This document shows positions 1 through 64,000 of a stretch of 64,000 nucleotides of DNA, in pieces (position 1 is the first letter of the stretch; every line of letters begins with the position of its first letter). This DNA comes from an uncultured Acidimicrobiales bacterium (lineage in GTDB: Bacteria > Actinomycetota > Acidimicrobiia > Acidimicrobiales > SZUA-35). The translations under genes and the position numbers were made by a program. The notes beneath the pieces were generated by a model. That model made no database searches. It was not told the origin of the DNA and saw only the letters and a list, made by a program, of their open reading frames with translations. Location: assembly GCA_937925335.1 (NCBI GenBank), contig CALEWY010000008.1, positions 126,066 to 190,065 of the forward strand. Direction: 5' to 3'.

Positions 1-171
1 GCCGTTCGGGCCGAGGAGGACGGTGATCGACCCCTTTGGCACTTCGATCGACAGGTTCGTCAGCGCCTGTACGTCGCCAAACCAGCGGTCGACGCCGGAA
101 ACGTCCACGACGAGTTCGCGAGCTTGGTTGCCCTGAGATTCGGCTACGGGGTTCTCTGATTCTCGATCCAC
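1..171 (-). CDS. ABC transporter ATP-binding protein, N-terminal part (truncated by window edge)
   Basis: Reverse-strand translation ...ELVVDVSGVDRWFGDVQALTNLSIEVPKGSITVLLGPNG runs off the left edge in a Walker A-like motif. Start (GTG near 171) is uncertain. Confidence 0.6.
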   Translation of the reverse strand, partial: MDRESENPVAESQGNQARELVVDVSGVDRWFGDVQALTNLSIEVPKGSITVLLGPNG

Positions 172-226
172 GGTGGTGGTATCGGCATCCCCTGAGCAAC
201 CTGAAGCAACCGCTACCCTCGTACAC

Positions 227-724
227 ATGTTCGTACTCGGCGTCGATCCCGGCCTCTCTCGCTGTGGCTACGCCGTTTTGGAACCATCGGGACGCGGTCG
301 AAGCCGGGCGATTGCGATCGGGGTCATCACGACACCGCCCGATGATCCAACCCCGGAACGTCTCGCCGAGATCGCTCACGAGATGCGAGCGCTGATCGCT
401 GAGTTCCAGCCGCAGGTGGTCGCCGTCGAACGAATCTTCTTCCAGAACAACGTGCGCACCGCGGTCTCGGTGGCGCAGGTGTCGGGCATCGTGATTGCGG
501 AAGCGGCGGGTCGCGGTTCGCGAGTTGCTGAGTACTCTCCGTCTCAAATCAAGGCGGCGGTAGCCGGCGATGGCCGGGCGGACAAGAAACAGGTGCAGCT
601 CATGGTGCAGAACCTTCTCGGGCTTTCGACAGCCCCCAAACCAGCCGACGCGGCCGATGCCGCCGCCGTCGCGCTGTGCCACGTCGCCCATGAGCCGTTG
701 GCGCTCCGAGTGAAGGCCCACTGA
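227..724 (+). CDS. ruvC: Holliday junction endonuclease RuvC
   Basis: MFVLGVDPGLSRCGYAVLE motif; ruvC-ruvA-ruvB order. ATG at 227 preferred over the ORF start at 173. Confidence 0.97.
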   Translation: MFVLGVDPGLSRCGYAVLEPSGRGRSRAIAIGVITTPPDDPTPERLAEIAHEMRALIAEFQPQVVAVERIFFQNNVRTAVSVAQVSGIVIAEAAGRGSRVAEYSPSQIKAAVAGDGRADKKQVQLMVQNLLGLSTAPKPADAADAAAVALCHVAHEPLALRVKAH

Positions 725-1362
725 TGATCGGTTCTATTCGCGGTGACGTCATCGATCGGGATCCAGCGCTCGACAAGGGGCACGCCGAAATCCTCGTTGA
801 GACCCATGGTGTTGGCTATCGGCTGACGGTCACGGCGGCGACGTTGTCCTCCATGCCCGCAAGCGGCGAGGTCTTCCTGTTCGTGCACCATCACCACTGG
901 GAAGCGGATCAGAAACTCTTCGGTTTCTCCACCAAAGATGAGCGCCTGGCGTTCGAGGGCCTGCTCGGCGCACACAAGGTTGGCCCGGCTCTTGCGCTCG
1001 CCATCCTCGGCACCTACCCACCGCACCAGCTCGCTCGTGTGCTCGCCCAAGACGACCTGGGTGCGCTGTGCGACGTTCCCGGCGTTGGCAAGAAGACGGC
1101 GCAACGGCTGCTCGTCGACCTCAAGTCGACCCTCGTGCTTCCGGTCCTCGACACCGACGACGGCGAGGCGATCGATCTCACCGACAACGCCAACACCGGA
1201 GCCATCATCGCCGATGTGCGAGCGGCGCTCGATGCACTTGGCTACGGATCCGATGAGGTGCGCTCGGCCATCGAGGCGCTCGACCCCGTCGACGTTCGTG
1301 CCGCGATGGATTCGGGCGAGCTGTTGAAGAAGGCGCTGCGAGCGCTCGCCGCCGGAGCCTGA
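724..1362 (+). CDS. ruvA: Holliday junction DNA helicase subunit RuvA
   Basis: RuvA OB/HhH motifs (VPGVGKKTAQRLLVDLK); overlaps ruvC stop. Confidence 0.97.
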   Translation: MIGSIRGDVIDRDPALDKGHAEILVETHGVGYRLTVTAATLSSMPASGEVFLFVHHHHWEADQKLFGFSTKDERLAFEGLLGAHKVGPALALAILGTYPPHQLARVLAQDDLGALCDVPGVGKKTAQRLLVDLKSTLVLPVLDTDDGEAIDLTDNANTGAIIADVRAALDALGYGSDEVRSAIEALDPVDVRAAMDSGELLKKALRALAAGA

Positions 1363-1363
1363 G

Positions 1364-2416
1364 ATGCCCCGCGATGAATGGGTTGCCCCCGATGCCTTGC
1401 CCGAGGAGGTGCGTGGTGGCGTGCACGACGAAGGTGGTCTCCGCCCGAGGTCGCTCGATGAGTTCGTTGGCCAGACCGAACTGAAGGAACGCCTCGGCGT
1501 CATCCTCGATGCGGCCAGAGCCCGTGGTCAAGCGGCCGATCACCTGCTCTTCGCCGGCCCACCCGGGCTTGGCAAAACCACACTCGCCGGCATCGTGGCG
1601 ACCGAACTCGGTGCCCACCTTCACATCACGTCCGGCCCCGCCATTGAAAAGGCCGGCGACCTCGCCTCGGTGCTATCGAATCTCGAGAAGGGCGACGTGC
1701 TCTTCATCGACGAGATCCATCGATTGCCCCGCCCCGTCGAGGAGGTGCTCTATCCAGCGATGGAAGACCTCCAGATCGACGTGATGCTCGGCAAAGGTCC
1801 GGCCGCACGTTCGGTCCGATTCGATCTCGAGCCGTTCACGATGGTCGGCGCCACCACGCGAACCGGCCTCATCACGGGGCCGCTGCGCGATCGATTCGGC
1901 TTCAACTTCCGACTCGAGTTCTACAGCCCGGCCGACCTGCAGATCATCGTGACGAGAGCCGCGGCAATCCTCGGCGTGTCGATCGATCCGATCGGCGCAG
2001 CGGAGATCGCCAGACGAAGTCGCGGCACTCCTCGAATCGCCAACCGTCTCCTCAAACGAGTCCAGGACTACGCCGAGGTGCGGGCCGACGGGATCATCAA
2101 CGAGGAGACAGCAGCCGATGGCCTCGCCCTCTTCGGCATCGATGAGCGAGGCCTCGACAAAACCGATCGAACCGTGTTGCAGAACCTTTGCGTCCACTTC
2201 AACGGCGGTCCGGTTGGGTTGAAGACACTCGCAATCTCGGTCGCTGAGCCGACCGAAACGCTCGAAGATGTCATCGAGCCATTCATGATCCAGCAGGGGC
2301 TGTTGCTGCGCACGCCCCAGGGTCGAGTCGCAACACCGGCCGCATGGCAACACCTCGGCATGGCGCCTCCGGATGGCTCGGTCGGCGCGCCTGACGTCCC
2401 ACCGCTCTTCAGCTGA
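1364..2416 (+). CDS. ruvB: Holliday junction DNA helicase RuvB
   Basis: RPRSLDEFVGQ, GPPGLGKTTLA, FIDEIHRL motifs. Confidence 0.98.
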   Translation: MPRDEWVAPDALPEEVRGGVHDEGGLRPRSLDEFVGQTELKERLGVILDAARARGQAADHLLFAGPPGLGKTTLAGIVATELGAHLHITSGPAIEKAGDLASVLSNLEKGDVLFIDEIHRLPRPVEEVLYPAMEDLQIDVMLGKGPAARSVRFDLEPFTMVGATTRTGLITGPLRDRFGFNFRLEFYSPADLQIIVTRAAAILGVSIDPIGAAEIARRSRGTPRIANRLLKRVQDYAEVRADGIINEETAADGLALFGIDERGLDKTDRTVLQNLCVHFNGGPVGLKTLAISVAEPTETLEDVIEPFMIQQGLLLRTPQGRVATPAAWQHLGMAPPDGSVGAPDVPPLFS

Positions 2417-2419
2417 CCC

Positions 2420-3451
2420 ATGACCGAGGCAGCCTCGAAGGGCGAACTCGCGGCGAGCGAGTTCGACTACGACCTTCCCGAATCGGCGATCGGCCAGATC
2501 CCAGCTGAACCCCGCGACGCCGCTCGGCTCCTCGTCGACAACGGTGATGCGTTCAGCGACCACACCGTGGCCGATCTGCCCGGCCTGCTCCAGCCTGGCG
2601 ATCTCGTCGTGGTGAACGACACCCGCGTGTTGTCGGCCCGGTTCCATCTCTTCAAAGCAACCGGCGGAGCTGTTGAAGTCCTGTTGCTCGAGCCGACGGG
2701 TGAACACCGTCGATGGCGAGCACTCGTCCGGCCGGGGAAGCGGCTGCGAGTCGGCACCGTGCTCGAGCACCGAACCGTGGCCGACGAACCAGGCACCCCG
2801 GCCATCGAGATCGTCGACCAGCTCGACGATGGGCGACGGGTGGTCGATCTACTCGTCGATGATCTCCTCGACTCGGTCGGTGAGGTTCCGTTGCCTCCCT
2901 ACATCACCGCCCCATTGGCTGATCCGGAGCGATACCAAACCGTCTACGCCGACGAACCCGGTTCGGTGGCCGCTCCAACGGCGGGCCTGCACCTCACCGA
3001 CGATGTGTTCAGTGGTTTCGCCGCCCGCGGGATCGACGTCGCTCGCGTCGAGCTCCGCGTTGGGCTTGGCACCTTCCGCCCGATCTCGACCGACTCGGTG
3101 CTCGATCACGACATGCACCACGAGCGCTACCGAATCGAGCCCGAGGTGTGGGAACAGATCTGTGCCGCCAAACGTGTGGTGGCGATCGGTACGACGACGG
3201 TTCGAACGCTCGAATCTGCCGCCGCCTCAGGCCAACTCGAGGGCGATACCAACCTCTTCATCCACCGCGGCTTCGAGTGGCAGGTCGTCGACGCACTCCT
3301 CACCAACTTCCACGTGCCGCGTTCGTCGCTGCTCGTCATGATCGATGCGCTGATCGGCCCCCGTTGGCGCGAGATCTACGAGCACGCTCTCGCTGCTGAC
3401 TACCGCTTCTTGTCGTTCGGCGATGCGATGTTGTTGGAGCGGACCCGCTAG
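2420..3451 (+). CDS. queA: S-adenosylmethionine:tRNA ribosyltransferase-isomerase QueA
   Basis: FDYDLPESAIGQIPAEPRDAARLLV; VAAPTAGLHLT; TNFHVPRSSLLVMI. Confidence 0.97.
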   Translation: MTEAASKGELAASEFDYDLPESAIGQIPAEPRDAARLLVDNGDAFSDHTVADLPGLLQPGDLVVVNDTRVLSARFHLFKATGGAVEVLLLEPTGEHRRWRALVRPGKRLRVGTVLEHRTVADEPGTPAIEIVDQLDDGRRVVDLLVDDLLDSVGEVPLPPYITAPLADPERYQTVYADEPGSVAAPTAGLHLTDDVFSGFAARGIDVARVELRVGLGTFRPISTDSVLDHDMHHERYRIEPEVWEQICAAKRVVAIGTTTVRTLESAAASGQLEGDTNLFIHRGFEWQVVDALLTNFHVPRSSLLVMIDALIGPRWREIYEHALAADYRFLSFGDAMLLERTR

Positions 3452-3467
3452 CGAAAAGTCTGGATGC

Positions 3468-4547
3468 TTAAAAGTCATCGTCGAGGCGATACACCCGAGT
3501 CGCCGTGTCGTGGAAGAGAAGTTCGCGTTCGCCCTCGGAGGCGTGGGCGACCGACTTCTTGAAGGCGTTCCACAACACCCGATACGACATGCCAACCCGG
3601 TCCATCGGGAAGTTCGATTCGAAGAGGCATCGCTCTGCGCCGAACTGCTCGACCGTCCACCGAATCTGTTCACCCCACACCGCTTCGACCTGATCAGAAG
3701 TTGGTGCGGTCTCGCCTCTGTGCCAGCCATCGCCGTAGATCGACATGCCGATGCCGCCGAGTTTGACGACGACGTTCGGGCACTCGGCCAACTCCACCAG
3801 TTGCTGGCGCAACGATGCGATCACGGTCGAGCGCTGGTCCTTGTAGGGGCCGATGCCGATCGGCCCGCCGAGGTGATCAAGCACGATGATCGTGTTCGGG
3901 CACGCCCTCGCAAGGTCGATGACGTCCGCAACCTGCGGCCAGAACACCCACGCTTCAAAGACGAGTCCTCGTTTGCCAAGTGCCTTCACCGCAGCACGAA
4001 CGTCATCGCGACGAAGAAGCTCCGGCGGAGGAGCGGAGTGGCCCTGTTTGATCAGCGGACTGGCATCCCAGGCGGCTGCATGTCGTATTCCTCGGAAGCG
4101 CCCGTCGCCCAGTTCAACGTGCAGATCGAGCACGGGGTTGATGTCTGCTCCGAGCGTGGCGTCAGCGTGGGAGATGATGCCTCGAATTTCGGCACCATCG
4201 GCCACGCGACTGAGTTCGGCCTGTCGTGCGACGAATGCGACCTCGCCGGCCGAGCGCAATTCGACGGGCCCGTCCTTTCGATATTCCGAGCCACACTCGA
4301 TGAAGATCGTGGTGGCGACTCGGTGGCCATCGCCGGTGTCGGCATGGAGATCGTCGATCAAGTAGGTGCTGGCCTTGTGATCCCACAGATGATGGTGAGC
4401 ATCACAAATCTTCAGATCGGGATCGACGACGTCCTCGATGGTCGACGCCAACCACGTTTCGGGCGAGCCCGCCCTCGGAACCGCAGTTGGTCGGTCTGAA
4501 GCTGTTGGATCATCCATCACGATCGAGTGACCGTAGGCGAGAGACAC
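3468..4547 (-). CDS. Amidohydrolase 2-family metal-dependent hydrolase
   Basis: ICDAHHHLWDH at N-term, IVLDHLGGP, CLFESNFPMDR: typical amidohydrolase 2 family. Start may be the inner ATG near 4517. Confidence 0.88.
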   Translation of the reverse strand: MSLAYGHSIVMDDPTASDRPTAVPRAGSPETWLASTIEDVVDPDLKICDAHHHLWDHKASTYLIDDLHADTGDGHRVATTIFIECGSEYRKDGPVELRSAGEVAFVARQAELSRVADGAEIRGIISHADATLGADINPVLDLHVELGDGRFRGIRHAAAWDASPLIKQGHSAPPPELLRRDDVRAAVKALGKRGLVFEAWVFWPQVADVIDLARACPNTIIVLDHLGGPIGIGPYKDQRSTVIASLRQQLVELAECPNVVVKLGGIGMSIYGDGWHRGETAPTSDQVEAVWGEQIRWTVEQFGAERCLFESNFPMDRVGMSYRVLWNAFKKSVAHASEGERELLFHDTATRVYRLDDDF

Positions 4548-4585
4548 GCAACAGTCATTGCGGCCGATCGCCGTAGCCTCATGCC

Positions 4586-5686
4586 GTGAGCAAATTGTCG
4601 ATCGACATCACCCATACCGACGGCAAGGCCCGAACCGGGATCATCACGACACCTCGAGGGCAGATTCAAACGCCGGTCTTTATGCCGGTGGGCACGCGGG
4701 CGGCCGTGAAGTTGCTCGACACGAACGATCTGGACCAACTCGGTCCGCCGATCGTGCTCGCAAACACCTATCACTTGATGGAGCGACCGGGCTCCGATCT
4801 CATCGAGACGATGGGCGGGCTGCATTCGTTCATGGATTGGTCGGGCCACATGCTCACCGACTCCGGCGGTTACCAAATCTTCTCACTCGAGCCGAAGATC
4901 ACCGAAGAGTGCGCCACGTTCAAGTCGGTCTATGACGGATCGAAAGTGGAACTCTCACCGGAGCGGTCGGTTCGTGTCCAAGAACAACTCGGCGCCGATA
5001 TCGCCATGGTGCTCGATGTATGTCCGCCACTTCCATCGCCCCGGAAGGTGCAGGTCGACGCGCTCGAGCGCACGCTTCGTTGGGCGGAGCGCTCCAAGGC
5101 AGCCCACAGCCGACCTGATCAAGCCCAATTCGGCATCGTGCAGGGTGGTGTGGATGTCGACATGCGTGGTGACTCCGCTCGCCGCACCGTCGAAATTGGA
5201 TTTGATGGCTACGCCGTCGGCGGGTTGTCGGTCGGCGAGACTCGAGACGAGATGGTGCCGGCGCTTGCAGCGGCAACAGCGGAGCTCCCCGCAGACAAGC
5301 CCCGCTATTTCATGGGCCTCGGCGATCCGGTCGGCCTGGTCGAAGCCGTCGCGAACGGGGTCGACATGTTCGACTGCGTGTTGCCGACTCGCCTGGCTCG
5401 CCACGGCACCGCACTCACGAGCGAGGGTCGGTTGAACATCCGCAACCTCAAGTTTGCGAAGGACGACAGCCCGATTGATCCAAACTTCGATCACCCGCTG
5501 TCGAGCCGATACTCCCGGGCCTACCTCCGCCACCTCTTGGTGACGAACCAGCAGACCGCCGGTCGGATCATCACGCTCCACAATCTGGCATGGCTGGCCG
5601 ACCTGACCGCCAAGATGCGGTCTTCGATTGCGGCCGGAACCTTTGAGTCGTTGCGATCCGATGTTCTGGCTGCGTGGGGTGACTAG
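4586..5686 (+). CDS. tgt: tRNA-guanine transglycosylase (Tgt) with altered Zn site
   Basis: TPVFMPVGTRAAVK, DSGGYQIFSL, GVDMFDCVLPTRLARHG; the CxCxxC triad is absent (see findings). Confidence 0.93.
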   Translation: MSKLSIDITHTDGKARTGIITTPRGQIQTPVFMPVGTRAAVKLLDTNDLDQLGPPIVLANTYHLMERPGSDLIETMGGLHSFMDWSGHMLTDSGGYQIFSLEPKITEECATFKSVYDGSKVELSPERSVRVQEQLGADIAMVLDVCPPLPSPRKVQVDALERTLRWAERSKAAHSRPDQAQFGIVQGGVDVDMRGDSARRTVEIGFDGYAVGGLSVGETRDEMVPALAAATAELPADKPRYFMGLGDPVGLVEAVANGVDMFDCVLPTRLARHGTALTSEGRLNIRNLKFAKDDSPIDPNFDHPLSSRYSRAYLRHLLVTNQQTAGRIITLHNLAWLADLTAKMRSSIAAGTFESLRSDVLAAWGD

Positions 5687-5723
5687 CTCGGTGCGCTAGC
5701 GTTCCCGAGCTGGAGGTCACGTC

Positions 5724-6002
5724 GTGGCACAGCTCGCCGTTTTTGCCGTCATTTTCGCGGTCATGTACGGGTTTTTGATCCTGCCTCAGCAGAGGCGTCA
5801 GAAGAAGACCCAAATGATGATCAGCGCCCTTGAAGAGGGCGACGAGGTCCTGCTGACCTCAGGCATTTTTGGATTCATCACCGCTCTTGATCCCACCACC
5901 GTGTGGATCGAGGTTGCTCCGGACATCGAACTGAAGGTCACCCGCAACTCGGTGGCCGGTCTCGTCGCCGATGATGAGTCGGTCGATGCGGAGACCAACT
6001 GA
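5724..6002 (+). CDS. yajC: Preprotein translocase subunit YajC
   Basis: Single TM followed by ILPQQRRQKK and the YajC fold; directly upstream of secD. Confidence 0.93.
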   Translation: MAQLAVFAVIFAVMYGFLILPQQRRQKKTQMMISALEEGDEVLLTSGIFGFITALDPTTVWIEVAPDIELKVTRNSVAGLVADDESVDAETN

Positions 6003-7879
6003 TGGCGAAGTCCGACGGCAAGTCGAAGAAGCCAGCCGACAAGAAGGCGGATTCGGCCAAACGGTCTGCTTCGCGCGAGCGGCGTGAAGCGGCTGCTGCT
6101 GCGCAGTCGTCCGGCAATTCGATCTGGTCTGCGGCCACCCTTGCGGTGATTGCGGTCTTTGGATTTATCTACACACTTGCAGTCGGCAACCAGCCACTGC
6201 TCGGCCTCGATCTCCAGGGTGGCGTCTCGGCTGTCTACCAGCCGGCCGAAGGTGCGGAGTTCGACGAGGAGTCCCTCGATCAAACCGTTGAGATCATTCG
6301 AAACCGAGTCGATGGCCTCGGTGTGGCCGAGCCCGAGATCTCTCGCCAGGGCGAAACGATCGTCGTCGACCTTCCTGGTGTCGAGCAGAAAGAGCGAGCA
6401 CTCCAGCTCGTCGGTGAAACGGCCCAGCTGTTGTTCCGACCGGTGATTCTGGATCCCGCCGCATTCGCCGGTGTTGGCGCCGGCCTTGGCGGCCTCGATG
6501 GCGGAGCGGTCGATGGCGAGGGCAACGAGTTCGATCCGTCGATCGACCCCGATGCCATCTCGGACGATGAGACAGAACCATCCGATGAACCAGAACCATC
6601 CGATGACTCAGGGGACGAAGAAGAAGGCTCACTTCCGCCGATCCGTGAAAAGCAGGATTCCGACGCTGACGAAGAGCCGGCTGATGACGATGCCGACGAA
6701 GAGCCGGCTGATGACGATGCAGATGGATCAGACGCTGACGATCCAGCGAGCGATGAGGAAACCGACGAAGACAACCCCGTCATCGCTCCGGATCCTCAAG
6801 CGGGCTTGCAAGCGCAGGTTGAAGCTGGTTGCACCGAAGGTGTCACGGCTCCCGAAGACGACGACCCAGAAGCGTTCGTGTTGCTCGAAGGAGTCGACGG
6901 TGGTCTGTACTGTCTCGGCCCGGCACTGCTCACCGGTGAGTCGCTCGAAAGCGCCGAGGTCGCCTTTGACGGCATTACCTGGTCGGTCAACCCACTGTTC
7001 CGAGACGGCGCAGAGGGGATTGGAGCGTTTAACGACATCGCTGCGATCTGTGCGAACCCGTTCGCTGGAACGAACGGCGCCGTCTGCCCAGCGACCGGCA
7101 CCGACTCACAAACCGGTCAGCCTCGTGGCGCGCTGGCGATCGTGCTCGATCACGAGGTCGTCTCGGCCCCGCTGATCAACGCCGCCAGTTTCGCTCGCGA
7201 CAACATCGTGATCTCGGGAACGTTCGACGAAGACAGCGCCCGCAACCTTGCGCTCGCGCTTCGCTTCGGTGCCCTGCCCGTCGAGCTCGAAGCTCAGCAG
7301 CAGCGCACGGTGTCGGCCTCGATCGGTGACGATGTGCTTCGTTCCGGCGTCATCGCCGGCATCATCGGCCTGTCGCTCGTCGGGATCTACGTGCTCTTCT
7401 ATTACCGCCTCGCCGGCCTCGTCGCGATCGGCGGACTGTTGATCTCCGGCCTCTTGCTGTGGACCATCATCTCGTGGCTTGGAGAGAACTACGGACTTGC
7501 GATTTCTCTGGCAGGAATCGTCGGTCTGATCGTCTCGATCGGTGTGTCGACGGACTCGAACATCGTCTATTTCGAGAATGTGAAGGACATCGCGTCGAAG
7601 GGAAGACGGGTGACGACCGCGGTCGAACGCGCCTATCAGAGCGCGATCTCGACCATCGTGAAGGCCGACGTTGTCAGCCTCATCGCCGCCGGTCTGCTCT
7701 ATTTCTTGACCGTCGGAGCCGTGAAGGGTTTCGCCCTCTATCTCGGCATCGCAACGATGCTCGACTTGTTGGTGTCCTACATGTTCATGCGGCCGGCTCT
7801 CGCTTGGATCGCATCGCGTCCAAAGGTGCAGGCCAACCCCCGACTCGTCGGTATGCCTGAGGGAGGAGCGTCATCATGA
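6002..7879 (+). CDS. secD: Protein translocase subunit SecD with a long acidic insertion
   Basis: LGLDLQGGVSAVY, RNRVDGLGVAEPEI, six-TM RND-like C-term; followed by secF. Confidence 0.96.
   Translation: MAKSDGKSKKPADKKADSAKRSASRERREAAAAAQSSGNSIWSAATLAVIAVFGFIYTLAVGNQPLLGLDLQGGVSAVYQPAEGAEFDEESLDQTVEIIRNRVDGLGVAEPEISRQGETIVVDLPGVEQKERALQLVGETAQLLFRPVILDPAAFAGVGAGLGGLDGGAVDGEGNEFDPSIDPDAISDDETEPSDEPEPSDDSGDEEEGSLPPIREKQDSDADEEPADDDADEEPADDDADGSDADDPASDEETDEDNPVIAPDPQAGLQAQVEAGCTEGVTAPEDDDPEAFVLLEGVDGGLYCLGPALLTGESLESAEVAFDGITWSVNPLFRDGAEGIGAFNDIAAICANPFAGTNGAVCPATGTDSQTGQPRGALAIVLDHEVVSAPLINAASFARDNIVISGTFDEDSARNLALALRFGALPVELEAQQQRTVSASIGDDVLRSGVIAGIIGLSLVGIYVLFYYRLAGLVAIGGLLISGLLLWTIISWLGENYGLAISLAGIVGLIVSIGVSTDSNIVYFENVKDIASKGRRVTTAVERAYQSAISTIVKADVVSLIAAGLLYFLTVGAVKGFALYLGIATMLDLLVSYMFMRPALAWIASRPKVQANPRLVGMPEGGASS
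6668..6721 (+). repeat. 27-bp tandem repeat (2 copies, one mismatch) within secD
   Basis: gacgaagagccggctgatgacgatgcc / gacgaagagccggctgatgacgatgca, encoding DEEPADDDA x2. Confidence 0.95.
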
Positions 7880-8856
7880 AGAGCATCCTGAAAGATCTCT
7901 ACCACTCCCGTTCCACCATCGACTTCGTCCCGCTGTGGGCCAAGTCGATCCCGGCGTCGGTCGCCCTGATGGTGATCTCGGTGCTTGCGCTCGTCATCCT
8001 TGGCCTCAAGCCATCGATCGAGTTCGAAGGCGGCGGCATCTTCGAGGTGTCCGTCCCCGAATCGGTCGATGTCGGCCAGGCTCGAGACGCACTTCCCGGT
8101 AGCGACAACGTTCGTGTGCAGCTCGTCGGCGACCCCGATGGTGGCTCGTTCATCCGTGTGCAAACCGGTGCCGAACTGCTCGAGAACTCGACCGACATCG
8201 TCGAGGCACTCGCCGAGCTCGGTGGTGTGACCACCAACGACGTGAGCATCAACGAGGTCGGCCCGACCTGGGGTGATCAGATCACCTCAAAGGCGATTCG
8301 TGCGCTCGTGGCGTTCTTCTTCGTCGTCGCCATCTATTTGGCCTGGCGTCTCGAATGGCGGATGGCGGCCGGTGCACTCGTCGCAGTGGTGCACGACCTG
8401 TTGATCACGGCTGGCATCTACTCGATCCTTCGACTGGAAGTGAGTCCGGCGACCGTCATCGCGCTGCTCACGATCATGGGCTACTCGCTCTATGACACGG
8501 TCGTCGTCTACGACAAGATTCTCGAGAACGAACTCGACGGCAACTCCCGCGTGAAGGGATACGGCGATCTGGTGAACCGGTCGATGAATCAGGTGCTGAT
8601 GCGCTCGATCAACACGACGATCACCACCGTGCTTCCCGTGCTCTCGATGCTCGTCGTCGGAGCGCTCCTCCTCGGTGGTGCAACACTTCGAGACTTCTCG
8701 ATTGCGCTGTTCATCGGCCTGATTCTTGGCACGTACTCGTCGATCTTCCTCGCTGCTCCCTTCCTCACCTGGTTGAAGAACCGTCAACCGGAAGAGGAAG
8801 CCGAACTCGAGCTTCGAGAGCGTCGAGCCGCCAGGCGCCGGGCAGAAGCCAAGTAG
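7876..8856 (+). CDS. secF: Protein translocase subunit SecF
   Basis: SIEFEGGGIFEV; LTIMGYSLYDTVVVYDKILEN; overlaps secD stop. Confidence 0.96.
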   Translation: MKSILKDLYHSRSTIDFVPLWAKSIPASVALMVISVLALVILGLKPSIEFEGGGIFEVSVPESVDVGQARDALPGSDNVRVQLVGDPDGGSFIRVQTGAELLENSTDIVEALAELGGVTTNDVSINEVGPTWGDQITSKAIRALVAFFFVVAIYLAWRLEWRMAAGALVAVVHDLLITAGIYSILRLEVSPATVIALLTIMGYSLYDTVVVYDKILENELDGNSRVKGYGDLVNRSMNQVLMRSINTTITTVLPVLSMLVVGALLLGGATLRDFSIALFIGLILGTYSSIFLAAPFLTWLKNRQPEEEAELELRERRAARRRAEAK

Positions 8857-8872
8857 TCGCTAGTCTTGAGCG

Positions 8873-9448
8873 ATGTCGCCATCGCCGTCGTACACCCCGC
8901 CCGAGTGGCTGGTCGAGGTTGTTGCGACCATTCCGGACTTTCCAAAGCCCGGCATCCAATTTCGTGACCTGTCGCCGCTGTGGCGATCGTCGTCGGCAAC
9001 CTCTCGCTGCGCCATCGCGATGTGTGGTGATGTTGGCGGCTCCAGCCTCAGCGCGATCGACGTGGTCGTTGGAATCGAGGCACGCGGATTCATCGTCGGC
9101 ATGGCTGTCGCCCAACGCCTCGGTGTTGGGTTCGTCGCGGCCCGCAAGCCCGGCAAGTTGCCCGGCGAACTGATCGGTGTCGACTACGCCCTCGAGTACG
9201 GCACCGACCGTGTCGAGGTGCAGGCTGATGCGTTCGAGGCAGGGGAGCGGGTACTCGTGATCGACGATGTCATCGCCACGGGCGGAACCGCAGCAGCGGT
9301 CGTGACGCTCGTCGAATCAGCTGGAGCGACGGTCGCCGGGGTTCGAGCAGTCCTCGAGCTCGATGGCTTGGGAGGTCGCGACGTGATCAACAACGCATCG
9401 TCCAACCTCGACGACGAAGCGATCGTTGCGCTCTGGAGGGTGAGCTGA
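8873..9448 (+). CDS. apt: Adenine phosphoribosyltransferase
   Basis: [33 protein letters not shown]. Confidence 0.95.
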   Translation: MSPSPSYTPPEWLVEVVATIPDFPKPGIQFRDLSPLWRSSSATSRCAIAMCGDVGGSSLSAIDVVVGIEARGFIVGMAVAQRLGVGFVAARKPGKLPGELIGVDYALEYGTDRVEVQADAFEAGERVLVIDDVIATGGTAAAVVTLVESAGATVAGVRAVLELDGLGGRDVINNASSNLDDEAIVALWRVS

Positions 9449-11694
9449 TGGTCCTCGCTCACCGCACGTTGCCTTGGACGATGGGGCGTCAGACTCCTGA
9501 GGACGAGATCGCTCCGCTGATCGCTGGATTCACCGGGCCGAGCCGAGATGAGCGAGCTGAGTTCATCAAACGGGCCTACCAGATGGCGGCCGAAGCTCAC
9601 GCTCCGCAACGCCGCAAGTCGGGCGAGCCCTACATCGTGCATCCGATCGCCGTCGCTGGCATCGTCGCCGAGCTCGGCCTCGACGAGGTCACGATCGCTG
9701 CTGCGCTACTCCACGACGCCGTGGAGGACTCCGATCTGACGTCTGCCGATGTCGAGCTCGAGTTTGGGCCAGACGTTGCTGCGATCGTCGAGGGTGTCAC
9801 GAAGCTCGACCGCCTTCGCTTCGACTCGAAAGAAGCGCAGCAGGCCGCAACCTTCCGCAAGATGCTCGTCGCAATGTCGAAAGATCTGCGCGTGCTGATC
9901 ATCAAGTTGTGTGATCGGCTGCACAACCTTCGAACGATTGCGGCGTTGCCAGCATGGAAGCAGGAGCGCACGGCTCGCGAGACGCTCGACGTCTACGCAC
10001 CGCTGGCTCACCGCCTCGGCATCCAAGAGGTGAAGGCGCAACTCGAAGAGCTGAGCTTTGCTGCGTTACACCCGAAGCGATACGCCACGATCGAGAACAT
10101 GGTGGCGGTTCGTGCCCCAGAGCGCGACATCTTCCTCACCCAGGTGCTCGAAGACGTCCGGTTCCGTCTGAAAGAACTACATATCGAAGCCGACGTCTAC
10201 GGGCGTGAGAAGCACCTCTATTCGATCTACGAAAAGATGGTGGTGAAGGGTCGCGAGTTCAACGAGATCCATGACTTGGTCGGCATTCGTGTCACCGTCG
10301 AATCGGTCCGAGACTGTTATGCCGCCCTCGGCTCGATCCACGCAACCTGGAAACCGGTGCAGGGCCGTTTCAAGGACTACGTGGCGATGCCCAAGTTCAA
10401 CCTCTACCAGTCGTTGCACACGACGGTTGTTGGGCCGCAGGGCAAACCAATCGAGGTGCAGATCCGCACTCGTGAGATGCACGAGCGAGCCGAGTTCGGC
10501 GTCGCTGCGCACTATCTCTACAAAGACGGCGTTGCCCCTGACGCTCCACGAAACACCGATGTTGAGTCGCTCGATCTTCCGTGGCTCACCCGCATCATCG
10601 ACTGGGATCTTGAAACCAGCGACCCCGGCCTCTTCATGGCCAATCTCAAGATCGACCTCGACGAGGAAGAGGTCTTCGTCTTCACGCCGAACGGCGACGT
10701 GATCACCCTGCCCGCCGAGGCAACTCCGGTCGACTTCGCCTACACGATTCACACCGACGTTGGACACCGAACCGTCGGCGCCAAGGTCGACGGTCGGTTG
10801 GTTGCGCTGTCCGAACCGTTGACCTCGGGTTCGACCGTCGAAATCTTCACGTCGAAGGTCGAGTCGGCCGGGCCATCTCGGGATTGGTTGACCTTCGTTC
10901 GTTCGCCACGAGCTGCCAGCAAGATCAAGCAGTGGTTCTCCCGCGAGCGGCGTGAAGATGCCATCGCCACGGGTGAAGATGAGCTGACCAAAGCCATGCG
11001 GAAGCTCGGGCTGCCCGTCCAGAAGATTGCGGCAGCCGGAACGCTCGACACGATCGCCGAACGTATGAACTACGGCGACGTGGCAGCGATGAAGGCCGCT
11101 GTCGGTGAGCATCACGTGTCCGGCGAGTCGATCGCCGCCAGGGTCGCCAAAGAACTCGACGGAACCGGCGGTCGGACCGAGGAGTCGTTGCCGGTTACCG
11201 CACGACGCCAACGCCGGCGTCGTGCCGGCTCGGTCGGAGTGCACGTCGAGGGGCTCGACGACGTCTTGATTCGTCTTTCCCGCTGCTGCACGCCCGTCCC
11301 TACCGACGCCATTCTGGGGTTCGTCACGCGAGGTCGTGGCGTGTCGGTGCACCGAGCAGACTGCGCAAACGCCATGTCGCTTTCGGCGACTCAGAACGAC
11401 CGGCTGATCGACGTTGAGTGGGATTCGGATTCGACAGGTGCTGACTTCGTCGCCTCGATCGAGGTGAAGGCGTATGACCGCTCGCGGCTCCTGTTGGACG
11501 TGTCGAACATGTTCTCCGAGCATCACGTGAACATCGTTGGCTCAACCACGGTCACCGGCGACGATCGAATCGCCCGTCTCACGTTCGACTTTGAAATCGC
11601 TGATCCGTCACACCTCGACTCGTTGCTCCGTGCCCTTCACGGCGTCGACGGTGTCTACGACGCCTACCGAGTTCTCCCCGGCCAAGGCCGCTGA
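9448..11694 (+). CDS. rel: Bifunctional (p)ppGpp synthetase/hydrolase (RelA/SpoT)
   Basis: HD domain (LLHDAVEDSDLT), synthetase (HDLVGIRVTVESVRDCYAALG), TGS and ACT domains. Confidence 0.97.
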   Translation: MVLAHRTLPWTMGRQTPEDEIAPLIAGFTGPSRDERAEFIKRAYQMAAEAHAPQRRKSGEPYIVHPIAVAGIVAELGLDEVTIAAALLHDAVEDSDLTSADVELEFGPDVAAIVEGVTKLDRLRFDSKEAQQAATFRKMLVAMSKDLRVLIIKLCDRLHNLRTIAALPAWKQERTARETLDVYAPLAHRLGIQEVKAQLEELSFAALHPKRYATIENMVAVRAPERDIFLTQVLEDVRFRLKELHIEADVYGREKHLYSIYEKMVVKGREFNEIHDLVGIRVTVESVRDCYAALGSIHATWKPVQGRFKDYVAMPKFNLYQSLHTTVVGPQGKPIEVQIRTREMHERAEFGVAAHYLYKDGVAPDAPRNTDVESLDLPWLTRIIDWDLETSDPGLFMANLKIDLDEEEVFVFTPNGDVITLPAEATPVDFAYTIHTDVGHRTVGAKVDGRLVALSEPLTSGSTVEIFTSKVESAGPSRDWLTFVRSPRAASKIKQWFSRERREDAIATGEDELTKAMRKLGLPVQKIAAAGTLDTIAERMNYGDVAAMKAAVGEHHVSGESIAARVAKELDGTGGRTEESLPVTARRQRRRRAGSVGVHVEGLDDVLIRLSRCCTPVPTDAILGFVTRGRGVSVHRADCANAMSLSATQNDRLIDVEWDSDSTGADFVASIEVKAYDRSRLLLDVSNMFSEHHVNIVGSTTVTGDDRIARLTFDFEIADPSHLDSLLRALHGVDGVYDAYRVLPGQGR

Positions 11695-11752
11695 GGATCG
11701 TTCGGAGAAATGGGCGCCAGCTGGCGAAGCCAGCGCCCTATCCTCGCCCGGA

Positions 11753-13015
11753 ATGGCTCGACCCTCTTTCCAAGCAGCCCCCGGCACCAGGGACCTGATT
11801 TCGCCAACCACCGATCGGTGGCGGGCGTTTGTTGCGCTTTTCGCCGAAGAAGCGTCGTCGTCTGGTTTCGGGCAGATCGTGCCGCCGATGTTCGAGGACA
11901 TGAGCGTGTTCACTCGCCTCGGCGAGGCGAGCGATGTCGTGTCGAAAGAGCTGTACGACTTCGTCGACAAGGGTGATCGCCATCTCGCTCTGCGGCCGGA
12001 GTTCACGGCCTCGGTGTGTCGAGCCTTCGCCGAGAACCGCCAGCTGACTCCGTGGAAGGTTTGGTACGCCGGCCCGGCGTTCCGCTACGACAAGCCACAA
12101 AAGGGTCGCTACCGCCAGTTCGAGCAGGTGGGTGCTGAGGTCATTGGAAGTAACGACCCTGATCTCGACGTTGAGCTGATCGCCATGGCAGCCCGGTTCT
12201 ACGAGCGCCTGGGTCTCACCGATGTCACGCTCCAGCTGAACACGCTGGGTGATGCGTCCGACCGTCCCGGGTATCTGGACGCACTGCGGGCCTACTTCGA
12301 AGCCAACCTCGACGCGCTGTCCGAGCAGAGCCGAGTCACGCTCCAGACCAACCCACTTCGAGTGCTCGATTCGAAACGTCCACAAGACGCACCGCTCATC
12401 GAGGGTGCTCCTCTGATCACCGATCACCTCTCGGACGAAGCAGAGGCGGCATTCGAGCGGGTCAAGGCTGGCCTCATGGCCCTCAACATCGAGTTCACAT
12501 TGACTCCCCGCCTCGTCCGCGGGCTCGACTACTACACCCGCACCGCCTTTGAGTTCGTGGCGGGCTCACTCGACTCGGCTCAGACCGCGGTCGGTGGCGG
12601 AGGACGCTACGACGGGTTGGTCGCCAACCTCGGCGGGCCCGATGAACCCGGCGTTGGGTTTGCACTCGGCATCGACCGAACGTTGCTTGCCTGCGATGCG
12701 TCCGGGGTGTTCCCCGAGCCCGACACGACCGTCGACGTTTGGGTTGTTGCGACGACCGGAGGCCTCGATGGTCTCGAGATCGCCGACGAGCTTCGTCGGG
12801 CCGGGTTGGCGGTCGACCGCAGCTTCGATCATCGTTCGATGAAGGCTCAGATGAAAGCGGCCAATCGATCTGGCGCCCCGGTTGCCGTGATCATCGGTGC
12901 CGACGAGGCCGCCGCCGCTACCGTCAGTGTCCGCCCACTTCTCGACGACCGCGATCAGGTCGTCGTTCCCCGAGCCGAAATGCTCGCAACGATCAAGGAA
13001 TTGCTTCCGTCATGA
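11753..13015 (+). CDS. hisS: Histidyl-tRNA synthetase
   Basis: GTRDLISP; LRPEFTASVCRAF; LVRGLDYYTRTAFEF. ATG at 11753 chosen; the longer ORF overlaps rel. Confidence 0.95.
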   Translation: MARPSFQAAPGTRDLISPTTDRWRAFVALFAEEASSSGFGQIVPPMFEDMSVFTRLGEASDVVSKELYDFVDKGDRHLALRPEFTASVCRAFAENRQLTPWKVWYAGPAFRYDKPQKGRYRQFEQVGAEVIGSNDPDLDVELIAMAARFYERLGLTDVTLQLNTLGDASDRPGYLDALRAYFEANLDALSEQSRVTLQTNPLRVLDSKRPQDAPLIEGAPLITDHLSDEAEAAFERVKAGLMALNIEFTLTPRLVRGLDYYTRTAFEFVAGSLDSAQTAVGGGGRYDGLVANLGGPDEPGVGFALGIDRTLLACDASGVFPEPDTTVDVWVVATTGGLDGLEIADELRRAGLAVDRSFDHRSMKAQMKAANRSGAPVAVIIGADEAAAATVSVRPLLDDRDQVVVPRAEMLATIKELLPS

Positions 13016-14754
13016 TGCGCACCCACCGATGCGGCGAACTCCGCCTCGAACACGTCGACAGCCAGGTCACCCTCACCGGGTGGGTGAATCGACGGCGCGA
13101 GCATGGCGAGCACCTTGCCTTCGTCGACATCCGAGACCACTCGGGTGTGACCCAGTGTGTTGTCGACAACGACGTCGACGTCCGAGCTGAATACGTCATC
13201 AAGGTGACCGGCACCGTCGTGGCGCGCACCGGCGACACCATCAACAGCGACCTGCCGACCGGTGAGATCGAGCTGAAGCCGTGTGAGGTCGAGATCCTCT
13301 CGATCGCTGAGCCTCCTCCGTTCCCGATGGATCAGCGAGCCGACGACGTCGACGAGATGATCCGTCTCAAGCATCGCTACGTCGACCTTCGCCGTGCCCG
13401 GATGCAGAAGAACCTGCGAGTGCGCTCGCAGGTCAACGCTTCGATTCGTTCGGCCATGGTGGGCCAAGATTTCGTCGAGGTTGAGACCCCGATGCTGATG
13501 CCGTCGACTCCCGAGGGCGCACGGGAGTTCCTCGTTCCATCGCGCCAGCGTCCAGGCAACTTCTACGCACTCCCGCAATCACCACAGCTTTACAAGCAGT
13601 TGCTGATGGTCGGTGGCCTCGATCGCTACTTCCAGATCGCTCGTTGCCTTCGCGATGAGGATCTTCGAGCCGATCGCCAGTACGAGTTCATGCAGCTCGA
13701 TATGGAGATGAGCTTCGTCGACGTCGATGACGTGCTCTCAGCAGCCGAGGTCGGAGTGCTCGACGCGGCCGAAGCCGTCACCGGCGTTCGCCCCGACTCG
13801 GTCGAACGGATGACGTGGCATGACGCCATGGAGCGATTCGGTTCCGACAAGCCCGACCTTCGCTTCGGCATGGAGCTCATCGAGCTCACGCCGATCTTTG
13901 CAAGCACCGAGTTCAAGGCATTCTCAACCGCCGGCAGCATCAAGTGCATCCGAGTCGAGCAGGGAGCCGATCAGTACGGCCGCAACAAGCTCGACGGCCT
14001 CACCGACGAAGCGAAGAGCTTTGGCGCCAAAGGCATGGTGTGGCTGAAGGTGCGCAGCGGCGAGGCTGGCCTCGAGTTCGACTCACCGGTCGCCAAGTTC
14101 CTGAGCGCAGACGAGATCGCAGCGATCATCGCCACGACCGAAGCGACCGAGGGCGACCTCATCCTCGTGATTGCCGACGAATGGGCAACCACGTGTGAGG
14201 TGCTCGGCGAGCTGCGTAACCGCATCGGCCGTCCGCCCGTGAGCGAGGGCCCCTACAAGTACCTGTGGGTCACCGACTTCCCGCTGTTCGTTGGTGTTGA
14301 CGCCACGACCGGTCGTCCAAAGCCGGGCCATCACGCCTTCTGTCAGCCCCACCCCGACGATCTCGACAAGCTCGAATCCGATCCAATGTCGGTGCGAGCC
14401 CAGGCCTATGACCTCGTGCTCAACGGCTGGGAGCTTGGCTCGGGCAGCATCCGAATCCACGATCCAAAGTTGCAGCGTCGAGTGTTTGAGCTGCTCGGTA
14501 TCGATGAGGAGGAAGCGGACAAGCGATTCGGGTTCTTCCTCGAGCCGTTCAAGTACGGCGCACCGCCTCACGGTGGCTTCGCCTACGGCATCGACCGGCT
14601 GGCCGCAATCCTCGCCGGCGAGGAGAACATTCGCGAGGTCATCGCTTTCCCGAAGCCGCAGTCCGGTATGGATCCGCTCACCAACGCTCCGGGTGCGGTC
14701 GACGACGGTCTGCTCGAAGAACTCGGGATCCGGCTGCTGCCACCGGCCACCTAG
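13012..14754 (+). CDS. aspS: Aspartyl-tRNA synthetase
   Basis: MRTHRCGELRLEHVDSQVTLTGWVNRRREHGEHLAFVDIRD; class II motifs. ATG at 13012 overlaps the hisS stop. Confidence 0.96.
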   Translation: MMRTHRCGELRLEHVDSQVTLTGWVNRRREHGEHLAFVDIRDHSGVTQCVVDNDVDVRAEYVIKVTGTVVARTGDTINSDLPTGEIELKPCEVEILSIAEPPPFPMDQRADDVDEMIRLKHRYVDLRRARMQKNLRVRSQVNASIRSAMVGQDFVEVETPMLMPSTPEGAREFLVPSRQRPGNFYALPQSPQLYKQLLMVGGLDRYFQIARCLRDEDLRADRQYEFMQLDMEMSFVDVDDVLSAAEVGVLDAAEAVTGVRPDSVERMTWHDAMERFGSDKPDLRFGMELIELTPIFASTEFKAFSTAGSIKCIRVEQGADQYGRNKLDGLTDEAKSFGAKGMVWLKVRSGEAGLEFDSPVAKFLSADEIAAIIATTEATEGDLILVIADEWATTCEVLGELRNRIGRPPVSEGPYKYLWVTDFPLFVGVDATTGRPKPGHHAFCQPHPDDLDKLESDPMSVRAQAYDLVLNGWELGSGSIRIHDPKLQRRVFELLGIDEEEADKRFGFFLEPFKYGAPPHGGFAYGIDRLAAILAGEENIREVIAFPKPQSGMDPLTNAPGAVDDGLLEELGIRLLPPAT

Positions 14755-14775
14755 GGCTTGACCCAGGAGTGATGA

Positions 14776-15696
14776 TCAGGTGCTGGGGAGCGGAGACTCT
14801 CCGGCACCAGCCCACACGTCGATCGCAACGGCGTTGCCGCCGATCGACGACGAGCCTTGCGCAGACACGTCCGTACGGATGGCGAGCGACACGATGTCCC
14901 CGTCACTCGAGTCCTCGTCAATCGCGTCGTCGGTCTTTGCTGAGGCGTGGTTGGCGGCGGCGCGCTTGGCGACGGCTTCGTTGTCGCTGAGCGAGAAGAT
15001 CTCGTAGCCGAGGCGTTCGAGTTCGTCGGCAAAGGCTCCACCGATTTCGCCGGCAGATCCGGTCTCGCTCACGAGCGTGACAGCGGTGAGCGTCTCGGGG
15101 TCGATCGGGCTCGGGCCCGTCGACTCGGGAATGATCGGGGCAAGATCGAGGGGCAGCGAGATGCCATCGAGAAGATCGGCGAGCCCGGTCGTTTGCTCGA
15201 CTGCGGCCCGGCTGGTGTCGGCGCCTGCGCTGCGCTTGCGTGGGTCGCTCGCGATGCTCGGGCCATCGAGCGCACTGGTGAGATCGATGTCCACGAGTGG
15301 CTTTGGCGGGGCGGCTGGTGCGTTGCTCGATGTATCTCGACGCCCGGCGAGTTCGGCCACCCGAGCAATCGCGCTCGCCTGCATCGTTGCGGGGCCAGCG
15401 GCTGAAGGCATCGCCGTCGCTGCAGTCGCGACAGGAGGTGCGGTTGGCGGACTGGTTGTGAGTGGTGCCGCGCCGACAGGCTGCAGGGCGGCGGAGGTGA
15501 CAGCCGGAGCAGCTTGCTCGTCTCGCAAGTTGATGACGGTCGTTTGATTCTCGCTGTTGATCGAATCAAGCGCGGCGACACGCCGCTTGTCGTCGCTCGT
15601 TCGCTGAGCGCGGGCACGGTTGAAAAGCCACACGACCATGGCGATCGCAGTAATGGCCAACCACAAGTACAGGGCGGTGACGATGACTTGTGTCAT
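14776..15696 (-). CDS. Hypothetical membrane-anchored protein with A/P/T-rich middle region
   Basis: N-terminal TM (VIVTALYLWLAITAIAMVVWLF) then low-complexity sequence; convergent to aspS. Confidence 0.7.
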   Translation of the reverse strand: MTQVIVTALYLWLAITAIAMVVWLFNRARAQRTSDDKRRVAALDSINSENQTTVINLRDEQAAPAVTSAALQPVGAAPLTTSPPTAPPVATAATAMPSAAGPATMQASAIARVAELAGRRDTSSNAPAAPPKPLVDIDLTSALDGPSIASDPRKRSAGADTSRAAVEQTTGLADLLDGISLPLDLAPIIPESTGPSPIDPETLTAVTLVSETGSAGEIGGAFADELERLGYEIFSLSDNEAVAKRAAANHASAKTDDAIDEDSSDGDIVSLAIRTDVSAQGSSSIGGNAVAIDVWAGAGESPLPST

Positions 15697-15734
15697 ACCG
15701 CTGAGCCTAGGTCGTCGGAATCAGGCGATGTCTG

Positions 15735-17093
15735 GTGAGCCCTGCCCAAGTGGGGTGGTTAGCCTACGAGACCTTGGCTGATGACCTGTTTGCTGCCGCT
15801 GCCGCCTCCAGGCTGGAGTCCCGAGCACCACTTGCCGCTCGGCTCCGGCCGCGCACGCTCGACGATGTCGTTGGACAGACCCATCTCTTGGGGCCGCGAG
15901 GAACCCTCCGGCGCCTCGTCGAGTCCGATCGATTGAGCTCTGCGATCCTTTGGGGCCCCGCAGGTACGGGCAAGACAACACTGTCACGCTTGGTAGCCGA
16001 GGCCTCCTCGAAGCGGTTCGTACAGCTCTCGGCGGTGAACGCTTCGGTCAAAGACGTGCGCGGGGTGATCGCCGAGGCAGAGGAACGCCTCGGGGCACAC
16101 GGCGAAGGGACGATTCTGTTCCTCGACGAGGTTCACCGCTTCAACAAGTCGCAACAAGATGCACTCCTGCCGGCAGTCGAGTCCGGGGTGCTCACGCTGA
16201 TCGGCGCGACGACGGAGAATCCGTTCTTCGAGGTCAACGCCCCACTGCGCAGCCGATCGACGTTGTTCCGTCTTGAGATGCTCGGTGAGGACGATCTCGA
16301 CATCTTGATTCGTCGAGGACTCGAAGACGAAGCGGCAACGGCCGATGACGACGCCATCACGTACCTTGCCGGACGAGCTGCCGGTGATGGTCGCCAGGCA
16401 CTCACCACCCTCGAAGTTGCCGTCGCCCTCGCTGCGGCTGACGACTCTGACGGATCGGGCACGGCCGTTCGGCCGCACGTGCAGCTCGCCCACGCGGAGT
16501 CAGCAACCGATCTGAAGGCCCTTCGATATGGGCGTGATGAGCATTACGACGTCATCTCGGCGTTCATCAAGAGCATTCGCGGTTCGGACCCCGATGCCGG
16601 GCTCTATTGGCTCGCACGAATGCTTGCGGCTGGTGAGGATCCCCGATTCATCGCTCGGCGACTCGTGATTCTGGCCAGCGAAGACGTCGGCATGGCCGAC
16701 CCGATGAGTCTGCTGATCGCCGAGGCGGCCGCTCGGGCGGTCGACTTCATTGGACTGCCCGAGGCTCGAATCAACCTTGCGCAGGCGGTGGTCCATCTCG
16801 CAACGGCGCCAAAGTCGAACAGCGCATACGCGGGCATCAACGAGGCGATGGCCGATGTGCAGGAGCTTCCTGCGGGCGAAGTGCCGATGCATTTGCGGGA
16901 TGGCAGCTACAAGGGAGCGGCCTCCCTCGGTCACGGCGAAGGCTATGACTATCCTCACAGCTACCCCGAGGGGTGGGTCGAGCAGCAGTACCGACCCGTC
17001 GAGGTTGCTCAGCGCCGGTACTACCGACCGAAGTCGCTGGGTTATGAGGCCCGCTTCACCAACCCGCCAGGAGATGCCGATGACGATCGTTGA
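15735..17093 (+). CDS. rarA: Replication-associated recombination protein RarA/MgsA (AAA+ ATPase)
   Basis: PLAARLRPRTLDDVVGQTHLLG; GPAGTGKTTLSRL; FLDEVHRFNKSQQDALLP. True start may be TTG near 15774. Confidence 0.94.
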   Translation: MSPAQVGWLAYETLADDLFAAAAASRLESRAPLAARLRPRTLDDVVGQTHLLGPRGTLRRLVESDRLSSAILWGPAGTGKTTLSRLVAEASSKRFVQLSAVNASVKDVRGVIAEAEERLGAHGEGTILFLDEVHRFNKSQQDALLPAVESGVLTLIGATTENPFFEVNAPLRSRSTLFRLEMLGEDDLDILIRRGLEDEAATADDDAITYLAGRAAGDGRQALTTLEVAVALAAADDSDGSGTAVRPHVQLAHAESATDLKALRYGRDEHYDVISAFIKSIRGSDPDAGLYWLARMLAAGEDPRFIARRLVILASEDVGMADPMSLLIAEAAARAVDFIGLPEARINLAQAVVHLATAPKSNSAYAGINEAMADVQELPAGEVPMHLRDGSYKGAASLGHGEGYDYPHSYPEGWVEQQYRPVEVAQRRYYRPKSLGYEARFTNPPGDADDDR

Positions 17094-17508
17094 GTTCGCC
17101 GCAGTAGTCGTCGCCATCGCGGTCGCAGTCACAGCGGTCTTCCTCATCACGGCGGTCAACAATCTCAACAACACGCTCGCAAAGCTCGAGTCCACCTCGA
17201 GCCAGCTGCGTGATGAAGGCATCGGCGCATTCCGTGAGCTTCGCCAACTCGTCGCCGATGCCGACGCTGAGCTCGACAAGGTCGATCTCGTGTTGGATCG
17301 AGCTGATCAGGCGACCACAGCGATCTCCGAGACGAGCCGCCGCACGCACGAGGCAGTCCAAGACCCCGTGATTCGATCGCTGGCCGTTGCGTCCGGAACG
17401 AGCAAGGTCGCTCGGACCTGGCTTGGCCGCAAACGCAAGGGCGAACGAGAATCTGATCGTGGCCAAGGTGGTCGCGGTCACGGTGGTAACGAGGTGCTTC
17501 CTTCATGA
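17080..17508 (+). CDS. DUF948-like single-TM protein
   Basis: N-term TM (VEFAAVVVAIAVAVTAVFLITAVNNLN) plus coiled coil; the ORF track start at 16750 overlaps rarA. Confidence 0.75.
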   Translation: MTIVEFAAVVVAIAVAVTAVFLITAVNNLNNTLAKLESTSSQLRDEGIGAFRELRQLVADADAELDKVDLVLDRADQATTAISETSRRTHEAVQDPVIRSLAVASGTSKVARTWLGRKRKGERESDRGQGGRGHGGNEVLPS

Positions 17509-18071
17509 TGGGATGGGTGTTCCGCCGCTTCCGCTGGGCGTTGCTTGGTTGGGGAGCGAAAACGGTCGCCAAGCGCGGCCTCAACTCCTCGGTCGACCGC
17601 GCCGCCACCGAACTCGAAGATCGACTACCCGAACCGGTTCGTAAGGTCGCCAAACGGCTGCCGGGTGATGTCGTTCGTGCTGGCGGCACCGCCATGGTTG
17701 CGCTCGATCAAACGCGAACGGCCACGGGCCGAGCTCGAGTCGTGGCAAAGACGGCCCGGAACGCAACCGGCTCGGTCACCGATGCTCGACGCCAGCTCCG
17801 AGACCGCGTCAGCGATCTCAATGGCGACCTGCGCAACGAGACCGAGTCCGCTCGACGGACCATCAAGAGCGAGATGCTCGCAAAACGCGAGGGGCCCGCA
17901 GCGGCACTCGATGCCTTGCTCGATCTTCGTGATGTTGACGCTGATCCGTTGCCCGAGGTGCCGGGCGAAGTCGGCCGTGGTCGGCGGCGTCATCGCAGAG
18001 CGTTGCCAACAGCTCCGGTCAATCGTGTGCAGCGCAGCTATCGGCGAGCCGTAAAAGCCTGGGATCGTTAA
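17505..18071 (+). CDS. Conserved hypothetical basic/amphipathic protein
   Basis: ORF overlaps the preceding stop by 4 nt, codirectional, directly upstream of alaS. Confidence 0.7.
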   Translation: MMGWVFRRFRWALLGWGAKTVAKRGLNSSVDRAATELEDRLPEPVRKVAKRLPGDVVRAGGTAMVALDQTRTATGRARVVAKTARNATGSVTDARRQLRDRVSDLNGDLRNETESARRTIKSEMLAKREGPAAALDALLDLRDVDADPLPEVPGEVGRGRRRHRRALPTAPVNRVQRSYRRAVKAWDR

Positions 18072-18098
18072 CCCTGCGGTCGTAGAATCGGCCGCACC

Positions 18099-20741
18099 AT
18101 GAACGCCCCCAGCGACAACGCTCCCCAAATGCGCGAAGGCATGAGTGCCGCCCAGCTGCGCCAGACCTTCACCGAGTTCTTCACCACTCGCGATCACCAG
18201 CTGATCGCGTCGGCGAGCTTGATCCCGCACGATCAGACGCTGCTTTTCGTGAACTCGGGCATGGTGCCCTTCAAGCCGTATTTCGTCGGCGAAGAAAAGC
18301 CCCAGCATCCGCGAGCTGTCTCGGTGCAAAAGTGCGTGCGAGCCGGTGGCAAACACAACGACCTCGACGAGGTTGGGCGTACCGCTCGCCATCTCACGTT
18401 CTTCGAGATGATGGGCAACTTCAGCTTTGGCGACTACTTCAAGGAGCAGGCGATCCCGCAGGCTTGGGAGTTCTTCACCGAGGTGCTCGGACTGGATCCC
18501 GACCGCCTCTGGGTCACCGTTCACCTGACCGACGACGAGGCTGAAGAGATCTGGGCCACGAAGGTTGGTGTGCCCCGCGAGCGCATTCAGCGCCTCGATG
18601 AGGACAACTGGTGGCGGATGGCCGACACCGGCCCAAACGGCCCCTGCTCGGAGATTTTCTGGGACAAGGGCCCTGCATATGGTCCCGACGGGGGACCGGC
18701 CAACCTCGAGGCCGACGAACGATTCGTCGAAATCTGGAACCTCGTGTTCATGCAGTTCGAAACGGATGAGAACGGCGATTCAACGCCGCTCCCGAAACCC
18801 TCGATCGACACCGGTGCCGGGCTTGAGCGGATCCTCTCGGTTCTGCAAGGCAAAGACTCGGTCTTTGAGATCGATGAGATGGCCCGCCTCGTCCAGGTCG
18901 CCAGCGATGTCACCGGCTATCAGCTCGGCGCCGACGACGAATCCGATCTAGCACTTCGCGTGCTGGCTGAACACGCTCGAACGATGACGTTCCTGGTGTC
19001 GGATGGTGTGTTCCCGTCCAACGAGGATCGTGGCTACGTGCTGCGCCGCATCATGCGTCGCGCTGTTCGTTTCGCCTATCTCCTCGGTGTCACCGACATG
19101 GTCACGCCATCGCTGGTCGACGCTGTCGTCGACATCATGGGTGCCGACTACCCGCAGCTGGTCTCGAGTCACGAACTCGTGCGCTCGGTCGTCGAGCGTG
19201 AAGAGGCTCAGTTCCGTCGCACGCTCGCCAACGGACTCAAGATCCTCGACGAGCACCTCGCCGACGTGCCCGAGGGCGGTGAGCTGCCCGGTTCGGTCGC
19301 CTTCTTGTTGCACGACACCTACGGCTTCCCCTACGAAGTCACCGCTGAAGTTGCCGCCGAGCGTTCGTTCACGGTTGACCGCGCCGGCTTTGACTCCGAC
19401 ATGGCTGAGCAGCGCGAACGGGCCAAAGCGGCTCGTAAGGGAGCGGTCCAAGCCGCCGACTTCGAACAGGTGCAAGCACTTCTCGAGTCGAGCGGGATGA
19501 CCGAATTCGTCGGACGTGACGATCTCGTGGATGTTTCGGCGACCGTGCAGCTCGTCACGGGTCTCGGCACCGAGACCGTCTCCATCTTCTTGGATCGCAG
19601 TCCGTTCTACGCCGAGTCAGGCGGCCAGATCGGCGATACCGGTGAGATCGTGATGACGTCGCCAGATGGTGACGTCACCGCTCGGGCCGAGGTGCTCGAC
19701 ACCGTCTACGCCGTCCCCGGTGTCAATCGACACGTGGTCCACATCACCGATGGTGAGTTCATCGTCGGGTCGACCGTGAGCGCCTCCATCGACGTTGAGC
19801 GCCGAGACGCCATTCGCCGCAATCACACCGGCACACACATCCTCCACTGGGCTTTGCGTGAAGTGCTCGGCGATCACGTGCAGCAGCAGGGTTCACTCGT
19901 GGCTCCCGATCGTCTTCGGTTCGACTTCAGCCACTTCGAGCCGGTCACGGCCGAGCAGGTGGCCGCCATCGAAGACATGGCCAACGCTGCGATCCTCGCC
20001 AACCCGGCCTGTGATCACGAAGAGATGACCAAGGCTCAAGCCGAAGAGAAGGGCGCCATCGCCTTCTTTGGTGACAAATACGGCGACCTCGTGCGTGTGC
20101 TCGAAGCCGGGCCATCGCTCGAGTTCTGCGGCGGCACGCACGTGAGTGCGCTCGGCGATATCGGCCTGGTGAAGATCGTGACCGAGGGGTCGATCGGCTC
20201 GAACATTCGACGAGTCGAGGCCGTGAGCGGCACCGGCGCGATCGACCTTCTTCGAGCCGAGCAGGCAACGGTCGACCGGGCCGCCGAGGCGCTTAACGCG
20301 CCTCGCGGTGAGGTGGCCGAAGCGATCGACAAGCGTCTGTCCGAGATCAAGTCGCTCAAAGACGAACTGAAGGGTCTGCGTCGACAGCTCGCCAGCGGTC
20401 AGGCAACCGAACTCGCGGCAACGGCGGTCGATGGCATCGTCGTCGCCCGTGTCGACGACCTCACCCGTGACGACCTGAAGGATCTGGCGCTCGCTCTTCG
20501 CGACCGCTCAGAGATTCGCGCCGTCATCCTCGGCGGCTCCGCCGATGGGGGAGGCGCGGCCCTCGTGGCTGCGGTCGCTCCCGATAGTGGTCTCGATGCT
20601 GGGGAACTCATCGCCGATGGTTTCGGCCCGATCAAGGGCGGCGGCCGCAAGGCTGGCGACCTCACCATGGCTGGCGGCAAGGAGCCGGCCGGTGTTGACG
20701 AGGCGTTGTCGTTGGCTCGCACGGCGGCGGGCATTTCTTGA
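18099..20741 (+). CDS. alaS: Alanyl-tRNA synthetase
   Basis: RQTFTEFFTTRDHQLIASASLIPHDQTLLFVNSGMVPFKPYF; HTGTHILHW; FCGGTHV. Confidence 0.98.
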   Translation: MNAPSDNAPQMREGMSAAQLRQTFTEFFTTRDHQLIASASLIPHDQTLLFVNSGMVPFKPYFVGEEKPQHPRAVSVQKCVRAGGKHNDLDEVGRTARHLTFFEMMGNFSFGDYFKEQAIPQAWEFFTEVLGLDPDRLWVTVHLTDDEAEEIWATKVGVPRERIQRLDEDNWWRMADTGPNGPCSEIFWDKGPAYGPDGGPANLEADERFVEIWNLVFMQFETDENGDSTPLPKPSIDTGAGLERILSVLQGKDSVFEIDEMARLVQVASDVTGYQLGADDESDLALRVLAEHARTMTFLVSDGVFPSNEDRGYVLRRIMRRAVRFAYLLGVTDMVTPSLVDAVVDIMGADYPQLVSSHELVRSVVEREEAQFRRTLANGLKILDEHLADVPEGGELPGSVAFLLHDTYGFPYEVTAEVAAERSFTVDRAGFDSDMAEQRERAKAARKGAVQAADFEQVQALLESSGMTEFVGRDDLVDVSATVQLVTGLGTETVSIFLDRSPFYAESGGQIGDTGEIVMTSPDGDVTARAEVLDTVYAVPGVNRHVVHITDGEFIVGSTVSASIDVERRDAIRRNHTGTHILHWALREVLGDHVQQQGSLVAPDRLRFDFSHFEPVTAEQVAAIEDMANAAILANPACDHEEMTKAQAEEKGAIAFFGDKYGDLVRVLEAGPSLEFCGGTHVSALGDIGLVKIVTEGSIGSNIRRVEAVSGTGAIDLLRAEQATVDRAAEALNAPRGEVAEAIDKRLSEIKSLKDELKGLRRQLASGQATELAATAVDGIVVARVDDLTRDDLKDLALALRDRSEIRAVILGGSADGGGAALVAAVAPDSGLDAGELIADGFGPIKGGGRKAGDLTMAGGKEPAGVDEALSLARTAAGIS

Positions 20742-21220
20742 CCAGCCTGCGCTCGGTTGGCGTCGACTTCGGGTCACGTCGGATCGGGATAGCGATCTGT
20801 GATTCTGGCGGGATGGTCGCCACGCCACACGAGACGATCAAGCGGGTTGGCGACGAGAAGGTCGAGCACGCTCGCATCTTGGAGATTGCGGCTGACATCC
20901 AAGCGACCGCCATCGTGGTTGGTCTTCCCATCGATATGCGTGGTGAGGAGGGCCCGGCGGCTCGCAACGTGCAATCCGAGACTCGCCGGCTCGCCAAAAA
21001 GACCGACCTGACCGTTCATCTGCACGATGAGCGCCTCACCACCGTGAGCGCTGACCGGTCACTGCAAGAGCAGGGAATCCGACGTTCCGAACGGCCGGAC
21101 ATGGTCGATCAGTTGGCTGCCGCAACCCTGTTGCAAACCTGGCTCGATGGCAGGGGTGAGAGTGGCGCCGAGACCGGTGTGGAGGGTGACTCCACCGGGC
21201 CGAGTGAGCCTCTACGATGA
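20738..21220 (+). CDS. ruvX: Putative pre-16S rRNA nuclease / RuvX (YqgF)
   Basis: GVDFGSRRIGIAICDSGG; VVGLPIDMRGEEGP; LHDERLTTVSA. Confidence 0.94.
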   Translation: MTSLRSVGVDFGSRRIGIAICDSGGMVATPHETIKRVGDEKVEHARILEIAADIQATAIVVGLPIDMRGEEGPAARNVQSETRRLAKKTDLTVHLHDERLTTVSADRSLQEQGIRRSERPDMVDQLAAATLLQTWLDGRGESGAETGVEGDSTGPSEPLR

Positions 21221-21224
21221 CGGC

Positions 21225-22445
21225 GTGAATCCCTTCGATCAAGAAAACCCTCCAAAGGGCGACGACTCCCAATCGTCGAGCACTGAATCGTTGGGTAACG
21301 ATTCGGCCGAAGGTGCGGCGGAAGACAGAGCGGCAGCGTCAGACCCCGACGATCTCTATTGGTCCGATGAAGAGTTTGTCACCGTCCGTCCTGGCTGGTT
21401 CCGGATCGGACGCGGGCTCATCTTTCTCGTGCTCATCGTCTACGGCAGCCTCTTTGCCTACAACGGCGCTCGTGGTTGGTTTGACCGCCAGCTCGACCCC
21501 GAGGGTGAGCCTGGCGCCGAGCAGGTGCTCGTCGTTCCCAACGGAGCGACCACAGCGGACATCGGCCGGATCCTCGAAGACAACGCGATCATTCCGAACA
21601 GCACGTTCTTCCGCTACTACGCCCAATCCGAGGGCGAGGGCAACTTCCAGGCTGGCGAATACACCTTCCAGGAAAACTCATCAGCGGGTGAGGCCATCGA
21701 GGTACTCAACGCGGGGCCCAAGCCACAAGAGACCGTGCGCTTCACCGTGCAAGAGGGGCTCTGGGTCGACGAGATCTTGCCGCTCATCGCAAGCCAACTC
21801 GACAACGTCAACGAAGCCGAGCTCCGTCGCGTGCTGGCGGCCGGGCAGATCATCCCCCGTTACCGACCAGCAACCGAGACGAGTTGGGAAGGTGTGTTCT
21901 TCCCCGACACCTATGAAGTGAACGCCGAAGACGATGCGCTCGCCGTGTTGTTGAAGATGTCTGATCAGTTCACCGAAGTCACCGGTGAGCTTGCCTACGG
22001 CGCCGCCGACACCCAGCTTGGCTACACCGCCTACGAGGTTTTGATCGTGGCGTCGCTCATCGAGGCCGAAACTCGAGTCGACTCCGAGCGTCCTCTCGTG
22101 GCGAGTGTGATCTACAACCGCCTGCGCGAGGGCATCCCGCTCGGTATCGATGCAACGTGCGTCTATGCCAACGGTGAGCGTGGCGCTCCGCTGACCGGAC
22201 CCATTCTTGACGGGTTGCGTGAATCGGAGAGCCCGTACTCGTGTCGAGGCCGCGTTGGTTTGCCCCCAACCCCGATCAACTCGCCGGGACGTGCATCACT
22301 CGAGGCGGCAATTCGCCCCGAAGAGAGCACGTACATCTACTACGTGCTCACCGATCCGGCCGGCATTCACTCCTTCGCCGAGACCGATGAAGAGTTCCAA
22401 GAGCTCAAGCAGATCTGTATCGATCGCGGCCTGGGCTGCGGCTAG
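21225..22445 (+). CDS. mltG: Endolytic murein transglycosylase MltG
   Basis: ASLIEAETRVDSERPLVASVIYNRLREGIPLGIDATCVYA; LPPTPINSPGRASLEAAI. GTG start at 21225 inferred. Confidence 0.93.
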   Translation: MNPFDQENPPKGDDSQSSSTESLGNDSAEGAAEDRAAASDPDDLYWSDEEFVTVRPGWFRIGRGLIFLVLIVYGSLFAYNGARGWFDRQLDPEGEPGAEQVLVVPNGATTADIGRILEDNAIIPNSTFFRYYAQSEGEGNFQAGEYTFQENSSAGEAIEVLNAGPKPQETVRFTVQEGLWVDEILPLIASQLDNVNEAELRRVLAAGQIIPRYRPATETSWEGVFFPDTYEVNAEDDALAVLLKMSDQFTEVTGELAYGAADTQLGYTAYEVLIVASLIEAETRVDSERPLVASVIYNRLREGIPLGIDATCVYANGERGAPLTGPILDGLRESESPYSCRGRVGLPPTPINSPGRASLEAAIRPEESTYIYYVLTDPAGIHSFAETDEEFQELKQICIDRGLGCG

Positions 22446-22447
22446 GC

Positions 22448-23293
22448 GTGCCACTGACCGGGGCAACCCGTCTCGCTGCGGTGATCGGTGATCCGGTTCG
22501 CCACTCGCTCTCACCCCGAATTCACAATGCAGCGTTCGCTGCGCTCGATCTTGATTGGGCCTACGTGGCGCTGCCCGTGAGTGCCGGTGGTGGTGCTGAT
22601 GCGCTGGCTGCCATGCGTACCTTCGGCATCGAGGGCCTGTCGGTGACGATGCCGTTGAAAGACGAAATCGCGGCCGCCGTCGACCGTCGGTCGCCCGCGG
22701 TCGACAAGCTCGGAGCATGCAACTGTGTTGCCCGCGATGGTGAGGCCCTCGTTGGCCACAACACCGATGGCGACGGATTTGTTCGGGCGTTGTGCGAAGA
22801 GGCCTTCTCGTCAGCAACACCGACTGATCTTGTCGGGGCATCGATCGCCGTGATCGGCGCCGGTGGGGCGGCGAGGGCGATCATCGATGCTCTCAGCCGA
22901 GCAGGCGCCGGATCGATCGATGTGATCAATCGCACGCTCGACAAGGCGGAGCATGCAGCCTCGCTGGCCGCCAATGGCAGGGCTGTTCCGATCGAATCTC
23001 AGGCCGATGCGTTCGCCGCCGCAGACATCATCGTCAATGCCACCTCGATCGGTATGGCCGGTGATGATGGCCTGCCGCTGCCGGTTGACGTGCTCTCGAA
23101 TCAGATCGTGGCCGACATCGTGTATCAGCCGCTCGAGACGCCGCTCTTACGCGCCGCTCGTTCCCGTGGACTTCTCGCCGTCGGCGGTGTGGGAATGCTG
23201 GTCCACCAGGCTGCGATCGCATTTGAGCTCTGGACGGGTGAACAAGCGCCAGTCGACGTGATGCGTGAAGCAGTCGCAGCCAACCTGCCTTAA
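22448..23293 (+). CDS. aroE: Shikimate dehydrogenase
   Basis: IGDPVRHSLSPRIHNAAF; LSVTMPLKDE; GHNTDGDGFV; GAGGAARAI. Confidence 0.95.
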   Translation: MPLTGATRLAAVIGDPVRHSLSPRIHNAAFAALDLDWAYVALPVSAGGGADALAAMRTFGIEGLSVTMPLKDEIAAAVDRRSPAVDKLGACNCVARDGEALVGHNTDGDGFVRALCEEAFSSATPTDLVGASIAVIGAGGAARAIIDALSRAGAGSIDVINRTLDKAEHAASLAANGRAVPIESQADAFAAADIIVNATSIGMAGDDGLPLPVDVLSNQIVADIVYQPLETPLLRAARSRGLLAVGGVGMLVHQAAIAFELWTGEQAPVDVMREAVAANLP

Positions 23294-23364
23294 ATCCGTG
23301 ATTGATCTGCCGATGGGAGGCGCAGAACGCGGAAGGAATATCCGCATCACGCGAAGGAATCGTC

Positions 23365-24630
23365 ATGTTGCAGGGGTCACTCGAAAACTTCACCATTCCC
23401 GAGATTCTCGGGCTGCTGGCCAACACCACCAAGACCGGTCGGTTGAAGGTCAGCGGTGACCGAGGCACCGGCTCTGTCTGGTGTCGCGATGGCCTGCTCG
23501 AGCTTGCCGAGGCATCGAAGCTCGGTGACGACGCCGGCATTGATGACGTCATGCTCGAACTGCTTCGGTATGGCTCTGGCAACTTCTCCTTCCAGGTCGA
23601 CGAAGCCGTGCCCGCCGGTGCTGAGGTCGATTCAGCAGAGGTCGATGCCGTCCTCGCTGGTGCGACAGCCCGCCTCGAAGAGTGGCACGAGATTGAAGCG
23701 GTCGTGCCGAGCCTCGAGCACGCCTTGACGCCAGTGGCCGAGCTTTCCGGAGCCGAGGTCACGATCAAGGCCGACGAGTGGGAGTTCTTGGTTGCCGTTG
23801 GTGACTCACGCACCGTTGGTGAAGTCGCTGGCCGTCTTGGCCTTGGTGAGATCGACGTCAGCCGCCGAGCCAAAGGCCTGATCGAACGTTCACTGGTGGA
23901 CATCGGCTCGAACCCTGGTCGCCGCTCGGTTGATCAGGCTCCAGCCGATGTTGCGCCGGTTCTTGAGACCGCTCCAGTCGTTGAGCCCAGCCCGAATCCT
24001 GAGCCCGCTGCTGCTCCCGTCGGAGCAGAGACCGTCGAACCAGCCCCTTTTGAGGCTGCCCCGCTTGGAACAGAGTCGTTCGAAGCAGAGTCGTTTGAGG
24101 CCGCGCCGTTCGAAGCTGAGACGTTTGAAGCCGACTCGGTCGATGCGGACCCGTTCGCCTCACCGGCACCAGCTCCTTCCAACGCTGGTTCTGAGGCTGA
24201 CGATGGCGGACATGCCCCGGTCATCGAGGACGTGCTTGCCTCGATCGCCGTCAACCAGTCGGTTGAGAACCGTCGGTCGAGCGATGCCAAAACATCGACA
24301 CCAGCTCCAGTCGAGAGCCGCAGCCCGTCCGCTGACGCCGCCTTCGCCATCGACTCCGGCCTGGCGCCATCGTTCGACGAACCGGCGAACATCGGTGGTT
24401 CGGCTTCCTCGGCCGCTGACGCCGGTGTTGAGTACACCGACTTCGCTCGTTCGGCGATCGGTGAGACCGGGCCCGAAACCGAGTCGACCGACACTCTCGC
24501 TTCCTCTGGCACGCCTTCACTCGCCGCTGACATGGGCGAGATCGCAAGCCTGCGCGAGACCATGCTCACCGATGATGGTGATGAAGAGGACTCCAGCGTG
24601 CTGATGCAGTTCTTGAACAACGATCGCTGA
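23365..24630 (+). CDS. DUF4388-type protein with long acidic, low-complexity C-terminus
   Basis: MLQGSLENFTIPEILGLLANTTKTGRLKV is typical of DUF4388. C-term has ESFEAESFEAAPFEAETFEAD repeats. Confidence 0.8.
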   Translation: MLQGSLENFTIPEILGLLANTTKTGRLKVSGDRGTGSVWCRDGLLELAEASKLGDDAGIDDVMLELLRYGSGNFSFQVDEAVPAGAEVDSAEVDAVLAGATARLEEWHEIEAVVPSLEHALTPVAELSGAEVTIKADEWEFLVAVGDSRTVGEVAGRLGLGEIDVSRRAKGLIERSLVDIGSNPGRRSVDQAPADVAPVLETAPVVEPSPNPEPAAAPVGAETVEPAPFEAAPLGTESFEAESFEAAPFEAETFEADSVDADPFASPAPAPSNAGSEADDGGHAPVIEDVLASIAVNQSVENRRSSDAKTSTPAPVESRSPSADAAFAIDSGLAPSFDEPANIGGSASSAADAGVEYTDFARSAIGETGPETESTDTLASSGTPSLAADMGEIASLRETMLTDDGDEEDSSVLMQFLNNDR

Positions 24631-24640
24631 TCACGTTCAC

Positions 24641-25402
24641 ATGCTGCCACTCCTCCTCGCCTTGGTCGGTCTCGCGATCGGCCCACTTCTGGGCATCGTC
24701 CTCGACCGTGCGGTCGAACGCGAACGTCCAGAACCGCTCCATCGATGCCGCACCTGCGGAACCGGTCTTGGAATCAACTCACTGATCCCGATCCTGTCGT
24801 GGTTCATCTCGTGCCCGACCGACGCTGCTCATTCGAAGTGGCGCTACCCACTCACCGACATCGCAACCGCCGTTGCCTTTGCCGTGGCTGGTGCTCGCTT
24901 CGGGTGGACGTGGCAGCTCGGGCCGTATCTGTTGTTGTTCGCTGCCTTGGTGGTGATGTCGGTCATCGATCTCGAGACCCATCTGTTGTTGAACATCTTG
25001 ACCGGCCCTGCGCTCGGTGTCGGGCTGTTCCTCGTGCTCGTACTCAGCGGCGTCAACAACTATGACGATGGCATTTGGCCAGCGCTCATCGGCGCTGGTG
25101 TGTACGGCGCCATGATGTTCTTCTTCTACCGCCTGTACCCACCGGGTATGGGAATGGGTGATGCGAAGCTGGCGCCAACGCTTGGCTTGTTCCTCGGTTG
25201 GATGACCACGACGCCGGTCAATGCGATTCGGATCGTGCTGTTTGCCATGATCGTGTCGTTCTTCGGCCACGCCATGATCGGACTGGCGCTTCGTCTGTCC
25301 AAGCGGGTTGGCAAAGGGGCCGAGCTTCCAATGGGCCCCGCTCTCGCCGTCGGCGCGGTCGTGATGATCGTGTTGTCCGACCGGTTCTTGCTCCCAACCT
25401 GA
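24641..25402 (+). CDS. Prepilin peptidase (A24 family)
   Basis: IGPLLGIVLDRAVERE, CRTCGTGLGINSLIPILSW, GMGMGDAKLAPTLGLFLGW. Confidence 0.88.
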   Translation: MLPLLLALVGLAIGPLLGIVLDRAVERERPEPLHRCRTCGTGLGINSLIPILSWFISCPTDAAHSKWRYPLTDIATAVAFAVAGARFGWTWQLGPYLLLFAALVVMSVIDLETHLLLNILTGPALGVGLFLVLVLSGVNNYDDGIWPALIGAGVYGAMMFFFYRLYPPGMGMGDAKLAPTLGLFLGWMTTTPVNAIRIVLFAMIVSFFGHAMIGLALRLSKRVGKGAELPMGPALAVGAVVMIVLSDRFLLPT

Positions 25403-25437
25403 CCGCTGGCTCTGCCGGCGACCAGTAGCCTCGTCCC

Positions 25438-26481
25438 GTGGCCCCTTTCCTCACCGAGATCGTCGAGCTTGCCGATGGTCGCTCCTATCCCGTGCTCGTC
25501 GGCGATGGAGCGGTCGATGCTCTCGCGTCAGTGATCCCGAGCGGCGCGAAACGTGCCGCGATCGTGACCCAAACCGAAGTCGGCCTCGACGTTCATTCCG
25601 GTATCGACCAACGAGTCTTCGCGGTCGAAAACGGTGAGAAAGCAAAGCGACTCGCCGTCGTTGAAGAGCTCGCCTCAGGTTTTGCCTCGTGGGGGATGAC
25701 CCGAAACGACGTGGTCATCTCCGTTGGTGGTGGTGTCGTAACCGACCTCGGCGGATTCGTCGCCGCGTCGTATCACCGAGGCATCCGCGTCGTGCACGTT
25801 TCGACGTCCCTTCTGGGGCAGATCGATGCCGCGATCGGCGGAAAGTGCGGAGTGAACCTCCCCGAAGGCAAGAACCTCGTCGGGGCGTTCTGGCAACCAA
25901 GCGCCGTCATCTGCGATACGGCGTCGTTGTCGACGCTGCCACCCGAAGAGTTCCGGGCGGGTATGGGCGAGCTGGCGAAGTATCACTTCCTCGGCGGAGG
26001 CCGTCTCGACGAACTCCCGCTACCCGAACGGGTGGCGGCCTGTGTTCGGATCAAGGCTGATGTGGTTGCCGCCGACGAGCGAGAGGGTGGCAAACGGGCC
26101 ATTTTGAACTACGGGCACACACTTGGGCACGCCCTCGAAGCGGTCACCGCCGAACAGGCCGGCCACTACGTGATGCGCCATGGCGAGGGTGTGGCGATCG
26201 GTTTGATCTACGCCGCTCTCGTCGCTGAAGAGCTCGGGCGAATCGATGCTGATCGTGTCGCCGAGCACCGTCGAGTCGTCGCGGGGTATGATCTTCCGGT
26301 CACGATCCCAGACGGCTGTGACAACGCCTCGTTGATCGACGCATTCAAACGAGACAAGAAGGCCACCGACGGGATGACCTTCGTGCTCGATGGACCAAAC
26401 GGTGTTGAGCCCGTCTCGATCGACGACGAAGCCATGCTTGCTCGTTGCCTTGATCGCATGCGACGTGAGGGAGAGGCCTGA
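25438..26481 (+). CDS. aroB: 3-dehydroquinate synthase
   Basis: VISVGGGVVTDLGGFVAASYHRGI; KCGVNLPEGKNLVGAFWQP; NYGHTLGHALEA. Confidence 0.96.
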   Translation: MAPFLTEIVELADGRSYPVLVGDGAVDALASVIPSGAKRAAIVTQTEVGLDVHSGIDQRVFAVENGEKAKRLAVVEELASGFASWGMTRNDVVISVGGGVVTDLGGFVAASYHRGIRVVHVSTSLLGQIDAAIGGKCGVNLPEGKNLVGAFWQPSAVICDTASLSTLPPEEFRAGMGELAKYHFLGGGRLDELPLPERVAACVRIKADVVAADEREGGKRAILNYGHTLGHALEAVTAEQAGHYVMRHGEGVAIGLIYAALVAEELGRIDADRVAEHRRVVAGYDLPVTIPDGCDNASLIDAFKRDKKATDGMTFVLDGPNGVEPVSIDDEAMLARCLDRMRREGEA

Positions 26482-26948
26482 TGAAGATCCTGCTTTTGTC
26501 CGGGCCGAACTTGAACCTGTTGGGCTCACGCGAGCCCGAGGTGTACGGCACGGCCACCCTCGACGACCATGTGGCCACAGCGTCGGCCGCTGCGCAGGCC
26601 CACGGTGCGGAGCTCGAACACCATCAATCCAACGCTGAGGGTGATCTTGTCGATGCGGTGCACGCTGCTCGTGGATCCGTCGATGCCATCGTGATCAACC
26701 CGGGTGCTCTCACGCACTACGGCTGGTCGCTCCACGATGCGCTCGCCGCCTTTGATGGGGTCGTCGTCGAACTGCACCTGTCCAACCCGAATGCCCGCGA
26801 GCCGTGGCGCCACGTTTCAGTCGTCGCCCCGGTTGCCACGGGTTCGGTGATGGGTTTTGGTGGCGACGGCTATCGAATCGCCATCGACGCGGCGCTTGCT
26901 GCCGTTGGTGCGGTTGCTGCCGGTAGTGCAGTGGGCCAGTCGCAGTGA
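26481..26948 (+). CDS. aroQ: 3-dehydroquinate dehydratase, type II
   Basis: ILLLSGPNLNLLGSREPEVYG; NPGALTHYGWSLHDAL; ELHLSNPNAREPWRH. Confidence 0.96.
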   Translation: MKILLLSGPNLNLLGSREPEVYGTATLDDHVATASAAAQAHGAELEHHQSNAEGDLVDAVHAARGSVDAIVINPGALTHYGWSLHDALAAFDGVVVELHLSNPNAREPWRHVSVVAPVATGSVMGFGGDGYRIAIDAALAAVGAVAAGSAVGQSQ

Positions 26949-26991
26949 GAGCAGCAACGGAACCGGCCAGCTCGTGAGTGAGCTCCCTCCT

Positions 26992-28080
26992 ATGGATCGC
27001 ATCGCCAGGATCGCTGCGGTGCGTGCGACGTTTGGCGCATCTGAGATCGACGTGATGCTCGTGCCCGCTCCCGTCAACGTGCGCTGGTTGTCCGGGTTCA
27101 CGGGTTCCAATGGCCAGATCCTGATCGACTCGGACGCGGCGGTTCTCTTCACCGATGGGCGCTACACCGAACAATCAGCTCGTGAGCTGAGCGCAGCTGG
27201 CATCGACCATCTCATCACCGTGCACGACGATCGCCCCACCGTGTCCGAGGCGATGACGGCCTTCGTGAGCGATCGACGGCTCGGCTTCGAATCGACGAGT
27301 GTCACCGTGGCCGACCACGCCGCATTGGCTGCGTCGATGCCAACCGCTGAACTCATCGCACTGGCACCGCACATTGCTCCACTGCGCCAGATCAAGGATG
27401 CAGGGGAGCGAGCTCGTCTCGAAACAGCCGCTGCGATCGCCGATGCTGCGCTCGCGTCCCAGCTCGCCTCGTTGCGTCCTGGAATCACCGAGCGTCAGTT
27501 CCAGCTCGATCTCGAACGTGCAATGCTCGACGCAGGTGCCGATGCTCTCAGCTTTGAGACAATCGTCGCGTCGGGTCCAAATAGTGCCTTGCCCCATGCG
27601 AGAGCCTCTCAACGAGAGTTTGAAGACGGTGATCTCGTCGTGATCGACTTCGGTGCTGCGGTCGACGGTTACGGCAGCGATATGACGCGAACGTTCTGTA
27701 TTGGTGATCCGACCGAGCGCCAGCTCGACCTCTATGACGCCGTCGCAACCGCCCAGGCGGCTGGCGTTCGCACCGTTGCCGACCAGGTTCCCGAGCTCGA
27801 CGTGCACCAGGTGTGCGCCGATGTGCTCGACGAACGGGGCTACGGCGACGCCTTCATTCATGGCACCGGTCACGGGATTGGTTTGGAGATCCACGAACAA
27901 CCGATCTTGTCGTCCCGGTCGGTCGGTATCCTCCGATCCGGCTTGATCGTCACGGTCGAGCCCGGCGCATACCTCACCGGCTTCGGTGGTGTGCGAGTTG
28001 AAGATTCGGTGGTTGTTACGGCGAGCGGATGCGAGCCCATCACCCACGCACCGAAAGGTCTTGTCCCACTACCGGGCTGA
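26992..28080 (+). CDS. pepQ: M24 family Xaa-Pro peptidase
   Basis: VRWLSGFTGSNGQ; VIDFGAAVDGYGSDMTRTF; HGTGHGIGLEIHEQP; VTVEPGAYL. Confidence 0.92.
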   Translation: MDRIARIAAVRATFGASEIDVMLVPAPVNVRWLSGFTGSNGQILIDSDAAVLFTDGRYTEQSARELSAAGIDHLITVHDDRPTVSEAMTAFVSDRRLGFESTSVTVADHAALAASMPTAELIALAPHIAPLRQIKDAGERARLETAAAIADAALASQLASLRPGITERQFQLDLERAMLDAGADALSFETIVASGPNSALPHARASQREFEDGDLVVIDFGAAVDGYGSDMTRTFCIGDPTERQLDLYDAVATAQAAGVRTVADQVPELDVHQVCADVLDERGYGDAFIHGTGHGIGLEIHEQPILSSRSVGILRSGLIVTVEPGAYLTGFGGVRVEDSVVVTASGCEPITHAPKGLVPLPG

Positions 28081-28105
28081 GATCTTCGAGAACCAGGAGT
28101 GCCTC

Positions 28106-28669
28106 ATGGCGACCACCACGACCAACGATCTGAAGAATGGCATGACCCTCGATCTCGATGGTGATCTCGTGCAGGTCGTCGAGTTTCAACACGTGAAACC
28201 AGGCAAGGGTGGCGCCTTTGTGCGCACCACCCTGCGCAACTGGCGGACCGGTTCGGTCGTCGACCGCACCTTCCGAGCTGGTGAACGAGTCGAGCGAGCG
28301 TTCATCGAGAAGTCCGACGTGCAGTTCCTCTACCGAGAGGGATCGGATTTCGTGGTGATGGACACCGAGACCTTTGAGCAGCACAACGTCACCGAGGTCT
28401 CCATGGGGGAGAACTCCGGCTACATCGTTGAGAGCTCGAACCTCACGATGCTGCGCTACCTCGAAGAGGTCATCGGCATCGAGCTGCCGGCATCGGTTGA
28501 ACTGGCGATCGCCGAGACCGAGCCAGGTGTGCAGGGTGATCGTGTGTCCGGTGCCCGCAAGCCGGCGACACTCGAGACCGGCCTTGTGGTGCAGGTTCCG
28601 TTGTTCGTTGAGCAGGGTGAGCGGATCAAGGTCGACACTCGCAACGGCGAATACATGACCCGAGCGTGA
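28106..28669 (+). CDS. efp: Elongation factor P
   Basis: TTNDLKNGMTLDLDGDLVQVVEFQHVKPGKGGAFVRTTLRN. Confidence 0.97.
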   Translation: MATTTTNDLKNGMTLDLDGDLVQVVEFQHVKPGKGGAFVRTTLRNWRTGSVVDRTFRAGERVERAFIEKSDVQFLYREGSDFVVMDTETFEQHNVTEVSMGENSGYIVESSNLTMLRYLEEVIGIELPASVELAIAETEPGVQGDRVSGARKPATLETGLVVQVPLFVEQGERIKVDTRNGEYMTRA

Positions 28670-29076
28670 GTCGCCGCGACGAAGGTTGGATTGGTTCGCG
28701 TCGAGAGGCCCGAGAGCGAGCGCTCGAGCTCTCCTATGAGATGGATCGCCGTTCGGTCAGCGTCGATGAGGTTCTCGAATCGTTACCGCTCGAGCCAGAG
28801 CCCTACACGATGGTGCTGCTTCGGGCCGCTGAACTCGAACGTACTCGCGCCGAACAGCTCATCAGCGAGACGTCGACACGTTGGCCGATCAACCGCATGC
28901 CGGTGATGGATGTGGTCGTGATGCGGCTGGCCGTTGCCGAGATGCTGACGACCGACACACCCACCGGCGTGATTTTGTCTGAAGCGGTCGACATGGCCAG
29001 CCGATACTCAACCGAGGAGTCGGGCAAGTTCGTCAACGGCGTGCTCTCGGCAATCGCCAAGACGGTTCGGAACTAG
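28666..29076 (+). CDS. nusB: Transcription antitermination factor NusB
   Basis: REARERALELSYEMDRR; NRMPVMDVVVMRLAVAEML; KFVNGVLSAIAK. Confidence 0.94.
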   Translation: MSRRDEGWIGSRREARERALELSYEMDRRSVSVDEVLESLPLEPEPYTMVLLRAAELERTRAEQLISETSTRWPINRMPVMDVVVMRLAVAEMLTTDTPTGVILSEAVDMASRYSTEESGKFVNGVLSAIAKTVRN

Positions 29077-29120
29077 CCGGCCTCCGTGGCGTGAACGGCT
29101 CCCGGAGGGAGTTGCCGGCC
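29077..29120 (+). repeat. Hairpin repeat unit A (GGCCTCCGTGG...GAACGG...CGGAGGGAGT) after nusB
   Basis: CCTCCG (29081-29086) pairs with CGGAGG (29103-29108); same family as units at 31807-31894. Confidence 0.75.
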
Positions 29121-29244
29121 CCCGTGATGTAGGCCGTACGGCTCATTAACCAGTCACTCAACCCATCGCTTTGTGTGGTATGCGGCCACGAAGGGTGCTC
29201 AAGACTCATCAAGCAATGAGTGATTGTGGCCGAGAACTACCTGT

Positions 29245-30954
29245 ATGGGTAGTACTCCGGCGAAGTCCTCACGTGTGTTCTCGCGGCTCTTGGTCGTGCT
29301 GGCGTTGTTCGCCGCTGTTCTGGTTGCACCCACAGCGACTCCAGCGGCTGAGGCAACCGGCGGTGGCTGGATCGATACGTCGAACCGGAACGCCGTCGTC
29401 TCCGCCTACAACGCCGAGTTCGGCGCCGCTGCTGCACCGATTGGTTGGACGGGCAACCGAGCCACGTGCTCTCCGGGCACCACGTCCCAGGCGTTCCGCA
29501 ACGATGTCATCGGGCGAGTCAACTTCTTCCGTCAGATGGCCGGCGTTCCCGGTGGTGTCACCGAGGATCCGTCGCTGAGCGCGGCAGCACAAGAGATGGC
29601 GCTGATGATCGGCGTCACCAACGACACGAACACGAACCGCAGCCCGCGCTGGCCAACGGTGCTTTCGCACAACCCCCAGCCTCGACAGTCCTCTGGTTCG
29701 CAGAACGGCTACGACTGCTTCACGACCACCGGTCAGACCGCCGCTGGCAAAAGCAACCTCTATCTCGGCCGCTACGGCGTCGACTCGATCGATGGCTACA
29801 TGCTCGATCCCGGAGCCGGTAACGCCGCCGTTGGCCACCGCAACTGGATTCTCCACCCCACCCTTCGCCAGATCGGAACCGGAGACGTGCCGTCACCGGG
29901 CTGGAGCTCGAATGCGCTCTACGTGATCACCGGTGACACCTTTGCTCCTCAGCCTGCGATGCGAGAGAGCACCGGCATGGTCGCTTGGCCGCCCCGAGGT
30001 TTCGTGCCCGGCGATCTTGTGTATCCCCGTTGGTCACTCGGTCTTCGTGGCGCCAACTTCGACAGCTCGAACGTGTCGGTGACCCGCAATGGGCAAGCCG
30101 TGTCGACCAGCGTCGAGTTCCGTAACTCCACCACCAACGGTGCACCCTTCTCGATCCTGGTGTGGAACGTGAATGGTGTCGACACTGCGCCGGCCGCTGA
30201 CACGACCTACACGGTCACGGTCACCAACGTCGCCGTCGCCGGTACGTCCCAGACCATCTCCTACGACGTCACGATTCTTGGCGACACGCCCGCACCGACA
30301 CCGACGACGCCGACCGATCCTCCAGCCTCCGCGGCTGAGATGCAGAACTTCGTCGTGCAGGCCTACCAAGACTTCCTGGGTCGTCAGCCGAGCGCTTCGG
30401 AGCTCAGCACCTGGACCGGTCGCCTCACCAGCGGCTCATCGAGCAGCTTCGACTTCGTCCGTGCCCTTGCCGATAGCCCCGAGTGGACCGCCTACGTCGT
30501 CGATCAGATGTATCTCGACACCCTCGGCCGTCGCCCCGATGCTGGCGGACGCAACTTCTGGATTGGGCGCCTGCAGTCGGGAACGACCGTTGCCGCAGCC
30601 GCTGCATCGTTCTACGGAAGCCCCGAATACATCGAGAACGAAGGTGGCACCTACGACGCCTGGATTCGCGATCTCTATGCCGAATTGCTGCTCCGCACAC
30701 CGGAGAGCACCGGACTGTCGTTCTGGGTTTCCCAGGCGAACCAGCGCGGACCCGGCAACGTTGCCTTTGACTTCTACCAGTCCCAAGAGAGCCGTGAGAC
30801 TCGCGTCAACCTGCTGTATGAGACCTTCCTCAACCGAGGCCCTGACTCCAGCGGCCTTGCCTACTGGGCTGGTCAACTGAACAACGGTGACGATCTCGCT
30901 CTCGCAGCGTTCTTGGCTTCGAGCCCCGAGTACTTCGCTCTCGCTCAGAAGTAG
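29245..30954 (+). CDS. Secreted CAP/SCP-domain protein with C-terminal DUF4214 repeats
   Basis: Signal peptide; NRNAVVSAYNAEF, AAQEMALM, AAVGHRNWILHPTLRQIGTG (CAP); four LGRxPxxxxxxxW DUF4214 units. Confidence 0.88.
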   Translation: MGSTPAKSSRVFSRLLVVLALFAAVLVAPTATPAAEATGGGWIDTSNRNAVVSAYNAEFGAAAAPIGWTGNRATCSPGTTSQAFRNDVIGRVNFFRQMAGVPGGVTEDPSLSAAAQEMALMIGVTNDTNTNRSPRWPTVLSHNPQPRQSSGSQNGYDCFTTTGQTAAGKSNLYLGRYGVDSIDGYMLDPGAGNAAVGHRNWILHPTLRQIGTGDVPSPGWSSNALYVITGDTFAPQPAMRESTGMVAWPPRGFVPGDLVYPRWSLGLRGANFDSSNVSVTRNGQAVSTSVEFRNSTTNGAPFSILVWNVNGVDTAPAADTTYTVTVTNVAVAGTSQTISYDVTILGDTPAPTPTTPTDPPASAAEMQNFVVQAYQDFLGRQPSASELSTWTGRLTSGSSSSFDFVRALADSPEWTAYVVDQMYLDTLGRRPDAGGRNFWIGRLQSGTTVAAAAASFYGSPEYIENEGGTYDAWIRDLYAELLLRTPESTGLSFWVSQANQRGPGNVAFDFYQSQESRETRVNLLYETFLNRGPDSSGLAYWAGQLNNGDDLALAAFLASSPEYFALAQK

Positions 30955-30988
30955 ATCTGCCTCGGCGGAACCGCACTAGGGTCCCATC

Positions 30989-31777
30989 GTGCGAGAAAAC
31001 ACGATGAAGCAGACCTGGAACGACGGCGGGCATTCGCTCGGATTGTGGCTCTCAGCGCCCGATCCGGTTGGCGCGGAGATGATCGCTGCGGCGGACTTCG
31101 ACTACCTGAACATCGACATGCAGCACGGCGCGGTCGATTACCAAACGACGCTGTCGATTCTCCAGGCCGTTCGCACCTCGAAGGCCATCCCAACGGTGCG
31201 GGTGCCCTGGAACGAACCCGGCATGATCGGCAAGGTGCTCGACGCTGGCGCGATGGGTGTGATCATTCCGATGGTGAACACTGCCGAGCAGGCTCGCCAA
31301 GCTGTGTCAGCGTGCCTCTATGCGCCGGCGGGTTCGCGTAGTCACGGCCCGATGCGAGCCAGGTTCGCCTACGGTGCCGACTATCAGCCGAATGCCAACG
31401 AAACGGTCGCCGTGATCCCGATGATCGAGACGGTCGAAGCGGTCGAGAACCTTGACGCCATCCTCGACGTCGAAGGCATCGATGCGGTCTACGTCGGTCC
31501 GGCCGACCTCTCGCTCACCCTTGGATTGCCGCCCGCTGGCGATCACGAGGATGCATCGTTCAACGATGCGCTGAAGACGATCGTCGACGGCTGCACCAAG
31601 CGCGGCATTGTCGCTGGCATCCATGCGTCGCCGGGTCTCGTGCAAAAGCGCCTGGCCATGGGCTTCCGCATGATCACGGTGACGTCCGACCTGTTAGCGA
31701 TGCAGGCTGGCATCGATGCCAGCCTCGCCACCGCACGAGACACCTCCGGAGCCGCCGAAGCCGGCTCGATGTACTGA
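30989..31777 (+). CDS. HpcH/HpaI aldolase family protein
   Basis: FDYLNIDMQHGAVDYQT; RVPWNEPGMIGKVLDAGAMGVIIPMVNTAEQA; MIETVEAVENLDAIL; DAVYVGPADLSLTLG. Confidence 0.93.
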   Translation: MRENTMKQTWNDGGHSLGLWLSAPDPVGAEMIAAADFDYLNIDMQHGAVDYQTTLSILQAVRTSKAIPTVRVPWNEPGMIGKVLDAGAMGVIIPMVNTAEQARQAVSACLYAPAGSRSHGPMRARFAYGADYQPNANETVAVIPMIETVEAVENLDAILDVEGIDAVYVGPADLSLTLGLPPAGDHEDASFNDALKTIVDGCTKRGIVAGIHASPGLVQKRLAMGFRMITVTSDLLAMQAGIDASLATARDTSGAAEAGSMY

Positions 31778-31806
31778 GATGCTGAGCGGCTCCGCACGAG
31801 AAACTC

Positions 31807-31894
31807 ACGCTGGGCCTCCGTGGCCATGAACGGCCCCTGGAGGGAGTCAGACGCTGGGCCTCCGTGGCCATGAACGGCCCCCGGAGGGAATCGC
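31807..31894 (+). repeat. Two tandem 44-nt hairpin repeat units (B, C)
   Basis: acgctgggcctccgtggccatgaacggcccctggagggagtcag followed by acgctgggcctccgtggccatgaacggcccccggagggaatcgcag. Confidence 0.95.
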
Positions 31895-31929
31895 AGAGCA
31901 TACGTGAGCTCGGCATCGCGGATCAGCTC

Positions 31930-32331
31930 ATGTTGGAAGAGCTGTTGGATGCGATCTGGGGCGAGTGGCGCAATGTGTTGGCGCCGGGTGCGTCTGGGCC
32001 GATGTCGTTCATTGCGGATTCGTCGACGTTTGCGTTTGGTGGGTATGTCGACAACGAACCGGCGGCGTTTGCGTGGGGGAGTGTGCAGCGTCGGCCGAAT
32101 GGCGAGACCGTCGCCTATCTCGATGAGCTCGATGTGCTCGAGGTTCATCGGCGGAAGGGTTTGGGGTCGTTGATGGTCGAGGCTGTGGTGGCGTGGGCTC
32201 GGCGCAACCAGCACAGCGAGGTTTGGGTGTCGGCTCGCAGCGACAACACCGCCGCGATCGCTCTCTATCAACAGCTCGGCGCCGACGCCGACCCGGCACC
32301 GGCAACGAACTTCACCTTCCGTCTCGTGTGA
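31930..32331 (+). CDS. GNAT family N-acetyltransferase
   Basis: LDELDVLEVHRRKGLGSLMVEAVVAWAR; VSARSDNTAAIALYQQLGA. The upstream part of the track ORF (31864) lies in a repeat, so start is uncertain. Confidence 0.83.
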   Translation: MLEELLDAIWGEWRNVLAPGASGPMSFIADSSTFAFGGYVDNEPAAFAWGSVQRRPNGETVAYLDELDVLEVHRRKGLGSLMVEAVVAWARRNQHSEVWVSARSDNTAAIALYQQLGADADPAPATNFTFRLV

Positions 32332-32337
32332 AGCGGG

Positions 32338-32359
32338 CGATGAGTCGTTAGTCTCATCG
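32338..32359 (+). other. Perfect 7-bp inverted repeat (CGATGAG-8nt-CTCATCG) between GNAT gene and pyr operon
   Basis: cgatgag tcgttagt ctcatcg. Possible terminator stem or operator. Confidence 0.6.
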
Positions 32360-32368
32360 GCGGAGTTG

Positions 32369-32401
32369 TCCGTCAAACCGGTTCCGTGAGGCCGGTACGG
32401 A
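32369..32401 (+). promoter_or_regulatory. Candidate PyrR-binding RNA loop in pyr leader
   Basis: TCCGT-CAA-ACCGG-TTCCGTGAGG-CCGGT-ACGGA: bipartite stem with a UCC/GUGAGG-type loop, upstream of pyrR. Confidence 0.75.
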
Positions 32402-32416
32402 GAGCAGGAGAAGCGA

Positions 32417-32983
32417 TTGGCAGAACGCGAACGACGACGCACGCCCCCGTTTGGGGGCGTTTTTGTTGCCCAGACCACGATTCTCGACCGTGACGCGGTC
32501 GCTCGTGCGATCCGGCGAATGGCCCACGAGATCATCGAACGGAACGAGGGCCTCGACGACGTTGTCCTCGTCGGTCTGCAGACCGGGGGTGTTCCGATCG
32601 CTGAGTCGCTCGCCATCGCCCTCGATGAGATCGAAGGTGTGGAGGTTCCGATCGGTCGCCTCGACGTGGCCTTCTACCGAGACGACATCAACCTTCGGCC
32701 GGTATTGCCTGAGGCCTCGACCGAGATCGAGTTCGACATCAGCCGGAAGACGGTTGTGCTCGCCGACGATGTTCTCTTCACGGGGCGCACGATTCGGGCG
32801 GCGCTCGACGCACTCGTCGATCAAGGGCGGCCTCGAGCGGTGCAACTCGCCGTCATGGTCGACCGAGGGCACCGAGAGCTTCCCATTCGGCCCGACTATG
32901 TCGGCAAGAACCTGCCGACACGCCGTGATGAGGTCGTCAATGCGACGATCGACGGTGTCGAACTCGGCACGATGGAGCGCTGA
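32417..32983 (+). CDS. pyrR: Bifunctional pyrimidine operon attenuator / uracil phosphoribosyltransferase PyrR (TTG start)
   Basis: TTILDRDAVARAIRRMAHEIIERNEG; VVLADDVLFTGRTIRAALDAL; AGGAG 6 nt before TTG. Confidence 0.93.
   Translation: MAERERRRTPPFGGVFVAQTTILDRDAVARAIRRMAHEIIERNEGLDDVVLVGLQTGGVPIAESLAIALDEIEGVEVPIGRLDVAFYRDDINLRPVLPEASTEIEFDISRKTVVLADDVLFTGRTIRAALDALVDQGRPRAVQLAVMVDRGHRELPIRPDYVGKNLPTRRDEVVNATIDGVELGTMER
32441..32464 (+). terminator. Intrinsic-terminator-like hairpin plus T-run within pyrR 5' codons
   Basis: ACGCCCCC-GTTT-GGGGGCGT followed by TTTT: 8-bp stem, 4-nt loop, T-run. Confidence 0.8.
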
Positions 32984-32985
32984 TC

Positions 32986-33936
32986 GTGCGCGAGTTGATC
33001 TCGATCGATGATCTGTCCGCCCAGGACCTAGCCGATGTGCTCGACCTCGCAACACAGTTCGCTGAGGTCCAGAAGCGAGACATGCCAAAGGTGCCGGCCC
33101 TTCGTGGTCGGACGGTGGTGCTCGCGTTCTTCGAGGACTCCACCCGCACTCGCACGAGCTTCGACATCGCCGCCCGTCGGCTCTCCGCTGACGTCGTGAA
33201 CTTCTCGGCTGGAGCCAGCTCGCTGAAGAAGGGTGAGTCGCTCCGCGACACGATCGAAACCATCACGGCGATGGGTGTCGACGCGATCGTCGTTCGCCAC
33301 GCAAGTTCCGGTGTCCCGACGGCCATCTCCGGCTGGACCGACGCTGCGGTCGTCAACGCAGGCGACGGCTGGCACCAACATCCGACGCAGGCTCTGCTCG
33401 ATTCGTTCACGATCCGTGATCACTTCGGTTCGCTGGAGGGCAAACGGATTGCCCTCGTCGGCGACATTCTTCATTCACGGGTCGCCCGCTCCAACGCCGC
33501 AGCGTTCTCCAAGCTCGGAGCCGAGGTCGTCGTGGTCGCGCCAAAAACCTTGCTTCCCTCAACGCTCGACGGTTGGCCGGTCACGGTTGAAACGAACCTC
33601 GACGCAGTGATCGGCGACCTCGATGTCGCCTACTTCCTTCGCATCCAGAAAGAGCGGATGGGATCAGGGCTGCTTCCGAGCGACCGTGAGTATCGAACCC
33701 GCTATGGCCTCACGGTCGAGCGAGCCGCTCGCCTGGCAGACGATGCATTGATCATGCACCCGGGGCCGATGAACCGTGGCGTTGAGATCGACCCGGAAGT
33801 TGCCGACGATCCCAGGGCGGTCGTGCTCGGGCAGGTCGCCAACGGCGTCCCGGTCCGGATGGCCGTCCTCTACTCCGTGCTCGGTCCCGGTCGCTTCGAC
33901 CACGAGGACGAACTCGAGGCGGTGGCTGCATCATGA
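32986..33936 (+). CDS. pyrB: Aspartate carbamoyltransferase catalytic subunit
   Basis: FFEDSTRTRTSFDIAARRL; HPTQALLD; HPGPMNRGVEI. Confidence 0.97.
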   Translation: MRELISIDDLSAQDLADVLDLATQFAEVQKRDMPKVPALRGRTVVLAFFEDSTRTRTSFDIAARRLSADVVNFSAGASSLKKGESLRDTIETITAMGVDAIVVRHASSGVPTAISGWTDAAVVNAGDGWHQHPTQALLDSFTIRDHFGSLEGKRIALVGDILHSRVARSNAAAFSKLGAEVVVVAPKTLLPSTLDGWPVTVETNLDAVIGDLDVAYFLRIQKERMGSGLLPSDREYRTRYGLTVERAARLADDALIMHPGPMNRGVEIDPEVADDPRAVVLGQVANGVPVRMAVLYSVLGPGRFDHEDELEAVAAS

Positions 33937-35231
33937 CCACCACCGTGATCGCCGGCGGGCGGATCTTGGATCAGGCCGGAGAACGATCGGGCGACGTACT
34001 GGTCGATGACGAGACCGGATTGATCGTTGAGGTTGGTCCGTCCTTGTCCGGCGACCGAACGCTCGACGCAACCGATTCGGTCACCGTTCCGGGTTTCGTC
34101 GACCTCCACGCCCACCTGCGCCAGCCTGGTAACGAGGCGGCGGAGACCATCCTGAGCGCCAGCCGTGCGGCGGCCAAAGGTGGTTACACCGCCGTCATCG
34201 CAGCGCCGGACATCGAACCGTGCGCCGACTCGGCTTCGGTGGTCAGCGACGTCATGGCGCTTGGCGCCGTCGCACTGTGTGACGTCGTACCGGCGGCGGC
34301 GATCAGCGTCGGCCGCAGCGGCGAGGAACTCGCACCACTCGGCGAACTCGCAGACCTTGGCGTGCGGCTGTTCAGCGATGAGGGCCACGGCGTGCAAAAC
34401 GCTGGGTTCATGCGAAACGCACTCGACTATGCGAGCAGCGTCGGCACAGTTGACGGCGCACCGCTCGTCCTTGCGCAACGGTGTGATGTCGCGAGCCTTT
34501 CGATCGGCGCTCAGATGCACGAGGGGGAGTGGTCATCTCGTTTGGGCCTCGGCGGTGCTCCGGCGGAAGCCGAAGAGCTCATGGTGATGCGTGACATCGC
34601 GCTCGCTCGCCTCACGGGTGCTCGAGTCCACTTCCAGTGTTTGTCGACCGCCGGTTCGATCGCAATGGTTCGAGCGGCGAAGGCCGGAGGGGTCGCCGTG
34701 ACGGCCGAAGTGACACCACACCATTTCACCTTCACCCACGAGGCCTGCTCCTCCTACGACACGAACACCAAGGTGTCGCCGCCGCTTCGTACGACCGATG
34801 ATGTCGCGGCGATCAAGGCTGGTCTCGCCGACGGCGCAATCGACGCGATCGCAACGGATCATGCCCCGCACGCTCCCGACGACAAGGAGCGTCCGTTTGA
34901 TCAAACGTCAGCGGGTGTGATCGGCCTGGAGACAGCGTTTGCTGTCGCCCTGACCGAACTCGACATCGACTTGGCGGCCATCGTCGGGTTGTTGTCGTGG
35001 CAACCGGCTCAGATCGCCGGGCTGGCCGATCGACATGGCCGCACAATCGAGGTCGGTGCACCCGCCAACCTTGCGGTGATCGATCCACACCATCGCTGGA
35101 TCGTGAAACCCAGTGAGCTGTCCAGCCGTTCACGCAATACTCCTTTTGCCGGTCGAGAGTTGACCGGCAAAGTCCGCCACACGATTCATCACGCCACCCC
35201 CGTGGTCGAAAACTTCGAGGCAACCCGATGA
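33933..35231 (+). CDS. pyrC: Dihydroorotase (one predicted metal-ligand His replaced)
   Basis: PGFVDLHAHLRQPG; TAEVTPHHFTF; AIATDHAPHAPDDK; pyr operon context. Confidence 0.92.
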   Translation: MTTTVIAGGRILDQAGERSGDVLVDDETGLIVEVGPSLSGDRTLDATDSVTVPGFVDLHAHLRQPGNEAAETILSASRAAAKGGYTAVIAAPDIEPCADSASVVSDVMALGAVALCDVVPAAAISVGRSGEELAPLGELADLGVRLFSDEGHGVQNAGFMRNALDYASSVGTVDGAPLVLAQRCDVASLSIGAQMHEGEWSSRLGLGGAPAEAEELMVMRDIALARLTGARVHFQCLSTAGSIAMVRAAKAGGVAVTAEVTPHHFTFTHEACSSYDTNTKVSPPLRTTDDVAAIKAGLADGAIDAIATDHAPHAPDDKERPFDQTSAGVIGLETAFAVALTELDIDLAAIVGLLSWQPAQIAGLADRHGRTIEVGAPANLAVIDPHHRWIVKPSELSSRSRNTPFAGRELTGKVRHTIHHATPVVENFEATR

Positions 35232-36373
35232 CCCTCTCTGCATTCCATGGTTCCGCATCACAACACTCACCTCCGCAGGCGGCTGCGCTCGTCCTCGCCG
35301 ACGGCTCCGTCTTCGAGGGTGAACTGATCGGGGCGACACCAGCCGGTGGCATCGCCGCCGGCGAAGTCGTGTTCAACACGGCGCTTTCCGGCTACCAGGA
35401 GATCCTGACCGATCCCTCCTACGCCGGTCAGATCATCACGTTCACCTACCCCCACATCGGCAACTACGGCACCAACCGAGCCGACAACGAGAGCCGCGGC
35501 GGATTCGCCCGCGGTGTGATCGTGCGAGACATGGCACGGCGCCACTCGAACTGGCGGGCCGAGTCGCACCTCGACGACTTCCTTCGCAGCCTCGGGTTGA
35601 CAGGCATCGCCGGCCTCGACACCCGACGCCTCACCCGCATGATCCGAAGCAACGGCGCGATTCCCGGAGCGTTCGGAGCCGTCGAGGGTGAAGGAGCGGT
35701 CGACCTTGCGGCGCTGACCGCAGCCGCCGCCGCAGAGCCGGGGACGACCGGGATCGATCTCGTCAACGCCGTGACGACGAGCGAGCCGTACACGGTCGGA
35801 CAGGCGAAGGGGACCGCACCGCTCGTCGTCGCCTACGACTTCGGGATCAAGACCAGCATCCTCGACAACCTCGGAGCGTTTGCGACCGTCGAAGTCGTGC
35901 CGGCTTCGACCACGGCAGCCGATGTGATGGCTCGCGAGCCCGCCGGTGTGTTCCTCTCGAACGGCCCGGGTGACCCCGAGACCGTTCCCGACTCGATCGA
36001 AGCCATCGGTGGTCTGCTCGGCAACGTTCCCATCTTCGGGATCTGCCTCGGCCATCAGCTGCTGTCGCTGGCGATCGGTGCCGACATCGAGAAGTTGCCG
36101 TTCGGTCATCACGGCGGCAACCACCCGGTGAAGGAGCTCGCCACCAACAAGGTCGAGATCACGAGCCAGAACCACAACTTTGCCGTCATGGCCGACTCAC
36201 TCGGGACGGTTGCCGACATGACACACGTCAACCTCAACGACGGCGTCTGCGAAGGAATCTCGGTGCGGAATGAGCAGGCGTTCAGCGTGCAACACCATCC
36301 AGAAGCGAGCCCCGGACCACACGATGCGGTCCATTTGTTCCAACGATTCGCCGAGATGATCGGGAAGGGCTGA
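35228..36373 (+). CDS. carA: Carbamoyl-phosphate synthase small subunit
   Basis: [50 protein letters not shown]. Confidence 0.97.
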
Positions 36374-36377
36374 CCCA

Positions 36378-39300
36378 ATGCCAAAACGGACAGACATCAA
36401 CACCATCCTCGTCATCGGCTCCGGTCCGATCGTGATCGGGCAGGCCTGCGAATTCGATTACTCCGGCACCCAGGCGTGTCGAGTGCTTCGTGAGGACGGC
36501 TATCGAGTTGTGCTCGCGAACTCGAATCCGGCGACGATCATGACCGACCCCGAGTTCGCCGACGCGACCTACGTCGAGCCGCTCGACATCGCGGTGCTCA
36601 CCCGCATCATCGAGCAGGAGAAGCCCGATGCGTTGCTGCCGACGCTCGGTGGACAGACCGCCCTCAACCTCTCGATGGAACTCGTCGCCTCGGGTGTGCT
36701 CGACGATCATGGAGTGGAGCTCATCGGAGCGAACGCTGAAGCGATCGAAACCGCTGAAGATCGGGAGAAGTTCAAGCTCGCGATGATGGAAGTCGGCATG
36801 GACGTGCTGCGATCCGGCACGGCGCACGGAGCCGGCGAGACGAAGAACGAAGCCATCGCTGACGGCATGGCGCAGGCTCGCGAAATCATCAAAGAGATCG
36901 GGCTCCCGATCGTGATTCGCCCCGCCTACATCCTCGGAGGTCGAGGAACCGGTACGGCCGCAACGATGGAGGAGTTCGAGAAGGTCGCGTACAACGGTCT
37001 TGCCGCCAGCCCGATCAGCGAGATCCTCATCGAGGAATCGATCTACGGCTGGAAAGAGTTCGAAGTCGAAGTCATGCGTGATCACGCTGACAACCAGGTG
37101 ATCATCTGCTCGATCGAGAACCTCGACCCGATGGGCACCCATACCGGCGACTCGATCACGGTCGCTCCCATCCAGACGCTCACCGATGTCGAGTACCAGG
37201 AGATGCGAGACGAGGCGTTCGCCTGCCTCCGCCGGGTTGGAGTTGAGACGGGCGGCTCGAACGTCCAGTTCGCGGTCCACCCCGAGACCGGTCGTCGTGT
37301 CGTCATCGAGATGAACCCTCGGGTGAGCCGATCATCAGCCCTTGCCTCGAAAGCCACCGGATTCCCGATTGCAAAGATCGCAGCGAAGCTCGCCGTTGGT
37401 TACTCGCTCGACGAAATCGACAACGACATCACTCGCGTCACACCCGCCAGCTTCGAGCCCGTGATCGACTACGTCGTGACGAAGATCCCCCGCTGGGCAT
37501 TCGAGAAGTTCCCAGGCACGTCCGGCAAGCTCGGCACCTCGATGCAGTCCGTCGGTGAAGTCATGGCCATCGGCCGTACGTTCCCCGAGAGTCTGCAGAA
37601 GGCCTGCCGCTCGCTCGAGCAGGGCTACACCGGCCTCGACGGAGCCGAACGCAGCGCGGAGCTGAGCGACGATGAGCTGCTCGCAGCCTGTGGTGTCTCA
37701 ACGCCTGACCGGCTGTTCCAAGTCGACGCTGCGTTCCAACGGGGTATGAGCCTCGAGGCAATCAACGAGGTCTCGAAGATCGACCCCTGGTTCCTCGACC
37801 AGATGCTGCTGATCTCTGAAGAGCGGTCGGCTCTCGCCGAGGCATCGCTGCAGGGCCGCTCGATTCACGATCTGTCAAAGGCAGAGATCAAACGAGCCAA
37901 GCAGTTCGGATTCAGTGATCCTCAGCTCGCGAATCTCTTCAACTGTGATGAAGTCACCGCACGCCAAGCTCGACTCGATGCTGGCGTCGTCGCCACGTTC
38001 AAGACGGTCGACACCTGCGCCGCCGAATTCGAAGCACTGACCCCGTATCACTACTCGACCTATGAGGACGAGAGCGAGGTCCGTCCAAGCGAGAAGCAAA
38101 AGATCGTGATCCTGGGCTCGGGACCGAACCGAATCGGACAGGGCATCGAATTCGACTACTGCTGTGTGCACGCCAGCTTTGCTCTGCGTGACGCGGGATT
38201 CGAAACGGTCATGGTCAACTGCAACCCCGAGACCGTCTCGACCGACTACGACACGTCGGATCGCCTCTACTTCGAGCCGCTTACCTACGAAGACGTGATG
38301 AACGTGATCGAGGCCGAGAACCCGCTCGGTGTGATCGTGTCGCTCGGCGGTCAGACGCCGCTGAAGCTGGCGGATCAACTGCCACAAGAGCTGGTGCTCG
38401 GCACCAGCCCTGCCTCGATCGACGCGGCCGAAGATCGCGACCACTGGGCATCGTTGTGTGCCCGGTTGGAGATCCCCCAACCGGCTGGCGGCATTGCATC
38501 GTCGGTCGATGAGGCGCTCACCGTCGTCGATCGCATTGGATTCCCAGCGTTGGTTCGCCCCAGCTACGTTCTCGGCGGTCGAGCGATGGAGATCGTGTAC
38601 AGCGCAGAGGATCTGTCTCGAGCCATGACGGCGATGGCGGTCGATGGCTCGCTCGGCCGCGAAGGCGGGCTGTCCGCCGAACGCCCGGTCCTCGTCGATC
38701 GTTTCCTCGAAGACGCGACCGAAGTTGATGTCGACGCCATCCGCGATTCGGGGGGCGACGTCATCATCGGTGGTGTGATGGAGCACGTCGAGGAAGCTGG
38801 CGTGCACTCCGGCGACTCGGCATGTTTCTTGCCGCCTCCAAACCTGAGCGACGCAACGATCACCGTGCTCGAGGACTACACGAAGCGCATTGCGGCGGAG
38901 CTCGAAGTTGTCGGGCTCATCAACGTTCAGTACGCCGTGAAGAACGGCCAGGTCTTCGTGATCGAGGCCAACCCTCGCGCTTCACGAACGGTGCCGTTTG
39001 TGGCTAAGGCCACCGGTCGTCCACTCGCCAAGATCGCCGCCCGGGTGATGGCGGGAGCCAGCCTCGACGAGCTGCGAGCCGATGGGTTGTTGTCGGCCGA
39101 GCCGATCACGGGTCACTGGTCGGTGAAAGAAGCGGTCCTTCCGTTCAATCGATTCCCCGAGACCGATGCGTTGCTCGGCCCGGAGATGCGCTCGACCGGC
39201 GAGGTCATGGGCATCGATGTCAGCCCCGGGCTTGCGTTCGTCAAGAGCCAACTCGCAGCTGGGCAACGGCTCGAGCCGGAGGGCATGGTCTTCATCTCCC

Positions 39301-39710
39301 TTGCCGACCGTGACAAGCAGAACGGTGTCGAGGTCGCTCAGATCCTCGCCGAGCTCGGCTGCACGTTCGCCGCGACCGGCGGCACGGCCGCCGCGCTTCG
39401 AAAAGCCGGTGTCGAGGTGGCGATCGAAGTCGCCAAGATCCTCGAAGTCGGGGACGAAGCAGAGCAGCAAGGTGACGGCCGGACGGCACTCGATCTCATC
39501 AACAGCGGTGAGATCACGCTCGTCATCAACACACCGCGAGGCCGCGGTGCGCGTGCCGATGGCGCCTACATCAGAACGGCTGCTGCCCAAGACGGCGTGC
39601 CACTCGTGACCACACTCTCCGCTGCCCTCGCGGCGGCCAGGGGAATGCGGGATTGGAGTCAGGCGAAGCTCGAGGTTCGGTCACTGCAGTCGATTCACGC
39701 CGGTGGTTGA
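36378..39710 (+). CDS. carB: Carbamoyl-phosphate synthase large subunit
   Basis: 1110 aa with duplicated ATP-grasp halves ([40 protein letters not shown]). Confidence 0.98.
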
Positions 39711-40641
39711 TCTCTCCACCACGGTTGGATCGGTCGCCTTTCCGTCGCCGGTCTTCACCGCAGCGGGAACGGCTGGCCATGGCGCCGAGCTTGCGGCCTA
39801 CATCGACTTGTCCTCGTTGGGTGCGGTCGTCGTGAAGTCGCTCGCTCCCTATCCGTGGGATGGCAATCCGGCCGTTCGCGTGCATCAGACCCCATCGGGC
39901 ATGATCAACTCCGTCGGGCTGCAAGGGCCAGGGATCGAAGCCTGGATCGAGAACGATCTTCCGGCGCTCATCGCATCACGGAGTCGAGTCGTCGTGTCGA
40001 TCTGGGGCCAGTCGGTCGCCGACTATGCATCCGCTGCTGAGATGCTCGCTGGTGTTGATCCGGCCGTCGTTTCGGTCGAGGTCAACATCTCGTGCCCAAA
40101 CACCGAACATGGCAACGAACTCTTCGCCCACGATGTTGCGATGACCGAAGAAGTGATGGCCGCAACGGCAGCGTGTGGTCTGCCTCGATGGGCGAAGCTC
40201 AGCCCAAACGTTGGCCCGGCCCTTCCCGACATTGCGGCCGCAGCGGTCGCCGGGGGAGCGGAAGCGGTCACCCTCGTGAACACCTACTTCGGCCTCAGCA
40301 TCGACCCCGTCACCCGTCGCCCTCGGCTCGGTGCGGTCGATGGACCAGGCCGACCAGGCGGCGTGTCCGGCCCGGCGATTCACCCGCTAGCGGTCAAGGC
40401 GGTGGCCGACGTTCGTGCAGCCCACCCTGACATTCCAATCGTCGCTGCCGGTGGCGCTGCCTCGGCCGCCGACGTTGTTGAGTTTGCGCTGGTCGGGGCG
40501 AGCGCCGTGCAAGTCGGGACCGCCACGTTCGCTGATCCCCGAGCCTGCGCACGGATTACCACCGAGTTGGATGCTTGGTGCGCTAAACAAGGGATCGCAC
40601 GCTTCGCCGAGCTCATCGGCGCGGCTCGGTTCGGCGACTGA
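39703..40641 (+). CDS. pyrD: Dihydroorotate dehydrogenase, class 1B-like
   Basis: [15 protein letters not shown] (catalytic Cys), [31 protein letters not shown]; overlaps carB stop. Confidence 0.93.
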
Positions 40642-40720
40642 CACGTCGCCAGACCCACATCTCTCAAACATTCGACTATTTCCCACCGTTCTCATCACCA
40701 AAGCGAAGGATTGCCACCTC

Positions 40721-41440
40721 ATGGCGGACACCACCCAGGAAGTTGCCGGACTCGATCCGGCATTGCGAGCCAAGATGGCACTGGCCCTCGACGTCGATGA
40801 CCTTGTCGAGGCCACTCGTTACGCCCGTCAGCTCGCGCCCTGGTTCGGCGTCGCCAAAGTTGGGCTCGAGCTGTTTGCCGCTGCTGGCCCGGATGCGATC
40901 GGCGCCATGATCGACATGGGCTACGACGTCTTCCTCGACATCAAACTCCACGACATCCCGACCACGGTGCGCAAGGCCGCGTCGGTTGCCGGTGCTCTCG
41001 GCGTCTCCTATCTCACGATGCACGCTCACGGTGGCTCCGACATGTTGAAGGCCGGCGTCGAAGGCTTCCACGAAGGTGCCCGTGAAGCGGGTCTGCCCGA
41101 GCCGATTGCGCTCGCTATCACGGTGTTGACCAGCGACGCTGAGGCGCCCGATCACATCGTGCCAGCACGCCTTCGCACCGCCGTCGAAGCCGGCTGCGGT
41201 GGCATCGTGTGTGCCGCGAGCGATCTCAAGGACATTCGCGAGATGGCGCCTCGCACGTTGCGTGTTGTCCCCGGAATCCGAGCTGCTGGCGCAAACCGCC
41301 ACGATCAGCCGAAGGCCGTCACCCCCGGTGAGGCACTGCAGGCTGGTGCTGACCTTCTCGTCATCGGGCGAGCGGTGACCGAAGCCGACGATCCGGCCGC
41401 AGCAGCACATGCCCTCTTGGGCGACATCTCTGCCGGATAG
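40721..41440 (+). CDS. pyrF: Orotidine 5'-phosphate decarboxylase
   Basis: VAKVGLELF; VFLDIKLHDIPTTVRKAA; GIRAAGANRHDQPKAVTPGEAL. ATG at 40721 preferred. Confidence 0.95.
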   Translation: MADTTQEVAGLDPALRAKMALALDVDDLVEATRYARQLAPWFGVAKVGLELFAAAGPDAIGAMIDMGYDVFLDIKLHDIPTTVRKAASVAGALGVSYLTMHAHGGSDMLKAGVEGFHEGAREAGLPEPIALAITVLTSDAEAPDHIVPARLRTAVEAGCGGIVCAASDLKDIREMAPRTLRVVPGIRAAGANRHDQPKAVTPGEALQAGADLLVIGRAVTEADDPAAAAHALLGDISAG

Positions 41441-41451
41441 GGTCTGGCGCC

Positions 41452-41766
41452 ATGCCCCAACCTCCCCAGTTGACTGATGAACAACGTGCTGCCGCTCTGG
41501 CGAAAGCTGCCGAGGTCCGTCGCGCCCGCTCCGAGATGAAGATGCGCCTCAAGATGGGCTCGGTGACCTTCCCCGAGCTTCTCGAAGAAGCCGATCGCAA
41601 CGACGTGATCGCGAAGATCAAAGTGCTCGCCGTTCTCGAATCCCTGCCTGGTGTCGGCAAGGTCAAGGCCCGCCGAACGATGGAAGAGGTCGGCATCGCC
41701 GAATCTCGCCGCCTTTCCGGCCTCGGCCCACAACAACGCAAGGCTCTGCTCGAGGAGTTCTCCTGA
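41452..41766 (+). CDS. mihF: Actinobacterial integration host factor (mIHF)
   Basis: MPQPPQLTDEQRAAALAKAAEVRRARSEMKMRLKMGSVTF...VLESLPGVGKVKARRTMEEVGIAESRRLSGLGPQQRKALL; between pyrF and gmk. Confidence 0.95.
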   Translation: MPQPPQLTDEQRAAALAKAAEVRRARSEMKMRLKMGSVTFPELLEEADRNDVIAKIKVLAVLESLPGVGKVKARRTMEEVGIAESRRLSGLGPQQRKALLEEFS

Positions 41767-42320
41767 GCGACGGTCTGATCATCGTCGTGTCCGGCCCTGG
41801 CGGGGTTGGGAAAGGCACGGTGGTGGCCGCGCTCGTCGAGGCATACCCCGACGAGTTCTGGCTCAGCCGTTCGTGGACGACGCGCGAGCAGCGTCCAGGT
41901 GAAGCCGACGATGCGTACGTCTTCGTCAGCCGGGAGGCGTTCGTCGACCGAATCGAACGTGGCGGGTTCTTGGAATTCGCCGAGTTTCTCGGCAACTACT
42001 ACGGAACCCCGATTCCTGAAGCGCCCGATGGACGCGACCTCATTTTGGAGATCGACGTTCAGGGAGCACGCCAGGTCGTTGCGCTCGAGAACGACCCGCT
42101 GCTGATCTTTCTCTCCGCTCCGTCGGCCGAAGAACAAGAAGCTCGATTGCGTCATCGGGGTGATCCCGAGGACAAGGTCGCTCAGCGCTTGTCGAAGGCC
42201 AGAGAAGAAGCCGATGCCGGGGCTGAACTCGGTGCGACACAAATTACGAACATTTCCATCGACGACACCGTCCAACAGATGATGGACGTGATTCGAGCGG
42301 CTCGGCCCGCATCGACCTAG
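41763..42320 (+). CDS. gmk: Guanylate kinase, probable CTG start
   Basis: SDGLIIVVSGPGGVGKGTVV; LSRSWTTREQRPGE; LILEIDVQGARQV. GTG at 41787 would remove the strand before the P-loop. Confidence 0.92.
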   Translation: MSDGLIIVVSGPGGVGKGTVVAALVEAYPDEFWLSRSWTTREQRPGEADDAYVFVSREAFVDRIERGGFLEFAEFLGNYYGTPIPEAPDGRDLILEIDVQGARQVVALENDPLLIFLSAPSAEEQEARLRHRGDPEDKVAQRLSKAREEADAGAELGATQITNISIDDTVQQMMDVIRAARPAST

Positions 42321-42335
42321 TCGAGGGAACCCCCT

Positions 42336-45065
42336 GTGGCGGGCAACTGGAACATTGCGGTTGATTTTGGAACAACGTCGACGGTCGCGGCCGTCCACGA
42401 GTCCGGTCGCGAACCTCAGGTTCTCGAAATAGCGGGTCATCGTCGAATGCCGTCGATGGTCTTCGTCGACGATCAGGATCGGATTCTTGTCGGGCAGGTG
42501 GCGGCCGACCTCGCACTCGGCAATCCCGGTCGGAGCCTGCGAGATCTGAAGAGCCGCCTTGGTCAGCCCGCTCCGATCGTCCTTGGTGGCCGGCCGTACC
42601 GAGCAATCGATCTCGTCGCCGAGGTATTGCGAGCAGTGTTGGCCGAGGCTGTCCGCTACTACGACTCGCAGCCTGTCGAGACGAGACTGACGCACCCTGC
42701 GACCTGGAGCCGGGCTCGCCGAGAAGCGCTGCTCGAGGCCGCAAACCTCGCCGGCTTGCCCCGCCCGCAGCTGATCCCAGAGCCGGTTGCAGCGGCACTG
42801 ACCTACGTCGAGACGGTCGGTGTTCCTGCGGGTTCGCACGTGGCGGTTTTCGATCTCGGTGGCGGCACGTTCGACACCGCAGTCCTGCGGCGGACCGCCG
42901 AGGGCTTCGAGGTCGTCGGGCGCCCCATCGGCGACGGCGCCATCGGTGGTGAACTCTTCGACGAGATCGTGATGAACCTCGTCGGTGAGCAGCTGGCACC
43001 CGAGGCCTGGGATCAACTGACGGCGTCGGACGACCCTGCGTGGCGCCAATCGGCAGCCCGGTTTCGCAGCGACTGCAAACGAGCCAAGGAGGCGGTTTCG
43101 GCCCACGAGTTCGGCCAACTGACGATCAGCACGCCGATTGGCCAGTCCTCCGCTCGGATCACCCGAGACGACGTTGAGGCCTCCGTCGAGGTGCACATTG
43201 ACGAAGCGGTCGAACTCCTCGAACGATGTGTGGCGCAGGCCGGCATCGACGGCTCGGAGTTGGCGGCGGTCTTCGTCGCCGGTGGTGCGAGTCGAATGCC
43301 GATCGCGAAGCGCAAGCTCGACGCGGCTTTTCCTGATGTTCGAGTGAGCACACAGGGTGATCCAAAGGCGGCGGTCGCCTATGGCGCATTGCTCGGCTCG
43401 CCGGGACGAGCCACGGCCGGAGACGCCGCCGCGTCGAGCACTCTCGTCGATGCCGCCCAAACCCCGGCTGTCTCGACTCCGGCCGCTCAAGCTCCGGTTG
43501 CCCCCCAACGGCCCGCTTCAACCAAACGACCAGCGGGTGCCGCAACGACGGTCGAAGGACTGGCTGGGGCGCCACTCGCAGCGCCGGTCGATCCGGCCCG
43601 TGATCGCGCCGCCACCGCACGTTCGGGCGGGCGGGCACGAATCCTTGCTGCCGCCGGCGTTGGGGTCGTCATGCTCGTCGGTTTGATCGGCGGGCTGATC
43701 TGGAACTCGCAACGAGGTGCCTCGCTGGAGAGCGCTCGATCGAGCACGACTGCGGAACCCGATCCACCACAGACCACGATTGCGTCGGATCCGGTTGAAC
43801 CGTCACCCTCGACGTCTCCCGCCGAGGGCACCGAGGAATCAGCGGCCCTCGACGAGCCGTCCGTCGAGCCTCCTATCGCGCCGTCGCTCGCAGGCACCAC
43901 GGTTACAGTGTTTGCCATCGATCGGGGCGACGTTGATGCGACGGCGTTCCAGGCAGCTCTTGATGAGTTCGCAGCTGACAACTCGATGACGATCAACCTC
44001 GAGCGCACTCGTGATATCGAGGGTGAGATCGAGGCTCGAGTTGGGAATGGGACCACACCGGACATCGGCATCTATCCGGGCAACAAGTTCCTCTTCGGCG
44101 CTGCTCGTGCAGGTTTCCTCGAGCCGATCCCCGAAGCCGTGGCCGCTCAATCCGACTGGAGCGATCCCTTCGTCTCATTGGGTTTGATCGATGGCGTGCA
44201 GCAGGCGTTGCCCCTCCGAGCCGACCCAAAATCGCTCATCTGGTATCGGCCAACCGCGTTCGAAGCCAGGGGCTACGACGTGCCGACCACGTGGGACGGG
44301 TTCATCGCGCTCACCGCGCAGATGTTGGCGAACGGCGACACGCCGTTGTGCGTTGGCATCGAGTCCGGAGCGGCCACCGGTTGGGTGTACACGGACTGGG
44401 TCGAGGGCCTCGTGCTCGGCCTCGATGGTGCCGACGTTTACGACCAGTGGGCGAACCACGAGATTCCGTTCAACGACCCTCGAGTCGTTTCCCATATGGA
44501 ATCCGTGATCGACCTCTGGAGCCAGCCTGGCGCCGTCTTCGGTGGCCGAGAATCGATTGCCTCGACGAATTTCGGCGTGATCGATCCGCTGCTCAGCGAT
44601 GACTGCCTGATGCATCGACAGGCAGCGCTCTACGCGGGTTCGATCGGGCCCGACCAGTCCTTCGATCTGTTCGCTGTGCCGGCCAACACCGGGCAACCGC
44701 TCATCGTGGCCGGCGACATGATGACCGCATTCGATGATCGGCCCGAGGTGTGGGCGGTTATCGACTACATGGGGTCTGCCGAGTTCGGCGACGCGTTCCG
44801 ACGAGCGCAGAACGAGCTCGACGGGATTTTCGCCCCTGGTTTTGTGAGTGCAGCCGACGGCATCGACGTCACGCTGTATGACATCTACGGCGCGGCGATG
44901 ATCGACACCATGCGCAGCGCAGATGTTGTTCGATTCGATGCTTCGGACCTCATGCCGGCCGAGGTTGGTCTCGGATCGTTCTGGGCCCAGGGCGCGGCGA
45001 TCGTCACCGGCGAGGCGACACCGAGCGAAGCCGCGGCCACCGTTGAATCGACCTGGCCGCCCTAG
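42336..45065 (+). CDS. Membrane fusion protein: Hsp70/DnaK-like ATPase - TM - extracellular AglE-like ABC solute-binding domain
   Basis: VDFGTTSTVAAVH, FDLGGGTFDTAVL, VFVAGGASRMP (Hsp70 ATPase motifs); TM ILAAAGVGVVMLVGLIGGLIW; SBP motifs KSLIWYRPTAFEARGYDVPTTWDGFIAL and CVGIESGAATGWVYTDWVEGLVL. Confidence 0.9.
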   Translation: MAGNWNIAVDFGTTSTVAAVHESGREPQVLEIAGHRRMPSMVFVDDQDRILVGQVAADLALGNPGRSLRDLKSRLGQPAPIVLGGRPYRAIDLVAEVLRAVLAEAVRYYDSQPVETRLTHPATWSRARREALLEAANLAGLPRPQLIPEPVAAALTYVETVGVPAGSHVAVFDLGGGTFDTAVLRRTAEGFEVVGRPIGDGAIGGELFDEIVMNLVGEQLAPEAWDQLTASDDPAWRQSAARFRSDCKRAKEAVSAHEFGQLTISTPIGQSSARITRDDVEASVEVHIDEAVELLERCVAQAGIDGSELAAVFVAGGASRMPIAKRKLDAAFPDVRVSTQGDPKAAVAYGALLGSPGRATAGDAAASSTLVDAAQTPAVSTPAAQAPVAPQRPASTKRPAGAATTVEGLAGAPLAAPVDPARDRAATARSGGRARILAAAGVGVVMLVGLIGGLIWNSQRGASLESARSSTTAEPDPPQTTIASDPVEPSPSTSPAEGTEESAALDEPSVEPPIAPSLAGTTVTVFAIDRGDVDATAFQAALDEFAADNSMTINLERTRDIEGEIEARVGNGTTPDIGIYPGNKFLFGAARAGFLEPIPEAVAAQSDWSDPFVSLGLIDGVQQALPLRADPKSLIWYRPTAFEARGYDVPTTWDGFIALTAQMLANGDTPLCVGIESGAATGWVYTDWVEGLVLGLDGADVYDQWANHEIPFNDPRVVSHMESVIDLWSQPGAVFGGRESIASTNFGVIDPLLSDDCLMHRQAALYAGSIGPDQSFDLFAVPANTGQPLIVAGDMMTAFDDRPEVWAVIDYMGSAEFGDAFRRAQNELDGIFAPGFVSAADGIDVTLYDIYGAAMIDTMRSADVVRFDASDLMPAEVGLGSFWAQGAAIVTGEATPSEAAATVESTWPP

Positions 45066-45098
45066 CGATTGACGTGAGGCAGAGCGCCGGTCTCGGAA

Positions 45099-45731
45099 CT
45101 AGCCGACGAACCCGGCTCGCGGTGTGGCCGCAGGGACCTGCCAGTCCGTTGGCATGGCCTCAAAGCTGAAGAACGGCGCTTCGTCGCCGGCCTCAATGGC
45201 ATCTTCGATCTGGTCGTAAAAGCCTTTGCCGGTCTCTTCTGCGAAGGTGATCGCCACGTCTTCGGTATCAGTTGGAGATGGGCGCTGGCAGTATTCAGGG
45301 AAGCTGTTTTCAGCGGCATCACCCTCGGCGTAGCCACGGGCGAACATCTGCTTGAGGATGCCGAATCCGTCATGGCGGGTCAGGATCTCGCCGCGTGGTG
45401 TTCCGCCATAGCTCTTCAACCGAAAAGCGAACGCGTCCAGATCGTGGGTGTCGTAGGCGATGTGCTGGCACGAGTGGTCGCCGTGTCGGTCGACAAACTT
45501 CGTGACCTGGCTCTTCTTGGCCCGGTCGATGCCTTCGATCAAGGCAACGCCGAAGCCTCCAAAATCGATGCACCAGATTTTCATCGACGAATCGGGATCG
45601 TCCGGGCGAACGTCATCGATCCGATTGATCAGGGTGCCGCCCTCAACCTCGATGTGAAACCACGCCCAACGTTCGATGCTGCCAAGCTCACAGGCGTAAG
45701 TGATGTGGTCGACGGCTTTGAGGTGAGACAT
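45099..45731 (-). CDS. VOC/4-hydroxyphenylpyruvate dioxygenase-like protein (short form)
   Basis: KAVDHITYACE; IDFGGFGVALIEGIDR; DHSCQHIAYDTHDLDAFAFRLKSYGG; ILKQMFARGY. Confidence 0.75.
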   Translation of the reverse strand: MSHLKAVDHITYACELGSIERWAWFHIEVEGGTLINRIDDVRPDDPDSSMKIWCIDFGGFGVALIEGIDRAKKSQVTKFVDRHGDHSCQHIAYDTHDLDAFAFRLKSYGGTPRGEILTRHDGFGILKQMFARGYAEGDAAENSFPEYCQRPSPTDTEDVAITFAEETGKGFYDQIEDAIEAGDEAPFFSFEAMPTDWQVPAATPRAGFVG

Positions 45732-45845
45732 GCCCGTAGGTAATCAAACCGTTGACAACACCACAAGAACCGGGAACACTTCGATCAGCTCGGCGGCAAC
45801 AGCTTTACGTTTTGTTCAAATCTTTCCATCTGGAGTGCAGTCGAC

Positions 45846-46322
45846 ATGAGCACATCGCAACGGCCCCTCGACGCTACCGATCTTCGCCTGTTGTCAGCAT
45901 TGCGGCTCTCGCCGCGAGCCTCGCACACCGAACTGGCCCGCACGGTCGGGATCGCACGAGGCACCTTGTACTCACGGCTCGACAGGCTTGAAACGGAAGG
46001 TGTGATCGTCGGCTTTGGCCCTGATGTCGACCCGGTAAAGGCAGGTTTCGACGTCTTGGCGTTCACCACACTCGAGATCCAGCAAGGTTCATACGACGAG
46101 ACCGTCGCTGCGCTCGGGAAGGTGTTGGAGATTCTCGAGATCCACACGGTGACCGGCACGGGCGACCTGTTGTGTCGCATCGTGGCTCGCTCGAATGATC
46201 ACCTGCACGTCGTGTTGCAAGAGATCACCGCCGTCCCATCGGTGTTGCGAACACAAAGCCAGCTGGCACTCGCAACGAGCGTTCGGCGCTCACTGATCGA
46301 GGTCTTGAACTCATCGTCCTAA
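45846..46322 (+). CDS. Lrp/AsnC family transcriptional regulator
   Basis: LDATDLRLLSALRLSPRASHTELARTVGIARGTLYSRLDRLETEGVI HTH plus RAM domain. Confidence 0.92.
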   Translation: MSTSQRPLDATDLRLLSALRLSPRASHTELARTVGIARGTLYSRLDRLETEGVIVGFGPDVDPVKAGFDVLAFTTLEIQQGSYDETVAALGKVLEILEIHTVTGTGDLLCRIVARSNDHLHVVLQEITAVPSVLRTQSQLALATSVRRSLIEVLNSSS

Positions 46323-46436
46323 CCGTGGTGCCGATGGCTCCCAAGGGAAACGTGAGCCGCTACGCTTCTGTGCTGGCCGTTCTAGGCTGTCGTGCGGACG
46401 GTTTCCGCCGAAACGATCTACCCGAAGGTGTGCACT

Positions 46437-46697
46437 GTGACTGACGACTCGATGATGTGGCCCCAGGTCGAAGGCCTGATGGACAAGGTCGGCTCGAAGT
46501 TCGCCCTCTGCACGCTGGCATCGACTCGTGCTCGTGAGATCAACGCCTACTTCGGTCAGCTCGGCGAAGGCCTCGGCTCGATGGTGCCGCCGCAGGTCAC
46601 CTCGATGGCTCGCAAGCCGCTCAGCATCTCGTTCGAAGAGATCGCCGTCGACAAGATCGTTCCGGTTCGCCCGGATCCTGACGCCAGCGCCGCCTGA
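46437..46697 (+). CDS. rpoZ: DNA-directed RNA polymerase omega subunit
   Basis: MDKVGSKFALCTLASTRAREINAYF; ARKPLSISFEEIAVDKI; upstream of coaBC. GTG at 46437 inferred. Confidence 0.92.
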   Translation: MTDDSMMWPQVEGLMDKVGSKFALCTLASTRAREINAYFGQLGEGLGSMVPPQVTSMARKPLSISFEEIAVDKIVPVRPDPDASAA

Positions 46698-46701
46698 TTC
46701 A

Positions 46702-47973
46702 GTGTCCGGCGAGACCGGCTCGCTGGCGGGCAAGCGGATCGTTCTTGGCGTCACCGGCGGGATCGCCGCATACAAATCGATCGAGGTGTGCCGTCGACTC
46801 GTCGACCTTGGGGCGCACGTCATCCCCGTCCTCACCGACGCGGCTCTCAACATGGTTGGGCCAACCACCTTTACGGCGCTTGCATCCGAGCCACCGAAGA
46901 CGAGCCTCTGGAAAGACTCCAACCCCATCCCGCACACGACGATGGGGCAAACCTGCGATGCGATCGTGGTCGCACCGGCGACCGCTCGGATCATCTCCGA
47001 CTACCGCACTGGACGTTCCGGCGATCTGCTGAGCGCCACGCTCATCGCCACCGAGGCTCCGGTCATCCTCTGCCCGGCCATGCACACTGAGATGTGGGCT
47101 CACCCGGCTGTACAGGACAACATTGCGGTGTTGACCGAGCGTGGGACGATCATCGTCAACCCCGAACCCGGTCGCCTCGCAGGCGGCGACATCGGCCATG
47201 GCCGTCTCGCTGCGCCGGCCACAATCGTGGATCACGTCGTTGATGGACTGAGCACCGATGCGCTGACCGGCATCGGCGCGGTGGGCTCGCTCCAGGGTCG
47301 CCGGATCGTCGTGACCGCTGGCGGAACCCGAGAAGCGATCGACCCCGTCCGGTTCATCGGGAATCGGTCGACCGGTAAGCAAGGCTTGGAGCTGGCGAAG
47401 GTGGCACACCGTCGAGGCGCACAAGTCACGCTCATCACCACGATCTCCAGCCACTCGGCTGAGGCCCCGCCCGAGATCGACGTCGTCCCCGTCATCACCG
47501 CCGCCGAAATGGAAGCAGCAGCAACGGATGCCGCCGCCGGTGCAGACGTGGTCATCATGGCAGCAGCTGTCGCTGACTTTCGGCCGGCCGCGACTGCCGA
47601 CCACAAGATCAAGAAGGGTGATGGTGTCCCGCAGGTCGTGCTCGAACCAACGAACGACATCCTGGCCGGACTCGGCGCATCGAAGCCTGCCGGGCAGGTG
47701 CTTGTCGGGTTCGCAGCCGAGACCGATGATCTGATCGAGAACGCCGCAGGCAAGCTCAAACGCAAGAACGCCGACTTCATCGTTGCCAACGATGTGTCGG
47801 CCCCCGGCGTTGGCTTTGGCCACGACACCAACGCCGTCACGATCCTGGGATCCGATGGATCCTCGGTGGTCGTCGATTTGGTCAGCAAAACCACCATCGC
47901 CGCAGCGGTACTGGATACCGTGACCAACGCCTTGTCGCCCTCAAGCTCGAACCCGGCGATCAAGCAACAGTGA
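46702..47973 (+). CDS. coaBC: Bifunctional phosphopantothenoylcysteine decarboxylase/phosphopantothenate-cysteine ligase
   Basis: KRIVLGVTGGIAAYKSIEVCRRL; CPAMHTEMWAHPAVQ; VTAGGTREAIDPVRFIGNRSTGKQG. Confidence 0.96.
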   Translation: MSGETGSLAGKRIVLGVTGGIAAYKSIEVCRRLVDLGAHVIPVLTDAALNMVGPTTFTALASEPPKTSLWKDSNPIPHTTMGQTCDAIVVAPATARIISDYRTGRSGDLLSATLIATEAPVILCPAMHTEMWAHPAVQDNIAVLTERGTIIVNPEPGRLAGGDIGHGRLAAPATIVDHVVDGLSTDALTGIGAVGSLQGRRIVVTAGGTREAIDPVRFIGNRSTGKQGLELAKVAHRRGAQVTLITTISSHSAEAPPEIDVVPVITAAEMEAAATDAAAGADVVIMAAAVADFRPAATADHKIKKGDGVPQVVLEPTNDILAGLGASKPAGQVLVGFAAETDDLIENAAGKLKRKNADFIVANDVSAPGVGFGHDTNAVTILGSDGSSVVVDLVSKTTIAAAVLDTVTNALSPSSSNPAIKQQ

Positions 47974-48040
47974 TCTCAAACACAGTGATCTCAAACAGAG
48001 TGATCTCAAACAGAGTGATTTCAAGCACAGCGAAGTCACA
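47968..48040 (+). repeat. 15-nt tandem repeat (~4.9 copies) spanning the coaBC stop and metK leader
   Basis: cagtgatctcaaaca / cagtgatctcaaaca / gagtgatctcaaaca / gagtgatttcaagca / cagcgaagtcaca. Confidence 0.95.
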
Positions 48041-48065
48041 GCCCAAGGAATAGGGACGAATACAC

Positions 48066-49259
48066 GTGAACAACTTCACCTTCACCTCGGAATCGGTCAC
48101 CGAAGGCCATCCGGACAAGATGGCGGATCAAATTTCCGACAGCATTCTCGATGCGCTGTTCGAGCAGGATCCGATGAGCCGTGTGGCGTGCGAAACCCTC
48201 GTCACCACCGGTCTCGCGATCGTCGCTGGTGAGATCACGACCTCGGCCTATGTCGACATTCCTTCGGTGGTGCGTAACACGATCACCAACATTGGTTATG
48301 ACCGTGAGAGCTACGGCTTTGATGGCAACACCTGCGGTGTGATGGTCACGATCGATGAGCAGTCCGCTGATATCGCTCAGGGCGTCGACAAAAGCGAAGA
48401 GGTTCGCTCCGGTGGCGGATCTGACGACATTGATGACCAGGGCGCTGGCGACCAGGGCATGATGTTTGGTTACGCCTGTGAAGAGACCGACGAGCTGATG
48501 CCGTTGCCGATCCACACCGCGCACCGCATGGCGGAGCGTTTGGCCGAGGTCCGGAAGGCCGGCACGGTTCCGTATCTTCGCCCCGACGGTAAGACCCAGG
48601 TCACCTTTGATTACGAGGATGGCAAGCCCGTTCGTTTGCGCACGGTGCTGGTTTCAACCCAGCATGACGATGGCATCGATCGTGACACCATGATCCGTCC
48701 TGATCTCATCGAGCACGTGATCCGCCCCGTGATCCCTGAGGCGTTCGCCGGGGATGACTACGAGGTGCTGGTCAACCCGACCGGTCGTTTCGTGATCGGT
48801 GGTCCGGTTGGTGATGCTGGTTTGACCGGCCGCAAGATCATCGTGGACACCTATGGCGGTTCCGCTCGTCATGGTGGTGGTGCGTTCTCCGGCAAGGACC
48901 CGTCAAAGGTTGACCGTTCCGCTGCGTACGCGACCCGTTGGGTTGCGAAGAACATCGTGGCTGCTGGCGCTGCTGAGCGTTGTGAAGTGCAGGTCGCGTA
49001 TGCGATTGGTGTCGCTCGTCCGATGTCGGTGATGGTTGAAACCTTCGGCACGGAGAAGGTTGACCCGGCTGCGATCGCGGCGTCGGTGAATGACGTGTTC
49101 GATCTTCGTCCAGCTGCGATCGTGCGTGATCTCGAGCTGCGTCAGCCGATTTACGCTCGCACCGCGGCGTATGGTCACTTTGGTCGCCAGGACGGCAGCG
49201 GGTTCACCTGGGAGCGCACCGATCGTGTCGACGCTCTCAAATCAGCCCTCAACCTCTAG
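48066..49259 (+). CDS. metK: S-adenosylmethionine synthetase
   Basis: [62 protein letters not shown]. Confidence 0.98.
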
Positions 49260-49337
49260 TCAGCGGTTCGCCGCCATCGCTCTGATGAGCGGCTTCGCTG
49301 CGGTCATCACGCGCACTGCCTCGCGTGAGGGGCGTTC

Positions 49338-51056
49338 GTGATCGTCCGTGTGATGCCCGACGTGTCGGGTATCGACAAAGTCTTCGACTACATCGTCCCC
49401 GACCGTTGGGTCGGGGCTGTGCAGGTCGGAAGCCTGGTGCGCGTCGACCTCCATGGTCGGCGCGTTGCTGGCTGGGTCGTCGCGCTCGACGTCGAGCCAC
49501 CCGCCGGGGTCACGCTGCGAGAGGTCACGAAGGTCTCGTCACTTGGTCCCGATGCAGGCACCATCGAACTGGCTCGCTGGGCCGCCCATCGCTGGTCGGG
49601 CCGCGTCGTGCCCGTCATGAAGCAGACGATGCCAGACACGATGGTCGAGTCGTTGCCGGCCGGCCCCGGCGATCGGTCGCTTCCTGCCGGGCCGGCGGAG
49701 GTTGTCGAGGCATTCGGCGAGCCAGGCGTGACCGTCGTGCAGCTTCCACCGGCCGCCGATCGCTTTGCGTATCTGCTTGAGAGCGCTCGACTCGGCGACG
49801 GCATTGCGATCGTGCCCGGAGTTGGCGACGCTCGATTCTTGGGTGGTCAGCTCCGCCGAGCGGGAGGACGCGTCGCGCTCGCCGGAAGGGACTGGGCGCT
49901 CGGCGCCGCCGGGGGCACCGTGATCGGTGCGCGCTCCGCTGTGTGGGCTCGAACCCGTTCGCTGCAATCGATCGTGGTGTTCGACGAACACGACGAATCG
50001 CTCCAGAACGAACGCAATCCCACGTGGAACGCCCGTGATGTTGCGATCGAGCGTGCTCGTCGAGCTGGCTCGCCCTGTGTGCTCGTGTCGGCATCCCCAT
50101 CGGTAGCGGCGCTTGCGGTTGCTGATCGAGTGCTCCGGCCGAGTCGGACGATCGAACGTGCCGGGTGGCCGATCGTCGAAGTGGTCGATCGTCGCGATGG
50201 TGACCCAGCCCGCTCGGGCCTCTTCTCCGAGGAGTTCGTCGCGGCGCTGCGAGCGACCTCTGGGCGGGTGGTCTGCATCCTGAACCGAAAGGGGCGGGCG
50301 CCGATGCTGGCGTGTGGATCATGCGGTGAGCTGGTGCGAACGAACGATGGTGAACACCTGATGTCGGAGATCGATGGTGAACTCGTCGCATCAACGGGGG
50401 AGCGGCGTCCAAAGATCTGCTCCGCTTGTGCAGGGACCAAACTGAAACGTCTCCGACTCGGTGTGAATCGAGTGCGCGAGGAGCTCGAGGCGCTCGCCAA
50501 TGAGCCGGTCGGCGAGGTGACGGCGGAAACGAAGGCCGAGGAGTTGGAGTCGACTCGGATCGTCGTTGGCACCGAAGCCGTGCTGCACCGGGTGTTCGAT
50601 GCTGGTCTGATCGCATTCCTCGATTTCGATCAGGAGCTTTTGGCGCCTCGTTATCGAGCGGGCGAGCAGGCGATGGCGCTCATCACGAGAGCGGCCCGCA
50701 TCGTTGGGCCGAGAGACAACGGGGGGCGAGTGGTGATCCAAACCCGATCGGCTGAACACCGAGTGGTGAAGGCGTCGTTGCACGCCGACCCAACCGCCTT
50801 TGCTGCGGATGAGTTGGCCATCCGTGAGGCCGCAAACTTCCCTCCCGCCTCCGCCCTGGCAGAAGTGAGCGGATCGGGCGCCGCCGAGTTGGTCGATCCG
50901 CTCATGCTTCGACTCGATGTTGATGTGCTCGGCCCGCGAGCTGATGGCCGATATCTCTTGAGGGCAGCAGACGCGGACACCCTGGCCGACATCATCGCCG
51001 ACACACCACGGCCAAAGGCCCGAACCAGGGTGGCCGTCGACCCACCACGGGTGTAG
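49338..51056 (+). CDS. priA: PriA-like primosomal protein N' (helicase motifs degenerate)
   Basis: IDKVFDYIVPDRWVGAVQVGSLVRVDLHGRRVAGWVV; synteny metK-priA-(def-fmt); no Walker A. Confidence 0.88.
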   Translation: MIVRVMPDVSGIDKVFDYIVPDRWVGAVQVGSLVRVDLHGRRVAGWVVALDVEPPAGVTLREVTKVSSLGPDAGTIELARWAAHRWSGRVVPVMKQTMPDTMVESLPAGPGDRSLPAGPAEVVEAFGEPGVTVVQLPPAADRFAYLLESARLGDGIAIVPGVGDARFLGGQLRRAGGRVALAGRDWALGAAGGTVIGARSAVWARTRSLQSIVVFDEHDESLQNERNPTWNARDVAIERARRAGSPCVLVSASPSVAALAVADRVLRPSRTIERAGWPIVEVVDRRDGDPARSGLFSEEFVAALRATSGRVVCILNRKGRAPMLACGSCGELVRTNDGEHLMSEIDGELVASTGERRPKICSACAGTKLKRLRLGVNRVREELEALANEPVGEVTAETKAEELESTRIVVGTEAVLHRVFDAGLIAFLDFDQELLAPRYRAGEQAMALITRAARIVGPRDNGGRVVIQTRSAEHRVVKASLHADPTAFAADELAIREAANFPPASALAEVSGSGAAELVDPLMLRLDVDVLGPRADGRYLLRAADADTLADIIADTPRPKARTRVAVDPPRV

Positions 51057-51070
51057 TTCTCTGGTCGACG

Positions 51071-51170
51071 TCTCCCGGAGGGAGTGAGAACTGGGCCTGC
51101 GTGGCCGTCGTTCGCTTCGCTCTCTTGCCGAGTTGTTCGCGGGGCCTGCGTGGCCCGAAGGTCTCCCTCA
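51071..51170 (+). repeat. Divergent hairpin-repeat locus D after priA (CTCCCGGAGGGAG; GGGCCTGCGTGGCC twice)
   Basis: Shares the GGGCCT(C/G)CGTGGCC and CCCGGAGGGAGT words with units A-C, in different order. Confidence 0.5.
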
Positions 51171-51174
51171 GGGT

Positions 51175-51190
51175 GTGGTCGCGTGACCAC
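51175..51190 (+). other. Perfect 6-bp inverted repeat GTGGTC-GCGT-GACCAC
   Basis: Direct reading; upstream of the lipoprotein gene. Confidence 0.55.
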
Positions 51191-51289
51191 TGGCACGGCA
51201 CTTCTGTCAGCGCCAGAACGTACCGATGCATAGAACGTCGTCATCGTTGGGGTATCGGCAAACGCCGCTTACCTGGAGGGAAACACACA

Positions 51290-51901
51290 ATGTTGGTCAC
51301 CACTCGTCGCCTCGTCGCACCTGCACTTGGATTGCTCTTTGCTCTGACGTTCACGAGCTGCGGCAAGATCGTCGAAACCGCCTTTGAAGAGGGCCTCGAA
51401 GAAGCCGTCGAGCGAGATTCGGGCGAAGACGTTGAGATCGACTTCAACTTCGACGACGAGGACGGATCGATCTCGATCTCGGGTGACGATGGTGACGTCG
51501 AACTGTCGTTGAACGGCGATGAGGACGGAACCCTCATCTCGGGTACCGACGAGGACGGCAACGACTTCTCGATGTCGTCCAGTCAGGACTTCCCGGAGGA
51601 TTGGCCAAGCGAGATCCCGGCGCCGCCAGGAACAGCGATTGGTTCGACGGTGATGAGCGACAACTCACTGTCGTTCGTGTCCGTGATCATGCAGACGGGC
51701 AACGCCATGAGCGATCACGAGAGCTACCTGAACACGCTCACGAGCTCTGGGTTTGAGGTCGTGAGCAATGCGGAGTTCACCACCGATGGTGTGAAGTCGG
51801 TCTTCACGCAGGCCAGCTCATCGAGCTGGGACGTGTCGCTGACCGCCACCGAAGACGGCGACGGTCAGTTGGTCGTCACCCTTCAGGAAAAGACGGAGTA
51901 G
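51290..51901 (+). CDS. Putative acidic lipoprotein of unknown function
   Basis: Signal plus lipobox-like LFALTFTSC; D/E/S/G-rich mature protein; SD GGAGGG upstream of ATG 51290. Confidence 0.75.
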   Translation: MLVTTRRLVAPALGLLFALTFTSCGKIVETAFEEGLEEAVERDSGEDVEIDFNFDDEDGSISISGDDGDVELSLNGDEDGTLISGTDEDGNDFSMSSSQDFPEDWPSEIPAPPGTAIGSTVMSDNSLSFVSVIMQTGNAMSDHESYLNTLTSSGFEVVSNAEFTTDGVKSVFTQASSSSWDVSLTATEDGDGQLVVTLQEKTE

Positions 51902-51922
51902 CGGAGGCGGCCGGTTCTCGAC

Positions 51923-52930
51923 TCAGCCCTTGAGTTCGGCTCGCACCTGGTCGAGGACGCCACCGTCGTCGGAACCCATCGTGTTGAAGCTGAGACGCTG
52001 GACGGTGTCGCCGTAGCGGCTGGTGAGGCCGGCTGCGACGTCGCCGGGTTCGGCGACAACGGCGAAGGCGTCGAGAACATCGTCGTCGATGAGGCCGGCC
52101 ATGGTGTCCCACTCGCCCTGCTTCGACAGGGCGTTGAGCTCACCTTGGAGCTCACCCCAGCCGTGGTGTTCGAGCACTGGTCGATATGAGGGGGTCGAGC
52201 CGTAGAACGAGATCTGCTTGCGGACGGCCAACTTGTTGGCTTCCATCGACTCTTCGGTCGATCCGGTGACGACGAATGCGGGCAGGCACACCTCGAAGTC
52301 GTCAGCCGATCGGCCGCTGATCTCACGGCCGGCCTGCAGGTTGGGAATCGTGACATCTCGAAGGAACTCGCTCGTGGTGAACGGATGGCAGAAGAAGCCA
52401 TCACAAACCTCGCCGGCGACTCGGGTCATCAGTGGGCCAACACCAGCGACGTACACGCGAGGCTTGCCGTGGGGGTTCGGGCCAGGGTTGAAGAACGGCG
52501 TCATCAGCGTGTGCTGGTAGAAGTCACCTCGGAAGTCGAGCTTGGTCCCGTCCTGCCAGCAATCCCAGATTGCGTGGCAGGCCTGCACCATCTCACGCAT
52601 CCGCGCTGCGGGCTTGCTCCACTCCATCGAGAAGCGCTTGGTGATGTGGGGCTTGATCTGCGATCCGAGACCAAGAACGAAACGCCCCTCGGACAGAGCG
52701 TTGAGATCGTGGCCGATGTTGGCGAGCAGCATCGGGTTGCGAGCAAACGCAACCGCGATCGAGGTGCCGAGCGTGATGGACTCCGTCGCCGGAGCAGCAA
52801 GGGTCAGCGGAAAGAACGGATCATGGCTGGTCTCGGCGGTCCAAACAGCGTCATACCCGCCGTCTTCAGCTGCCTTCGCATTGTCAGCGGCCTTGGCAAG
52901 GTTTGACGAGATTGAGGTGTCGATCAGCAT
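51923..52930 (-). CDS. LLM-class (F420-dependent type) oxidoreductase
   Basis: DAVWTAETSHDPFFPLTLAAPATESITLGTSIAVAFARNPMLLANIGHDLNALSEGRFVLGLGSQ; start at internal Met MLIDTSISSNL. Confidence 0.9.
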   Translation of the reverse strand: MLIDTSISSNLAKAADNAKAAEDGGYDAVWTAETSHDPFFPLTLAAPATESITLGTSIAVAFARNPMLLANIGHDLNALSEGRFVLGLGSQIKPHITKRFSMEWSKPAARMREMVQACHAIWDCWQDGTKLDFRGDFYQHTLMTPFFNPGPNPHGKPRVYVAGVGPLMTRVAGEVCDGFFCHPFTTSEFLRDVTIPNLQAGREISGRSADDFEVCLPAFVVTGSTEESMEANKLAVRKQISFYGSTPSYRPVLEHHGWGELQGELNALSKQGEWDTMAGLIDDDVLDAFAVVAEPGDVAAGLTSRYGDTVQRLSFNTMGSDDGGVLDQVRAELKG

Positions 52931-52966
52931 CCGCCGATTCTCGCCGCTCCCGACCCCAAAAACCAA

Positions 52967-53062
52967 ACCTGCGTAACAAGTGGGGTCAAACCTCGATTTA
53001 CGCAGGTTCACGGCGTGCGCAACCTGCGTAAATCGAGGTCTGACCCCAGGGCTTACGCAGGT
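52967..53062. repeat. Pair of inverted 42-bp units separated by 12 bp; each unit has 10-bp terminal inverted repeats
   Basis: acctgcgtaacaagtggggtcaaacctcgatttacgcaggtt - cacggcgtgcgc - aacctgcgtaaatcgaggtctgaccccagggcttacgcaggt. Confidence 0.95.
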
Positions 53063-53698
53063 CTACTTATTTGGCTGGGGAGTGGTGCGGAGGTAGGGCT
53101 TGACGGTGGTGAAGCCGGCGGAGAAAAGCTCGGTGGCTTCATCGTCGCTGAGGGCGGGGGAGACGATGACATCGTCGCCCTGGGTCCAGTTGACGGGTGT
53201 TGCAACCTTGTAGCCGTCGGTGAGTTGCAGGGAGTCGAGGACTCGCAGGATCTCGTCGAAGTTGCGCCCTGTCGAAGCCGGGTAGGTGAGGGTGAGGCGG
53301 ACCTTGTTGTTCGGATCGATGATGAAGACCGAACGAACCGTGAGTGTGTTGTCAGCGTTCGGATGGATCATGTCGTAGAGGTCGGCCACGGTGCGGGTCG
53401 AGTCGTCGATGATCGGGAAGTTGACCGCCGTGCCCTGGGTCTCCTCGATGTCGCCGACCCATGCGTTGTGGTCCTCGACAGAGTCAACGCTCACGGCGAT
53501 CGCCTTTGCGTTGCGAGCGGCGAACTCGTCCTTCAGCTTGGCGGTGTAGCCAAGCTCGGTGGTGCAGACCGGCGTGAAGTCCTTCGGGTGGGAGAACAAG
53601 ATCACCCACTCTCCCTCTTTCCACGAGTGGAACGAGATTTCCCCGTCGGTCGTGTTTGCGGTGAAATCGGGTGCGGTATCTCCAAGACGAATGGCCAT
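53063..53698 (-). CDS. 1-Cys type peroxiredoxin (Prx6-like)
   Basis: MAIRLGDTAPDFTANTTDGEISFHSWKEGEWVILFSHPKDFTPVCTTELG; DDSTRTVADLYDMIHPNA. Confidence 0.94.
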   Translation of the reverse strand: MAIRLGDTAPDFTANTTDGEISFHSWKEGEWVILFSHPKDFTPVCTTELGYTAKLKDEFAARNAKAIAVSVDSVEDHNAWVGDIEETQGTAVNFPIIDDSTRTVADLYDMIHPNADNTLTVRSVFIIDPNNKVRLTLTYPASTGRNFDEILRVLDSLQLTDGYKVATPVNWTQGDDVIVSPALSDDEATELFSAGFTTVKPYLRTTPQPNK

Positions 53699-53846
53699 GC
53701 TGCACAGACTAGAGCCGGTTGTCGTAAAAGCCGATCGGGTTAGTCGGGAATGCCGGGTGCCGTTCGACACAACCGCTCTCAGTCGCGGCTGCCTGCCGTC
53801 TTCGCCAAAGCCGGGGAGGATGATCTGATCGCACTCGCGTGGCGAT

Positions 53847-55562
53847 CTAGCGATCCAAGAAGTCGGTGTTCTCGACCTGTTTGAGTCCGGCGAGCGACAT
53901 GGCGCTCACGATGCCGACCGCCTGGCCAGCGTCATCGACGATGGCGACCGCTGCGGTATCGCTGTCGTTCATCAATCGAGCTGCCTGGATCGCCGGGGCT
54001 TCTGGCAGAAGCGACGGCACGGTTCGCATGCAATCACCTGCTGTTGCGTCGATGCCGACGGTGAACATGGCGTTTGCGATGTCGTGCAACACCAGCAGGC
54101 CGACGTAGCCGGTTTCGTCCTCGACGGGGACAGCGGGGGCGAGCGGACTCACCCCGAACCGATCGACGATCTCGAGGAGCGACTCCGTGGGGGCCACCGA
54201 GCCCATGTCGGTGATGGCGACGGCTGAAGCAGGCAACGTCAGGCGTCGCTCGAGCGCTCCCTGGCGAGCGCTGATCTGGCCGGATGACACCGATTCCTCA
54301 CCCATGAGGACCTGGGCGAGAGCGGTTGCGATCAAAGCGGGGATCACAAACTCGGCGCGACCGGTGGTTTCGGCAACGAACATCACCGCGGCGAGCGGGG
54401 TGCGATAGCCAGCACCGAGCACCGCAGCGAGACCGACGACGGGGAACAAGCCGGTGGACGGAGCGTCGAACACTTCCTGCACGATTCGGCCCAACAACAA
54501 ACCCTGGACCGCCAACGGGATGAAGACTCCGCCAACGCCGCCGCCAGCGAGCGTGGCCGATGTTGCTGTCGCTCTCAACGCAAAGAGCGCCAGGATCACC
54601 CACACCGATAGTTCGTTGTCGAGCACCACCTCAACGGTGAACTCCGCCCCCGGTCCGAGGCTGACGGGAAGTTCAACGAGCGTGTTCGTTGCGAGAACGA
54701 CGAGGCCGAGAGCGACCATTGCGAGCGGGAGCCGATACGTGACCGAAATGGTCTTCGGGGCATCTTTGGCGATTCTCCACAGCCGAGCCATGCCCCGGGC
54801 GACGATGCCGGCGGTGAGCCCGAGCACGATCGCTCCACCGATCTCGTTGGTGAGGTCGAGTTCGGGTCGGCCAACCGGGATCAGGCGGGCGTCGCCAACG
54901 ATCGAGACGAACGTGAGATACGCCGACGCGCTTGCGATCAACGCGGGAACCAGCGCATGGCGAGAAATATCGCGTCGATACGGCGATTCGAGAGCGAACA
55001 ACACACCTGTGGCTGGTGCCTTGAAGACCGCTGCGACACCGGCAGCAGCACCGGCGATCAGCAGAAGGCGGTCACTTCGGTCTCCGGCGATCCTTGGCCA
55101 TCGTCGGCCGATCCACTGACCGATCGTTGAACCGAGCAGGATCGACGGGCCCTCGAGGCCGACCGCGCCGCCTGATCCGATCGTTGCGATGCTGCCAGCG
55201 AGTTTTGGCCCGAGGGATACCGGCTCCATCGGCTCGCTGGAGTGGAAGGCCTTGACGTATGCGTCGGAGGTCGAGGTGCCGTGGCGGTGGAAGGCCCGAC
55301 GAATTGCGGCGGCCAGTGCAAGGCCGACGCCCGGAGCGACGACCCAGAGCCATCGAGGTCCGTGGCTGACTTCGTGCAGCACCACTTCGATGGTGAACCA
55401 CTCGAGACCAGCGACGAGCAGACCAATGGCGCCACCGAGCGCTGCGAAGAGGATGAACCCGAACGCACCCTTTGCGCCCTCGTCACTCACGAGATCGACG
55501 AACTGATGGAGCGCTCGCTCCTCTGGCTCGGTCTCGAGCGGTTCGGGCGACTTGGCGTTCAC
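53847..55562 (-). CDS. ClC family chloride channel/transporter with C-terminal CBS pair
   Basis: GSGGAVGLEGPSILLGS; AAGVAAVFKAPATGVLFALE; GAGYRTPLAAVMFVAETTG; CBS repeats. Confidence 0.93.
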   Translation of the reverse strand: MNAKSPEPLETEPEERALHQFVDLVSDEGAKGAFGFILFAALGGAIGLLVAGLEWFTIEVVLHEVSHGPRWLWVVAPGVGLALAAAIRRAFHRHGTSTSDAYVKAFHSSEPMEPVSLGPKLAGSIATIGSGGAVGLEGPSILLGSTIGQWIGRRWPRIAGDRSDRLLLIAGAAAGVAAVFKAPATGVLFALESPYRRDISRHALVPALIASASAYLTFVSIVGDARLIPVGRPELDLTNEIGGAIVLGLTAGIVARGMARLWRIAKDAPKTISVTYRLPLAMVALGLVVLATNTLVELPVSLGPGAEFTVEVVLDNELSVWVILALFALRATATSATLAGGGVGGVFIPLAVQGLLLGRIVQEVFDAPSTGLFPVVGLAAVLGAGYRTPLAAVMFVAETTGRAEFVIPALIATALAQVLMGEESVSSGQISARQGALERRLTLPASAVAITDMGSVAPTESLLEIVDRFGVSPLAPAVPVEDETGYVGLLVLHDIANAMFTVGIDATAGDCMRTVPSLLPEAPAIQAARLMNDSDTAAVAIVDDAGQAVGIVSAMSLAGLKQVENTDFLDR

Positions 55563-55590
55563 CAGTCCCTGCCCGTCATGAAGCCGCCCG

Positions 55591-56130
55591 TCACGGATTG
55601 CCCATCATGGCTTGCCTGGCGGTTTCGTACAGCGCCAGGGTTCCGGCTTGGGCGACGTTGAGCGACCCGACCTTGCCGAGCTGGGGCAGATAGGCAATGT
55701 GGTCGACCGCGCCGAGTGTCGAGCGATGCACGCCGCGTTCTTCGTGACCGAGAACCAGACAGACGTCAGGCCCCAAATCGAGCTCGAACATCGGGGTGGC
55801 GTCAGCGGTGAGTTCGATTGCGACGACGCTCATGCCGGCATCCTTTGCGGCGCGAACGGCGGTGACCCCGTCCGGTGTCTCGTGCCATTGCAAGAGGCGT
55901 TCGCACCCAAGCGCAGACTTCGCAACAGACTTCTCCGTCGGAAGCGGGGTCGGCGGAACGAGCCACATCGTTTCTGCTCGGTAGGCGGCAGCCGACCGAA
56001 GCAATCCACCGACGTTGAACGGCTTTTGAACACCGTCGAGGATCATCGAGAGCCGGAGTTCGGTCGATCGACGCCAGTCGCGATGAAGTCGCTTCAGTTC
56101 CGTCGGAGAGAGCGGCTTCGGATCGGTCAC
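55591..56130 (-). CDS. TrmH/SpoU family RNA 2'-O-methyltransferase
   Basis: MILDGVQKPFNVGGLLRSAAAYRAETMWLVP; VCLVLGHEERGVHRSTL; AYLPQLGKVGSLNVAQAGTLALYE. Confidence 0.92.
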   Translation of the reverse strand: MTDPKPLSPTELKRLHRDWRRSTELRLSMILDGVQKPFNVGGLLRSAAAYRAETMWLVPPTPLPTEKSVAKSALGCERLLQWHETPDGVTAVRAAKDAGMSVVAIELTADATPMFELDLGPDVCLVLGHEERGVHRSTLGAVDHIAYLPQLGKVGSLNVAQAGTLALYETARQAMMGNP

Positions 56131-56723
56131 CCTGGGGTTATATCGAGCAGACGGAACGCCTTGCGGGACCCTCGCCGATTCACCGAAAATCCTTCGCGCT
56201 CGAGCCACGCATGCAAGCTGTCCGCGCCGAGGTGTTTCTGCACAACAAAGTGGGCCGATCCGTCCGGTCCGAGGCGGCCGAGCCACGTCAGCGAGAGCTC
56301 GTGCAGCGCTGCCTTGCCGACTCGAATCGGCGGATTCGACCAGACCCGATCGATCACGACCTCGTCCGGCCACTCGTCAGGGCTGATCACCCGAACGTTC
56401 GACAAGCCCGCCGCCTCGGCATTCTCCACGCACAGCGCACGCGCTCGTTCGTTCACGTCGACGCCGTAGACGGTGGCATCGGGGTTTCGTTTGGCCAGCG
56501 CCATCGTGATCGGCCCGTAGCCGCATCCAACGTCGACCAGCGTGCGATCACCCGGTGTTGGTGTTGGGCCGTCGAGCAACAGCAGCTTTGAGCCCGAATC
56601 CACCTGGTCGGCACTGAAGACACCCCGGTCGGTCGTGAGCTCGAGGTGGAGATCGGGAAGCACCAGCTCGACGACGCGTCGAGCCGAGGTGACAGACGGC
56701 TCGGAGTCGAAGTACTGGCCCAT
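56127..56723 (-). CDS. Class I SAM methyltransferase (RsmC/RlmG-like)
   Basis: GDRTLVDVGCGYGPITMALAKRNPDATVYGVDVNERARALC; VWSNPPIRVGK. Confidence 0.9.
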   Translation of the reverse strand: MGQYFDSEPSVTSARRVVELVLPDLHLELTTDRGVFSADQVDSGSKLLLLDGPTPTPGDRTLVDVGCGYGPITMALAKRNPDATVYGVDVNERARALCVENAEAAGLSNVRVISPDEWPDEVVIDRVWSNPPIRVGKAALHELSLTWLGRLGPDGSAHFVVQKHLGADSLHAWLEREGFSVNRRGSRKAFRLLDITPG

Positions 56724-56750
56724 GAGAGCCGAACGCTACCCTTAACGGCC

Positions 56751-57317
56751 ATGTCATCGCCCCATGAGATTCGAGTGTTTGGAGACCCGGTTCTTCGCGC
56801 GGTGGCGACCGATGTCGAAGAGATCGACGGCAAGTTGGCGAAACTCGCCGACGACATGTTGGTCACGATGTATGACGAGCCCGGGATCGGCCTCGCCGCT
56901 CCCCAGGTTGGTGTGCAACGTCGCTTCTTCGTCTACGACTACGGCGACGGTCCGCAGGTCCTGATCAACCCCGAAATCGTCGAGTCCGACGGCGAGTGGG
57001 TCTACGAGGAGGGGTGCCTTTCGGTGCCCGGCTTGTCGTGGGAGATCACCCGCCCGAAAGAGATTCACATCGTTGGCTTCAACCTCGATGGCAACGAGGT
57101 TTCCATCGAGGCAGACGAGCTCGAGTCGCGGCTCTATCAGCACGAGATGGATCACCTCAACGGCATCTTGTTGGTCGATCATCTCGACGATGACGATCGC
57201 AAGTCCGCCATGAAAATTCTTCGCGAGCGTTTCCTCAACGTCGAAAAGCCTGAACCAGCGCCAGATCCCGCCCGGTCCTCGGGCAAGAAGCGGCCCTTCG
57301 GCCTCTCGCTTCCGTAA
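56751..57317 (+). CDS. def: Peptide deformylase
   Basis: GIGLAAPQVGVQ; EGCLSVPG; YQHEMDHLNGIL. Confidence 0.97.
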   Translation: MSSPHEIRVFGDPVLRAVATDVEEIDGKLAKLADDMLVTMYDEPGIGLAAPQVGVQRRFFVYDYGDGPQVLINPEIVESDGEWVYEEGCLSVPGLSWEITRPKEIHIVGFNLDGNEVSIEADELESRLYQHEMDHLNGILLVDHLDDDDRKSAMKILRERFLNVEKPEPAPDPARSSGKKRPFGLSLP

Positions 57318-57347
57318 GACGCCCCGACGTCGTTTGCATCGAACCGC

Positions 57348-58253
57348 GTGACCGAACTCGCCCAACCACCCGCCAGTGTTCGTCGCGTCGTCTACCTGGG
57401 CACGCCGGGTATGGCCGTACCGCCGCTGCGGGCGCTCCACGCTGCAGGGTTCGAGATTCCCCTGGTGATCTCCCGCGCCGACAAGCGTCGAGGGCGAGGC
57501 GGGTCACTCCAGCCCTCGCCGGTCAAGGCCGCCGCGATCGAGCTTGGCATTCCGGTGAGCACCGAGGTTGACGATGTGCTCGACGTCGAGGCTGACCTCG
57601 GCGTGGTCGTGGCCTACGGACGATTGATCAAGCCACACGTCCTCGCCGAGTTGGCGATGGTGAATCTGCACTTCTCGTTGCTTCCGCGGTGGCGCGGCGC
57701 AGCCCCGGTCGAACGTGCCCTGCTCACCGGCGATGCAGAGACGGGCGTGTGTTTGATGGCGCTCGAAGAAGGCCTCGACACCGGCGGCATTTATCGACGC
57801 GTCGTCACACCGATCGGCGAAGACGACACGGCCGATGATCTGCGCCATCGATTGGTCGAGCTCGGATCGACCCTGTTGGTCGACGGCCTCACCGAAGGCC
57901 TCGGCGATCCGGAGCCGCAGATCGGCGAGCCGACCTATGCCGCCAAACTCGGCCCGGACGACTTCAAACTTGATTTCGAACGCGATGCTTCGTCGCTGCT
58001 TCGAACGATTCGGATGGGGAAGGCTTGGGCTGAGTTTCGGGGCAAGCGGCTTCGAATCTGGGATGCCCGCCTCGTGCCAGCCGGTGAGCTGACGACCTCA
58101 GCGCCAGCCCCCGGAACCTTCGACTCGCTGCTGGTCGGCACCGCCGATGGTGTGCTCGAACTGATCGACGTGCAGCCCGAGGGTAAGGGCCGGATGGAAG
58201 CTCGGGCCTGGGCGAACGGTGCGCAACCAACAGCGGCCGACCGGCTCTCGTGA
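57348..58253 (+). CDS. fmt: Methionyl-tRNA formyltransferase
   Basis: YLGTPGMAVPPLRAL; VAYGRLIKPHVL; NLHFSLLPRWRGAAPVERAL. Confidence 0.96.
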   Translation: MTELAQPPASVRRVVYLGTPGMAVPPLRALHAAGFEIPLVISRADKRRGRGGSLQPSPVKAAAIELGIPVSTEVDDVLDVEADLGVVVAYGRLIKPHVLAELAMVNLHFSLLPRWRGAAPVERALLTGDAETGVCLMALEEGLDTGGIYRRVVTPIGEDDTADDLRHRLVELGSTLLVDGLTEGLGDPEPQIGEPTYAAKLGPDDFKLDFERDASSLLRTIRMGKAWAEFRGKRLRIWDARLVPAGELTTSAPAPGTFDSLLVGTADGVLELIDVQPEGKGRMEARAWANGAQPTAADRLS

Positions 58254-58289
58254 GCGACCAGTCGTGAGTAATCAATCGTGAGTAATCAA
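58248..58289 (+). repeat. 14-nt tandem repeat (3 copies) spanning fmt stop and rsmB start
   Basis: tcgtgagcgaccag / tcgtgagtaatcaa / tcgtgagtaatcaa. Confidence 0.92.
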
Positions 58290-59468
58290 AGAAGACGAAA
58301 CAAGCGGCCGCCGCAGAAGTCGACGCCGGCGCCTGAACCCGCAGGCACCGAGGCTCGCCGCCTCGCAATCGAAGCGATGATGCGTATCGATCAAGACAAC
58401 GCCTACGCCAATCTTGTCTTGCCACCGATGCTTGCGAAGGCATCGCTGAGCGACCGAGACCGTGGCTTCGTGACCGAACTCGTCTACGGCACCACTCGCA
58501 TGATGCGGGCGTGTGACTTCCTGGTGAACCGCTTTGTGCTCGACAAGATCGAGCCCGAGGTTCGAGCCGCACTGCGGCTCGGCGCCTACCAACTTCACTA
58601 CCTGGGCACGCCGCGCCATGCCGCGGTTGGCGCAACCGTTGGAGCGGTGCGAGGGCGTGGCCGAGGAGTGGTGAATGCTGTGCTCCGCCGCGTCGCCGAT
58701 GCGGAGGATGCCGGCCCGGTCACGTGGCCGAATCGCGAGACCGAGCTGAGCTACCCGAACTGGATCGTGAAGACCCTCACCGCCGAACTCGGTGACGAGG
58801 CTGCCTCCCAGGCGCTCGACATGATGAACCGAGCGGCCGTTGTTCACGAGCGTGAAGATGGCTACTTTCAAGATCTTGCGTCACAACGAGTTGTCGACGC
58901 AGTCGGAGCCAAACCCGACGAGATCGTCGTCGACCTTTGCGCGGCCCCTGGCGGCAAGGCCACCGGTATCGCGGCCTCAGGAGCAACCGTGATCGCCTCC
59001 GACCTTCAACCCCATCGCGTCGAACTGATCGCTGACAACATCGAGCGACTCGCAGCATCGGTGACGAGTGCCGAGACCAATTCGGGCACGGCAGTCCCAA
59101 TGATCGCCGACGGAACCCGTCCACCGTTGCGGCCAGGTTGTGCCGACCGTGTGCTGGTGGACGCTCCGTGCTCCGGGCTCGGAAGTCTTCGACGTCGAGC
59201 CGATGCCCGATGGCGTATCGATGCGGCGGCACCGGAACGTCTGCAGCCATTGCAGATCGACCTTGCGCTCGCCGGCTTCGATCTGCTCAAGCCCGGCGGA
59301 CAGCTCACCTACAGCGTGTGCACGCTGACCGCAGCCGAAGGTGAAGCGGTGCGCAGCCATCTCATCGAACACCTCGGTGAGCGGGCGGATGTCGGCGAGC
59401 TCGACCTCGCGCTACCGACGGCTGACAGCGACGGCATGGTGCTGTTCCAGGTCACGCGCCTCAGCTGA
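58278..59468 (+). CDS. rsmB: 16S rRNA (cytosine-C5) methyltransferase RsmB/Fmu
   Basis: NusB-like N-term; DLCAAPGGKATGIAASG; DAPCSGLGSLRRRADARW. Confidence 0.95.
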   Translation: MSNQRRRNKRPPQKSTPAPEPAGTEARRLAIEAMMRIDQDNAYANLVLPPMLAKASLSDRDRGFVTELVYGTTRMMRACDFLVNRFVLDKIEPEVRAALRLGAYQLHYLGTPRHAAVGATVGAVRGRGRGVVNAVLRRVADAEDAGPVTWPNRETELSYPNWIVKTLTAELGDEAASQALDMMNRAAVVHEREDGYFQDLASQRVVDAVGAKPDEIVVDLCAAPGGKATGIAASGATVIASDLQPHRVELIADNIERLAASVTSAETNSGTAVPMIADGTRPPLRPGCADRVLVDAPCSGLGSLRRRADARWRIDAAAPERLQPLQIDLALAGFDLLKPGGQLTYSVCTLTAAEGEAVRSHLIEHLGERADVGELDLALPTADSDGMVLFQVTRLS

Positions 59469-59498
59469 CCCGCCCTCGGCCAACATCGCGGTCGTGGG

Positions 59499-60680
59499 TC
59501 ATGACGCCAGCGCGTCGCCCGCTTCGGTGAGGCGCTTGCCGAGCTCGGCTATCTGGGTTGGATCGAGGTTGGCGTAGCTAAACCGGATCCAGCGCTCGTC
59601 GGTTGGTGTGAATGCGGTGCCCGGAATCGCCAACACGTCATGGTCGAGCACCAGACGTTTGATGACCTCGGCCGTGGTGAGGTGAGTGAACGGGTGCTGA
59701 ATCCAGCCGAAGAAGGCCCCGGAGGCAGCGAGGCGAAACCCTCCTGGTTCCTCAGCCATCACGGAGCGGAACACATCGAGATTGTTGAGGATGCGGCTGA
59801 CCTGGGCATCTCGCCACTCGCCGGCGCCGGTCAGTCCGGCGATCACCGCTTCCTGGCCAACGCGGGGCGCACTGATTTGGACACAATCGACGAGCTTCAT
59901 CGCTTCTTCGATGACGGGAGTGCCCGCGACGATCGCCCCGACTCGGTATCCGGGAATCGCGAGGTCCTTCGAAAAGCTGTGCAGGGTGATGAGCGTCTCT
60001 TGCCAGCCTTCGCGTTCATAGAGGCGATGCGGTGGTTCGGTCGTCTCCCGGAAGTTGCGATAGGTCTCGTCGATCATGAGAGCGAGACCTCGGGACTCGG
60101 CGAGGTCGTAGAACGCGTGGATGATGTCTGGCCCGATCGTGACACCGGTTGGGTTACCCGGCGTGACGAGGAGGATCGCTCGTGTCTTGTCGGTGATCAG
60201 CGCCTCGGCCGCCGCAGGGTCGGGGAGCAGGGATTCGCCGGTCTCCAGAAACACTGGCTTCACGCCGTCGAGCTGTAACCACATCTGATGGTTGAAGTAG
60301 TAGGGAACGGGGACGATCACCTCGTCGCCGGGTTCACAAAGCGCTGAGCTGACGACACAGAAGGCCTGGTTACAGCCGGCCGTCGGCAAGATTTCGTCGG
60401 TGAGCACGCGATCGGAGTCGGCGAGTTCGAATCCCGTAGCAAGCTCGTCAGCAAACGCCGTGTTGAGCGAAGGCATCCCTGGCGACGGCGCGTAGAAACC
60501 GCCGCTCGCCTCGTTCGCCACCTCGGCGATTCGGGCTGAGATCGCGGGAGCGGTCGGATAGTTGGGCGCCGCCTGAGAACCGTTGAGCAGCGGTCGGTCA
60601 CTCGATCGTTTCGAGAGCCAGGCTTGCGCCTCAGCGATCGGTGAAGCCGGAACGTTCAGCGTTCGGTCGGTGAGGCGCAT
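59499..60680 (-). CDS. PLP-dependent aminotransferase class I/II
   Basis: GCNQAFCVVSSALCEPGDEVIVPVPYYFNHQMWLQ; LVTPGNPTGVTI; LHSFSKDLAIPGYRVG. Confidence 0.93.
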   Translation of the reverse strand: MRLTDRTLNVPASPIAEAQAWLSKRSSDRPLLNGSQAAPNYPTAPAISARIAEVANEASGGFYAPSPGMPSLNTAFADELATGFELADSDRVLTDEILPTAGCNQAFCVVSSALCEPGDEVIVPVPYYFNHQMWLQLDGVKPVFLETGESLLPDPAAAEALITDKTRAILLVTPGNPTGVTIGPDIIHAFYDLAESRGLALMIDETYRNFRETTEPPHRLYEREGWQETLITLHSFSKDLAIPGYRVGAIVAGTPVIEEAMKLVDCVQISAPRVGQEAVIAGLTGAGEWRDAQVSRILNNLDVFRSVMAEEPGGFRLAASGAFFGWIQHPFTHLTTAEVIKRLVLDHDVLAIPGTAFTPTDERWIRFSYANLDPTQIAELGKRLTEAGDALAS

Positions 60681-60722
60681 GGCGTCATCGTGCCATCTCT
60701 GGCCCGTTGATCCGTGACCTGG

Positions 60723-61940
60723 CTAGTCAGTTGTTGGTCGGACGAACACACCCGACCGAGCCTTTGGCTCGAAGTAGGTCGACTTCGCCGGCATGATCAA
60801 TCCCGCATCCGACGCAGCGAGGAGGTCGTCAATGTCGATCGGTCGCATCATGGCGAAGATCAGGCCGTCGCTCGCCGCCTCCGCTGCGAGCTCGTCGCTG
60901 GTGACGGTTCCAGGACGATACGACAGAGCCGAGTCGTAACTCATCGAGTCGATGCCGATCAGCGGTTCGAGAACGCCTCGTTTGAGACGGACGGGGTCGA
61001 GATTCTCGAGTCGGTCGCCGATGACGTCGCTTTGGCCAACGAAGGGGACCCGCACGAGATACCACGTGCCGCCAGCGTTGAGCGCAAGCTCCTCGGGTTC
61101 ACGAGCGGCGACAACGTCGGGGTCGCTCGTGGTTCGAACGTCGAGCTGTTCTTGTAGCTCTCGAAGGAACTCGCCGGTCTGCTCGCCGAGGTGAATGAGG
61201 CGGTGATGCGCACGGTTTCGGAGCTCATCAGAGCTGAAGATGGCGCTCAGGACGCGGTCGGCCCGACCGGGTCCGGTCATCTCGCGGTGAGCGAGTGCAG
61301 CGGCGGTTCGGTGGTGCCCATCGATGAGATAGAGATCGGTTTGGGCGAGCAGGTCGATGATGCGCTGGCTGGTCTCGGCGTCGGTCACAGCCCAGATTCG
61401 TTGCTGCAAACCATCGATCGACTCGAAGTCGAGATCTGGCTCGGCATGATCTCGCACCGAGTGGAGCAGATCGGCCATGGCTGGCATTGGGCGGTGCGCG
61501 AGTGCGATCGGGCTCGACTGCACGCCAACGATGCTGAAGTGGCGGCCGAGATGATCCGCTCGTTCTGGCTGCACGTTCTCGTGGAGTTTCACGCTTCCGT
61601 CGGAGTAGTCGCTCGTCGCAACACCACCGACGACACCGATCTGGCTGTGGTCGCTCGTCTTGAGTTCGTAGACGTAGAAGTTGGCGGGAAGGAGTGGCGT
61701 GAACGCCCCGGTGTCGAGCAGCCGTTCCAGCGATGCCCTGCCCTGAGCGAGCAACTCATCGCGGGTCACGCCGCCCAGAACATCTTCGGGGCCTCGTGTG
61801 ACGGCGAGATAGCTGTCCGGGTGTTCGGCGAGGAAGCGTCGACGCTCAGCCGGAGTGAGTGAGTCGTGTGCTGGAGTTGGAACCCGGTCTGCCCATTCGC
61901 TGCGGACCAGACGGAGATGAAGAGGGAGAACCGTTGCCAT
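60723..61940 (-). CDS. DUF1015 family protein
   Basis: FYVYELKTSDHSQIGVVGGVATSDYSDGSVKLHENVQP; LYLIDGHHRTAAALAHRE; adjacent to serA. Confidence 0.88.
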   Translation of the reverse strand: MATVLPLHLRLVRSEWADRVPTPAHDSLTPAERRRFLAEHPDSYLAVTRGPEDVLGGVTRDELLAQGRASLERLLDTGAFTPLLPANFYVYELKTSDHSQIGVVGGVATSDYSDGSVKLHENVQPERADHLGRHFSIVGVQSSPIALAHRPMPAMADLLHSVRDHAEPDLDFESIDGLQQRIWAVTDAETSQRIIDLLAQTDLYLIDGHHRTAAALAHREMTGPGRADRVLSAIFSSDELRNRAHHRLIHLGEQTGEFLRELQEQLDVRTTSDPDVVAAREPEELALNAGGTWYLVRVPFVGQSDVIGDRLENLDPVRLKRGVLEPLIGIDSMSYDSALSYRPGTVTSDELAAEAASDGLIFAMMRPIDIDDLLAASDAGLIMPAKSTYFEPKARSGVFVRPTTD

Positions 61941-63151
61941 CAGGCGTCATCGCCGGTTGCGGTGGCGGCCAGCACCTCGTCGATGCGTTCGAGTTCGGCG
62001 AGCACGGCATCGTCGGGACAATGGCCGACTCGGATGGTGGCGACGGCCGCTCCGTTGTCGGCAAACACCTGGTTCGACATCTGCTGCACGTTGAGGCCGT
62101 TCTTGCGAAGCACGGCAAAGACCTGGGCCAACACGCCAACCTGGTCAAGGTGGCGCACGGTCAAGCAGCCGGTTGCCTCACTCGTGGTGGCGAGGTTGAC
62201 GCAGTTGATCACGCCACCGTCGATGTACGCCTCGATGACCTCGATCGTGCCTTCGGCGACCGCAGCCTGTGCCTGATCGGTCGATGCCCCAATGTGATGG
62301 GTTCCGACAACACTCGGGTGGCGAGCGATCTCGCTTGCGAACTCACCGGTTCCACTCGATGGCTCGTTGGCGAACACGTCGAGACCAGCACGCATCGAGC
62401 GGGTGTCGAGGGCGGCGATCAACGCCGCCTCATCGACGACCTCACCTCGCGAGGTGTTGAGCACGACGGCGCCGTCCGGCAGCTGAGCGAGGAAGGCGGC
62501 GTCGACAAGTCCGGCGGTGGACGCTGACTTCGGAACGTGAATGGAGACGATGTCGGCGTCGGCGAGCAGCGTCGCTTGATCGTCGACGAGGCGAATGCCG
62601 ATCTGGCGAATCCGCTGAAGCGTCGCATCGCTTCGATCGTCCTTGCGAACTGCTGAAACCGTGAGGCCGAAACCCTTCGCTCGTTCGGCGAGGGCAAGGC
62701 CGATCTCGCCAAGGCCAACGATGGCGAGGTTCTTGCCTGCGAGGCCCGACGCCTTGGTATAGAGCTTTTTGTTCCACACGCCAGCTCGGAGGTCGCTCAC
62801 GTTGTCGGCGATGTTGCGATCGATCGACAAGAGCAGACCCATCGTGAGTTCGGCAACGGCGACGGCGTTCTTGCCCGGCACGTTGCAGACGTAAATGCCC
62901 TTGGCGGACGCACTCGCTTTGTCGATGTTGTCGGTGCCGGCACCGGCGCGAACGATGAGGGAGAGGTTTGTCGCCGCTTCGATGGTCGCGGCGGTCACCT
63001 TGGTGCTGCGGACGACGAGCACGTCCGCATGGGCGATCGCTCCGGGAAGATCGTCGGCGCTCAAGCTGCCGTCGATGATGCAATCGTGACCGGCGCTCGT
63101 CAGCGGTCCGAGACGTTGCTCGTCGATGCTGTCGGCGAAGAGAATCTTCAT
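61940..63151 (-). CDS. serA: D-3-phosphoglycerate dehydrogenase with C-terminal ACT domain
   Basis: IVRAGAGTDNIDKASASAKGI; GLGEIGLALAERAKGFG; VVLNTSRGEVVDEAAL; ACT-like tail. MKILFADS start at 63151. Confidence 0.94.
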   Translation of the reverse strand: MKILFADSIDEQRLGPLTSAGHDCIIDGSLSADDLPGAIAHADVLVVRSTKVTAATIEAATNLSLIVRAGAGTDNIDKASASAKGIYVCNVPGKNAVAVAELTMGLLLSIDRNIADNVSDLRAGVWNKKLYTKASGLAGKNLAIVGLGEIGLALAERAKGFGLTVSAVRKDDRSDATLQRIRQIGIRLVDDQATLLADADIVSIHVPKSASTAGLVDAAFLAQLPDGAVVLNTSRGEVVDEAALIAALDTRSMRAGLDVFANEPSSGTGEFASEIARHPSVVGTHHIGASTDQAQAAVAEGTIEVIEAYIDGGVINCVNLATTSEATGCLTVRHLDQVGVLAQVFAVLRKNGLNVQQMSNQVFADNGAAVATIRVGHCPDDAVLAELERIDEVLAATATGDDA

Positions 63152-63320
63152 AATGTGCTCCTGGTGAAAGCCCAGCGACGGCACGAGGCGGTTGCTGAGG
63201 TCTCGAGATGAGAGGTTGTGGTTCGGAGGAGGACAGTACGGAGGAAGCGGGCGCTGCGCCAGGCCGTGACCGCTTGGTGGAAGCCGGTGGCAGGTGACGG
63301 GCAGCTGGTGGATTGCCCGA

Positions 63321-63365
63321 CGAGTCCGATTCCCCCGAGTCCGATTCCCTTACGAGTCCGATTCC
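63321..63365. repeat. 13-nt repeat CGAGTCCGATTCC x3 at the 3' end of the DUF4214 gene
   Basis: Copies at 63321, 63336 and 63353; the last encodes the C-terminal ESDS (minus strand). Confidence 0.92.
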
Positions 63366-64000
63366 ATTGCCGCAACCATCTCCGAACCGGTGCCGGTGAA
63401 GGTGACGGTCTCCGGTGCTTCGCTCACGGCGATGAGCAGATCAGCAGGTGTGCCGGTTTGAAGGATCTCGAGGAATGCCGCAGCGTTTTCGGGACTGGGC
63501 ACGTCGGCCGTGGCGTTGCGGTAGATGGTCGCAACGAGCTCGCCGTCACTGTCTGCGGTCACAAACTCTTCGCTCGCCACAAACGCTTCAGCGACCGTGA
63601 TGAGCGGAACACCGCTGCGCAGCTGGTCGGACCAGTACGCGAAGCCGGAGCTGTCGGGGTTGCGGCCAAACGCTGAGCGGTAGAGGCGAAGCATCTGCAG
63701 CTGCGATTCGTCGAGGAGTGCGACGGGCACCTGAGGAAGCGTTGACGCCGTGGTCGTTGTCGCCTGCTCGGAGAGTGCGAGCGCCCGTGGTGGCCCGGAC
63801 TGCAACGTGGTCTCGGTCGGGTCGGCGACGAAGGTGGTCGTTCCGTTTGCGCTTCCGCCCATGAAGACAAAGGCGATGGCGACGAGAAGGCCCGCGACAC
63901 CAACAGCGAGCACGGTCATCGGGTTGAGTTCGTCGAGAACTCGGGCACCCGAGGGTTTGTCATCGCGGCGTCGTTTGGGGTGTTCGGCGCGGCGGTCTTT
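63350..64000 (-). CDS. DUF4214-containing membrane-anchored protein, N-terminus truncated by window edge
   Basis: TM VLAVGVAGLLVAIAFVFMGG; LRLYRSAFGRNPDSSGFAYWSDQLRSG. The frame stays open from the track start (63919) to base 64000 (KDRRAEHPKRRRDDKPSGARVLDELNP). Confidence 0.8.
   Translation of the reverse strand, partial: KDRRAEHPKRRRDDKPSGARVLDELNPMTVLAVGVAGLLVAIAFVFMGGSANGTTTFVADPTETTLQSGPPRALALSEQATTTTASTLPQVPVALLDESQLQMLRLYRSAFGRNPDSSGFAYWSDQLRSGVPLITVAEAFVASEEFVTADSDGELVATIYRNATADVPSPENAAAFLEILQTGTPADLLIAVSEAPETVTFTGTGSEMVAAMESDS

Follow-up and report, generated by a model that had tools for sequence, protein, structure and literature searches.

A gene in an uncultured Acidimicrobiales bacterium joins an Hsp70-type ATPase, through a single transmembrane (TM) helix, to an extracellular solute-binding protein (SBP) domain. 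This Hsp70-SBP fusion, found in the 64,000-nucleotide stretch of DNA that we analyzed (the window), is real and unusual. Our preferred reading, which we hold with slightly better than even confidence, is that it would be a single-pass transmembrane receptor in which an exchangeable, importer-derived ectodomain is paired with an Hsp70-fold ATPase as the cytoplasmic module.

The initial annotation described one continuous open reading frame of about 909 amino acids, and this proved correct: the frame begins with GTG, is uninterrupted by any internal stop, and occurs in full length only once in its genome (Table 1). Pfam searches recovered both proposed halves, with matches to HSP70 (4.8e-39) and SBP_bac_1 (2.3e-14) that each lie far over the gathering cut-off. 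A frameshift or assembly error had been named as an alternative; the frame is intact, and a second Hsp70-SBP fusion in a congener (L009, below) speaks against a chimera. The TM helix anticipated at about 43640-43705 corresponds to residues 436-454, flanked by the expected Pro/Ala/Thr-rich linker and Ser/Thr/Glu/Pro-rich stalk, both evident from composition, and the linker of about 80 residues is probably disordered. Helix and topology were called from hydropathy alone; since five lysines or arginines lie in the 15 residues before the single helix and two follow it, the ATPase is predicted to lie inside and the SBP outside. Together with the Pfam domains, this supports the topology first suggested, namely a cytoplasmic ATPase, a TM helix, and an outside ligand-binding domain.

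Table 1. Features of the fusion gene and its surroundings (window positions)
Feature	Position	Strand	Basis
gmk, core-operon neighbor upstream	41787..42320	+	Pfam Guanylate_kin 7e-30; synteny
Whole fusion gene: Hsp70 nucleotide-binding domain (NBD), linker, TM, stalk, SBP; 909 aa	42336..45065	+	Single ORF; Pfam HSP70 and SBP_bac_1
Cytoplasmic Hsp70 NBD, residues 1-355 (predicted side)	42336..43400	+	Pfam, PDB sequence match, alignments
Pro/Ala/Thr-rich cytoplasmic linker, residues 356-435	43401..43640	+	64% P/A/T/S/Q
Predicted single TM helix, residues 436-454, N-in/C-out	43641..43697	+	Hydropathy, flanking K/R counts (positive-inside rule)
Extracellular S/T/E/P-rich stalk, residues 455-514, acidic	43698..43877	+	Composition
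Extracellular family-1 solute-binding domain, residues 515-909 (predicted side)	43878..45062	+	Pfam, PDB sequence and profile searches
Residues 582-589, in place of importer motif QPGK-ADF; aligned with E. coli MalE AHDRF	44079..44102	+	Profile alignment
VOC/HPPD-like gene	45099-45731	-	NCBIfam 4HPPD 1e-6, far under cut-off
Lrp/AsnC regulator gene	45846-46322	+	
rpoZ, downstream edge of insertion	46392..46697	+	Pfam RNA_pol_Rpb6 5e-11; synteny

The N-terminal half matches Pfam HSP70 over residues 85-352 and also over a stretch at the N-terminus; its PDB sequence matches are DnaK structures (phmmer, 3e-33). As actin-fold kin, it also matches MreB_Mbl, barely over the cut-off. We aligned the head with DnaK and with 18 other Hsp70-TM heads. 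Residues D10, T13, T14, K72, E149, D173, G175, T178, and D180 fall at DnaK D8, T11, T12, K70, E171, D194, G196-198, T199, and D201, which, G196-198 aside, are catalytic or phosphate-contact residues of DnaK. Every ATP-site residue checked is thus retained in the fusion head, and these positions are identical or Ser/Thr-equivalent in 19 of 19 Hsp70-TM heads compared.

With DnaK/Hsp70 chaperones (PF00012) the head shares the NBD fold, the phosphate and catalytic residues, and equivalents of P143 and R151. In contrast to those chaperones, the fusion is membrane-anchored and lacks both the peptide-binding domain and the conserved interdomain linker (VLLLDV-type). The absence of the DnaK substrate-binding domain had been noticed at the outset; indeed, the HSP70 match stops by residue 352, after which come the Pro-rich linker, the TM helix, and the SBP. 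In DnaK, R167, N170, and T173 are J-domain contacts. The alignment with the 18 heads places Q145, P148, and V151 at these positions, which are not retained and vary among Hsp70-TM heads. The fusion protein scores 136 against the NCBIfam DnaK model, for which the cut-off is 648. We expect that the head would bind ATP, and probably hydrolyze it, and that it would not be a DnaJ-dependent chaperone.

The C-terminal ~390 amino acids, first taken for an ABC solute-binding protein of family 1 or 8, could be assigned to family 1. SBP_bac_1 covers residues 537-710, the closest solved proteins are AcbH (7e-13) and BxlE (3e-12) by phmmer against the PDB, and a family profile of 13 rows lifted the PDB matches to 5e-21 for BxlE and 6e-21 for RafE. 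An AlphaFold model of the domain, made from an alignment of two rows, had a pLDDT of 39 and was set aside. The nearest relatives are lipobox ('AAAC') lipoproteins of the same bacterial family, 45-53% identical, and the domain thus traces back to a binding lipoprotein that served a sugar ABC importer. Homology to family-1 sugar SBPs (AcbH, BxlE, RafE, and the AglE/MalE type) extends over the whole domain. Unlike those importer proteins, the fusion has a changed PQPGK-ADF motif and no permease partner, and its N-terminus bears neither a signal peptide nor a lipobox, the hydrophobic helix being internal.

Importer operons in relatives start with the SBP, followed by a MalF-like permease and then MalG. 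The operon in G033 additionally contains a MalK-type ATPase, a GH13 glycosidase, and a LacI regulator, and a ROK protein lies near the operon in G012. By their gene content, these operons support a putative alpha-glucoside or malto-oligosaccharide ancestry of the SBP. The MalF-like permeases themselves (L051:5059-8070, L053:3355-6216, and L052:7570-10425) are 950-1000 amino acids long, far over the usual MalF size, and are predicted to have about 20 TM segments.

Across 26 importer lipoproteins, 119 positions are conserved in 92% or more of the sequences, and we took these as importer-conserved. The fused SBP in the window retains 86 of these near-invariant positions, which argues that it is not decaying, and its counterpart in the congener G006 retains 98. 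In both Hsp70 fusions one and the same importer block, PQPGK-ADFAR (residues 581-591), is largely gone; a profile alignment places this block over AHDRF of MalE. That MalE segment contains the maltose contacts D65 and R66. Since the block over these contacts is changed, ligand preference may have shifted. Both fusions may bind their ligand differently or no longer at all, and the label 'alpha-glucoside' for the ligand of the window protein may be wrong. The window SBP also sits on a long branch of the SBP tree (1.15), which could reflect relaxed constraint.

The second fusion, in G006, is an Hsp70-TM-SBP protein of 904 amino acids with 40% overall identity to the first. It lies at a different site, beside ssb-, rpsR-, and dnaB-like genes, and its head belongs to a different deep clade: forcing both NBDs together costs 52 log units and is rejected (p-AU 1.3e-4). 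The two fused SBPs are both placed near the importer lipoproteins of the genus, and their grouping in a single clade has a p-AU of 0.46. Because a joint clade of the two NBDs is rejected, it appears that the SBP was paired with an Hsp70-TM head twice or that the ectodomain jumped between heads. The G006 ortholog of the window head (64% identical; L048, L050:1-675, G006:C629) ends at a contig end.

Carriers of the fusion amount to two of the five genomes of one genus, G006 and the window genome (G000). Beyond these two we found none among 39 genomes of the family, nor, using SBP-only queries, in 59 genomes of the order and 61 of the phylum; among 72,556 plasmid records, nothing covered 80% of the query. 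Long SBP frames in G040, G146, and G104 (860-1062 amino acids) were rejected as fusions, being GC-rich non-coding read-through ahead of an ordinary lipoprotein start, and L038 of G005 (843 amino acids) was likewise discarded as frame read-through. The established role of Hsp70 ATPases is that of chaperones, and SBPs are known as parts of transporters or as sensor domains. In the open-access literature that we searched, neither Hsp70-TM receptors nor Hsp70-SBP fusions are described. As far as we searched, then, the component parts are of known kinds, and their combination, like Hsp70-TM heads with exchangeable ectodomains, is undescribed.

The window genome encodes seven further Hsp70-TM heads that lack a substrate-binding domain and carry outside parts other than the SBP, of more than one kind. 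An outside domain of about 190 amino acids is common to L002, L004, and the congeners' L010-L012. Pfam identifies a BON ectodomain in L006 and L036 and an FGE-sulfatase ectodomain in L037, with relatives among carriers of BON/FGE-sulfatase ectodomains; the remaining Hsp70-TM ectodomains have no Pfam match, and L007 has its TM helix at the C-terminus. Hsp70-TM proteins with FGE-sulfatase-type ectodomains (L037:1495-4257, L093:5863-11649, L094) often occur as tandem pairs or triplets. The gene for L002 (locus L086) adjoins a Ser/Thr kinase gene, with an FHA protein nearby, and no paralog ectodomain was found on a kinase among the loci examined. At another locus (L091:3580-9819; genes named by eye), an Hsp70 protein with an extreme C-terminal TM helix is followed, in apparent operon order, by MoxR-type ATPase, DUF58-like, and multi-TM genes. 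The head type reaches beyond this order, since a Nonomuraea gene (L134) has a head 42% identical to ours, followed by TM helices. Actinobacterial genes of this kind, named 'Hsp70 family protein', share with the fusion an NBD without a substrate-binding domain, then a Pro-rich linker and a TM helix, whereas their ectodomain is different or missing.

The SBP family also occurs without Hsp70. Three proteins of 1577-1876 amino acids from the same bacterial family, L040 (1879-6609), L041 (1008-5891), and L042 (2677-8304), combine BTAD, kinase-like, and nSTAND1 domains with a TM helix and an SBP. As in the fusion, the SBP is a C-terminal ectodomain behind the TM helix; in contrast, the head is a transcription-regulator/STAND (SARP-type) module rather than Hsp70, and the SBPs are only ~30% identical. 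The presence of a member of this SBP family on BTAD-nSTAND DNA-binding regulator heads makes what we regard as the strongest circumstantial case that the fused module would act in sensing.

We favor a receptor role for the fusion, given that related heads exchange their ectodomains and that SBPs of this family also top BTAD-nSTAND regulators. The retained ATP site, the importer-conserved positions kept in the SBP, and the Ser/Thr kinase gene next to L002 point the same way. The layout predicted from sequence is that of a one-TM receptor, with a cytoplasmic catalytic domain, one TM helix, and an outside sensor. In such a receptor, the SBP would close on a small carbohydrate, and this closure, or altered clustering, would reach the Hsp70-type ATPase by way of the stalk and TM helix. 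The heads would then change nucleotide state or spacing, and the changed nucleotide state could recruit or release a cytoplasmic partner. As a Pro-rich linker of this length makes a poor rigid lever, coupling would require clustering or avidity, which disorder of the linker would favor. PknB-type Ser/Thr kinases combine a cytoplasmic nucleotide-using domain, a disordered linker, one TM helix, and an exchangeable ectodomain. The fusion would share the plan of these actinobacterial kinases and differ in that its cytoplasmic domain is an Hsp70-fold ATPase and no kinase.

The main rival, which we consider unlikely though worth weighing, is a membrane scaffold. The Hsp70 head would be a nucleotide-switched module on which proteins of envelope growth or the cytoskeleton dock, and the ectodomain would bind wall or capsular polysaccharide, so that the protein links wall and cytoplasm and reports no nutrient. 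The marginal MreB_Mbl match of the head fits this proposal, as does the paralog beside MoxR-like and DUF58-like genes (L091; named by eye). Mycobacterial Rv0312/MSMEG_0692 presumably carries an Hsp70-type head as well. It is listed as ATP-binding and Pro/Thr-rich with one TM helix and as a member of the FhaA interactome (PMC11898655), which would also favor a scaffold. However, the ectodomain has its origin in an importer SBP for small sugars, not in a wall-binding domain, and the fusion gene has no neighboring cell-wall gene.

The genomic setting agrees with the earlier view of an accessory insertion in a core operon. Seven relatives have mIHF, gmk, and rpoZ in line; the gap between gmk and rpoZ is 48-142 bp in six of them and 0.95 kb in the other, against a 4.1-kb insertion here (42321-46391). 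The initial annotation was right that the fusion lies between gmk and rpoZ; to be added are the VOC/HPPD-like and Lrp/AsnC genes, which lie between the fusion and rpoZ. No dedicated cytoplasmic partner gene adjoins the fusion gene, and, as originally stated, no permease or other transporter gene is near it. The importer MalG is 93-100% identical among the congeners G004, G005, and G007, while the best matches in G000 and G006 are 36% or weaker. As these two genomes are 82% and 76% complete, respectively, absence of the orthologous permease from both is probable, not certain.

These observations weigh on a second alternative, to which we assign a low probability: that the domain still delivers to an ABC permease, with the Hsp70-TM part as a mere anchor. 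High retention of importer-conserved residues would be expected of such a tethered SBP, and the window genome does have other sugar permeases (G000:C35). Against it stand the missing orthologous permease, the relatives that manage with a lipid anchor, and a fully conserved ATP site that would be left unexplained. A recent neutral or decaying fusion, with an SBP gene fragment inserted behind an Hsp70-TM gene, would suit the confinement to two of five genomes and the accessory insertion site, but is about as improbable, given the intact 909-aa frame, an SBP that outside the conserved columns is still 44% identical to an importer SBP, and its recurrence on another Hsp70 head.

We return to the receptor reading for its wider meaning. 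We propose tentatively, at somewhat less than even confidence, that actinobacteria have a class of modular transmembrane receptors, not previously described, with an Hsp70-fold ATPase switch as output, parallel to PknB-type kinases, of which the window protein would be a carbohydrate-sensing member with an importer-derived domain. Since the ligand class of the SBP is recognizable, this member would be a convenient one to work with: once a soluble ligand is identified, one could measure directly how it affects an Hsp70 ATPase. If true, Hsp70 heads under exchangeable ectodomains would be a new ATPase switch among bacterial transmembrane outputs.
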